From Candidatus Anaerotruncus excrementipullorum (GTDB lineage: Bacteria; Bacillota; Clostridia; Oscillospirales; Ruminococcaceae), in the NCBI GenBank assembly GCA_019114825.1, contig DXES01000121.1, positions 1 through 41,255 on the forward strand: a stretch of DNA of 41,255 nucleotides, written 5' to 3'. The notes under the pieces were generated by a model that was not told the origin of the DNA, ran no database searches, and saw only the letters and a program-made list of their open reading frames with translations. The position numbers and the translations under genes were made by a program. The first letter of the stretch is position 1. Every line of letters begins with the position of its first letter. Positions 1-41,255 of this stretch are shown piece after piece.

Positions 1-2
1 CC

Positions 3-1226
3 AAATTCGCCACCGACCAGATACAGGGGCTGGTGGACTTTCTGGTGGGGATGATGGAGCGTTTCGACCTCACCCCCCAGGAGGTGCTGCCGCTGGTCCA
101 GGAGCAGGCGGACTTCGCCGCCTTCTATACCAACAAAGCCCAGCTGCCGGAATATTTCCGGGGGTTGGAGATGGAGCCCATGCGCCTCTATTTCCAGATC
201 GAGTCCACCTCCTCCGCTTGGGTGATGCCGATGGAGGGCGGTTTTTTCTATGTACAGGCGTTCAACCAGGAGAACGGGCAGCTGGTCCAGTTCCATTGGC
301 TATTGATGCGGGCGCTGCTGCTGAGCGCCGCCATCGCCAGCATCTGCCTTGTGGTGGTGCTGCGCCGGGCGGTGCGGCCGATCAAAAAGCTGGACGCCGC
401 CATCCAGGAGGTGGCCCGGGGCAACTTCGACGTCTCGGTGGACCACAAGAGCCGGGACGAGATGGGCCATGTGGTGCGCAACTTCAACTGGATGGTCCGG
501 GAGCTGCGCAACATCGAATACCTGCGCAAGGACTTTGTGAGCAGCGTCTCCCACGAGTTCAAAACCCCCATCGCCGCCATCCGGGGCGGCGTCAAGCTGC
601 TCACCTCCACCCCCTTTTCCCAGCTGAGCCGGGAGAAATTCCAAAAATACACCGGCCTTATCTATAAGGAGGCCAACCGGATGGACTCCCTCTCCTCCAA
701 CCTGCTGCGCCTGTCCAGCCTGGAAAATCAGAGCGCCATGCAGAAGACCACCCGCTTCTCCCTGGATGAGCAGATCCGCCAGACGATCCTATTGATGGAG
801 AACCAGTGGAGCGCCAAGGGGATCAGCCTGGATATCCAGCTGGACCGGGTGGAGCTGCAGGGGGATCAGGAGCTGATCCAACAGGTGTGGATCAACCTGC
901 TCTCCAACGCCATTAAATTCACCGGCCCGGAGGGGAACATCTCCATCAAGCTGCGGGAACAGGGCCAATATGCCATGGTGGAGATTGCCGACGACGGCAT
1001 TGGCATGACCCAGGAGACCCAGCGGCGGATCTTTGAAAAATTCTACCAGGAGGACCGCTCCCGCTCCCGGGAGGGCAACGGCCTGGGCATGTCGATTGTG
1101 AAGCGCATTTTGGACCTCCACCGGGGCGCCATTGCCTATCAGAGCGCCCCGGGGGAGGGGACTATCTGCCGGGTACGGCTCCCCTTGCGGGAGGAGTCCA
1201 TCCAAACAGGGGAGGGCCTATCGTGA
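3..1226 (+). CDS. Sensor histidine kinase with HAMP domain (5' truncated by window edge)
   Basis: Frame is open to the left edge; TM segment then HAMP-like region, H-box 'SSVSHEFKTPIAAIRGG', N-box 'QVWINLLSNAIKF', G-boxes 'ADDGIGM' and 'EGNGLGMSIVKRI'. Confidence 0.95.
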   Translation, partial: KFATDQIQGLVDFLVGMMERFDLTPQEVLPLVQEQADFAAFYTNKAQLPEYFRGLEMEPMRLYFQIESTSSAWVMPMEGGFFYVQAFNQENGQLVQFHWLLMRALLLSAAIASICLVVVLRRAVRPIKKLDAAIQEVARGNFDVSVDHKSRDEMGHVVRNFNWMVRELRNIEYLRKDFVSSVSHEFKTPIAAIRGGVKLLTSTPFSQLSREKFQKYTGLIYKEANRMDSLSSNLLRLSSLENQSAMQKTTRFSLDEQIRQTILLMENQWSAKGISLDIQLDRVELQGDQELIQQVWINLLSNAIKFTGPEGNISIKLREQGQYAMVEIADDGIGMTQETQRRIFEKFYQEDRSRSREGNGLGMSIVKRILDLHRGAIAYQSAPGEGTICRVRLPLREESIQTGEGLS

Positions 1227-2167
1227 AATTGGTGATTGCAGAACCGCTGCACATCCCCCAAAAGCGCCTGGAGGAGCTGCTGCGCCGGACGGTGGGGGAC
1301 CGGATGGAGGTGATCTCCTATGGGACCCCGCCCCAGAGCGGGGAGGAACTGGCCGGGCGCTGCCGCGAGGCGGATGCGGTGATCTTTTTAGATCTGCCGT
1401 TCAGCCGCCAGGTGCTCCGGCAGTGCCCCCGGCTCAAGCTGCTGTGTACCCTGATCACCGGGGTGGACCGCATCGACCTGCCGGCCTGCCGGGAACAGGG
1501 GATCGCTGTCTGCAACACGCCCGGCTATGCCTCCAATGCGGTGGCGGAGATGACCTTTGCGCTGCTCCTGGCGGTCACCCGCAAGGTGGTCGCCTGCGAC
1601 CGCGCCTCCCGCACCCAACAGGGCCAGCGGGGCCTCATGGGGGTGGAGCTGGAGGGCAAGACGTTCGGCGTTGCAGGGGCGGGGAGCATCGGCCTGCGGG
1701 TGGCCCGGATTGCCCAGGCGTTTGGCTGCCGGGTGCTCTGCTATAACCGCACCCCAAAACCGGAGACCGGGTTTCCCTTTGTGGACCTGGATACCCTGCT
1801 GCGCCAGAGCGACATCCTTTCCCTGCATCTGCCGCTCACCCCGCAGACCCAGCAGCTGCTCAACCGCCAGCGGCTGGCGGTGATGAAGCCCTCCGCCATC
1901 CTCATCAACACCGCCCGGGGCGGCCTGGTGGATAGCGCCGCCCTGGCCCAGCAGCTGCAGGAGGGCAGGCTGGCGGGCGCCGGCCTCGACGTACTGGACC
2001 TGGAGCCGCCCTTCCCGCCCGAGCATCCGCTGCTGCAGGCCCCCAATGTGGTGCTCGCCCCCCACATTGGCTTTGCCACCCGGGACGCCCTGGAGCGGCG
2101 GATCCGGCAGCTGGAGGAGAACCTGTCCGGCTGGCTGGGGGAGGGGGTCCCCCGCTATCCGGTTTGA
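1223..2167 (+). CDS. D-isomer-specific 2-hydroxyacid dehydrogenase, NAD-binding
   Basis: 'GKTFGVAGAGSIGLRVARIAQAFGCRVLCYNR', 'LINTARGGLVDSAAL', 'GAGLDVLDLEPPFPPEHPLL'; GTG start overlaps kinase stop (GTGA). Confidence 0.93.
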   Translation: MKLVIAEPLHIPQKRLEELLRRTVGDRMEVISYGTPPQSGEELAGRCREADAVIFLDLPFSRQVLRQCPRLKLLCTLITGVDRIDLPACREQGIAVCNTPGYASNAVAEMTFALLLAVTRKVVACDRASRTQQGQRGLMGVELEGKTFGVAGAGSIGLRVARIAQAFGCRVLCYNRTPKPETGFPFVDLDTLLRQSDILSLHLPLTPQTQQLLNRQRLAVMKPSAILINTARGGLVDSAALAQQLQEGRLAGAGLDVLDLEPPFPPEHPLLQAPNVVLAPHIGFATRDALERRIRQLEENLSGWLGEGVPRYPV

Positions 2168-2172
2168 TATGG

Positions 2173-2215
2173 AAAAACGGCTGCCTATCCGGGCAAGGAT
2201 GGGCAGCCGTTCTCG
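2173..2215. terminator. Bidirectional rho-independent terminator between convergent genes
   Basis: AACGGCTGCCTATCC (2176-2190) pairs with GGATGGGCAGCCGTT (2197-2211), one G-U; T-run on the minus side serves the SpoVB-like gene. Confidence 0.8.
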
Positions 2216-2218
2216 TGT

Positions 2219-3751
2219 TTATGGGTGAGGGCAGGTGTCTTTGGCACAAGGCCCGCCTACCGGCCGCCCGGAGTAGCCGCTCAGCCGCAATAGCGCCAGA
2301 TAGCCGGCGGCCGAGAGCAGGACGGGCAGGGCGGCCCCGGCCAGCCCGGGCAGGCTGGGCAAAACCCCCGCCCGCAGCAGCAGTTTCACCGAGAGGGCGG
2401 AGATACCGATACAGCAGAGGGGTTTGAGCAGCTTTTCATAGAGATCGAAGGGGAAGCGGGAGACGCTGGCCAGCCGGGAGAGGCTCAGGGAGAAGTTGAA
2501 CACCTCGCTGCACACGATCACCAGGAGATACCCCTTGATCCCCCACACGGGCAACAGGCAGTAGACGCACAGCATACTGCCCGCCGCATCCAACACGTTG
2601 TAGCGCATCACCGCCACCTGTTCATCCAATCCCTTGAGCATGCAGTCCACTGCGGTGTCCAGATACATCACCGGCACCACCGGGGCCAGCAGCCGGATAT
2701 AGACGGCCAGATCCGGGTTGGGGGATAGAAAGGCGGCGATCTGGCGGGGGAAGGAGAAGAGCACGCCACAGACCCCCAGGGAGCAGAGCAGGTTGAAGCT
2801 GATCAGCCGCTCCATCAGGTGGCCGATCGGCTGCCCCTGGCTGTGCCTGCGGGCGATCTCCGGGATGCTCAGGTTGGAAAAGGAGTTTAAAAAGGCGGCG
2901 GGGAAGAGGATCACCGGCAGTGCCAACCCATGTACCGTCCCGAACATGGAGAGGGAGGCCCCGGCCGAAAGGCCGCCCGCCTGCAGCCGGATGGGCACCA
3001 GCAGGTTTTTTACGGTGGTAAGCCCGGTGCGCAGGTAGGAGCTGGCCGCCACCGGCAGGGCGATGCCCAGCATCCGGGCCAAAAGCCGCCGCCCCTGGCT
3101 GGCGGGCCTGCGGTAGCGGCGGCTGTCGGCCCGGTAGAAGAGGAAGGCCGCCAGCCAGGAGATCCCCTCCGCCACCACGCCAGAGCCGGTGATCGCCAGA
3201 CAGGCGTACTCCAAGCCCGGCGGCATCAGCAGCGTCAGGGCGGCCATGGAGAGGGTGACCTTCAAAAACTGCTCCAGCACCGAGGCGGCCGCAGACTTGG
3301 CCACCCGCCCCACCGCGTTGAAATATCCGCCCAGGGCGCAGGACATGGACAAAAACGGCATGGAGAGGGCCATCACCCTGAGCGGCCGGACGGTCGCCCC
3401 CGAGCCCAATACCGCCAGCCCGATCCAGGGCGCGCTGTAAAACAGGACCGCTCCGGCGGCAGCCCCAAAAAAGCACCCATACCCCAGGCAGCGGGCCATG
3501 GCGGGGCGGATATTCCCGCTATTTTTCCCCAGCTCCTCCGCCACCAGGCGGGTGGAGGCCAGGTTGATGCCGGAGGTGGCGAAGGTGACCGCCAGGCCGT
3601 AGACCGACATGATCAGCTGGAAGACCCCCATCCCCTGGGAGCCGATCTTTTTGGCAATGTAGAGGTTGAACCAGACCCCCACCCCGTTCATCAGCAGGGA
3701 GGTGCCGGTGAGGATCAAGGCGTTCATTACAAACCGCTGGACTTTTTTCAT
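2219..3751 (-). CDS. Polysaccharide biosynthesis / SpoVB-like flippase (MOP superfamily)
   Basis: Multi-TM protein beginning MKKVQRFVMNALILTGTSLLMNGVGVWFNLYIAKKIGSQGMGVFQLIMSVYGLAVTFATSGINLASTRLVAEELG, typical of the SpoVB family. Confidence 0.85.
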   Translation of the reverse strand: MKKVQRFVMNALILTGTSLLMNGVGVWFNLYIAKKIGSQGMGVFQLIMSVYGLAVTFATSGINLASTRLVAEELGKNSGNIRPAMARCLGYGCFFGAAAGAVLFYSAPWIGLAVLGSGATVRPLRVMALSMPFLSMSCALGGYFNAVGRVAKSAAASVLEQFLKVTLSMAALTLLMPPGLEYACLAITGSGVVAEGISWLAAFLFYRADSRRYRRPASQGRRLLARMLGIALPVAASSYLRTGLTTVKNLLVPIRLQAGGLSAGASLSMFGTVHGLALPVILFPAAFLNSFSNLSIPEIARRHSQGQPIGHLMERLISFNLLCSLGVCGVLFSFPRQIAAFLSPNPDLAVYIRLLAPVVPVMYLDTAVDCMLKGLDEQVAVMRYNVLDAAGSMLCVYCLLPVWGIKGYLLVIVCSEVFNFSLSLSRLASVSRFPFDLYEKLLKPLCCIGISALSVKLLLRAGVLPSLPGLAGAALPVLLSAAGYLALLRLSGYSGRPVGGPCAKDTCPHP

Positions 3752-3918
3752 AGCGTCACCACTGTTTCCAGGTATTCACCCTACTTATATGAGAAAACTG
3801 GAAAAAGTAGTTCTCGCTCCAAGAATCGGGGCGGGGCGCTGTCCCTTTTCCCTTCCGGCGGCGGTTCTATAGGATACAGGCCAAAACCATTCGGTTTTGC
3901 CGGAGAAAAACGGATGGG

Positions 3919-3947
3919 GTGACTTTTTGTGAAAGCTGTGATATACT
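3919..3947 (+). promoter_or_regulatory. Candidate sigma-A promoter (extended -10) for ABC unit
   Basis: GTGACT-17-TATACT with TG at 3939-3940 (TGATATACT). Confidence 0.5.
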
Positions 3948-3971
3948 AGGGGGCAAGGCGGTGATTGAGGG

Positions 3972-4640
3972 ATGTTTCAACTGCAAGGCCTTACCAAGGC
4001 GTACGGCCCGGCGCGGGTGCTCCAAGGGGTAGATCTAGAGCTGCGCCCGGGGGAGGCCGTCTGCCTGGCGGGGGCCAACGCCGCAGGGAAGACCACCCTG
4101 CTCACCATCGCCGCCGGCCTGCAAAAGGCGGACGGCGGCCGGATCCTCCGGGAGGGGAAGCTGGGCTACCTGCCCCAGGAGAGCAGCCTGCTGGAGGACC
4201 TGACGGTGGAGGAGAACTTGGCCCTCTGGTACGCGGCCAACCGCCGCCCCAAAGCCGCCCTCTTTGCCCCCCAGTCGCCTGAACAGGCGCTGGAGCTGGA
4301 GCCCCACCGGAAAAAACGGGTGAGCCGGGTGTCCGGCGGGATCAAGCGCCGGGCCGGCCTGGCGGCGGCCCTCTCCGGCCGGCCCCAGTGGCTTTTGATG
4401 GATGAACCGTTTACCGCCCTGGATTTGCAGAGCCGCCAGGTGATCCTCACCCTGCTGCACACTTTGCGCGGGGAGGGGACGGGCATCCTGTTTTCCTCCC
4501 ACGACCCGGCCGCCATTGCGGCCTGCGCGGACCGGCTATTGCTTTTAAAGGCGGGCCGCATCCAGGAGGAGTTGGACTTGAGCCAAGTCCCCCCGCCAAA
4601 GCGTCTGACCCGCACCATCGAGATCCTTGCAAACGCATAA
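3972..4640 (+). CDS. ABC transporter ATP-binding protein
   Basis: Walker A 'GANAAGKTTL', signature 'VSGGIKRRAGLAAAL', Walker B 'WLLMDEPFTALD'. Confidence 0.93.
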   Translation: MFQLQGLTKAYGPARVLQGVDLELRPGEAVCLAGANAAGKTTLLTIAAGLQKADGGRILREGKLGYLPQESSLLEDLTVEENLALWYAANRRPKAALFAPQSPEQALELEPHRKKRVSRVSGGIKRRAGLAAALSGRPQWLLMDEPFTALDLQSRQVILTLLHTLRGEGTGILFSSHDPAAIAACADRLLLLKAGRIQEELDLSQVPPPKRLTRTIEILANA

Positions 4641-4686
4641 CCAATAGAGCGAAAACAAATCTGTGAATGGAAAAGGAGGAGTTCCT

Positions 4687-6405
4687 ATGGATGAAAACCA
4701 GATGGAGAACAATCAGGAGGGCATGCCCTCTGCGAACCAGGAGGCCCCGGTGACCCCCAGTCCGGAGCCGGCGCTTGCGGCGGACCAGGCGGCCGCCCCC
4801 GCCCCCAAGAGCAAGCTCCCCATGGTGCTGGGCGGGATCATTGTGGTGCTGATCATCGCCATTGTGGCCTGCTTTGCCCTGGGCGTGTTCGGCGGGGACC
4901 CGGAAAAGGCGCTGGATAAGGCGTTTGAGGCCACCGCCCAGGACCAGGAGGCGTTTTTGCAGCAGCTGCAGGAGGAGCTGCCCGCCTTCCGCCTGCTCTA
5001 TGGCGGCGAAAGCGGCGCCCGCAGCTCGGATTTCCAGTTTACCCTGGGGGCGCTGGAGTTCGCCAGCGCGTCGCCGGAGGAGCTGGCGCTGGTCAACCAG
5101 TTTGTCCAGGGCAGCGGGATGCACGGGACCTTTGTCTCCGACCCGGAGAACAGCGTCTATGAGCTGGATGGCACCCTGCAGCTGGCCGGCATGGATCTGC
5201 TGGGGCTGTATGGCTATCTCTCCCCCGACCAGGTGGCGTTTGGCGTGCCGGATTTCTCCGAGACCGCCCTGTCGGTCAACCTGCAGACGCTGGCGGAGGA
5301 TCTGACCAATAGCCCGCTCACCGCCGGAAGCATCTCCCCGGAGGAGGCCCAGCAGGCCCAGGACGCCATCCAGGCCCTGCTGCAGTACATGAATGCCCTG
5401 ATGAACATCCAGGGCGCCAGCGCCGAGATGGAGGAGGACATTATGGCCATGCTCTCCACTCTGCGGGAGGGCGCCACCTATGAGGATCTGGGCAGCGAGG
5501 ATGGGCTGAAGGTCTACGCCATGGACATCCCCGGCAGCAATGTCAAGCAGTTCCTCAGCGACCTGGTGGAGTATATCTATGTGGACAGCAGCGTCGGCCA
5601 GGCGATGGCGGGGCTGTACAACGCCGCCGGCGGCATGGAGCTGAACTACCAGGATTGGCTCCAGCAGGAGATGCTGTCCGTGCTCCAGAGCGAGGAGATG
5701 CCCGAGCTGCCCCTGCATGTGGTGGTGAAGGTGGGCAGCGGCGATTTGATCCGCGGCATGGACATCTCCCTGGATAGCCCCGAGCTGGCGGCCCAAGGCC
5801 TGGAGGAGCTGCGCTTCTTCTACACCGAGGACGAGAACCACAACCAGGAGGGCGCCTTCTATCTGAAGGCCTCCGACGCAGAGAGCGGCACGGCGGTGGA
5901 GCTGAATGTGCCGGTCACCGCCACCTACCAGGACGGCGTCTACCAGATTGCGGTCTCGTTGAGCCTGCCGGAGACCGAGGGCGTGGTGGCCGATATGACC
6001 GAGACCATCTCCATGGGCCAGGATGGCAGCTACCAGCTGGGCTTTGACTATACCATCAATGTCCAGGATCAGGCCTATCCGGATGCCAATATGGACGCGA
6101 CGGTCAACTTCAATATGGAGGGCACCGTCACCGAGGACGGGGACGCCGTGACCTACGATTTCCCCACCATCCAGATGAGCATCGGCTCTGCGGGCGAGGT
6201 AATCGGCTTCTCTTGCTCGGCCAGCGCCACCAGCACGCCGGTGGAGGGCCCCTACACCATCAGCCGTCCCACCCTGGAGCTGCTCACCGCCAGCCAGGAA
6301 GAGCTGAACGCGGAGCTGCAGAAGTATATGGATGGCTTCGAGAATCTGGTGGGCCCGCTGATGGGCAGCCTGATGGGCGTCAGCATGATGGAGCCCGCTG
6401 CCTGA
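4687..6405 (+). CDS. Single-TM membrane-anchored protein with large extracytoplasmic domain, function unknown
   Basis: Start with AAAGGAGGA upstream; disordered N-term, TM 'LPMVLGGIIVVLIIAIVACFALGVF', ~500-aa ectodomain; lies between ABC ATPase and permeases. Confidence 0.8.
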   Translation: MDENQMENNQEGMPSANQEAPVTPSPEPALAADQAAAPAPKSKLPMVLGGIIVVLIIAIVACFALGVFGGDPEKALDKAFEATAQDQEAFLQQLQEELPAFRLLYGGESGARSSDFQFTLGALEFASASPEELALVNQFVQGSGMHGTFVSDPENSVYELDGTLQLAGMDLLGLYGYLSPDQVAFGVPDFSETALSVNLQTLAEDLTNSPLTAGSISPEEAQQAQDAIQALLQYMNALMNIQGASAEMEEDIMAMLSTLREGATYEDLGSEDGLKVYAMDIPGSNVKQFLSDLVEYIYVDSSVGQAMAGLYNAAGGMELNYQDWLQQEMLSVLQSEEMPELPLHVVVKVGSGDLIRGMDISLDSPELAAQGLEELRFFYTEDENHNQEGAFYLKASDAESGTAVELNVPVTATYQDGVYQIAVSLSLPETEGVVADMTETISMGQDGSYQLGFDYTINVQDQAYPDANMDATVNFNMEGTVTEDGDAVTYDFPTIQMSIGSAGEVIGFSCSASATSTPVEGPYTISRPTLELLTASQEELNAELQKYMDGFENLVGPLMGSLMGVSMMEPAA

Positions 6406-6439
6406 CCCCTGGGCCGGCAGATCCCTGTTGGGAGTTTCT

Positions 6440-7609
6440 ATGAGGTTATTGATCGTTTCGTTTTGGATCGCATGCAAACACAGCAGCCGCCGGCTGCTGT
6501 GTTTGCTTTGCGTTTTTTTGGTTTTGGCGGGGTTGGTGGGGCTGGGCTTTGCCCTGCAGCCTCAAACGGAGCATCCCCGGGCGGTGGTGGCGGTGGTGAA
6601 CCGGGACCAGAACCCCCTGAGCCAGCAGGCGATGGAGTGGTTGGCCCAGGCCGGACCGGTCCAGGGGTTGGAGGGGATTTTGAAGCTGCGCTTTTTGGAC
6701 CAGGAGCCAGAACCGGGGAGCGGTTACACCGCTGTGGTCACCGTCCCTGATGGCTTTTTGGAGAGCGTACTCAACGGCTCCAACCTCTCCCCCAAGCTCC
6801 AGGTGGATGTGGGTTCCCCCCTGGAGGCCCTGTGGGTGGAGCGCATCGCCGAGGCCGGGGCCAGCTGGCTTACCAACGCCCAGCTGGGGGTCTACACGGT
6901 GCAGGAGCAGATTGGCTACGGCCGGGGGATGGACGCCCGCCAGTACGATATCCTGTTGGCGGGGATCAATATGGCCTACCTGCGGGCATTTTTTGACCGG
7001 CTGGACCCGTTGGAGATCGAGGAGCTCTCCGCCTCCGGGGGCCTGTCCCTGCCCGCCTACTACCTGCTGGCAGCGGCGGTGGTGCTGCTCTTTGCCTATG
7101 GCTTTCTGTTCCAGCCCGCCTGCCGGGATCTGTGGGCCTTTTCCCGGAGCTGCGGGCGGCGGATTTCCCTGTTTTTTGCCGCCGCTGCCCATGTCTACCT
7201 GTTGACGCTGGTGCTGTGCATCCTGATCACAGCGGCCGCCCGGGGGCTGTTGGCTCTGCAGGTGGCCTCCTGGCCGCACCTGCTCCTGCTGGCCCTCTTG
7301 GTGGGCGGAGGGGTCTGCCTGGCAGCGGTGCTGTTTCGGGCCTATGCCCCCTGTGCCGCCGCCTGTATCCTCTGCGCCCTGGGGATGGGGGCCTGCGGCG
7401 GCGGTTTTCTGCCGCTGGCCCTGATGCCGGTGGGGTTTGAACGGCTGGCGCCCTTGTTGCCCTTCTGGCAGGGGCTGCGGCTGCTGGGGCAGGTGTTCGG
7501 GGAGCCGGGGCAGCCCCTTTGGCAGCCGCTGGCTATGGGGATTCTGCTGTGGACGGCCGCCGCGCTGGCCTGGTTTGGAAGGAGGGGACGCCAATGCGCT
7601 ACTTCCTGA
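6440..7609 (+). CDS. ABC-2-type permease-like membrane protein
   Basis: N-terminal TM, extracytoplasmic domain, then ~6 C-terminal TM segments; same orientation as ABC ATPase. Confidence 0.75.
   Translation: MRLLIVSFWIACKHSSRRLLCLLCVFLVLAGLVGLGFALQPQTEHPRAVVAVVNRDQNPLSQQAMEWLAQAGPVQGLEGILKLRFLDQEPEPGSGYTAVVTVPDGFLESVLNGSNLSPKLQVDVGSPLEALWVERIAEAGASWLTNAQLGVYTVQEQIGYGRGMDARQYDILLAGINMAYLRAFFDRLDPLEIEELSASGGLSLPAYYLLAAAVVLLFAYGFLFQPACRDLWAFSRSCGRRISLFFAAAAHVYLLTLVLCILITAAARGLLALQVASWPHLLLLALLVGGGVCLAAVLFRAYAPCAAACILCALGMGACGGGFLPLALMPVGFERLAPLLPFWQGLRLLGQVFGEPGQPLWQPLAMGILLWTAAALAWFGRRGRQCATS
6475..6519 (+). terminator. Terminator/attenuator-like hairpin inside the permease ORF
   Basis: CAAACACAGCAGCCG (6475-6489), C, CGGCTGCTGTGTTTG (6491-6505): perfect 15-bp arms; T7 tract at 6513-6519. 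Confidence 0.5.
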
Positions 7610-8613
7610 CCCTTTTGCGCGCCCATCTGGTTTGCCGGCTGCGTTCCTCCGCCTTTTGGGCCTGCGCCCTCTGTTTTTTGCTGCTGGCGGCAACATTGGC
7701 GGCCGCCCTGCCACAGGAAAACCGGTTGAGCCTGGAGGTGGGCCTGCTTCCCCGAGGGACCTGGGGGGAGCAGGTGGCCGGACAGCTCCTGTCGGGGGAG
7801 GATTTCCGCTACCGGCGGTATACCCAGCGCCGGGAGCTGGAACGGGATATCCTTACCGGGACCCTCCACTGCGGCTACCTGTTGGAGGAGGGGGAGGTGA
7901 CGGCGCTGGTCACCGATGGCTCCTACATGCGTCCGCTGCTGGATGAGCTGGTGTTCACCGCCGCCAACCAGGTGGATGCCCCCACCATTGCCCTGGAGTT
8001 TTTGCGGCAGAGCGGCCAGCCCACCCAGGGGACCGCGGAGACCTTCCAGCGCCTGTCCAAAACCGAACCGCCTATGACGGTGGAGGTGGTGGAGCTGGGG
8101 AAGGGGGCGCCCCTGGAGCGCCTGGCCCAGGGCGGCGCCCAGCCGCTCTTCTATGCCTGCCTGGTCACCGCCTTCTTGGCGTCGGCGGTGGCCGCCGCCC
8201 TGCTGGATTCCCCCCGGCGCCAGCAGGCCCTGCGCCAGCTGGCGGTGTTGGGCGGCCGCCGGATGGGGACCGCCCTGGGAAGTGCGGCGGGGGAGCTACT
8301 GCTGAATATTCCGGTGTTGGCGGCTGCCCAGCTGGCTGCCGGGGTCTTCCTGCCCAACGCCTACTACCCCTGGCAGGCCCGGGCGGTGCTGTCGGCGGCG
8401 TTGGCCGTCCTAGCCGCCCTGTGCTATCTGGCGGCCGGCGCTGCCCGGCGGTTTCAGCGGGTTTTGGCGGTGCTGCTGCCCCTGTGGTGCTTTGGAGACG
8501 TGTTCTTTTCCGGTGCGCTGATCGATCCCGCCCGGCTGCCCTATGGGCTGGGGGCGCTGCGGCTGTTCTCCCCGGCCTGGTACGGCCTGCGGCTGTTGGA
8601 AAGTTTCCTATAA
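7594..8613 (+). CDS. Second ABC-2-type permease-like membrane protein
   Basis: MRYFLTLLRAHLVCRLRSSAFWACALCFLLLAATLA...; same topology as the preceding gene; GGAAGGAGGGG RBS; overlaps preceding ORF by 16 nt. Confidence 0.75.
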   Translation: MRYFLTLLRAHLVCRLRSSAFWACALCFLLLAATLAAALPQENRLSLEVGLLPRGTWGEQVAGQLLSGEDFRYRRYTQRRELERDILTGTLHCGYLLEEGEVTALVTDGSYMRPLLDELVFTAANQVDAPTIALEFLRQSGQPTQGTAETFQRLSKTEPPMTVEVVELGKGAPLERLAQGGAQPLFYACLVTAFLASAVAAALLDSPRRQQALRQLAVLGGRRMGTALGSAAGELLLNIPVLAAAQLAAGVFLPNAYYPWQARAVLSAALAVLAALCYLAAGAARRFQRVLAVLLPLWCFGDVFFSGALIDPARLPYGLGALRLFSPAWYGLRLLESFL

Positions 8614-8626
8614 AGGAGGAGTATGG

Positions 8627-8791
8627 ATGTACGGCTGTGCAATCCTGTCCACATTGGGCGCCTGGGTTTTGGGCCTGGTGTTGGATGCGAACATCGGCTT
8701 TTCCCCTTTGGGATTTTTAGAGCTGCGGATACTGCTGCCGGTTTTGGCTATGGGGCTCAACCTGCTCTACCGAATCAATCGGAACCGCTAA
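8627..8791 (+). CDS. Small (54 aa) two-TM-like membrane protein
   Basis: MYGCAILSTLGAWVLGLVLDANIGFSPLGFLELRILLPVLAMGLNLLYRINRNR; AAAGGAGGA 6 nt upstream of ATG. Confidence 0.55.
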   Translation: MYGCAILSTLGAWVLGLVLDANIGFSPLGFLELRILLPVLAMGLNLLYRINRNR

Positions 8792-8830
8792 TGGCCTTAA
8801 ATATGCTGTAACGTAAAACAACTTTACAGG

Positions 8831-8878
8831 AAACGGCTGCCAAAACACCTCTCGGATCGGGTTTTGGCAGCCGTTTTT
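8831..8878. terminator. Bidirectional rho-independent terminator
   Basis: AAACGGCTGCCAAAAC (8831-8846) / GTTTTGGCAGCCGTTT (8861-8876) perfect 16-bp stem, T-tract; lies between convergent genes. Confidence 0.9.
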
Positions 8879-8911
8879 AAGACAGGAAAGCAAATAAACT
8901 TTACAGAAAAA

Positions 8912-9763
8912 TCAATACACAGCCTCCCGGGCGGGACGGAGGATAAACCTTTCGATCGCCTGGGCGACCCCATCCTCCTGGTTGGTACCGGTGACCTCCC
9001 GCACCTGGTTCAGCACCTCCTGGGAGCTGTTGCCCATGGCCACCGGCAGCCCGGCGTACTGGAGCATCTCCAGGTCGTTCTGGCTGTCTCCAATGGCCAT
9101 GGTCTGCTGGGGGGAGATCCCCAAAATGGCCCCCAAATGGGCCAAACCGTGGGCTTTGGTGGCGGTGGCGGTGTTGATCTCCAGGTTCCCGGCAAAGGAG
9201 GAGGTGATCCGGATCCCCTCGGTGGCCTCCAGCAGTGCCCGTACCTGGGCGCGGCAGGTTTCTGGGACGCTGTAGAGGTTGATTTTTTCGATGGGCAGGC
9301 TGGTTTCGTATAAAAACCGGGGCAGATCGGATACCAGTTTCCGTCCGCGCATCGCCTCCTGGATCCGGGAGGGGGCAATGGGCAGGGTGCGGATGTAGTC
9401 AGCTGCCCGCTGTTCGCAGTAGTTGTAGCCGTCGCAGTAGACATCCACCGGAATAGGAAATCTGGAGAGGGCGGCGGCCAGGTCCCCGGCGGCCTTTGGG
9501 GAGAAGGTATCACTGTAAAGTAATTTTCCTGAACACAAATCACTGACCACCGCCCCGTTGGAGGTGACCGCATATTGGATCTCCGGCGCGCCAGCCAGCA
9601 GCGCCTGGGGCAGCCGGTGGCGCATCCGCCCGGTGCAGTAGGTAACCGCCACCCCCAGCCCGATTGCGGCCCGGATCGCCGCCAGGTTGGCCTGGGAGAC
9701 GGTAACCGCGTCGTTTTGCAGGACGGTGCCGTCCATATCCAGCGCAAGAAGTCTGATTGCCAT
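8912..9763 (-). CDS. Cof-type HAD-IIB family hydrolase
   Basis: MAIRLLALDMDGTVLQND... 'TSNGAVV', 'KAHGLAHLGAILGI', 'MAIGDSQNDLEMLQYAGLPVAMGN'; AAAGGAGG RBS. Confidence 0.93.
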   Translation of the reverse strand: MAIRLLALDMDGTVLQNDAVTVSQANLAAIRAAIGLGVAVTYCTGRMRHRLPQALLAGAPEIQYAVTSNGAVVSDLCSGKLLYSDTFSPKAAGDLAAALSRFPIPVDVYCDGYNYCEQRAADYIRTLPIAPSRIQEAMRGRKLVSDLPRFLYETSLPIEKINLYSVPETCRAQVRALLEATEGIRITSSFAGNLEINTATATKAHGLAHLGAILGISPQQTMAIGDSQNDLEMLQYAGLPVAMGNSSQEVLNQVREVTGTNQEDGVAQAIERFILRPAREAVY

Positions 9764-9788
9764 GGAAAAGCCTCCTTTTTCTCTTTCC

Positions 9789-9817
9789 ATTATATCCCGT
9801 CCGGCCCCGTGCGGCAA
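9789..9817 (-). promoter_or_regulatory. Sigma-A-type promoter for HAD hydrolase
   Basis: Minus strand TTGCCG-17-TATAAT (-10 = 9794..9789, -35 = 9817..9812). Confidence 0.65.
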
Positions 9818-9824
9818 ATGAAAT

Positions 9825-9853
9825 TTGACGTGGTGGACGTTTGCTGGTACAAT
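9825..9853 (+). promoter_or_regulatory. Sigma-A-type promoter for rlmA-like gene
   Basis: TTGACG-17-TACAAT with extended TG (TGGTACAAT). Confidence 0.75.
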
Positions 9854-9886
9854 GGATAAAAGCAACAGCCCTTTTGGAGGGATTTT

Positions 9887-10717
9887 ATGTTTGATTGCCC
9901 AATCTGTGGGGAACCCTTGACCTGGGAGGCCCGCATCTGCCGCTGCGCCCGGGGCCATACCTATGACCGGGCTTCCCAAGGCTATGTGAACCTGCTGCGC
10001 CCCAACCGGCAAGGCAGCCGGGATCCGGGAGACAACCGGGAGATGGTGCATGGACGCACCCAGTTTTTGGATAGCGGCAGCTATCAGCCCCTTTCGGACG
10101 CCCTCAACCGGACGGTTCTGATGCAGACCGCCGGGTCTGCCCGGCCCCGGGTGCTGGACCTGGGGTGCGGGGAGGGGTACTATGCCGCCCGCCTGGCCCA
10201 GGCCTTTTGCCGGGAGGGGCGGGAGCTGGATTTGGGGGGCGTGGACCTGTCCAAAGCGGCGGTCCGCCATGCCGCCGGGCGCTGTAAATCCGGACGGTTT
10301 GCGGTGGCCAGCCTGTTTGCGCTGCCGGTGGGGGATGGGGGCGTGGATCTCTGCTACAACGTATTTTCCCCCTTGGCCCCCCAGGAGTTTGCCCGCATTT
10401 TGTCCCCCCAGGGGCGGTTTGTGGCGGCCTATCCCGCGGCCCGGCACCTATTCGGCCTCAAACAGGTGCTCTATGACGCCCCCTATGAGAACCCGGAAAA
10501 GACGTTTGTACTGCCCGGCTTTGCCATCCGTTCCCGGGAGCGGCTGACCTTCCCCTTGGCCCTGGAGGGGCAACCGCTGATCCACAGCCTATTTCTCATG
10601 ACCCCCTATTACTACCGGACCCCGGCGGAGGGGGCCCGGCGGCTGGAGGCCCTGGACCGGTTGGAGACGGAGGCGGACTTCTGGCTGGTGACCTACGAAA
10701 AGGAGGGGCCGGCATGA
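9887..10717 (+). CDS. RlmA-type 23S rRNA (guanine-N1)-methyltransferase
   Basis: N-term zinc-finger 'FDCPICGEPL...CRCARGHTYDRASQGYVNLL', SAM motif 'VLDLGCGEGYYAARLA'. Confidence 0.88.
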   Translation: MFDCPICGEPLTWEARICRCARGHTYDRASQGYVNLLRPNRQGSRDPGDNREMVHGRTQFLDSGSYQPLSDALNRTVLMQTAGSARPRVLDLGCGEGYYAARLAQAFCREGRELDLGGVDLSKAAVRHAAGRCKSGRFAVASLFALPVGDGGVDLCYNVFSPLAPQEFARILSPQGRFVAAYPAARHLFGLKQVLYDAPYENPEKTFVLPGFAIRSRERLTFPLALEGQPLIHSLFLMTPYYYRTPAEGARRLEALDRLETEADFWLVTYEKEGPA

Positions 10718-11220
10718 CCAATCAGGTGTGGTTTGCCCATACCCAATCGGAGGATCTGCCGGCGGCCTGCCGGCGGCTGCTGGCAGCGGCGCTGGGCGGC
10801 CCGGCCCGGGTGGAGCACCTGCCTGGCGGGCAGCCCTGGCTGCCCGAGTACCCCCAGGTGCAGGTAAGCCTGGCCCATACCCGGGGCGGGGTGGCGGTGG
10901 CCCTCTCGGAGGCGCCGGTGGGGCTGGATCTGGAGCGGTTGGGCCGGCCGGTGCGGCCAGGGCTGGCGGACCGGTATTTTACCCCCACAGAGCGGGCATA
11001 CGCCCGGGATCCCCAGCGGGTCCTGGAGGTCTGGACCCGCAAGGAGGCGCTGCTCAAGCGGGAGGGGATCGGGCTGCGGATGCGGCTTGGACGGGTGGAG
11101 ACGTTGGAGCGTCCCGACCTGGTGAGCTGGCGGCGGGAGGGGTTCCAATTCTCCTTCTGTGGGACCCCGGCGGTATTTTGCTGGCGCTGCATCCCACTGG
11201 ACGGCGAACAGCCGCGGTAA
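10714..11220 (+). CDS. 4'-phosphopantetheinyl transferase superfamily protein
   Basis: 'VSLAHTRGGVAVALSEAPVGLDLERLGR', 'RVLEVWTRKEALLKREGIGLR'; ATGA overlap with upstream gene. Confidence 0.9.
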   Translation: MTNQVWFAHTQSEDLPAACRRLLAAALGGPARVEHLPGGQPWLPEYPQVQVSLAHTRGGVAVALSEAPVGLDLERLGRPVRPGLADRYFTPTERAYARDPQRVLEVWTRKEALLKREGIGLRMRLGRVETLERPDLVSWRREGFQFSFCGTPAVFCWRCIPLDGEQPR

Positions 11221-11257
11221 AAAACACATGGAAGCTTTTTGTAAAGGAGGGGTCTGG

Positions 11258-12748
11258 ATGTCCTTGGAAGCGTTGGATCTGACCTGTAAACTGGAGGCGG
11301 AGGAGTGGGAGGCGGTCTCCGGCCCGCTGAAAAAGCGGCTGGGGGTTCTGCAGCAGAGGGCCCGGGCGCTCAAAATTCCCACCATCCTGGTATTTGAAGG
11401 GTGGGGGGCTTCCGGCAAGGGGGAGATGATCTCCCGCCTGATTGCCAACCTGGACCCCCGGGGCTATGCTGTCTACAGCATCACCTCCCCCACAGCTGAC
11501 GAGCAGCGGTATCCCTGGATGCGCCGCTTTTGGCAAAAGCTGCCCCTCTATGGGGACATGGCCATCTTTGACCGCAGCTGGTACCGGGAGGTGACCCTGG
11601 CCCGGGAGGAGGAGGACCTGTCCCAGCGGGAGCTGGACTGCCGGTACCGGGAGATCGAGGACTTTGAGCAGATGCTGGTGGACGACGGCTATCTGCTGCT
11701 GAAATTTTTCCTGCATATCTCCAAAAAGGAACAGAAGAAGCGTTTTGAACGCCTGGAGAAGAAGAAGGCTACCCGGTGGCGGGTGACCCAGCGGGATTGG
11801 GAGCACAACCGCCACTACGACCGCTGCCTGGAGGCCTTTGAGGAGATGATCTGCCGCACCGACCATGTGACCGCTCCCTGGATGCTGGTGGAGGCCACCG
11901 ACCGGCGGTACGCCATGCGCAAGGTATTTACCCGGGTGGCGGAAGCGCTGGAACAGGCAATCGCCCAGCGGGAGCAGCAGCCTGCCGTCTCCGCAGCCCC
12001 CGCCATCCGCACCTCCCCGGATATCCCGCTGCAGCCCTCTCCCCGGCTGGCCCAGGTGGACCTGAGCCCCGCCCTGGAGGAGGAGCCCTACCGCAAGGAG
12101 CTGGATCGGTGCCAGAAGCGGCTGGAGGAGCTGCACGGCCTGCTCTACCGGGAAAGGATCCCCATGATCCTGGCCTACGAGGGCTGGGACGCGGCGGGAA
12201 AGGGGGGCAACATCAAGCGCCTGGCCCGGGCGTTGGATGCCCGGGGCTACCAGGTGGTGCCCATCAGCGCCCCCACGCCTCCGGAAAAAAACCGCCACTA
12301 TCTCTGGCGGTTTTGGCAGGCGCTGCCCCGGGATGGGCACATCGCCATCTTCGACCGCACCTGGTACGGCCGGGTGATGGTGGAGCAGATCGAAGGGTTC
12401 TGCACCCCGGAGCAGTGGGCCCGGGCGTATGACGAGATCAACCGGTTCGAGCGGGACCTGTCCCGCTGGGGGGCGATCATCCTGAAATTTTGGCTCCATA
12501 TCGACCAGGAGGAGCAGCTGCGCCGGTTCCAGGACCGGCAGAACACCCCGGAGAAGCGGTACAAGATCACCGATGAGGACTGGCGCAACCGGGAAAAATG
12601 GCCGGCTTACGAGCAGGCGGTGGACGAGATGCTCCAGCGCACCAACACTGCCTATGCGCCCTGGCTTGTGGTGGAGTCCAACGACAAGCGATACGCCCGG
12701 ATCAAAACCCTCCATGCGGTGATCCGGGCGATGGAGGAGCGCCTTTAA
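11258..12748 (+). CDS. pap: Polyphosphate:AMP phosphotransferase (tandem PPK2 domains)
   Basis: Two PPK2 modules: 'PTILVFEGWGASGKGEMISRL...DRSWYREV' and 'PMILAYEGWDAAGKGGNIKRL...DRTWYGRVMVEQIEGF'. Confidence 0.9.
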   Translation: MSLEALDLTCKLEAEEWEAVSGPLKKRLGVLQQRARALKIPTILVFEGWGASGKGEMISRLIANLDPRGYAVYSITSPTADEQRYPWMRRFWQKLPLYGDMAIFDRSWYREVTLAREEEDLSQRELDCRYREIEDFEQMLVDDGYLLLKFFLHISKKEQKKRFERLEKKKATRWRVTQRDWEHNRHYDRCLEAFEEMICRTDHVTAPWMLVEATDRRYAMRKVFTRVAEALEQAIAQREQQPAVSAAPAIRTSPDIPLQPSPRLAQVDLSPALEEEPYRKELDRCQKRLEELHGLLYRERIPMILAYEGWDAAGKGGNIKRLARALDARGYQVVPISAPTPPEKNRHYLWRFWQALPRDGHIAIFDRTWYGRVMVEQIEGFCTPEQWARAYDEINRFERDLSRWGAIILKFWLHIDQEEQLRRFQDRQNTPEKRYKITDEDWRNREKWPAYEQAVDEMLQRTNTAYAPWLVVESNDKRYARIKTLHAVIRAMEERL

Positions 12749-12798
12749 AGGGGATGGACGCCGGGCGGCGCCTTTGGCCCGGCCTAGGATAACAGGGA

Positions 12799-13083
12799 AT
12801 GGGGGATGGCAGAATGGTGCGGTACCGCCTTCTGGTGGCCGGTATGGTACAGGGCGTGGGGTTTCGGTACTATGTGAACTACACCGCCCGGCTGCTCCAG
12901 CTCACCGGCTGGGTGCGGAACCTGGAGGACGGCGAGGTGGAGATTGAGGTACAGGGCCCGGCCGGAGAGGTGGACCAGTTTTTGGCCGCAGTGCGCCAGG
13001 GAAACCGCTACGCCCAGGTGGACGAGGTGCGGGTGAAGAGGCTGGAACCAGTCTTGGAACACGGCTTTGAGGTGGTGGGCTGA
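12799..13083 (+). CDS. Acylphosphatase
   Basis: 'YRLLVAGMVQGVGFRYYVNYTARLLQLTGWVRNLEDGEVEIEVQGP'. Confidence 0.93.
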   Translation: MGDGRMVRYRLLVAGMVQGVGFRYYVNYTARLLQLTGWVRNLEDGEVEIEVQGPAGEVDQFLAAVRQGNRYAQVDEVRVKRLEPVLEHGFEVVG

Positions 13084-13631
13084 TGGGGAAGGGGGCCTGG
13101 CGCCAGGCGGAGGGGATCGACTACCGGTTGACCCGAAAGCCGGTGAAAAACTTAAATCTGCGGGTGTCCGCCCAGGGGGAGGTGGCGGTTTCCGCCCCCC
13201 GCTGGGTTCCCTTGCAGGAGGTGGACCGGTTTGTGGCCTCCCGCCGGGCCTGGATTTTGGCCGCCCGGGAGCGGATGGAGCTGCGCGCTCAGCAGGAGGC
13301 CCAGGCGCGGGCGGAGGACTACAGCGACGAGGAGTGCCTGCGGCTGTTTGGCCGGATCAGCGACGAGATCTGGCCTCAATTCCAGGGGCAGATCCCCCGG
13401 CAGCCCCAGCTGCGGGTGCGGTGGATGAAGTCCCGATGGGGGGTCTGCCATCCGGGGAAGGGGTACATCACGCTGAACAAGCGGCTGATGGGCCAGCCGC
13501 TGGCGGCGGTGGAGTATGTGGTGCTCCACGAATATGTCCACTTTTTGGAGCCCAACCACCAGGCGGGTTTCCACCGGGAGATGGCCCGCCGGATGCCCGA
13601 TTACCGGGAGCGGCGAAAGCTGTTGCGTTGA
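13083..13631 (+). CDS. YgjP-like (DUF45/SprT-type) metal-dependent hydrolase
   Basis: 'MKSRWGVCHPGKGYITLNKRLMGQPLAAVEYVVLHEYVHFLEPNHQAGFH' (HExxH-like HEYVH). Confidence 0.9.
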   Translation: MGKGAWRQAEGIDYRLTRKPVKNLNLRVSAQGEVAVSAPRWVPLQEVDRFVASRRAWILAARERMELRAQQEAQARAEDYSDEECLRLFGRISDEIWPQFQGQIPRQPQLRVRWMKSRWGVCHPGKGYITLNKRLMGQPLAAVEYVVLHEYVHFLEPNHQAGFHREMARRMPDYRERRKLLR

Positions 13632-13664
13632 CCGGAGGCGGGGAGAAAATATCTGCAGGCCCTA

Positions 13665-13693
13665 TTGTCAAATTATTAACAATATGCTATGAT
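13665..13693 (+). promoter_or_regulatory. Promoter with overlapping Rex-like operator upstream of hydrogenase operon
   Basis: -35 TTGTCA (13665-13670), 17-nt spacer, -10 TATGAT (13688-13693), extended TG (13685-13686). TTGTCAA-ATTA-TTAACAA (13665-13682) vs Rex consensus TTGTTAA-N4-TTAACAA, 13/14. Confidence 0.75.
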
Positions 13694-13828
13694 AAATTTG
13701 TGACACAATTTGCGGAAATCCTCCGGGAGAGGATTGCAAACCGCCAAATTTTATAGTATTCTTTAAAAGAAACGCCCCCTGCGGCGAATTTTTTGGAGTG
13801 GTTTAACGAATCTGATGGAGGAATCGGT

Positions 13829-14074
13829 ATGGAAATTTATGTTTGCATCGGAAGCTCCTGCCACCTGAAGGGCTCGTACAACATCATCAATGCGCTCAAA
13901 GGCCTGATTGCGGAGTATCACCTGGAGGACCGGGTGAGCCTGAACGCATCCTTCTGCCTGGGGCAGTGCCAGCATGGCGTCACCGCCAAGATCAACGACG
14001 AGCTGGTCACCGGCCTCAACGAGGAGAATATCCGGTCTATCTTCGAGGAAAAGGTAGTGAAGGAGCTGGCGTAA
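13829..14074 (+). CDS. Thioredoxin-like [2Fe-2S] ferredoxin (NuoE/HydC-like, stand-alone)
   Basis: MEIYVCIGSSCHLKGSYNIINAL...NASFCLGQCQHGV: CxxxxC...CxxxC cysteines; adjacent to hydrogenases. Confidence 0.88.
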   Translation: MEIYVCIGSSCHLKGSYNIINALKGLIAEYHLEDRVSLNASFCLGQCQHGVTAKINDELVTGLNEENIRSIFEEKVVKELA

Positions 14075-14075
14075 T

Positions 14076-15770
14076 ATGACGGATGTTTTGAGCTTAAAGA
14101 AGGCAAACTGTAGAAACTGCCACAAGTGCATCCGGGCTTGCCCGGTGAAGTCCATCCGCTTCGCGGACAGCCAGGCCAAGATCATCCCCAAGGAGTGCAT
14201 CCTCTGCGGCCGGTGCGTGGTGGCCTGCCCCCAGAACGCCAAGCAGGTGCGCAACGACCTGACCGAGGTGATGGGAGCCATCGGCTCCGGCCAGCGGGTG
14301 ATCGCCACCCTGGCCCCCTCGTTTATCAGCGAGTTCCCGGTGTCCGGCCTGGAGCAGATGGCCGGGTATCTAAAGCAGCTGGGCTTCTCCGATGTGCGGG
14401 AGACGGCGGAGGGGGCCTATATTGTCAAAAGCGAGTATGAGAAGATGATCCAGGAGCACCGCCAGGATGTGATCATCTCCTCCTGCTGCCACACGGTGGT
14501 CACCCTGATCCAGAAATACTTCCCCGCGGTGATCCCCTACATCGCCCCGGTACAGTCCCCTATGGCGGTGAGCGGCCGCCAGATCAAGGACGAATATCCG
14601 GACGCCTATGTGGTCTTTATCGGTCCGTGCATCTCCAAAAAGGAGGAGATCGAGAAGGTCCCGGGCTTTGTGGACTGCGTGCTCACCTTCGAGGAGCTCA
14701 GGCAGTGGTTTGAGCGGCGGAAGATCCAGGTGGAACCCCAGCAGGTCCAGCCCCAGCAGGGCAGGGTCTCCCGGTTCTTCCCCCGGGTGGGCGGCATCAT
14801 TGGCTGCATGCACACCGAGAACACCGGCTGGAAATATCTGACGGTGGATGGGGTGGAGAACTGCATCAGCGCCATCGAGGAGATCCAGCGGGGCGGCCTG
14901 CGGGGCTATTTCATCGAGATGAGCGCCTGCGAGGGCAGCTGCATCAACGGACCCGCCACCAAGGCCTATCAGCAGAACATCCTGAACAGCCGGGTGCGGG
15001 TGGATACCTTTGCCCAGCCCGACCCCAACCGGAAGGACGACTTCACCACCGTCTACAAGTCCGGCTTGGTGCGCCACTACCCCAACGAGTTTGTCCACGA
15101 GCAGGTGCCCCCCGAGAGCGCCATCCTGGAGATTTTGGCCAAGATGGGCAAGACCCGCCCGGAGGACGAGCTCAACTGTGGCAGCTGCGGCTATCCCTCC
15201 TGCCGGGAGAAGGCCAAGGCGGTTTACAACGGCAAGGCGGATATCACCATGTGCCTGCCGTTCCTGTTGGGCAAGGCGGAGAGCTTCTCGGAGAACGTCT
15301 TTGCCATCTCGCCCAACGGCATCATCGTGTTGGATGAGAACCTGTGTATCCAGCGGATGAACATCTCCGCCTGCCACCTGTTCGGCGTGCAGAACTCCAA
15401 ATCCCTCCTTGGCTCCATGATCTTTGAGCTGATGGACCCCGCCGACTTTGAGACGGTGCTGGAGACCGGCAACGACATCCTGGATAAGCGGATCTATCTA
15501 GCGGAGCACGACAAGTATGTGGAGCTGTCGGTGGTGCTGGATCAGGAGAATCACTCCCTGTTCGGTATCTTCAAGGATATCACCACCGAGCAGAAGCAGA
15601 AGGAGCGGTACCGCGCGGACCGGGATAAGACGATCGACATCACCAACGGCGTCATCGAAAAGCAGATGCGCATTGTCCAGGAGATCGCCTCTCTGCTGGG
15701 CGAGACCACCGCGGAGACCAAGGTGGCCCTCACCCAGATCAAGAATACGGTGCTCGCGGAGGATGAGTAA
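14076..15770 (+). CDS. Sensory-type [FeFe]-hydrogenase: ferredoxin + H-cluster domain + additional Fe-S motif + PAS (group C / HydS-like)
   Basis: 'CRNCHKCIRACP', 'CILCGRCVVACP'; H-cluster motifs 'SSCCHT', 'GPCISKKEE', 'EMSACEGSCINGPA'; 'NCGSCGYPSCREKAKAV..C'; PAS 'NVFAISPNGIIVLDENLCIQRMNISACHLFG'. Confidence 0.9.
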   Translation: MTDVLSLKKANCRNCHKCIRACPVKSIRFADSQAKIIPKECILCGRCVVACPQNAKQVRNDLTEVMGAIGSGQRVIATLAPSFISEFPVSGLEQMAGYLKQLGFSDVRETAEGAYIVKSEYEKMIQEHRQDVIISSCCHTVVTLIQKYFPAVIPYIAPVQSPMAVSGRQIKDEYPDAYVVFIGPCISKKEEIEKVPGFVDCVLTFEELRQWFERRKIQVEPQQVQPQQGRVSRFFPRVGGIIGCMHTENTGWKYLTVDGVENCISAIEEIQRGGLRGYFIEMSACEGSCINGPATKAYQQNILNSRVRVDTFAQPDPNRKDDFTTVYKSGLVRHYPNEFVHEQVPPESAILEILAKMGKTRPEDELNCGSCGYPSCREKAKAVYNGKADITMCLPFLLGKAESFSENVFAISPNGIIVLDENLCIQRMNISACHLFGVQNSKSLLGSMIFELMDPADFETVLETGNDILDKRIYLAEHDKYVELSVVLDQENHSLFGIFKDITTEQKQKERYRADRDKTIDITNGVIEKQMRIVQEIASLLGETTAETKVALTQIKNTVLAEDE

Positions 15771-16947
15771 CGCCATGGATAAGCTGTTTATGGAGACCGG
15801 CTGGGTCAGCCTCAACAAGAAGGGGGAGGAGCTGTGCGGCGACCGGGTGGAGATCCGCCCCCAGAAGGCCAACGGCGACTTCACCATGGTGTTGGCGGAC
15901 GGGCTGGGCAGCGGCGTCAAGGCCAACATCCTCTCCACCCTCACTTCCAAGATCCTGGGCACCATGATCGACTCGGACGTGCCCATCGAGGACTGCGTGG
16001 AGACGATCGCCGCCACCCTCCCGGTCTGTAAGGTCCGGGGGGTGGCCTACGCCACCTTCACCATCCTCAAGGTCCACCAGGGGGAGATCACCCTGGTGCA
16101 GTACGACAACCCGGACGTGATCATCATCCGCGACGGCAAGCATTTTGACTACCCCAAGCAGGAAAAGGTGATGTCCGGCAAAAAGATCTACGAGACCCAC
16201 ATGCCCATCCAGCTGGGGGATGTGTTCATCGCCATGAGCGACGGGGTCATCCACGCCGGCGTGGGCCAGTCGCTGAACTTCGGCTGGGAGCGGAAGAATG
16301 TGGTGGAGTATGTGGACACCCACTTCAACCGCCAGATGTCCGCCCGGGCGGTGGCGGGGCTGATCAGCGACGCCTGCAACGACCTGTACATGGGCCTGCC
16401 GGGGGATGACACCACCGTGGCGGTGCTGCGCATCCGGGAGCGGATGCAGGTGAGCCTGATGATCGGCCCGCCGGTGAACCCGGCGGACGACGAAAAGGTG
16501 ATGCAGCTGTTCTTCAATGGGGAGGGCAAGACGGTGGTCTGCGGCGGCACCACCTCCACCATTGCGGCAAAGTACCTGCACACCAAGGTGCAGACCAAGA
16601 TCGACTACCTGGACCCGGAGATCCCGCCCATCGGCTATATCGATGGGGTGGACCTGTGTACCGAGGGCGTCCTCACCATGAAACGAGTGGTGGAGTACGC
16701 CAAAAAGTACATCGACACCTCCGGCGCTGTGCGGGAATGGGTGGGCCGCCGGGACGGCGCCTCTCTCATCTGCCAGATGCTGTTTGAGGAGGCCACCGAT
16801 GTGCGCCTGTTTGTGGGCCGGGCGATGAACCCCGCCCACCAAAACCCGGATATGCCCATCGACCTGTCCATCAAGCTGCGGCTGATGGAGGATCTGCACC
16901 TCTATTTGGGGAAGATGGGCAAACGTGTACAGATCAGCTACTACTGA
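15763..16947 (+). CDS. SpoIIE/PP2C-family Ser/Thr phosphatase with C-terminal extension
   Basis: 'MVLADGLGSGVKANILSTL', 'FIAMSDGVIHAG', 'PGDDTTVAVLRI'; 8-nt ATGAGTAA overlap with sensory hydrogenase. Confidence 0.88.
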   Translation: MSNAMDKLFMETGWVSLNKKGEELCGDRVEIRPQKANGDFTMVLADGLGSGVKANILSTLTSKILGTMIDSDVPIEDCVETIAATLPVCKVRGVAYATFTILKVHQGEITLVQYDNPDVIIIRDGKHFDYPKQEKVMSGKKIYETHMPIQLGDVFIAMSDGVIHAGVGQSLNFGWERKNVVEYVDTHFNRQMSARAVAGLISDACNDLYMGLPGDDTTVAVLRIRERMQVSLMIGPPVNPADDEKVMQLFFNGEGKTVVCGGTTSTIAAKYLHTKVQTKIDYLDPEIPPIGYIDGVDLCTEGVLTMKRVVEYAKKYIDTSGAVREWVGRRDGASLICQMLFEEATDVRLFVGRAMNPAHQNPDMPIDLSIKLRLMEDLHLYLGKMGKRVQISYY

Positions 16948-16971
16948 TACCGGAATCGCGGGAGGATACAG

Positions 16972-18417
16972 ATGGAAAGAAGCGAGATGTTTTTTGACAC
17001 AAACGTACAGCTCCTAAAGTACCGGGTCCTGAAGGGGGTCATCGAGCGGTACGACCGGGGAACGCTGAGCGAGGCCTACCGGGAGATCCCGATGGAGATC
17101 GCCCCCGGCCCCAAACCCTCCATGCGCTGCTGCGTCTACAAGGAGCGGGCGATCCTCACCGAGCGGGTGAAGCTGGCCATGGGCGGCGACAAACAGAACC
17201 CCAACGTCATCGAGTGCATCAAGATCGGCTGCGATGAGTGTACGGTGAACCGGTACCATGTGGGTTCCGCCTGCCGCGGGTGCATCGCCCACCGGTGCGA
17301 GCACGCCTGCCCCACCGGGGCGATCACCGTCTGGAAGGGGAAGGCCCACATCGACCAGGAGAAGTGCGTGGAGTGCGGCCGCTGCGCTGCGGCCTGCCCC
17401 TATTCGGCCATTATGAAGTACACCCGCCCCTGTGAGAACGCCTGCAAGATCGGGGCGATCAGCATGGACCTGGACAACTCCGCCAAGATCGACAACCACA
17501 AGTGCATCTCCTGCGGCGCCTGCGTCTACCAGTGCCCGTTTGGGGCGATTATGGATAAGTCGTTCATCCTGGACGCCCTGGAAATTCTGAAGCAGAGCGA
17601 GGGGAATACCAAATACCGGGTCTATGCGGTGGTGGCCCCCTCCATCTCCAGCCAGTTCAGCTACGCCAAGACCGGCCAGGTGGTGGCCGGGCTGAAGGCT
17701 GTCGGGTTCCACAATGTGGTGGAGGCGGCCCTGGGGGCGGATATGGTGGCCTATGAGGAGGCTGCGGAGTTGGCCGAAAAGGGCTTTTTGACCAGCTCCT
17801 GCTGCCCGGCGTTCGTCCAGTACATCAAAAGCGCCTTCCCCAGCATGGTGGAGCACATTTCCCACAACCCCTCCCCCATGGAGGCGGTGGCCCGGTTTAT
17901 CAAGCGCACCGACCCCAACGCCAAATGCATCTTTGTGGGGCCCTGTACCGCCAAAAAGATGGAGTTCCAGCAGGAGAACGTCACCGGCGTGGACTGTGTC
18001 ATCACCTTTGAGGAGCTGCAGGCCCTGTTTGACGCCCGGGATGTGACGCTGGAGGCGTTGGAGGAGGAGCTGCTGGACAACGCTTCCTACTACGGGCGGA
18101 TCTTCGCCCGCAGCGGCGGCCTTTCGGACGCCGTTCGGGAGGCGCTGAAGGAGCGGGGGATCACCCCCGAGCAGTTCACCGCCAAGCCGCTGGCCTGCGA
18201 TGGCATTGTGGAGTGCAAGACCGCCCTGCTGAAGGCCAGCAAGAACGTGCTCCCCGAGAACTTTATCGAGGGGATGGCCTGTGTGGGTGGCTGCATCGGC
18301 GGCGCGGCCTGCGTCACCCACGGCCCCAAGGACAAGAGCGAGGTCAACAAGTACGGCCAGCTGGCCAAGGAGAAGACGATCCTGGATGCCCTCCAGGTCA
18401 CCCATCTGGCGAAGTGA
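16972..18417 (+). CDS. Monomeric [FeFe]-hydrogenase with N-terminal 4Fe-4S clusters (group B-like)
   Basis: Multiple CxxCxxCxxxCP; H-cluster motifs 'LTSSCCPAF', 'VGPCTAKKMEF', 'EGMACVGGCIGGAACV'. Confidence 0.93.
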   Translation: MERSEMFFDTNVQLLKYRVLKGVIERYDRGTLSEAYREIPMEIAPGPKPSMRCCVYKERAILTERVKLAMGGDKQNPNVIECIKIGCDECTVNRYHVGSACRGCIAHRCEHACPTGAITVWKGKAHIDQEKCVECGRCAAACPYSAIMKYTRPCENACKIGAISMDLDNSAKIDNHKCISCGACVYQCPFGAIMDKSFILDALEILKQSEGNTKYRVYAVVAPSISSQFSYAKTGQVVAGLKAVGFHNVVEAALGADMVAYEEAAELAEKGFLTSSCCPAFVQYIKSAFPSMVEHISHNPSPMEAVARFIKRTDPNAKCIFVGPCTAKKMEFQQENVTGVDCVITFEELQALFDARDVTLEALEEELLDNASYYGRIFARSGGLSDAVREALKERGITPEQFTAKPLACDGIVECKTALLKASKNVLPENFIEGMACVGGCIGGAACVTHGPKDKSEVNKYGQLAKEKTILDALQVTHLAK

Positions 18418-18429
18418 AGGAGGCCCTTC

Positions 18430-18467
18430 AAAAATGCAGGAACTTGCAAAAGTTCCTGCATTTTTTT
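18430..18467 (+). terminator. Rho-independent terminator after hydrogenase operon
   Basis: AAAAATGCAGGAACTT (18430-18445), GCAA loop, AAGTTCCTGCATTTTT (18450-18465), further T's. Confidence 0.93.
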
Positions 18468-18477
18468 GGAAAATGAC

Positions 18478-18506
18478 TTGATTTTTATACGCCGATGGGG
18501 TATCAT
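18478..18506 (+). promoter_or_regulatory. Sigma-A-type promoter for MurR/RpiR regulator
   Basis: TTGATT-17-TATCAT. Confidence 0.65.
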
Positions 18507-18559
18507 TAGAACCATTAAGGCCTAGTGCATTTTTTGATTTTAGGAGGTCGAAGGACCAG

Positions 18560-19438
18560 ATGCATCAGGATCTGTTGGCTTTGATCGGGCAGAAGGTGCC
18601 GGAGTTTTCCAAGGGGCAGAAGCTGATTGCCAACTATATCGTCAGCCACTTTGACAAGGCGGCCTTCATGACTGCCTCCAAGCTGGGGGCTGCCGTGGGC
18701 GTCAGCGAGTCCACGGTGGTCCGCTTTGCCTCGGAGATCGGATTTGAGGGCTATCCGGAGCTGCAAAAGGCGCTGCAGGAGCTGATCCGCAACAAGCTCA
18801 CCACCGTGCAGCGGATGGATGTGACCAACGAGCAGCTGGAGAATGCAAATGTCCTGGCCAAGGTGCTCTCCAAAGATATCGAGCGGGTCCGGCGCACCAT
18901 GGAGGAGACCAGCCAGTCGGCCTTCTCCGCCGCGGTGGAGACCATCTGCTCCGCCCGGGATATCTATATCCTGGGGGTGCGTTCCGCCTCCGCTCTGGCG
19001 CAATTTTTGAGCTTCTACTTCAACCATATCTTCCCCAATGTAAAATACATCAACACCTCCAGCCGGGCGGAGATGTTCGAGCAGATCATGCGCATAGGGC
19101 CGGAGGATGTGTTCATCGCCATCAGCTTTCCCCGCTACTCCCGGCGCACCGCCCAGGCCTCCCACTATGCCGGGAAAAACGGGGCCAAGGTAGTGGCGAT
19201 TACCGATTCGCTCCAATCCCCCATTGCGGAAAATGCTGACCATGTGCTGGTGGCCCGCAGCGATATGGTCTCGTTTGTGGACTCCCTGGTGGCCCCCCTC
19301 TCGCTGATCAACGCCTTGATTGTGGCGGTGGGGCTCCGGCGCCGGGACGAGGTGGCGGCCAGCTATGCCCGGCTGGAGCAGATCTGGGACGAATACGAGG
19401 TCTACGAGAAGCGGGAGGAGCGTCCGGATGGGGTCTGA
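18560..19438 (+). CDS. MurR/RpiR family transcriptional regulator (HTH + SIS domain)
   Basis: 'FMTASKLGAAVGVSESTVVRFASEIGFEGYPELQKALQ'; SIS-like 'IYILGVRSASALAQFLSFYFN'. Confidence 0.93.
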   Translation: MHQDLLALIGQKVPEFSKGQKLIANYIVSHFDKAAFMTASKLGAAVGVSESTVVRFASEIGFEGYPELQKALQELIRNKLTTVQRMDVTNEQLENANVLAKVLSKDIERVRRTMEETSQSAFSAAVETICSARDIYILGVRSASALAQFLSFYFNHIFPNVKYINTSSRAEMFEQIMRIGPEDVFIAISFPRYSRRTAQASHYAGKNGAKVVAITDSLQSPIAENADHVLVARSDMVSFVDSLVAPLSLINALIVAVGLRRRDEVAASYARLEQIWDEYEVYEKREERPDGV

Positions 19439-20651
19439 GCCGGTCTTGGTGGTGGGCGGCGGGGCTGCCGGCCTGTTCTGCGCCGGGATCGCCCGGCGCC
19501 GGGGGATCCCGGTGACCGTGTTGGAGCGCAGCGCCCGTCCCGCCCGTAAGGTACTTATCACCGGCAAGGGCCGGTGCAATCTGACCAACCACTGCACCGT
19601 GGAGGAGTTTTTCCCCCGGGTGTGTACCAACAGCCGGTTCCTCTATAGCGCCCTGCGGGGGTTTTCCCCCCAGGACACCATGGCGTTGTTTGAACAGCTG
19701 GGGGTGCCGCTGAAGACCGAGCGGGGGGACCGGGTGTTCCCGGTCTCCGACCGGGCGGCGGATGTGGCGGACGCCCTGGTGCGGCTGTGTGGGGAGCAGA
19801 ATATCCGGACCAACACCCGGGTGAAAGAGGTGCTGGCCAGGGAGGGGGAGGTCCGCGGCCTGCTGCTGGAGGATGGGCGGGAGCTTCCCGCCCAGCGGGT
19901 GGTGTTGGCCACCGGCGGGCTCAGCTATCCGGCCACCGGTTCCACCGGGGACGGCTACCGGATGGCCGCCGCCCTGGGGCATACGGTGGTCCCGCCCCGG
20001 CCGGCCCTGGTGCCGCTGGTGACCCGGGAGCGCTGGTGCGGGGAACTGATGGGGCTCTCCCTGCGCAATGTGACGCTCACCCTCTATAGCCCAGCGGGGA
20101 AGGTGCTCTTCCGGGAACTGGGGGAGATGCTGTTTACCCACTTTGGGGTGTCAGGGCCGCTGGTGCTCTCTGCCTCCTCCCATCTCAGCGGGGAGCTGGA
20201 ACGCTACCGGATGGAGATCGACCTAAAACCCGGGCTGGATGCGGCCCAGCTGGACGCCCGGCTGCTGCGGGATTTTTCGGAGGTGCCCAACCGGGATTTT
20301 GCCAACGCCCTGGACAAGCTGCTGCCCCGGAAGCTGATTCCGGTGGCGGTGCGGCTGTCCGGCATCCCGCCTGCCACCAAGGTGAATGCAATTACCCGGG
20401 AGCAGCGCCGGGGATTTGGGGCGCTTTTGAAGGCCCTGCCCCTGACCCCAAAGGCGTTCCGCCCGGTGGAAGAGGCGATTGTAACGGCCGGCGGGGTCTC
20501 GGTGAAGGAGGTAAACCCCAAGACCATGGAATCTAAGCTGGTGAAGGGGCTGTATTTTGCCGGGGAGCTGCTGGATGTGGATGCAGTGACCGGGGGATTC
20601 AACCTACAGATCGCCTGGTCCACCGGCTTTGCGGCGGCAAACAATTTCTAA
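19428..20651 (+). CDS. BaiN/HI0933-family FAD-binding flavoprotein
   Basis: 'VLVVGGGAAGLFCAGIARRRGIPVTVLERSARPARKVLITGKGRCNLTN', 'VTAGGVSVKEVNPKTMESKLVKGLYFAGELLDVDAVTGGFNLQIAWSTG'. Confidence 0.93.
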   Translation: MGSEPVLVVGGGAAGLFCAGIARRRGIPVTVLERSARPARKVLITGKGRCNLTNHCTVEEFFPRVCTNSRFLYSALRGFSPQDTMALFEQLGVPLKTERGDRVFPVSDRAADVADALVRLCGEQNIRTNTRVKEVLAREGEVRGLLLEDGRELPAQRVVLATGGLSYPATGSTGDGYRMAAALGHTVVPPRPALVPLVTRERWCGELMGLSLRNVTLTLYSPAGKVLFRELGEMLFTHFGVSGPLVLSASSHLSGELERYRMEIDLKPGLDAAQLDARLLRDFSEVPNRDFANALDKLLPRKLIPVAVRLSGIPPATKVNAITREQRRGFGALLKALPLTPKAFRPVEEAIVTAGGVSVKEVNPKTMESKLVKGLYFAGELLDVDAVTGGFNLQIAWSTGFAAANNF

Positions 20652-20664
20652 AGGGGGAAACATT

Positions 20665-21339
20665 TTGGTTTCAGTGGCCATAGATGGACCGGCGGGAGCC
20701 GGAAAGAGTACAATCGCCCGGGCGATTGCCCGGGAACTGGGGTATCTGTATGTGGATACCGGGGCCCTCTACCGGGCGATCGGCCTATTCGCCCTGGAGC
20801 AGGGGGCGGACCCCAAGGACCCAGAACAGGTGCTGCCCCTGTTGGAGCGGACGCAGCTCTCCCTGCGGTTTGCGGCGGGGGAACAGCAGGTCTGGCTCAA
20901 CGGCCGGGATGTCTCCCAGCAGATCCGCCAGAACCCGGTGTCCATGGCGGCCAGCGCGGTGAGCGCAATCCCCCAGGTGCGGGCGTTCCTGTTCGACCTG
21001 CAGCAGAATCTGGCCAAAGAGAACAACGTGGTCATGGATGGCCGGGACATCGGGACGGTGGTGCTGCCCCAGGCCCAGGTGAAGATCTTCTTGACCGCCT
21101 CCCCCGAGGAGCGGGCCCGGCGCCGCCATGAGGAGCTAGCCCAGCGGGGGCAGCAGGTGGACTACGCCCAGCTGCTGGAGGAGGTACGCCGGCGGGACTA
21201 CAACGATGCCCACCGGGCGGCAGCCCCCCTGCGCCAGGCCCCCGACGCCCTGCTGGTGGACACCACCGGCAACAGCTTGGAATGGTCGGTGGCCCAGCTG
21301 ACAGAGATTGTGAAGGAGAGGTTGCGGGATGTTCTATAA
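20665..21339 (+). CDS. cmk: Cytidylate kinase (TTG start)
   Basis: 'VAIDGPAGAGKSTIARAIARELGYLYVDTGALYRA', 'MDGRDIGTVVLPQAQVKIFLTAS'; AAGGGGGA RBS upstream of TTG. Confidence 0.93.
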   Translation: MVSVAIDGPAGAGKSTIARAIARELGYLYVDTGALYRAIGLFALEQGADPKDPEQVLPLLERTQLSLRFAAGEQQVWLNGRDVSQQIRQNPVSMAASAVSAIPQVRAFLFDLQQNLAKENNVVMDGRDIGTVVLPQAQVKIFLTASPEERARRRHEELAQRGQQVDYAQLLEEVRRRDYNDAHRAAAPLRQAPDALLVDTTGNSLEWSVAQLTEIVKERLRDVL

Positions 21340-21931
21340 GATCGCGCGGATCGTCTGTATCTGGGTGGCCCATCTGCTGTTTCGGGTGGAGGTCTCCGGC
21401 CGGGAGCATATCCCCGCCGGCGGCGGTTATATCCTGGCCTCCAACCACCGGAGCAACTTTGACCCGATCTTTGTGGCCACTGGGGTAAAATCCCAGATTT
21501 TCTTCATGGCCAAGGAGGAGCTCTTTTCAAAAAACATCTTTTTGAAGGGGCTGTTTTTGGCCCTGGGCGCTTTCCCGGTAGCCCGGGGGAAGGGGGACAG
21601 CGGCGCTTTGGATTGGGCGGGCAACGTGGTGCGGTCCCAGGGGGTGCTGGGGATGTTCCTGGAGGGCACCCGCTCCAAGACGGGGGAGCTGGGCCGGCCC
21701 AAATCCGGCACCGCCATGCTGGCCCACCAGACCAAGTCGGATGTGCTGCCCTGCGCCATCTACTTTGAAAATCCGCTGCACTTCCGTTCCCGGGTGGCGG
21801 TGCGCTACGGCCGGATGCTGAAAAACGCCGAGCTGGGGCTGGACGGCGAGACGCTGACCCCCCATGGGATGAAGGCGGCCAGCCATCAGATCATGCAGGA
21901 GATCGCCGCCCTGGTGGAGGAGGTCCGATGA
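21329..21931 (+). CDS. 1-acyl-sn-glycerol-3-phosphate acyltransferase (PlsC-like)
   Basis: 'ASNHRSNFDP', 'LGMFLEGTRSKTGELGRPKSGTAMLA'. Confidence 0.92.
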   Translation: MFYKIARIVCIWVAHLLFRVEVSGREHIPAGGGYILASNHRSNFDPIFVATGVKSQIFFMAKEELFSKNIFLKGLFLALGAFPVARGKGDSGALDWAGNVVRSQGVLGMFLEGTRSKTGELGRPKSGTAMLAHQTKSDVLPCAIYFENPLHFRSRVAVRYGRMLKNAELGLDGETLTPHGMKAASHQIMQEIAALVEEVR

Positions 21932-23922
21932 AGATCACGGTGGCGGATTCCGCCGGCTTTTGCTTTGGGGTCCAGCGGGCGGTGGATATGGCCTTCCAAA
22001 CGGCCCGGGAGGGGACGCCCGCCTGTACCCTGGGGGAGCTGATCCACAACCCCTGGATTGTAGAGCGGCTGCGGGAGCAGGGGATCTTTCCCATCGACCG
22101 GCCCCAGGACAACCCGGACGGCAGGACGGTGATCATCCGCTCCCACGGGGTGGGCCGGCAGGTGTATGAGCAGCTGGAGCGGATGGGCTGCCCGGTGGTG
22201 GACGCCACCTGCCCCCATGTGGAGCGAATCCACCGGATCGTCTCGGGGCTGGACCCCGGCCAGCTGGTCCTCATCGCCGGGGATATCCGCCATCCGGAGG
22301 TGGAGGGGATCGTCGGGTTCTGCCGGGGACGGTGGAAGGCGTTCAAAAACCAGGAGGAACTGGACCTGATCCTGCAAAATCCTGGGGAAATTGCCTATCA
22401 GGAGGCCGTTTTGGTGGCTCAAACCACCTTCGCCTTGTCAGAATGGGAAAAAAGTGTAGAAAAACTAAAAAAGGTGTGTACAAAGCTCAAAATATTTGCT
22501 ACAATATGTAATGCGACTGAAAAGCGGCAATTGGAGGCCGCGAAATTGGCCTCCCAGAGCGATGCGATGGTGGTGATCGGAGGGCGCAAGAGCTCCAACA
22601 CCGCCAAACTCGCCCAGATCTGCCGCCGCTATTGCGACACCTTCCTGGTGGAGGGGGCGCAGGAGCTGCGGGGACTGGAGCTGGGGAGGTATTCCAATTT
22701 TGGCGTCACAGCGGGCGCATCTACGCCGGCTTGCATAATTAAGGAGGTACAGGAAACCATGAGTGAGATTGTAAAAGACCAGCAGGACGAACTTTCTTTT
22801 GAGGAGCTGTTGAACCAGTCCTTCAAGACAATAGATAACAGGGAGAAGGTCACCGCCGTTGTCACGGGGATTGCACCTAACGAGATCTCTGTTGATATTG
22901 GTACCAAGCATGCAGGTTATGTGCCGCTGTCCGAACTGACCGACGACCCCAACGCCAAGGCCGAGGATCTGGTGAAGGTGGGGGATACCCTGGACCTGCT
23001 GGTGGTCCGCGTCAACGATGTGGAGGGCACTGTGATGCTCTCCAAGAAGCGTCTGGATGCCATCGCCGGGTTTGAAAAGGTGATGAATGCGGTGGATACC
23101 GGCGAGATCCTGGAGGGCACCGTGGTGGAGATCATCAAGGGCGGCCTGCTGGCTCTGACCAACGGCGTCAAGGTGTTCATCCCCGCCTCCCAGGCGACCC
23201 TCTCCCGCAGCGACAGCCTGGAGGACCTGCTGAAGCAGAAGGTCCAGTTCAAGATCCTGGAGGTCAACCGCCAGCGCAAGCGTGCGGTGGGCTCCATCCG
23301 CGCCGTCCTGCGCGAGCAGCACAAGGCGCTGGAGGACCAGTTCTGGGCTCAGGTGGAAGTGGGCCAGCACTATACCGGCGTGGTCAAGTCCCTGACCAGC
23401 TACGGCGCCTTTGTGAACCTGGGCGGCGTGGACGGCATGATCCACATCTCCGAGCTGAGCTGGCAGCGGATCAAGCACCCCTCCGAGGTGGTCAACGTGG
23501 GTGACACCGTGGAGGTGTATATCCGTGACATCGACCGGGAGAACCGCAAGATCTCCCTGGGTTACAAGAAGGCGGAGGACAACCCCTGGACCATCATGCA
23601 GAACCAGTACCAGGTGGGCACCGTCTGCACTGTGAAGGTGGTCTCCATGACCCCCTTCGGCGCCTTTGCCCAGATCATCCCCGGCGTGGATGGCCTGATC
23701 CACATCAGCCAGATCTCCACCGAGCGGATCAACAAGCCCTCCGACGTCCTGTCGGTTGGCCAGGAGGTCGAAGTGAAGATCACCGAGCTGGATACCGAGC
23801 GTAAGCGGGTCAGCCTGTCCATCCGTGCGCTGCTGGAGGATCAGAAGCATGCCGAGGAGGCCGCTCCCCAGCAGTCCGCTTCCGAGGTGGTCTACGAGGC
23901 CGGTCCCGACAGCGCGGAATAA
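21928..23922 (+). CDS. ispH-rpsA: Bifunctional IspH (HMBPP reductase) / ribosomal protein S1 fusion
   Basis: IspH '[15 protein letters not shown]', '[14 protein letters not shown]', 'ICNATEKRQ', 'VTAGASTP' then several S1 repeats ('GYVPLSEL', '[20 protein letters not shown]', '[20 protein letters not shown]'). Confidence 0.95.
22477..22505 (+). promoter_or_regulatory. Candidate internal promoter within ispH upstream of S1
   Basis: TGTACA-17-TACAAT with extended TG (TTTGCTACAAT) in a local AT-rich patch. Confidence 0.4.
22741..22761 (+). promoter_or_regulatory. Candidate internal translation initiation site for S1
   Basis: AAGGAGG (22741-22747), 11 nt, in-frame ATG (22759-22761) at the IspH/S1 junction. 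Confidence 0.5.
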
Positions 23923-23937
23923 GTGCAAAACCTTTCG

Positions 23938-23962
23938 GGCCGCCCCTCTGGGGCGGCCTTTT
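23938..23962 (+). terminator. Rho-independent terminator after ispH-S1
   Basis: GGCCGCCCC TCT GGGGCGGCC TTTT. Confidence 0.85.
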
Positions 23963-24028
23963 GCTTTCCCCCATCCACTTAACCGGACGCAACCCAACAA
24001 TAGGAGATCGTAATGGAGGGATCGGTCC

Positions 24029-25129
24029 ATGGAGAAAAAACTTTGGGCGGCAGTGATGGCGCTGCTATTGCTTGTGGAGGGCTGCGCCATGCGCGGTGAG
24101 CCTGCGCCGGAGAGCAGCCCGTCCGCACCGGCCGCTGGAACGTCTGCCTCTGCGGAGCCGGAGACGCCCGAATCCCCGGTAAAGGAGCAATCTGCCTCTT
24201 CGGCCCCCACCGCGGATCCCACCCCGGAGAGCAGCCCTTCCCCAGAAGTGCCGCAGAAGCCGGAACAGGAGGCCGCCCCCGTGCCGGAGAGCCAGCCGGG
24301 GCCCAGCGCCTCCGCCCAGTTCACCAAGGTGGAGGTCGGGGTGGACGGGACGTTTGCCTATGGCGTCTTTGCCCTGGATTCGGAGGGGGACCTCTGCTTT
24401 TACACCGGGGACGGGGCGGGCACGCCGGTTGCCACCCAGGTACGGGACTTTTCCGCCACGGCCTCGGGGTTCTATGTCCTCCAGGAGAACGGGGACCTGT
24501 ACTTCTCCGAGACGGGGAACTACCAGGAGGACCAGCCGCTTACGCTGCTCTACCGAAACAGCGATGCCCGGCGGATTTCCGATTCGGTGCTGACCCTGGC
24601 GGACGGCAGCCTTCTCTCCTATAACGGGGAAACTAGCAGCTGGGACCCGGTGGATGTGGAGGCTGTACAGGTGGATGCCGGTTACTTTGGCGCGGCGGTC
24701 ATCGATGCCGGCGGCGTCCTCTGGCGGCTGGACCGGGAGAGCGGGGCGCTTACCCAGATTGCGGAGGATGTCATCCACTGCAGCTATGCGGATCGGAATA
24801 AGGTCTATTATTCCGATGACCTCTGGTATGTTACGGCGGACAACACGCTGCACCTCTACCAGACCCAGCCCCAGGCGGAGGCCGCAGCCTTCCCGGAGGA
24901 GGTCTCCGCCGTATCCGGATGCTACGGGCAGTACCTTGTGGTGCTGACCGATGGCAGCACGCTCTATGGCGGTTTGGACGCCGCCCCGGCGGATGCCGGT
25001 GTAGAGAGCCGGGCGGTGGACCTATTCGGCATCTACTGTGCAATTTTGGACGGGAGCGGGGAGATCCGCTTTGGGACGCTGCAGCCCGGCCAGGGCCTGG
25101 AGGAGACCCTCTGGGTTGCCCACCCATAG
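24029..25129 (+). CDS. Putative lipoprotein with Pro/Ser/Glu-rich linker and RCC1/beta-propeller-like C-terminal domain
   Basis: Signal 'MEKKLWAAVMALLLLVEGC'; low-complexity 'PESSPS' linker; repeated 'ALDSEGDLCFYTG / VLQENGDLYFSE / VIDAGGVLWRLD / VLTDGSTLYGG' elements. Confidence 0.7.
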   Translation: MEKKLWAAVMALLLLVEGCAMRGEPAPESSPSAPAAGTSASAEPETPESPVKEQSASSAPTADPTPESSPSPEVPQKPEQEAAPVPESQPGPSASAQFTKVEVGVDGTFAYGVFALDSEGDLCFYTGDGAGTPVATQVRDFSATASGFYVLQENGDLYFSETGNYQEDQPLTLLYRNSDARRISDSVLTLADGSLLSYNGETSSWDPVDVEAVQVDAGYFGAAVIDAGGVLWRLDRESGALTQIAEDVIHCSYADRNKVYYSDDLWYVTADNTLHLYQTQPQAEAAAFPEEVSAVSGCYGQYLVVLTDGSTLYGGLDAAPADAGVESRAVDLFGIYCAILDGSGEIRFGTLQPGQGLEETLWVAHP

Positions 25130-25171
25130 AGCTAGGCCACACAGGGCAGGGACCTGTGTGGCCTAGCTTTT
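25130..25171 (+). terminator. Rho-independent terminator, begins immediately after stop codon
   Basis: AGCTAGGCCACACAGG (25130-25145) / CCTGTGTGGCCTAGCT (25153-25168) perfect 16-bp stem, TTTT. Confidence 0.9.
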
Positions 25172-25287
25172 CCTATCCGGCATTCGCTGCTTTTCCGGAA
25201 AAGTGGCTGGATGGGCGGCGAAACTGTTTAAATTTGGAAAATAGAAAGAAAAAAAGCGGCAAGAAGGGCGCGGGACGGAATCCTTTG

Positions 25288-25316
25288 TTGTTTTTTTACG
25301 GGAAAAATGGTATACT
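25288..25316 (+). promoter_or_regulatory. Candidate promoter for recJ
   Basis: TTGTTT-17-TATACT with extended TG (TGGTATACT). Confidence 0.55.
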
Positions 25317-25350
25317 AAAAAAAGTTGCGAGAAAAAACGGGGGAATCTGT

Positions 25351-27384
25351 GTGCCAATAAAACGCTGGCATGTCCAAGAGGTCGCTCAGCAGGAGGCTGC
25401 AAGCCTCGCCAAACAGCTGGGGGTCGCTCCTGTGGTGGCCCGGGTCCTATGGAGCCGCGGCTGCCGCACACTGCGGGAGATGGAGGCGTTCCTCTCCTGC
25501 CAGGAGGAGCTGTGCGACCCCTTTGCCCTGCGGGATATGGATCTGGCGGTCCGTCGGATCCGCCAGGCGCTGGAGCGGGGGGAGCGGGTTGCCATCTACG
25601 GCGACTACGACTGCGACGGCATGATGGCCACAGCCCTGCTCTACCGCTATCTGGAGTCGGTGGGCTGCGATGTCTGCTACTACATACCGGAGCGGGACCG
25701 GGAGGGCTACGGGCTGAATAAGGACGCCCTGCACCGCATCCACCAGGAGGGGGTGGGGCTGGTGATCACCGTGGACAACGGGATCACCGCAGTGGAGGAG
25801 GCCGACTATGCGGACAGCCTGGGGCTGGACCTGGTGATTACCGACCACCACAAGCCCCGTGCGCTGCTGCCCCGGGCGGCAGCGGTGGTGGACCCCCACC
25901 GGCTGGACGATGAGAGCGGCTATGAGTATCTGGCGGGGGCGGGGGTGGCCTTCAAGCTCTGCTGCGCCCTGGAGGGCGGAGACGGGGATCTGCTGTTGGA
26001 TCAGTTCGGGGACCTGGTGGCCACCGCTACGGTGGCGGATATCGTCCCCCTGGTGAGGGAAAACCGTTTGATCGTCCGGCGGGGCCTATCCCAGCTGGAA
26101 AACGGCGGCACCCCCGGGCTGGAGGCCCTGCTGCAGGTGTGCGGCCTGGGGGGCAAAGCCCTCACCAGTGAAAATGTGGCCTTTGGGCTGGTCCCCCGGA
26201 TCAATTCGGCGGGCCGGTTCGACCAGGTGGACCGGGCGCTGGAGCTGTTGGTCTCCGAGGAGGATGGGCTGGAGGAGATTGCCCAGGAGATCAATGCGCT
26301 CAATGAGCACCGCCGCCAAACAGAGGACCAGATCGTCCGGCAGATCCTGGACCGGTTGGAGCAGGATGAGTCGGCCCTGCGGGATCGGGTGGTGGTGCTC
26401 TCCGGGGAGGGATGGCACCACGGCGTAGTGGGGATTGTGGCCTCCCGGATGGTGGAGCGCCTGGGCAAGCCCTGCATTGTCTTTTCCCTGGAGGGGGAGA
26501 ACGCCCGGGGCTCCGCCCGCAGCGTGGAGGGCTTTTCAATTATTGACGCCATCGACGCCTGTTCCCAGCATCTGCTGCGGTATGGGGGCCACAACCAGGC
26601 GGCGGGGTTGACCCTGCCGGTGGCGGCGCTGGAGGAATTTACCCGCCAGATCAACCACTGGGCGGCCCAGCACTATCCGGAGATGCCCTCCCCCCAGCTT
26701 GCCATCGACTGCACCCTGCACCCCCAGGAGTTGACGGTCCCCCAGCTGGAGCCGCTGAACAGCCTGGAGCCGTTCGGCTGCGGCAATGAGACGCCGGTCT
26801 TCCAGATTTTGGGCTGTACCCTCCAGGGGATCTACCCCATCGGCGAGGGGCGGCACCTGCGGCTGCGGCTGTGTGGGGAAGGGATGGTGTTCTATGCCGT
26901 CTATTTCGGGATGCGGGCGGAGAGCTTCCCCTATGGTGTGGGGGACCGGCTGGATCTGGCGGTGACAACCGAGGTAGGGGAGTGGAACGGTGAACAGCGC
27001 CTCTCGGTGAAGGTGCGGGACCTGCACCTGACAGGGCTGGACTATGAGCAGCTGCACCACTGGGAGCAGCTCTATCAGCAGCTGCGCCGGGGGGAGCCGG
27101 TCCCGCCGGCACAGCGCCCGGTCCCTACCCGGGAGGACATTGCGGTGGTCTACCGGTATCTGCGGGCCCGAGGCCCGCTGGTCAGCAGCGCGGAGGTGCT
27201 CTTTGGGCGGCTGGGCGGCCGGGTGGCCGATCTCTGCCGCATAAAGCTGGCGTTGGATATTTTGGAGGAGATGCACCTGGTGACCCGCCATCCGGAGGGG
27301 GGCGGGGAGCGTTTGGCGGTGGTGGAACATCCCCAGCGGGTGGATATCACTCGTTCCCGCATCCTTTTGGGGCTGCAAAATTAG
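25351..27384 (+). CDS. recJ: Single-stranded-DNA-specific exonuclease RecJ (GTG start)
   Basis: 'RVAIYGDYDCDGMMATALLYRYL', 'ITVDNGIT', 'VITDHHKPR', 'PRINSAGRFD', 'GGHNQAAGLTL'. Confidence 0.95.
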   Translation: MPIKRWHVQEVAQQEAASLAKQLGVAPVVARVLWSRGCRTLREMEAFLSCQEELCDPFALRDMDLAVRRIRQALERGERVAIYGDYDCDGMMATALLYRYLESVGCDVCYYIPERDREGYGLNKDALHRIHQEGVGLVITVDNGITAVEEADYADSLGLDLVITDHHKPRALLPRAAAVVDPHRLDDESGYEYLAGAGVAFKLCCALEGGDGDLLLDQFGDLVATATVADIVPLVRENRLIVRRGLSQLENGGTPGLEALLQVCGLGGKALTSENVAFGLVPRINSAGRFDQVDRALELLVSEEDGLEEIAQEINALNEHRRQTEDQIVRQILDRLEQDESALRDRVVVLSGEGWHHGVVGIVASRMVERLGKPCIVFSLEGENARGSARSVEGFSIIDAIDACSQHLLRYGGHNQAAGLTLPVAALEEFTRQINHWAAQHYPEMPSPQLAIDCTLHPQELTVPQLEPLNSLEPFGCGNETPVFQILGCTLQGIYPIGEGRHLRLRLCGEGMVFYAVYFGMRAESFPYGVGDRLDLAVTTEVGEWNGEQRLSVKVRDLHLTGLDYEQLHHWEQLYQQLRRGEPVPPAQRPVPTREDIAVVYRYLRARGPLVSSAEVLFGRLGGRVADLCRIKLALDILEEMHLVTRHPEGGGERLAVVEHPQRVDITRSRILLGLQN

Positions 27385-27438
27385 GTTCCCGGTTTTTAAA
27401 ACCCGGTTGCGGGCAATCGCCCGTGATGGAGGTAACGT

Positions 27439-29628
27439 ATGCAATACAGTACCATCGATGATTTAATGAAAAAAATCGACGCTTCTGGCCGTTCCTACGA
27501 CCGGGAGCGGATCCTGGAGGCCTACCGGGTGGCGGAGGCCGCCCACAAGGGGCAGTGCCGGGTCTCCGGGGAGCCGTATATCTCCCACCCGGTGGCGGTG
27601 GCCATGATCCTGGTGGACCTGGGCATGGACAGCGAATGCATCCAGGCGGCGCTGCTCCACGATGTGGTGGAGGATACCGATGTCACCAGCGAGCAGGTGG
27701 CCAAACAGTTTGGCCGGGATGTGGAGCTGTTGGTGAACGGCGTCACCAAGCTGGGCAAGATCAGCTTCACCTCCCGGGAGGAGCAGCAGGCGGAAAATGT
27801 GCGAAAAATGCTGCTGGCCATGGCCCAGGATGTGCGGGTAATCATCATCAAGCTGGCCGACCGGCTGCACAATATGCGCACCATCGAGGTGAGGCCCGAA
27901 CAGAAACGCCGGGATAAGGCCCTGGAGACGATGGAGGTCTATGCGCCGCTGGCCCACCGGCTGGGTATCCGGGCGGTGAAAGAGGAGCTGGAGGACCGCT
28001 CCCTGCGGTATTTGGACCCGGTGGCCTACCACGAGATCGAGTCGATGCTGGAGATGAAAAAGGCCGACCGGCAGGCGTTTTTGGAGAAGATCAAACACAA
28101 GATCAAGGACCGCATCGCCGGGGAATACGACGAGGCCTATGTGGACGGCCGGGTGAAGAGTATCTACGGCATCTACCGCAAGATGTACCTGCAGAACAAG
28201 TCGTTCGAGGAGATCTACGACATCTATGCTGTGCGGATTATCGTCAATTCCATTTTGGAGTGCTACAACATCCTGGGCATCATCCACGACCTGTTCCGCC
28301 CCATCCCCAACCGGTTTAAGGACTATATCTCCACCCCCAAGCCCAACATGTACCAGAGCCTGCACACCACGGTGATCGACAAGGAGGGCATCCCCTTCGA
28401 GGTGCAGATCCGCACCTGGGATATGCACCACACTGCGGAATACGGCATCGCCGCCCACTGGAAGTATAAAGCGGGCATCACCGGGCGGGACAAACTGGAG
28501 GAGCGGCTGGCCTGGATCCGCCAGCTGATTGAAAACCAGCAGGGCTCGGACGATGTGGAGGACATTGTCCGCTCGATCAAAAGCGACCTATCCTCCGATG
28601 AGGTGTATGTCTTTACCCCCAAGGGGGATGTCATCAGCCTGCCGGTGGGCTCCACCGTAATCGACTTTGCCTATGCCATCCATACGGCGGTGGGCAACCG
28701 GATGATCGGGGCCAAGGTGGACGGCCGGATGGTGGCCCTGGATACCCAGGTGTATACCGGACAGATCATCGAGGTGATCACTTCCAACGCCAAGGACCAT
28801 GGCCCCAGCCGGGACTGGCTGAAGATGGTCAAGACCACCGGCGCCCGCAGCAAGATCCGCAACTGGTTCAAAAAGGAGCGCCGGGAGGAAAATATCCAGC
28901 AGGGCCGCTCGGAGCTGGAGCGGGAGTTCCGCCGGAATATGATCTCCCTGCCGCCGGAGCGGATGGTGGAATTTATCACCGCGGTGGCCAAACGCCAAAA
29001 GTTCGAGACGGTGGACGACTTTTTGGCCGCCATCGGCTACGGCGGGGTGCTGCTCTCCAAGATTATGCCCCGGGTGCGGGAGGACTACCAGAAACAGTAC
29101 CGCACCGTGGAGCCGGAGAATCCCACCGACAAGATCCCCATCAAGGAGCACAAGCCCAAAGGCGCCTCCAGCGGCGTCATCGTGGAGGGCCTGGACAGCT
29201 GCCTGGTGAAGTTCGCCCGCTGCTGCAACCCGCTGCCGGGGGACGAGATTATCGGCTTTGTCACCCGGGGATATGGCGTCTCGATCCACAAGAAGGACTG
29301 CCAGAACGTGGTCAACTCCCTCAACGACCCCAACAATGCCGAGCGTTGGGTAAAGGCGGAGTGGGCCATGGGGGCGGCCAAGAAGGAGCATTTCAAGAGC
29401 ACCATCGAGATCGTCACCGACGACCGGATCGGCGTCCTGGCGGATATTTCGGTCTCCCTGTCCAATATGCGCATCTCAATCAATACGTTGATGGCCCGGG
29501 AGGCCAAAAACGGCCAGAACGTGGTGACCGTGACCTTCACCGTCACCGACAAGGAGCAGCTCAACTTCATCATTGGGGCGCTGCGCAAGATCCCCGGGGT
29601 CTCCAGTGTCTCCCGGGCCGCCCAGTAG
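27439..29628 (+). CDS. Bifunctional (p)ppGpp synthetase/hydrolase (RelA/SpoT)
   Basis: HD 'LLHDVVEDTDVT', synthetase 'YQSLHTTVIDKEGIPFEVQIRTWDMH', TGS 'VYVFTPKGDVISLPVGSTVIDFAYAIH', ACT C-term. Confidence 0.96.
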   Translation: MQYSTIDDLMKKIDASGRSYDRERILEAYRVAEAAHKGQCRVSGEPYISHPVAVAMILVDLGMDSECIQAALLHDVVEDTDVTSEQVAKQFGRDVELLVNGVTKLGKISFTSREEQQAENVRKMLLAMAQDVRVIIIKLADRLHNMRTIEVRPEQKRRDKALETMEVYAPLAHRLGIRAVKEELEDRSLRYLDPVAYHEIESMLEMKKADRQAFLEKIKHKIKDRIAGEYDEAYVDGRVKSIYGIYRKMYLQNKSFEEIYDIYAVRIIVNSILECYNILGIIHDLFRPIPNRFKDYISTPKPNMYQSLHTTVIDKEGIPFEVQIRTWDMHHTAEYGIAAHWKYKAGITGRDKLEERLAWIRQLIENQQGSDDVEDIVRSIKSDLSSDEVYVFTPKGDVISLPVGSTVIDFAYAIHTAVGNRMIGAKVDGRMVALDTQVYTGQIIEVITSNAKDHGPSRDWLKMVKTTGARSKIRNWFKKERREENIQQGRSELEREFRRNMISLPPERMVEFITAVAKRQKFETVDDFLAAIGYGGVLLSKIMPRVREDYQKQYRTVEPENPTDKIPIKEHKPKGASSGVIVEGLDSCLVKFARCCNPLPGDEIIGFVTRGYGVSIHKKDCQNVVNSLNDPNNAERWVKAEWAMGAAKKEHFKSTIEIVTDDRIGVLADISVSLSNMRISINTLMAREAKNGQNVVTVTFTVTDKEQLNFIIGALRKIPGVSSVSRAAQ

Positions 29629-29641
29629 AGGAGGAATCGGC

Positions 29642-30100
29642 ATGAAAGCAATTTTACAGCGGGTCCGCGCCGCTTCGGTGACCATCGGCGGGGAGCTGAC
29701 CGCCCAGATCGGCCAGGGGCTGGTGGTGCTCCTGGGGGTCATGGGCCCGGACGATGTGGAGCAGGCGGATTTTTTGGCGGCCAAAGCCGCCGGCCTGCGG
29801 ATATTTGAGGATGAAAATGGCAAGATGAACCGCTCCCTGCTGGATATTGGCGGCGGGATGCTTGTGGTGAGCAACTTCACCCTCTGCGCCGACGCCCGCC
29901 ATGGACGCCGCCCCTCCTTCACCGATGCCGCACCGCCCGCCAAGGCGGACGCCCTCTACCAGCGGTTTGTGGCGGCGGTGAAGGACGAGGGGGTCACCCA
30001 GGTCTGCACCGGCTGTTTCGGGGCGGATATGCTGGTGGATATCCAAAACGACGGGCCGGTGACCATCCTGTTGGACACCGACCAGCTGATGAACCGGTGA
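29642..30100 (+). CDS. dtd: D-aminoacyl-tRNA deacylase
   Basis: 'MKAILQRVRAASVTIGGE', 'LVVSNFTLCADARHGRRPSFTDAA', 'NDGPVTILLDT'. Confidence 0.95.
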   Translation: MKAILQRVRAASVTIGGELTAQIGQGLVVLLGVMGPDDVEQADFLAAKAAGLRIFEDENGKMNRSLLDIGGGMLVVSNFTLCADARHGRRPSFTDAAPPAKADALYQRFVAAVKDEGVTQVCTGCFGADMLVDIQNDGPVTILLDTDQLMNR

Positions 30101-30112
30101 GGGGGGAGGACC

Positions 30113-30739
30113 ATGCAGATCCATACCCTGGTGGTGGGGATGATGGAGGTCAACTGCTATATTGTAGAGCAGGCGGGCGCCTGCGCGGTGATCGACCCGG
30201 GGGAGGAGCCCCAGCGGTTGATCTCCTTTTTGGAGGACAACGGCCTGACCCCCACCCACATCCTGTTGACCCACGGCCACTTTGACCATATCGGCGGCGT
30301 GAACCCGCTGCGGGAGCGTTTTGGCTGCCAGCTGGCCGTTGGCAAGGGGGATGCCCCCATGTTGGCGGACCCCCAACAGAACATGGGCACCATGACTGGA
30401 AAGCCCCTGGACCTCTATCGGATGACCCCCGACCTGCTGTTGGAGGAGGGGGAGACGGTGCAGGTGGGTCCATTGGCATTCCAGGTGCTGGAGACGCCGG
30501 GACACACCCCCGGCGGCGTCACCTACCTATGCGGCGACACCCTGTTCACCGGGGACACCCTATTCCGGGGCAGCGTAGGGCGCACCGACTTTCCCGGTGG
30601 CAGTCCAGCGGCGCTTATGCACGCGGTAAAGCGGTTGGCCGCGTTGGAGGGGGACTATCAGGTGCTGCCGGGGCACGGGCCGGCCAGCCGGCTGTCCTGG
30701 GAGCGGACCCATAACTTCTTTATGAGGGCGGGCGGATAA
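30113..30739 (+). CDS. MBL-fold metallo-hydrolase (glyoxalase II-like)
   Basis: 'LLTHGHFDHIGGV', 'LETPGHTPGGVTYL', 'FTGDTLFRGSVGRTDFPGG', 'VLPGHGP'. Confidence 0.93.
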   Translation: MQIHTLVVGMMEVNCYIVEQAGACAVIDPGEEPQRLISFLEDNGLTPTHILLTHGHFDHIGGVNPLRERFGCQLAVGKGDAPMLADPQQNMGTMTGKPLDLYRMTPDLLLEEGETVQVGPLAFQVLETPGHTPGGVTYLCGDTLFTGDTLFRGSVGRTDFPGGSPAALMHAVKRLAALEGDYQVLPGHGPASRLSWERTHNFFMRAGG

Positions 30740-32217
30740 TGCGGGTCTATCTTGAGGGCCATTCGTTTGGCTATGAGGTCCAGCGGATCGTACAGATGTT
30801 TTTTCCGGGGGAGAAGGTGGAGACCGTCCCCGGCGCCCCTGCGCCGGACGTCCGGGAGGGGATCCATACCCGCCTGGCGGATGGGCTGGTGCTGGCGGCC
30901 TATCTGCCCAGCGGCCGGTCGGAGTTTGACGACTGGCTGCCGGGGGACAGCAGGTCCCAGCTGGAACATAAATTTGGGGTGGTGCTCTATCAGCTGCTCT
31001 CCCAGGTGACCGGGATGCAGCCCCCCTGGGGGATCCTGACTGGGGTGCGGCCGGTGAAGCTGTTGGTGCAAAAGCAGGCCGCCGGCCTGACGCCGGCCCA
31101 GCTGGAGGAATACTTTTGCAAAAGCTGCCTGGTGAGCGAAAATAAATTCTCCCTGGCCCTTCAGACGGCGGGCAGGGAGCAGGAGATCCTGCGGCGGTCC
31201 ACGCCGGACAGCTTCTCCCTATATGTCTCCATCCCCTTCTGCCCCACCCGGTGCGCCTACTGCTCGTTCGTCTCCCACTCGGTGGAGCAGGCGGCCAAGC
31301 TGATGCCCAGCTATCTGGATCGGCTGTGCGAGGAGCTGGCGCTGACCGGCCGGATCGCCGCCCAGTTGGGGCTCAAGCTGCGCACCGTCTATTTTGGGGG
31401 CGGCACCCCCACCACCCTCTCGGCCGCCCAGCTGGAGCGGCTGATGGCGGCGGTGGGGGAGGCGTTTGACCTCTCCCAGGTGTGGGAGTACACGGTGGAG
31501 GCCGGCCGCCCGGATACGGTGACGCCGGAGAAGATGCGGGTGCTCAAGCGGATGGGGGCCACCCGGGTGAGCATCAACCCCCAGACCCTCTCCGACCGGG
31601 TGCTCCAGGCCATCGGCCGGCGGCACACGGTGGACCAGTTTTTCCGGGCCTGGGAGCAGGCCCGGGAGGCCGGCTTCCACCGGATCAACGCCGACCTGAT
31701 CGCTGGGCTGCCGCTGGATGACCTATCCAGCTTCCGGCAGTCGGTGGAGGGGGTTCTCCGGCTGCAGCCGGAGAACCTGACGGTACATACACTGACGGTA
31801 AAGCGTTCCGCCCGGCTCACCTTCGAGGAGGCCCGGGGGGAACTGGAGACGGTAGGGGAGATGGTGGAGTTTGCCCGCCGGGCGGTCACCCAGGCGGGGC
31901 TGGCCCCCTATTACCTCTACCGCCAGACGGGGACGCTGGGCAGCCTGGAAAATGTGGGTTACGCCCTGCCGGGGACCGAGGGGCTCTATAACGTCTATAT
32001 CATGGACGAGACCCATTCGATTTTGGCGGTGGGGGCCGGGGCCTCCACCAAGCTGCGCCACCCCAAAACCGGCGCCCTCACCCGGATCTACAACTACAAA
32101 TACCCCTACGAATACCTATCCCGGTTCCAGCAGGTGCAGGACCGCAAGGGGAAGATCCTGGAATTTTACCGCTCCGGCGGGGAAGGCGCTTGTCAACCCG
32201 GGGCCGATGTGGTATGA
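30739..32217 (+). CDS. hemZ: Radical SAM coproporphyrinogen dehydrogenase HemZ-like
   Basis: 'SLYVSIPFCPTRCAYCSFVS' radical-SAM CxxxCxxC; 'YFGGGTPTTLSAAQLERLM'; HemZ-like N-terminal region. Confidence 0.88.
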   Translation: MRVYLEGHSFGYEVQRIVQMFFPGEKVETVPGAPAPDVREGIHTRLADGLVLAAYLPSGRSEFDDWLPGDSRSQLEHKFGVVLYQLLSQVTGMQPPWGILTGVRPVKLLVQKQAAGLTPAQLEEYFCKSCLVSENKFSLALQTAGREQEILRRSTPDSFSLYVSIPFCPTRCAYCSFVSHSVEQAAKLMPSYLDRLCEELALTGRIAAQLGLKLRTVYFGGGTPTTLSAAQLERLMAAVGEAFDLSQVWEYTVEAGRPDTVTPEKMRVLKRMGATRVSINPQTLSDRVLQAIGRRHTVDQFFRAWEQAREAGFHRINADLIAGLPLDDLSSFRQSVEGVLRLQPENLTVHTLTVKRSARLTFEEARGELETVGEMVEFARRAVTQAGLAPYYLYRQTGTLGSLENVGYALPGTEGLYNVYIMDETHSILAVGAGASTKLRHPKTGALTRIYNYKYPYEYLSRFQQVQDRKGKILEFYRSGGEGACQPGADVV

Positions 32218-32218
32218 T
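32190..32218 (+). promoter_or_regulatory. Promoter embedded in the 3' end of hemZ
   Basis: TTGTCA-17-TATGAT with extended TG (TGGTATGAT); -10 overlaps the hemZ stop codon. Confidence 0.65.
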
Positions 32219-32259
32219 GCAAAGGGCAATTCTCGACAAAATAGTTGGGAGGAATTGAT

Positions 32260-32751
32260 ATGGGAAAATTTGATAATTTGCTTTTGAAGGCGAAGGATCT
32301 GGCCGGCGTGGCCGGAAATAAGGCCCAGGAGGTGGCGGAGCTGACCAAGCTCAAGCTCCAGGCCACCCAGATGCGCAACGAGATCGACTCCAACTATATG
32401 AAGCTGGGGGAGATCGTCTATGAGCTGGAGAAGAATGGGACCCAGAACGAGGAACTGGTGAACATGTGCGTCGCGGAGATCGAGGCCAAACTCCAGGAGC
32501 TGGAGGAGGTCAACCAGAAGATCAACGAGATGAAAAAGGTGGTCAAATGCCCCGAGTGCGGCGCGGAGAGCCCGGCGGGCTCCCTCTACTGCTCCCGGTG
32601 CGGCGCCTCCCTGGCGGAGAAGCCGGAGGACCAGGAGCCCCAGGAGCCCGATGCGCCCCAGCCGGAGGCCGCGGAAGAGGCGGCGCCCGCCTGCCCGCAG
32701 CAGGAGGCTGCGCAGGAGGCTGCGGGGGAGGACCCCAAGCCGGAGGCGTGA
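32260..32751 (+). CDS. Zinc-ribbon domain protein with helical N-term and acidic Pro/Ala/Glu tail
   Basis: 'CPECGAESPAGSLYCSRCGASL'; GGGAGG RBS. Confidence 0.8.
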   Translation: MGKFDNLLLKAKDLAGVAGNKAQEVAELTKLKLQATQMRNEIDSNYMKLGEIVYELEKNGTQNEELVNMCVAEIEAKLQELEEVNQKINEMKKVVKCPECGAESPAGSLYCSRCGASLAEKPEDQEPQEPDAPQPEAAEEAAPACPQQEAAQEAAGEDPKPEA

Positions 32752-32777
32752 GCGTTTTTTGAAGGAGGCCCTTTTTT

Positions 32778-32808
32778 ACAGCGGCGGAAAACCCGCCGCT
32801 GTTGTTTT
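32778..32808 (+). terminator. Rho-independent terminator
   Basis: ACAGCGGCGG AAAAC CCGCCGCTGT TGTTTT. Confidence 0.8.
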
Positions 32809-32837
32809 CTAAAAAGAGAAGTGAGGGATTGCGGTAG

Positions 32838-34220
32838 ATGGAAGAGCAGAGAAGAGAAAACAAGATGGGTGTCCAGCCGGTGGGGAAGCTGTTGATCTCC
32901 ATGTCGCTGCCGGTGATGGTCTCCATGCTGGTGCAGGCGCTCTATAACATTGTGGACAGCATCTTTGTGGCCCAGCTGAGTGAAAATGCCCTGCGGGCGG
33001 TGTCGCTGGCCTTTCCGGTGCAAAACCTGATTATCGCGGTGGGGGTGGGCACCGGCGTGGGCATCAACTCCCTGGTCTCCCGCCGGCTGGGGGAGCGCCG
33101 GTTTGAGGAGGCCAACAAGGCCGCGGAAAACGGCGTATTCCTGGGGGTTTGCAGCTGGTTGGTGTTCGCGGTGCTGGGGCTTCTGTTCTCCCGCCCGTTC
33201 TTCCAGCTGTTCACCACCAACCAGGAGGTCATCCAGATGGGGGTGGACTACCTGGTGGTGTGTACCGTCTTTTCGTTCGGCAGCTTTTTGCAGCTGGTCA
33301 CCGAACGGATTTTGCAGGCCACCGGCATCACCATCTACAACATGATTACCCAGGGCACGGGGGCGATCATCAATATCATTTTTGACCCCATCTTTATCTT
33401 TGGCTACTTTGGGGTCCCGGCCATGGGGGTCAAGGGGGCGGCAATCGCCACCGTGATGGGGCAGATCGTGGCCATGATTTTGGGCTTTGTGTTCAATTAC
33501 TACAAAAATGTGGAGGTGCGGATGAACTTCCGGGGCTTCCGGCCGGATGGCCGGATCATCCGGGATATCTACCGGGTGGGGCTGCCCTCCATCGTGATGC
33601 AGTCGATTGCCACCCCCATGACCATGGGAATCAACAAGATTCTCACCGGTCTCAACGAGGTGGCGGTTTCGGTCTTTGGCGTCTATTTCAAGCTGCAGAG
33701 CTTTGTATTTATGCCGGTATTCGGCCTGACCAACGGCATGGTGCCGATCGTGGCCTATAACTATGGCGCCCGGCACCGGGATCGGATTTTGGGGACCATC
33801 CGCCATGCCCTGTGCTACTCGGTGGGGATCATGGTGGTGGGGATTTTGGTGTTCCAGCTGGTGCCCGACCGGCTGTTGCTGCTGTTCGACTCCTCCGAGG
33901 ACCAGCAGCTATTGACCCTGGGGATCCCCGCCCTGCGGATTATCAGCATCAGCTTTCCGCTGGCAGGGGTGGGCATCATCTTCTCCTCCGTCTTTCAGGC
34001 GGTGGGCAACGGGGTGCTCAGCCTGATTATGTCCCTGGTGCGCCAGCTGGTGGTGATCCTGCCGGTGGCCTGGCTTCTGGCCCGGTGGGCGGGCTTGGGG
34101 GCGGTGTGGTTCGCCTTCCCGTTTGCGGAGCTGTTCTCGGTGGGGCTGGCGGTCCTGATGTTCCGCAGCTTCTACCAAAACCGGATCCGTTCGCTGGGTA
34201 CGGCGCAAAATAACCTTTGA
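32838..34220 (+). CDS. MATE family efflux transporter
   Basis: 12-TM protein 'MSLPVMVSMLVQALYNIVDSIFVAQLSENALRAVSLAFPVQNLIIAVGVGTGVGINSLVSRRLGE'. Confidence 0.95.
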   Translation: MEEQRRENKMGVQPVGKLLISMSLPVMVSMLVQALYNIVDSIFVAQLSENALRAVSLAFPVQNLIIAVGVGTGVGINSLVSRRLGERRFEEANKAAENGVFLGVCSWLVFAVLGLLFSRPFFQLFTTNQEVIQMGVDYLVVCTVFSFGSFLQLVTERILQATGITIYNMITQGTGAIINIIFDPIFIFGYFGVPAMGVKGAAIATVMGQIVAMILGFVFNYYKNVEVRMNFRGFRPDGRIIRDIYRVGLPSIVMQSIATPMTMGINKILTGLNEVAVSVFGVYFKLQSFVFMPVFGLTNGMVPIVAYNYGARHRDRILGTIRHALCYSVGIMVVGILVFQLVPDRLLLLFDSSEDQQLLTLGIPALRIISISFPLAGVGIIFSSVFQAVGNGVLSLIMSLVRQLVVILPVAWLLARWAGLGAVWFAFPFAELFSVGLAVLMFRSFYQNRIRSLGTAQNNL

Positions 34221-34241
34221 GCAGCCCCCTCGTAAAATGGA

Positions 34242-34288
34242 AAAACGGCTGGAATTTTCCAAGGAAAATTCCAGCCGTTTTGTTTTTT
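34242..34288 (+). terminator. Rho-independent terminator
   Basis: AAAACGGCTGGAATTTTCC (34242-34260) / GGAAAATTCCAGCCGTTTT (34263-34281), perfect 19-bp arms, T-rich tail. Confidence 0.93.
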
Positions 34289-34378
34289 AGTTTATATGCT
34301 AAAGCGGCATCACAGCACCCAATTAAATAGATATAGGGATAGTGGATAAAAAAATTAAAATAGAATTCCGATTTTTTG

Positions 34379-34406
34379 TTGAAATTGGGCGGGTATATCG
34401 TACAAT
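34379..34406 (+). promoter_or_regulatory. Candidate promoter for hut cluster
   Basis: TTGAAA-16-TACAAT in AT-rich intergenic region upstream of hutH. Confidence 0.65.
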
Positions 34407-34444
34407 AGAAGAAAGGTAGGATCCAAAAGGAAAGGAGAACCCAG

Positions 34445-36010
34445 ATGGAACATCCCCAAAAGATTCAGCAGGTTGTCCTGGATGGGCACAGCCTGACTCT
34501 GGAGACGTTTGTTGCCGTTGCCCGCTTCGGCGCAAAGGTGTCCCTATCCGGGCCGGCGCGGGAGGCGATCTCCCGCTCCAGGACCCTGGCGGAGAAAATT
34601 GCCCGCGAGAAGCGGGTGGCCTATGGCATTACCACCGGATTTGGGGATTTCGCCACAGTGGCGGTCCCCGACGAGTGGAGCAGCCAGCTGTCCACCAACC
34701 TGATCCTCAGCCACTGCACCGGCACAGGGGAACCCTACAGCCAGGAGCAGGTGCGGGGGATGATGGTGCTGCGGGCCAACGCCCTGTGCGTAGGGCTCAG
34801 CGGCGTGCGGCTGGTACTGGTGGAGCTGCTGGTGGAGATGCTCAACCGGGGCGTGATTCCCGTAGTTCCTCAAAAAGGCTCCCTGGGCGCCTCCGGGGAT
34901 CTGGCGCCCCTCTCCCACATGGGGCTGGTGCTGCTGGGGCGGGGGGAGGCCTTCTACCAGGGCCAACGGCTCCCCGGTGGGGAGGCCATGGAGCGGGCGG
35001 GCCTTCAGCCCCTGGAGTCGCTGGCCTGCAAAGAGGGCCTTGGGATCACCAACGGCACCTGTGCCATGACCAGTGTGGGAGCGCTGCACCTCTACGACAC
35101 CATCCAAGCCGCCCGGCTGGCGGATGTGATCAGTTCGCTGAGCTTCACCGCCCTCACCGGCCAGCTGGACTCCTTCCAGGAGCGGATGCACACCGCCCGG
35201 GGGCAGCTGGGGCAGATCCAGGTGGCCCGAAACATCCGGCTGCTTACCCAGGACTGCGAAATTTTGGCGCGGTGCCAGGGGGCACGGGTCCAGGACGCCT
35301 ATGCGCTGCGCTGTATCCCCCAGGTCCATGGGGCGGTGCGGGACGCGCTGGAATTTGTAAAGAGCAAGGTGGAAATCGAGCTCAACGCGGTCACCGACAA
35401 CCCGCTGCTCTTCTGCGAGGATGAGGCGGTGATCTCCGGGGGCAATTTCCACGGGGAACCGATGGCGCTGCCCTTTGACTTTTTGGGCATCGCCTGTTCG
35501 GAGCTGGCCGGCATCTCCGAGCGCCGCATCGAGCGGATGGTGAATGCCGCTCTCTCCAACGGCCTAAGCCGGTTTTTGACCGTCAACGGCGGTGTCAACA
35601 GTGGGTTTATGATTGTTCAGTATGCCGCCGCCTCCATGGCCTCGGAGAACAAGGTGCTGGCCCACCCGGCCAGCGTGGACTCGATCCCCTCCTCCGCCAA
35701 TCAGGAGGATTTCGTCTCCATGGGGACCACCGCCGCCCGGAAGGCGGGCCCGATTTTGGAGAACACCCGCTCGGTGCTGGCCTATGAGCTGCTCACCGCC
35801 TGCCAGGCCATCGATCTAAGGCGGCAGTCGGGGGAGTATGGCACCGGGCTCTCTCCGGTGGGGGAGGCGGTCTTTTCCCACGTGCGCCAAAAGGTGGCGT
35901 TTATGGCGGAGGACCGGGAATTGTGGCCGGACATCCGCCAGGTGGAGGCCATGGTCCGCAGCGGGGAGCTGCTGGCGCTGGTAGAGGAGCTGGTCCCGGA
36001 CTTCCAGTGA
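34445..36010 (+). CDS. hutH: Histidine ammonia-lyase
   Basis: 'GITTGFGDFATVAV', MIO motif 'GSLGASGDLAPLSHMGLVLLG', 'SIPSSANQEDFVSMG'. Confidence 0.96.
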   Translation: MEHPQKIQQVVLDGHSLTLETFVAVARFGAKVSLSGPAREAISRSRTLAEKIAREKRVAYGITTGFGDFATVAVPDEWSSQLSTNLILSHCTGTGEPYSQEQVRGMMVLRANALCVGLSGVRLVLVELLVEMLNRGVIPVVPQKGSLGASGDLAPLSHMGLVLLGRGEAFYQGQRLPGGEAMERAGLQPLESLACKEGLGITNGTCAMTSVGALHLYDTIQAARLADVISSLSFTALTGQLDSFQERMHTARGQLGQIQVARNIRLLTQDCEILARCQGARVQDAYALRCIPQVHGAVRDALEFVKSKVEIELNAVTDNPLLFCEDEAVISGGNFHGEPMALPFDFLGIACSELAGISERRIERMVNAALSNGLSRFLTVNGGVNSGFMIVQYAAASMASENKVLAHPASVDSIPSSANQEDFVSMGTTAARKAGPILENTRSVLAYELLTACQAIDLRRQSGEYGTGLSPVGEAVFSHVRQKVAFMAEDRELWPDIRQVEAMVRSGELLALVEELVPDFQ

Positions 36011-36013
36011 GCG

Positions 36014-36322
36014 TCAGTCCGGCTGTTCCTCCTGCGCCTGGCGGTGCAGCACCGACTGGTAGCCACCCGCCCCATAGTGCAGGGCGGTGCTGATCCGGGT
36101 GATGGTAGCGCTGCTCACCGGCAGTTCGCCGCGGATGGCGTCATAACTCTTTCCGGCCAGCAGCAGTTTGGCCACCTGCAGGCGCTGGGAGAGGTGAATG
36201 AGCTCCTGTACGGTACACAGGTCCCGCAGAAAGGCGCGGCACTCCTCCTCGCTCTCCAGGCCGGCGATGGCGTGGATCAGCTCATCGAAATGGGCGGGAT
36301 TGATTTGTTCAGAATGGGGCAT
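36014..36322 (-). CDS. YerC/YecD family TrpR-related regulator
   Basis: 'LIHAIAGLESEEECRAFLRDLCTVQELIHLSQRLQVAKLLLAGKSYDAIRGELPVSSATITRISTALHYGAGGY'; GGAGG upstream of ATG. Confidence 0.9.
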   Translation of the reverse strand: MPHSEQINPAHFDELIHAIAGLESEEECRAFLRDLCTVQELIHLSQRLQVAKLLLAGKSYDAIRGELPVSSATITRISTALHYGAGGYQSVLHRQAQEEQPD

Positions 36323-36420
36323 AGTCCGTTCCTCCAGAACCGCTCGAATATCCAAAGTTTTTACCATCATACCATAAATCTGCAAAAAATAAAATCCAAA
36401 AAAGATAGGAGGCCGACCAT

Positions 36421-38439
36421 ATGGAATACAACCCCCATGACGCCATGACCATCCGCCTGGAAGACGACCTGCCGGACTACCCGGCGTTTGTGCCTGGCTG
36501 CCGCCGGGCCCCCCGCCGGGAGGCCCACCTGAGCGAGGCGGACAAGGCCTTGGCCATTACCAACGCCCTGCGCTATATCCCGCCCCAGCACCACGCCCAG
36601 ATGGCCCGTGAATTTGCCCAGGAGCTGGCAGAGCACGGGCGGATCTATGGCTACCGGTTCCGTCCCCAAGGGCGCATCTATGGCAAGCCCATCGACCAGT
36701 ACCGGGGCAACTGCGTGGAGGCCAAGGCCTTCCAGGTGATGATCGACAACAACCTGGATTTTGATGTGGCCCTCTATCCTTATGAGCTGGTGACCTATGG
36801 GGAGACCGGCCAGGTCTGCCAAAACTGGATGCAGTACCGGCTGATCAAAAAATACCTGGAAGTGATGACCGACGAACAGACGCTGGTGGTCATGTCCGGC
36901 CATCCGCTGGGGCTGTTCCACTCCCACAAGCTGGCTCCCCGCTGCATCATCACCAACGGGCTGATGGTGGGGGCGTTTGATGACCTGAAGAACTTCAACC
37001 GGGCCGCCTCCCTGGGGGTGGCCAACTACGGCCAGATGACCGCCGGCGGCTGGATGTACATCGGCCCCCAGGGGATCGTCCACGGCACCTTCAATACGCT
37101 GCTCAACGCCGGCCGGCTGAAATTGGGCATTCCGGCGGATGGGAACCTGGCAGGCCGCCTGTTTGTCTCCGCGGGGCTGGGCGGCATGAGCGGCGCCCAG
37201 GGCAAGGCGGCGGAGATCGCCGGGGCGGTGTCGATCATCGCGGAGGTGGATGATTCCCGGATCGACACCCGTTACACCCAGGGCTGGGTCAGCTGCCGTA
37301 CCGACAGCCTGGATGAGGCCTGGAACATGGCAAAAGCGCATTTGGAGGCAAAAACCCCCTGTGCCATCGCCTACCACGGCAACGTGGTGGATCTGTTGGA
37401 GTACCTGTACGATCACGGGATCCATGTGGACCTGATGAGCGACCAGACCTCCTGCCATGTGCCCTACGAGGGCGGCTACTGCCCCCAGGGCCTGACCTAT
37501 CAGCAGCGCACCGAGATGCTGGACCGGGACCCGGAGGGGTTCCGGGTGTTGGTGGACCGGACGCTGCGCCACCACTATGAGCTGATCTGCAAGTTCCATG
37601 AACGGGGCACCTATTTCTTCGACTATGGCAACAGCTTCCTGAAGGCGGTGTATGACGCAGGCGTCACCTCGGTCTGCAAAAACGGGGAGAACGACCTGGA
37701 TGGCTTCGTATTCCCCTCCTATGTGGAGGACATCCTGGGCCCCTGCCTGTTTGACTTTGGCTATGGGCCCTTCCGCTGGTGCTGCCTGTCCGGCAGGCCG
37801 GAGGATCTGGATAAAACCGATGAAGCTGCGGCCCAGTACATCCTGGCCCACAACCGCCGCTACCAGGACTACGACAACTACATCTGGGTGCGGGACGCCA
37901 AGAAAAATAAATTGGTGGTGGGTACCCAGTGCCGGATCCTCTACCAGGACGCCATGGGCCGGATGAACCTGGCGCTGGCCTTCAATGAGATGGTGCGCAA
38001 AGGGGAGATCGGCCCGGTGATGCTGGGCCGGGACCACCACGACACCGGCGGCACCGACTCCCCCTTCCGGGAGACCTCCAACATCAAGGACGGCTCCAAC
38101 ATTATGGCGGATATGGCGGTCCAGTGCTACGCCGGCAACGCCGCCCGGGGGATGAGCCTGGTGGCCCTCCACAACGGCGGCGGCACCGGCATTGGCAAGG
38201 CGATCAACGGCGGCTTTGGCATGGTGCTGGACGGATCCGAGCGGGTGGACACCATCCTGCGGATGTCCATGCCCTGGGATGTGATGGTGGGCGTCTCCCG
38301 CCGGGCCTGGGCCAGAAACGAAAACGCCCTGACCACGGCAGCCGCCTATAACGCCCAGTATGCGGGCCAGGACCACATCACGCTGCCCTACCTGGCGGAC
38401 AGCCAGGTGGTGCAGGAGGCGCTCCATGGGGCGCAGTGA
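36421..38439 (+). CDS. hutU: Urocanate hydratase
   Basis: 'QVMIDNNLDFDVALYPYELVTYGETGQVCQNWMQYRLIKKYLE', 'VMSGHPLGLFHSH', 'GVANYGQMTAGGWMYIGPQGIVHGT'. Confidence 0.96.
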   Translation: MEYNPHDAMTIRLEDDLPDYPAFVPGCRRAPRREAHLSEADKALAITNALRYIPPQHHAQMAREFAQELAEHGRIYGYRFRPQGRIYGKPIDQYRGNCVEAKAFQVMIDNNLDFDVALYPYELVTYGETGQVCQNWMQYRLIKKYLEVMTDEQTLVVMSGHPLGLFHSHKLAPRCIITNGLMVGAFDDLKNFNRAASLGVANYGQMTAGGWMYIGPQGIVHGTFNTLLNAGRLKLGIPADGNLAGRLFVSAGLGGMSGAQGKAAEIAGAVSIIAEVDDSRIDTRYTQGWVSCRTDSLDEAWNMAKAHLEAKTPCAIAYHGNVVDLLEYLYDHGIHVDLMSDQTSCHVPYEGGYCPQGLTYQQRTEMLDRDPEGFRVLVDRTLRHHYELICKFHERGTYFFDYGNSFLKAVYDAGVTSVCKNGENDLDGFVFPSYVEDILGPCLFDFGYGPFRWCCLSGRPEDLDKTDEAAAQYILAHNRRYQDYDNYIWVRDAKKNKLVVGTQCRILYQDAMGRMNLALAFNEMVRKGEIGPVMLGRDHHDTGGTDSPFRETSNIKDGSNIMADMAVQCYAGNAARGMSLVALHNGGGTGIGKAINGGFGMVLDGSERVDTILRMSMPWDVMVGVSRRAWARNENALTTAAAYNAQYAGQDHITLPYLADSQVVQEALHGAQ

Positions 38440-38463
38440 ACCGAGCTTTCGGGAGGAGAATCA

Positions 38464-39738
38464 ATGGACCGACTGTTGATCCACAATATCGGGCAGCTTG
38501 TGACCCCTCTGGGCAGGTCCGCCAGGCGCGGCCAGGAGCAGGGGAAGCTCCAGAAGCTCCAGCACGCCTGGGTGCTGCTGGAAGGGGAGTGCATCGCCCA
38601 GGTGGGGGAGGGGGACCCTCCGCCGGCGCCGGGTGCGGCAAGGCTGGATGCCGGCGGGCGGTTGGCCACCCCCGGGCTGGTGGACGCCCACACCCATCTG
38701 ATCTTTGGAGGCTGGCGGCAGAACGAGCTGGCCTTAAAACTCCATGGGGTGCCCTATTTGGACATCCTGGCCCAGGGGGGCGGCATCCTCTCCACCGTAC
38801 AGGCCACCCGGGCGGCCTCCCAGCAGCAGCTGGAGGAGAAGGCCGCCCGGGCGCTGGACGAGATGTTCTCTTTCGGCACCACCACCTGCGAGGCCAAGAG
38901 CGGCTACGGCCTCTCCACCCAGGAGGAGTGCAAGCAGCTCCGGGCCATCCGGGCGCTGGATGAGCGCTATCCGGTGGATCTGGTATCCACCTTTTTGGGG
39001 GCTCACGCCCTGCCGCAGGAGTACCGGGACCGGCGCGGGGAGTATCTCCGGCTGCTCTGCGAGGAGATGATCCCGGCGGTGGCGGCGGAGGGGCTGGCGG
39101 AATTCTGCGATGTCTTCTGCGAGACCGGCGTCTTTACAGCGGAGGAGTCCCGGGAGATTCTGCTGTGCGGCAGGCGCCACGGCCTGCGTCCCAAGATCCA
39201 TGCGGATGAGATCGATCCCATCGGCGGTTCCCAGCTGGCGGGGGAGGTGGGGGCAATCTCCGCCGAGCATCTGATCGTCTGCCCGCCCCAGGGGATTTCC
39301 AGCATGGCCCGGGCGGGCACGGTGGCCTGTCTGCTGCCGGCCACCAGCTTCTATCTGGGGGCCTCCTTCGCCCCTGCCCGCCAGATGATCGACGCGGGGG
39401 TGCCGGTGGCGATGGCCACCGATTTTAACCCCGGCTCCTGCCCCTGTCTCAACCTGCAGCTGGTCATGAATCTGGGCTGCCTCAAATACCGGCTGACGCC
39501 GGAGGAGGTGCTCACAGCGGTGACCCTCAATGGTGCGGCGGCCATCGGCCGGGCGCAGACGGTGGGCTCGTTGGAGCCCGGGAAGCTGGGGGACCTGGTC
39601 CTCTGGGAGGCGGCAGATTTGGAATACCTCTGTTACCGGTTGGGCAGCAACCTGGTCCACACGGTTATCAAGCGGGGGAGACCCCATATGTACGGCGGGC
39701 CCAAAGGGCCGGGAAGGGAGAACGTATGGCAAAACTAG
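38464..39738 (+). CDS. hutI: Imidazolonepropionase
   Basis: 'TPGLVDAHTHLIFGGWRQNELALKL', 'GTTTCEAKSGYGLS', 'KIHADEIDPIGGSQLAGEVGAISAEHL', 'ATDFNPGSCPCLNLQ'. Confidence 0.96.
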   Translation: MDRLLIHNIGQLVTPLGRSARRGQEQGKLQKLQHAWVLLEGECIAQVGEGDPPPAPGAARLDAGGRLATPGLVDAHTHLIFGGWRQNELALKLHGVPYLDILAQGGGILSTVQATRAASQQQLEEKAARALDEMFSFGTTTCEAKSGYGLSTQEECKQLRAIRALDERYPVDLVSTFLGAHALPQEYRDRRGEYLRLLCEEMIPAVAAEGLAEFCDVFCETGVFTAEESREILLCGRRHGLRPKIHADEIDPIGGSQLAGEVGAISAEHLIVCPPQGISSMARAGTVACLLPATSFYLGASFAPARQMIDAGVPVAMATDFNPGSCPCLNLQLVMNLGCLKYRLTPEEVLTAVTLNGAAAIGRAQTVGSLEPGKLGDLVLWEAADLEYLCYRLGSNLVHTVIKRGRPHMYGGPKGPGRENVWQN

Positions 39739-40637
39739 TGGAATGTATCCCCAATTTCAGCACCAGCAAGGAGCGGGAACCCCAGATCTTTCAAGGGCTG
39801 GTGGACACCGCCAACAGCATCCCCGGCTGCACTGTTTTGGATATCCAAAGCGATGGGGATCACAACCGCTGCGTCTTTACCCTGGTGGGTTCCCCCCAGG
39901 GGATTGAGGAGGCGGCGTTCCGGCTGGCCCAAAAGGCCACCGAGACGATCGATATGACCAAGCACACCGGCCAGCACCCCCGTATGGGAGCCACCGATGT
40001 GATCCCCTTTGTCCCCACCATGGATATGACGGTGGAGGAGTGCGTGGAGATGAGCAAGCGGGTGGCCGCCCGCATCTGGGAGCAGCTGGGGGTGCCGGCC
40101 TTCCTCTACGAGGATTCCGCTACCGCCCCCCACCGGGTCAACCTGGCCAGCATCCGCAAGGGCCAGTTTGAGGGGATGCCGGAAAAGCTCCTGCAGCCCG
40201 AGTGGGCGCCGGACTTTGGGGAGCGCAGGATCCATCCCACCGCCGGCGTGGTGGCGGTGGGGGCCCGGATGCCGCTGATCGCCTTCAATGTGAACCTGGA
40301 TACCTCCGATCTGGAGATTGCAAACCGGATCGCCCGGGCGGTGCGCTGCTCCGGCGGCGGATTCAAATACTGCAAGGCCATCGGCGTTATGCTCCACGAC
40401 CGGAACATCGCCCAGGTCTCCATGAATATGACCAACTACGAGGGGACCCCCCTCTATTATGTGTTCGAGATGATCCGCGCCCTGGCCGACCGCTGGGGGG
40501 TCCGGATTATCGGCAGTGAGCTGGTGGGGCTCACCCCCGCCAAGGCGCTGGTGGACTGCGCGGAATACTACCTAAAGCTGGAAAACTTCGACTGCCGCCG
40601 CCAGGTGATGGAGTACCACCTGGCCGGCATGGAATGA
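39726..40637 (+). CDS. ftcD: Glutamate formimidoyltransferase
   Basis: 'KLVECIPNFSTSKE', 'HTGQHPRMGATDVIPFVP', 'LIAFNVNLDTSDLEIANRIARAVR'. Confidence 0.95.
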   Translation: MAKLVECIPNFSTSKEREPQIFQGLVDTANSIPGCTVLDIQSDGDHNRCVFTLVGSPQGIEEAAFRLAQKATETIDMTKHTGQHPRMGATDVIPFVPTMDMTVEECVEMSKRVAARIWEQLGVPAFLYEDSATAPHRVNLASIRKGQFEGMPEKLLQPEWAPDFGERRIHPTAGVVAVGARMPLIAFNVNLDTSDLEIANRIARAVRCSGGGFKYCKAIGVMLHDRNIAQVSMNMTNYEGTPLYYVFEMIRALADRWGVRIIGSELVGLTPAKALVDCAEYYLKLENFDCRRQVMEYHLAGME

Positions 40638-40647
40638 GGAGGTATCT

Positions 40648-41255
40648 ATGAAACTGGATGAACTACAGGTCCGGGGCTTTTCGGAGCTGCTGGCTTCCGA
40701 TGCCCCCGCTCCCGGCGGCGGTTCCACCGCCGCCTTGGAGGGGGCTTTGGGCGCGGCGCTGGCCGCCATGGTCTGCCGGTTGACGGTGGATAAAAAGAAG
40801 TATGCCGAGCATCGGGAGGCCCTTTTGGAGGTGCAGCGGCAGGCGGAATTGCTGCGCACCCAGCTGCTGGCGGTGATGGATCTGGACACCCAGGCGTTTT
40901 TGCAGGTGAGCGAGGCGTTTGCCCTGCCCAAAACCAGCGAGGAGGAGAAGGTGGCTCGTTCCGCCGCCATCCAGCGGGGGCTGGAGCGGTGCACCGAGAC
41001 CCCGCTGGAGGTGATGCGCCTGGCTGCGGAGGCGCTGGGCCTGGCAGTGACTCTGCCCGGCCGGTTCAATGAGAACGCGGCCAGCGACCTGGGGGTGGCG
41101 GCGCTCTCCCTGAAAACCGCCCTCCAGGGGGCCTGGCTCAACGTGTTGATCAACGTGGGGAGCCTGAAGGACAAGGAGCTGGCCGCCCGGTTCCGGGCGG
41201 AGGGGGAGGCGCTGCTGGCGCAGGCGCTGCCTATGGCTGACCAGCTCTACCGGAC
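40648..41255 (+). CDS. fchA: Cyclodeaminase/cyclohydrolase family protein (formimidoyl-THF cyclodeaminase, 3' truncated)
   Basis: Open frame to window edge: MKLDELQVRGFSELLASDAPAPGGGSTAALEGALGAALAAMVCRLTVDKKKYAEH; GAGGAGG RBS. Confidence 0.9.
   Translation, partial: MKLDELQVRGFSELLASDAPAPGGGSTAALEGALGAALAAMVCRLTVDKKKYAEHREALLEVQRQAELLRTQLLAVMDLDTQAFLQVSEAFALPKTSEEEKVARSAAIQRGLERCTETPLEVMRLAAEALGLAVTLPGRFNENAASDLGVAALSLKTALQGAWLNVLINVGSLKDKELAARFRAEGEALLAQALPMADQLYR

Follow-up and report, generated by a model that had tools for sequence, protein, structure and literature searches.

A predicted Rex operator before the sensory [FeFe]-hydrogenase operon of Anaerotruncus and a candidate operator for another Rex lineage in Oscillospirales

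Is an operon that is proposed to sense H2 itself set by the NADH balance of the cell? The question is raised by the 41,255-nucleotide stretch of Candidatus Anaerotruncus excrementipullorum DNA analyzed here (the window), where an earlier note had described a near-perfect Rex-like operator in front of a hydrogenase operon. Rex is an established sensor of NADH/NAD+. The window is one contig (C42) of a metagenome-assembled draft genome of 1.94 Mb in 199 contigs, about 79% complete, all of which was scanned. Both the letters and the coordinates of the operator proved exact: TTGTCAAATTATTAACAA (TTGTCAA-ATTA-TTAACAA), at 13665-13682 and assigned to neither strand, agrees with TTGTTAA-N4-TTAACAA at 13 of the 14 specified positions, with one mismatch, and thus has the palindrome and the 4-nt core of a clostridial-type Rex operator. 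It is the sole match with three or fewer mismatches in the window (0.13 expected) and the sole match with at most one mismatch, hence the best, in the whole draft genome. The 197-bp intergenic region that holds it lies between an upstream YgjP-like gene and hfsA, and in 30,000 dinucleotide-preserving shuffles of this region a site with at most one mismatch arose at a frequency of 0.00013. We annotate it as a predicted Rex operator on the grounds of its near-consensus sequence, its low chance of arising and its retention in relatives. Across the draft genome, sites with three or fewer mismatches number 19, against 28 for the reversed control, and sites with two or fewer likewise show no excess over that control. 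Weak Rex-like matches therefore carry no meaning alone, and their bulk count was dropped as evidence; unlike them, the strong site in the hfs leader is meaningful.

The operon behind this site is complete and lies on the forward strand. The hfsA-like gene (13829-14074; PF01257, E = 1.5e-9; conserved in relatives) has a GGAGG ribosome-binding site upstream and encodes an 81-aa thioredoxin-like 2Fe-2S protein. It is followed by an hfsB/hydS-like gene (14076-15770) for a sensory [FeFe]-hydrogenase of 564 aa with 4Fe-4S, FeS and PAS domains (Pfam Fe_hyd_lg_C, 1.4e-50, together with FeS and PAS matches and alignment with relatives), by an hfsC-like gene for a SpoIIE-type serine phosphatase (15775-16947; PF07228, 2.4e-15; start set by relatives) and by an hfsD/hydA2-like gene for a group B monomeric [FeFe]-hydrogenase (16972-18417; TIGR04105, 555 bits against a cut-off of 450). 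An intrinsic terminator with a 12-bp stem, a 4-nt loop and a T run closes the operon at 18434-18467 of the same strand; the terminator scan did not list this hairpin, which was read by eye and then folded (-22.2 kcal/mol, z = -6.8). The gene order is identical to that of hfsABCD in Thermoanaerobacterium, and it is from genetics in such relatives that HfsB has been proposed to be an H2 sensor that alters gene expression.

The left half of the operator doubles as the -35 element of a promoter, P1 (13665-13693, forward strand), as the earlier note had stated: the -35 TTGTCA (13665-13670) is followed by a 17-nt spacer and an extended -10, TGC-TATGAT, whose hexamer occupies 13688-13693, giving 10 of 12 consensus positions plus the TG. 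The palindrome therefore spans the P1 -35 together with the larger part of its spacer. A second promoter-like element, P2, was overlooked in that note. It lies outside the operator at 13734-13762 on the forward strand (-35 TTGCAA, 17-nt spacer, -10 TATTCT), its -35 beginning 51 nt past the operator and 40 nt downstream of the P1 -10. P2 is better conserved across the genus than P1: an aligned equivalent, always with a 17-nt spacer, is present in all ten Anaerotruncus loci that have the operon (TTGCAA or TTGAAA to TATNCT; TTGCRC to TATTAT in A. colihominis), and P1 is retained only in the window, in its nearest relative G008 (TTGTCA-17-TATAAT) and in G004 (TTGTCA-17-TAAAAT). No Rfam element was found in the hfs leader. 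A conserved TATAGTATNCT form of the P2 -10 occurs in most Anaerotruncus leaders and also before oadG, and this form may point to a promoter type that the genus prefers.

To be read by Rex, the site needs a Rex protein, and two rex genes were found in the source genome, so that the refutation named by the earlier note, a genome with no rex, does not apply. The canonical rex adjoins icd on contig C133, whose end cuts it down to a fragment of just 62 codons; the fragment includes the helix TASQIRQDLN. In Caproicibacterium lactatifermentans, which we take to belong to the same bacterial order as Anaerotruncus, rex likewise neighbors icd, in an operon with icd and acn. The second gene, rex2, is complete on contig C176 (L017, 134-898) and stands directly ahead of ldh. 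All 11 Anaerotruncus genomes searched (the source genome and 10 others) contain rex. PDB 3wg9 is presumably the Rex of Thermoanaerobacter ethanolicus, with an operator complex in the same structure series. The full canonical Rex of G008 matches 3wg9 at 2e-68 and has the same recognition helix, TASQIRQDLN, and the same wing, GGFGQQGYGYNV, so that the DNA-reading helix of the C133 fragment, and both helix and wing of its orthologue, agree with this structure. In T. maritima Rex, Arg48 and Lys49 contact the major groove, and Arg60 and Gly61 of the wing contact the minor groove (PMC8836258).

Conservation within the genus bears on whether the palindrome is an operator at all. The hfs operon is present in 10 of the 11 genus genomes, the source included (G006 lacks an orthologue), and a Rex box with two or fewer mismatches precedes it in 7 of the 10 loci. 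In the window, G008 and G004 the box lies over the separate upstream promoter P1; in A. massiliensis and G010 it abuts the P2 -35; and in A. colihominis (two genomes) it directly follows the P2 -10. As the seven box-bearing loci are related, they are counted as about three independent placements. The operon leaders of G005, G007 and G009 have no convincing Rex box, the best match having four mismatches. Between the window and G008 the sole differing base within the box falls in the N4 core, and in general relatives keep the site, its spacing as expected and its core variable, which agrees with the earlier claim of a Rex operator before this operon. Because the promoter stays in place as the box shifts, it is probably control by Rex that has been selected, and not merely a particular piece of sequence. 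The same data weigh on the possibility that the palindrome is a mere -35 element whose dyad arose by chance and to which no repressor binds. Its deviation from the consensus (C for T) is the very base that improves the -35, and weak Rex-like matches show no genome-wide enrichment, both of which would fit such an origin. However, the chance of the dyad in this intergenic region is only about 1e-4, the full dyad, including the half outside the -35, is retained in relatives, and the boxes of A. colihominis and A. massiliensis are found at places other than the -35. Together with the enrichment described below, these observations make a chance dyad extremely unlikely.

Rex boxes were also found elsewhere in the genus, before a thiolase gene in A. 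colihominis and A. massiliensis and before adhE in G004, and with two mismatches before the phosphoglycerate kinase gene pgk in the source genome; the gene names at these sites and at the one described next were read from the sequences. Thiolase, adhE and glycolysis genes, pgk included, are recognized kinds of Rex target. A further Rex-like box, TTGTTAAAATTTTTTCAA or its complement, lies upstream of an oadG-type sodium-pump decarboxylase gene in A. massiliensis (L170, 1501-1518) and A. colihominis (L160, 1449-1466), in the former just ahead of a P2-like promoter. For this shared site pgk had been considered as the target and was dropped, as the reading frames of the A. massiliensis copy put it before oadG.

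To look beyond the genus, we collected 80 relatives in named public genomes, 74 of which have a recognizable hfsA and enough leader. These loci are nearest matches and are not a phylogenetically balanced sample; within it, 17 of the 74 operons bear a box with two or fewer mismatches within 250 bp upstream of hfsA, where shuffles expect 0.28. No box was found upstream of hfsA in the 74 operons with the reversed motif or with spacers of 2, 3, 5 or 6. Upstream of hfsA there are 0.94 boxes per kb, compared with 0.029 per kb in the rest of these loci, and among 4,148 AT-matched windows only 14 contain a Rex box. This strong enrichment before orthologous operons is the further observation that speaks against a chance dyad. 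It also bears on whether the box serves another dyad-binding regulator, for example of the Crp/Fnr type or specific to hydrogenases. Rex binding is a prediction here, and AT-rich TTG...CAA dyads are common to several regulator families. Fnr-type sites have the form TTG-N8-CAA. Only the Rex spacing (TTG-N12-CAA, with a 4-nt core) is enriched, and we therefore consider another regulator very unlikely, leaving Rex as the expected reader of the box.

It might appear that most relatives simply have no box, and this view was revised, as many of the matches found elsewhere proved to lie in the leaders of longer operons: they are about 4 kb upstream of hfsA because those operons start with adhE and a kinase-like gene. 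With operon leaders assigned by script, the box is present at the leader in 26 of 72 operons and absent from 46, and by first gene it is found in 15 of 33 hfsA-led, 8 of 12 adhE-led and 2 of 18 rex2-led operons. In many related loci the operon consists of adhE, a kinase-like gene (about 249 aa), hfsA, hfsB, hfsC and hfsD, at times with rex2 first (L087, L094, L105, L112, L120 and L121; at about 2000-10300). The Ruminococcus albus hydS unit reportedly includes adhE, a kinase, a phosphatase and a redox-sensing repressor, and this layout was seen in related loci surveyed here. Two tandem hfsA-like 2Fe-2S genes precede hfsB in L094 (5440-5989) and L120 (5495-6023).

Taken together, the 18-bp palindrome is very probably the operator of canonical Rex, adjusting hfsABCD through P1 over a floor provided by P2. 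When NAD+ prevails, Rex would cover the -35 region and spacer of P1 and block this promoter. When NADH/NAD+ rises, NADH-bound Rex would release the DNA and P1 would raise hfsABCD transcription, so that the sensory hydrogenase, its presumed phosphatase partner and the group B hydrogenase would be supplied by P1 as NADH accumulates. In T. maritima Rex, NADH binding shifts the DNA-binding domains and frees the protein from DNA (PMC8836258). Derepression by NADH, and the rank above the H2/PAS input that the earlier note had given it, are both drawn by analogy from the Rex family. P2, which lies outside the operator, probably maintains a basal level of expression, and Rex would tune the H2-sensing module instead of switching it fully on and off. 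Judged from the position of P2, it is not obvious that Rex at P1 would block it, and as P2 is also the more widely conserved promoter, Rex control in the source species may be only partial. In A. colihominis and A. massiliensis, where the box touches P2, control may be tighter.

A weaker form of this explanation holds that Rex binds and that P2 is the main promoter, which would make the effect of the operator minor or conditional in the source species. The alignment of P2 in all ten loci, as against three for P1, would favor it, and so would a P2-like element, TTGCAA-17-TATACT, read from the sequence ahead of oadG in A. massiliensis, which suggests that such a promoter type is likely used in the genus. 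On the other hand, P1 outscores P2 against the consensus (11.5 vs. 8.5), and the sister species has not only retained P1 but has an improved form of it. We regard P2 as the main promoter as possible but doubtful, and prefer the reading in which Rex adjusts the operon through P1 above the P2 floor.

The arrangement has precedents. In Thermoanaerobacterium saccharolyticum, a Rex site, TTGTTAATAAATTAACTA, has been predicted at -78 upstream of hfsA in hfsABCD (Tsac_1550; PMC5886521, Table 5), so that the wiring read here before the hydrogenase operon had already been predicted. Operon type and Rex motif are alike, but that prediction concerns a single thermophile, whereas Anaerotruncus is a mesophilic gut genus in which the box lies over the P1 -35 and is accompanied by a second promoter, and the evidence is comparative across many genera. 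Rex before hfsABCD is thus not new; the present data add how widely the box occurs in gut Clostridia and that its position moves. Rex operators precede other hydrogenase genes as well. Rex has been reported to regulate [FeFe]-hydrogenase operons and hydG in Caldicellulosiruptor bescii (EMSA, PMC6391272) and Clostridium thermocellum (DAP-seq, PMC8457756), the latter with the identical consensus TTGTTAA-N4-TTAACAA; however, the validated targets, the five-gene hyd operon of C. bescii and clo1313_1885-1881 of C. thermocellum, are other hydrogenase operons, not demonstrated to be the PAS-hydrogenase module. In C. lactatifermentans a Rex-like box also stands before a hydrogenase gene, but this is hydA alone and the predicted site, TTGTTATAATAAAAACAA, is weak (PMC9600882). 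The hydS/hydA2 genes of R. albus, as cited in PMC5707799 and PMC11837493, comprise a sensory PAS-hydrogenase followed by a ferredoxin-dependent hydrogenase, with proposed H2 sensing and an adjacent Ser/Thr kinase; the Anaerotruncus operon resembles this unit but has no adhE or kinase gene.

Group B [FeFe]-hydrogenases are reportedly the chief source of H2 in the human gut (PMC12578642), and the Anaerotruncus operon pairs such an enzyme with its putative H2 sensor. The retention of a Rex operator before the operon across gut Clostridia suggests that the sensing equipment is likely set by NADH balance, in which case the sensing of H2 and that of NADH would form layers instead of simply running side by side. 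This bears on ethanol engineering, in which hfsB and rex deletions have been studied separately; deletion of hfsB in T. saccharolyticum led to more ethanol and higher adhE transcripts (PMC5707799).

The loci of the order rex2-adhE-kinase-hfs mostly have no TTGTTAA box, and an unbiased count of palindromes in their leaders yielded ATATCG...CGATAT, refined to TATCGRTA-N6/7-TAYCGATA. Exact copies, TATCGATA-N6/7-TAYCGATA, occur in 33 of 295 Oscillospirales genomes, compared with 1 for the reversed pattern. Rex2-type proteins (E ≤ 1e-50) were found in 59 of the 295 genomes, and motif and Rex2 occur together in 26 (P = 5e-15, Fisher test). By our own count, rex2 lies directly downstream of the motif in 16 of the 30 motif loci fetched, and the remaining loci include sites before adhE, an iron alcohol dehydrogenase gene, a hydrogenase gene or an Nfn-like gene. 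Conversely, 17 of 30 rex2 leaders bear the palindrome with two or fewer mismatches, where mononucleotide shuffling expects 0.05. The helix and wing of Rex2 (QVRKDL and GKPKTGY) differ from those of canonical Rex (QIRQDL and GQQGYGY). The palindrome is thus a candidate second Rex operator that the Rex2 lineage may read. Rex2 stays a candidate binder, since in seven of the 295 genomes the palindrome is present and Rex2 was not detected, and a single dimer would not usually accept gaps of both 6 and 7.

This second protein also needs to be weighed at 13665-13682, where Rex2, encoded beside ldh, might bind in place of canonical Rex. About 20 related loci have a Rex2 homolog encoded within their adhE-kinase-hfs operon, but the rex2-led operons seldom bear a TTGTTAA box, most having the TATCGRTA palindrome instead, and the Anaerotruncus genomes with a single Rex-domain gene (G002, G004 and G010) still keep the TTGTTAA box. 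Binding of Rex2 at this site is accordingly very unlikely, and canonical Rex is retained as its reader. On balance, we lean slightly toward a sensory-hydrogenase fermentation module that is placed under Rex in two DNA codes, one for canonical Rex (TTGTTAA-N4-TTAACAA, in hfsA- or adhE-led operons) and one for Rex2 (TATCGRTA-N6/7-TAYCGATA, in rex2-adhE-kinase-hfs or rex2-ldh units). If this is true, the Rex family would gain a novel kind of member, a paralogue whose operator has changed; the genome of the window encodes both proteins. A literature search found no description of TATCGRTA-N6/7-TAYCGATA, which is weak evidence of novelty; whether a Rex paralogue uses an operator of its own can be tested directly on this palindrome. 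In the source genome, the leader of the rex2-ldh pair bears a copy with two mismatches, TATAAGTAAAGTTTTATCGATA, and the pair is also found in G008 (three mismatches) and G228 (a perfect copy). Positions of the palindrome include 1570 in L086, 1488 in L089, 1317 in L091, 3855 in L099, 985 in L125, 1236 in L136 and 1501 in L137, and it was likewise observed in L176-L205.
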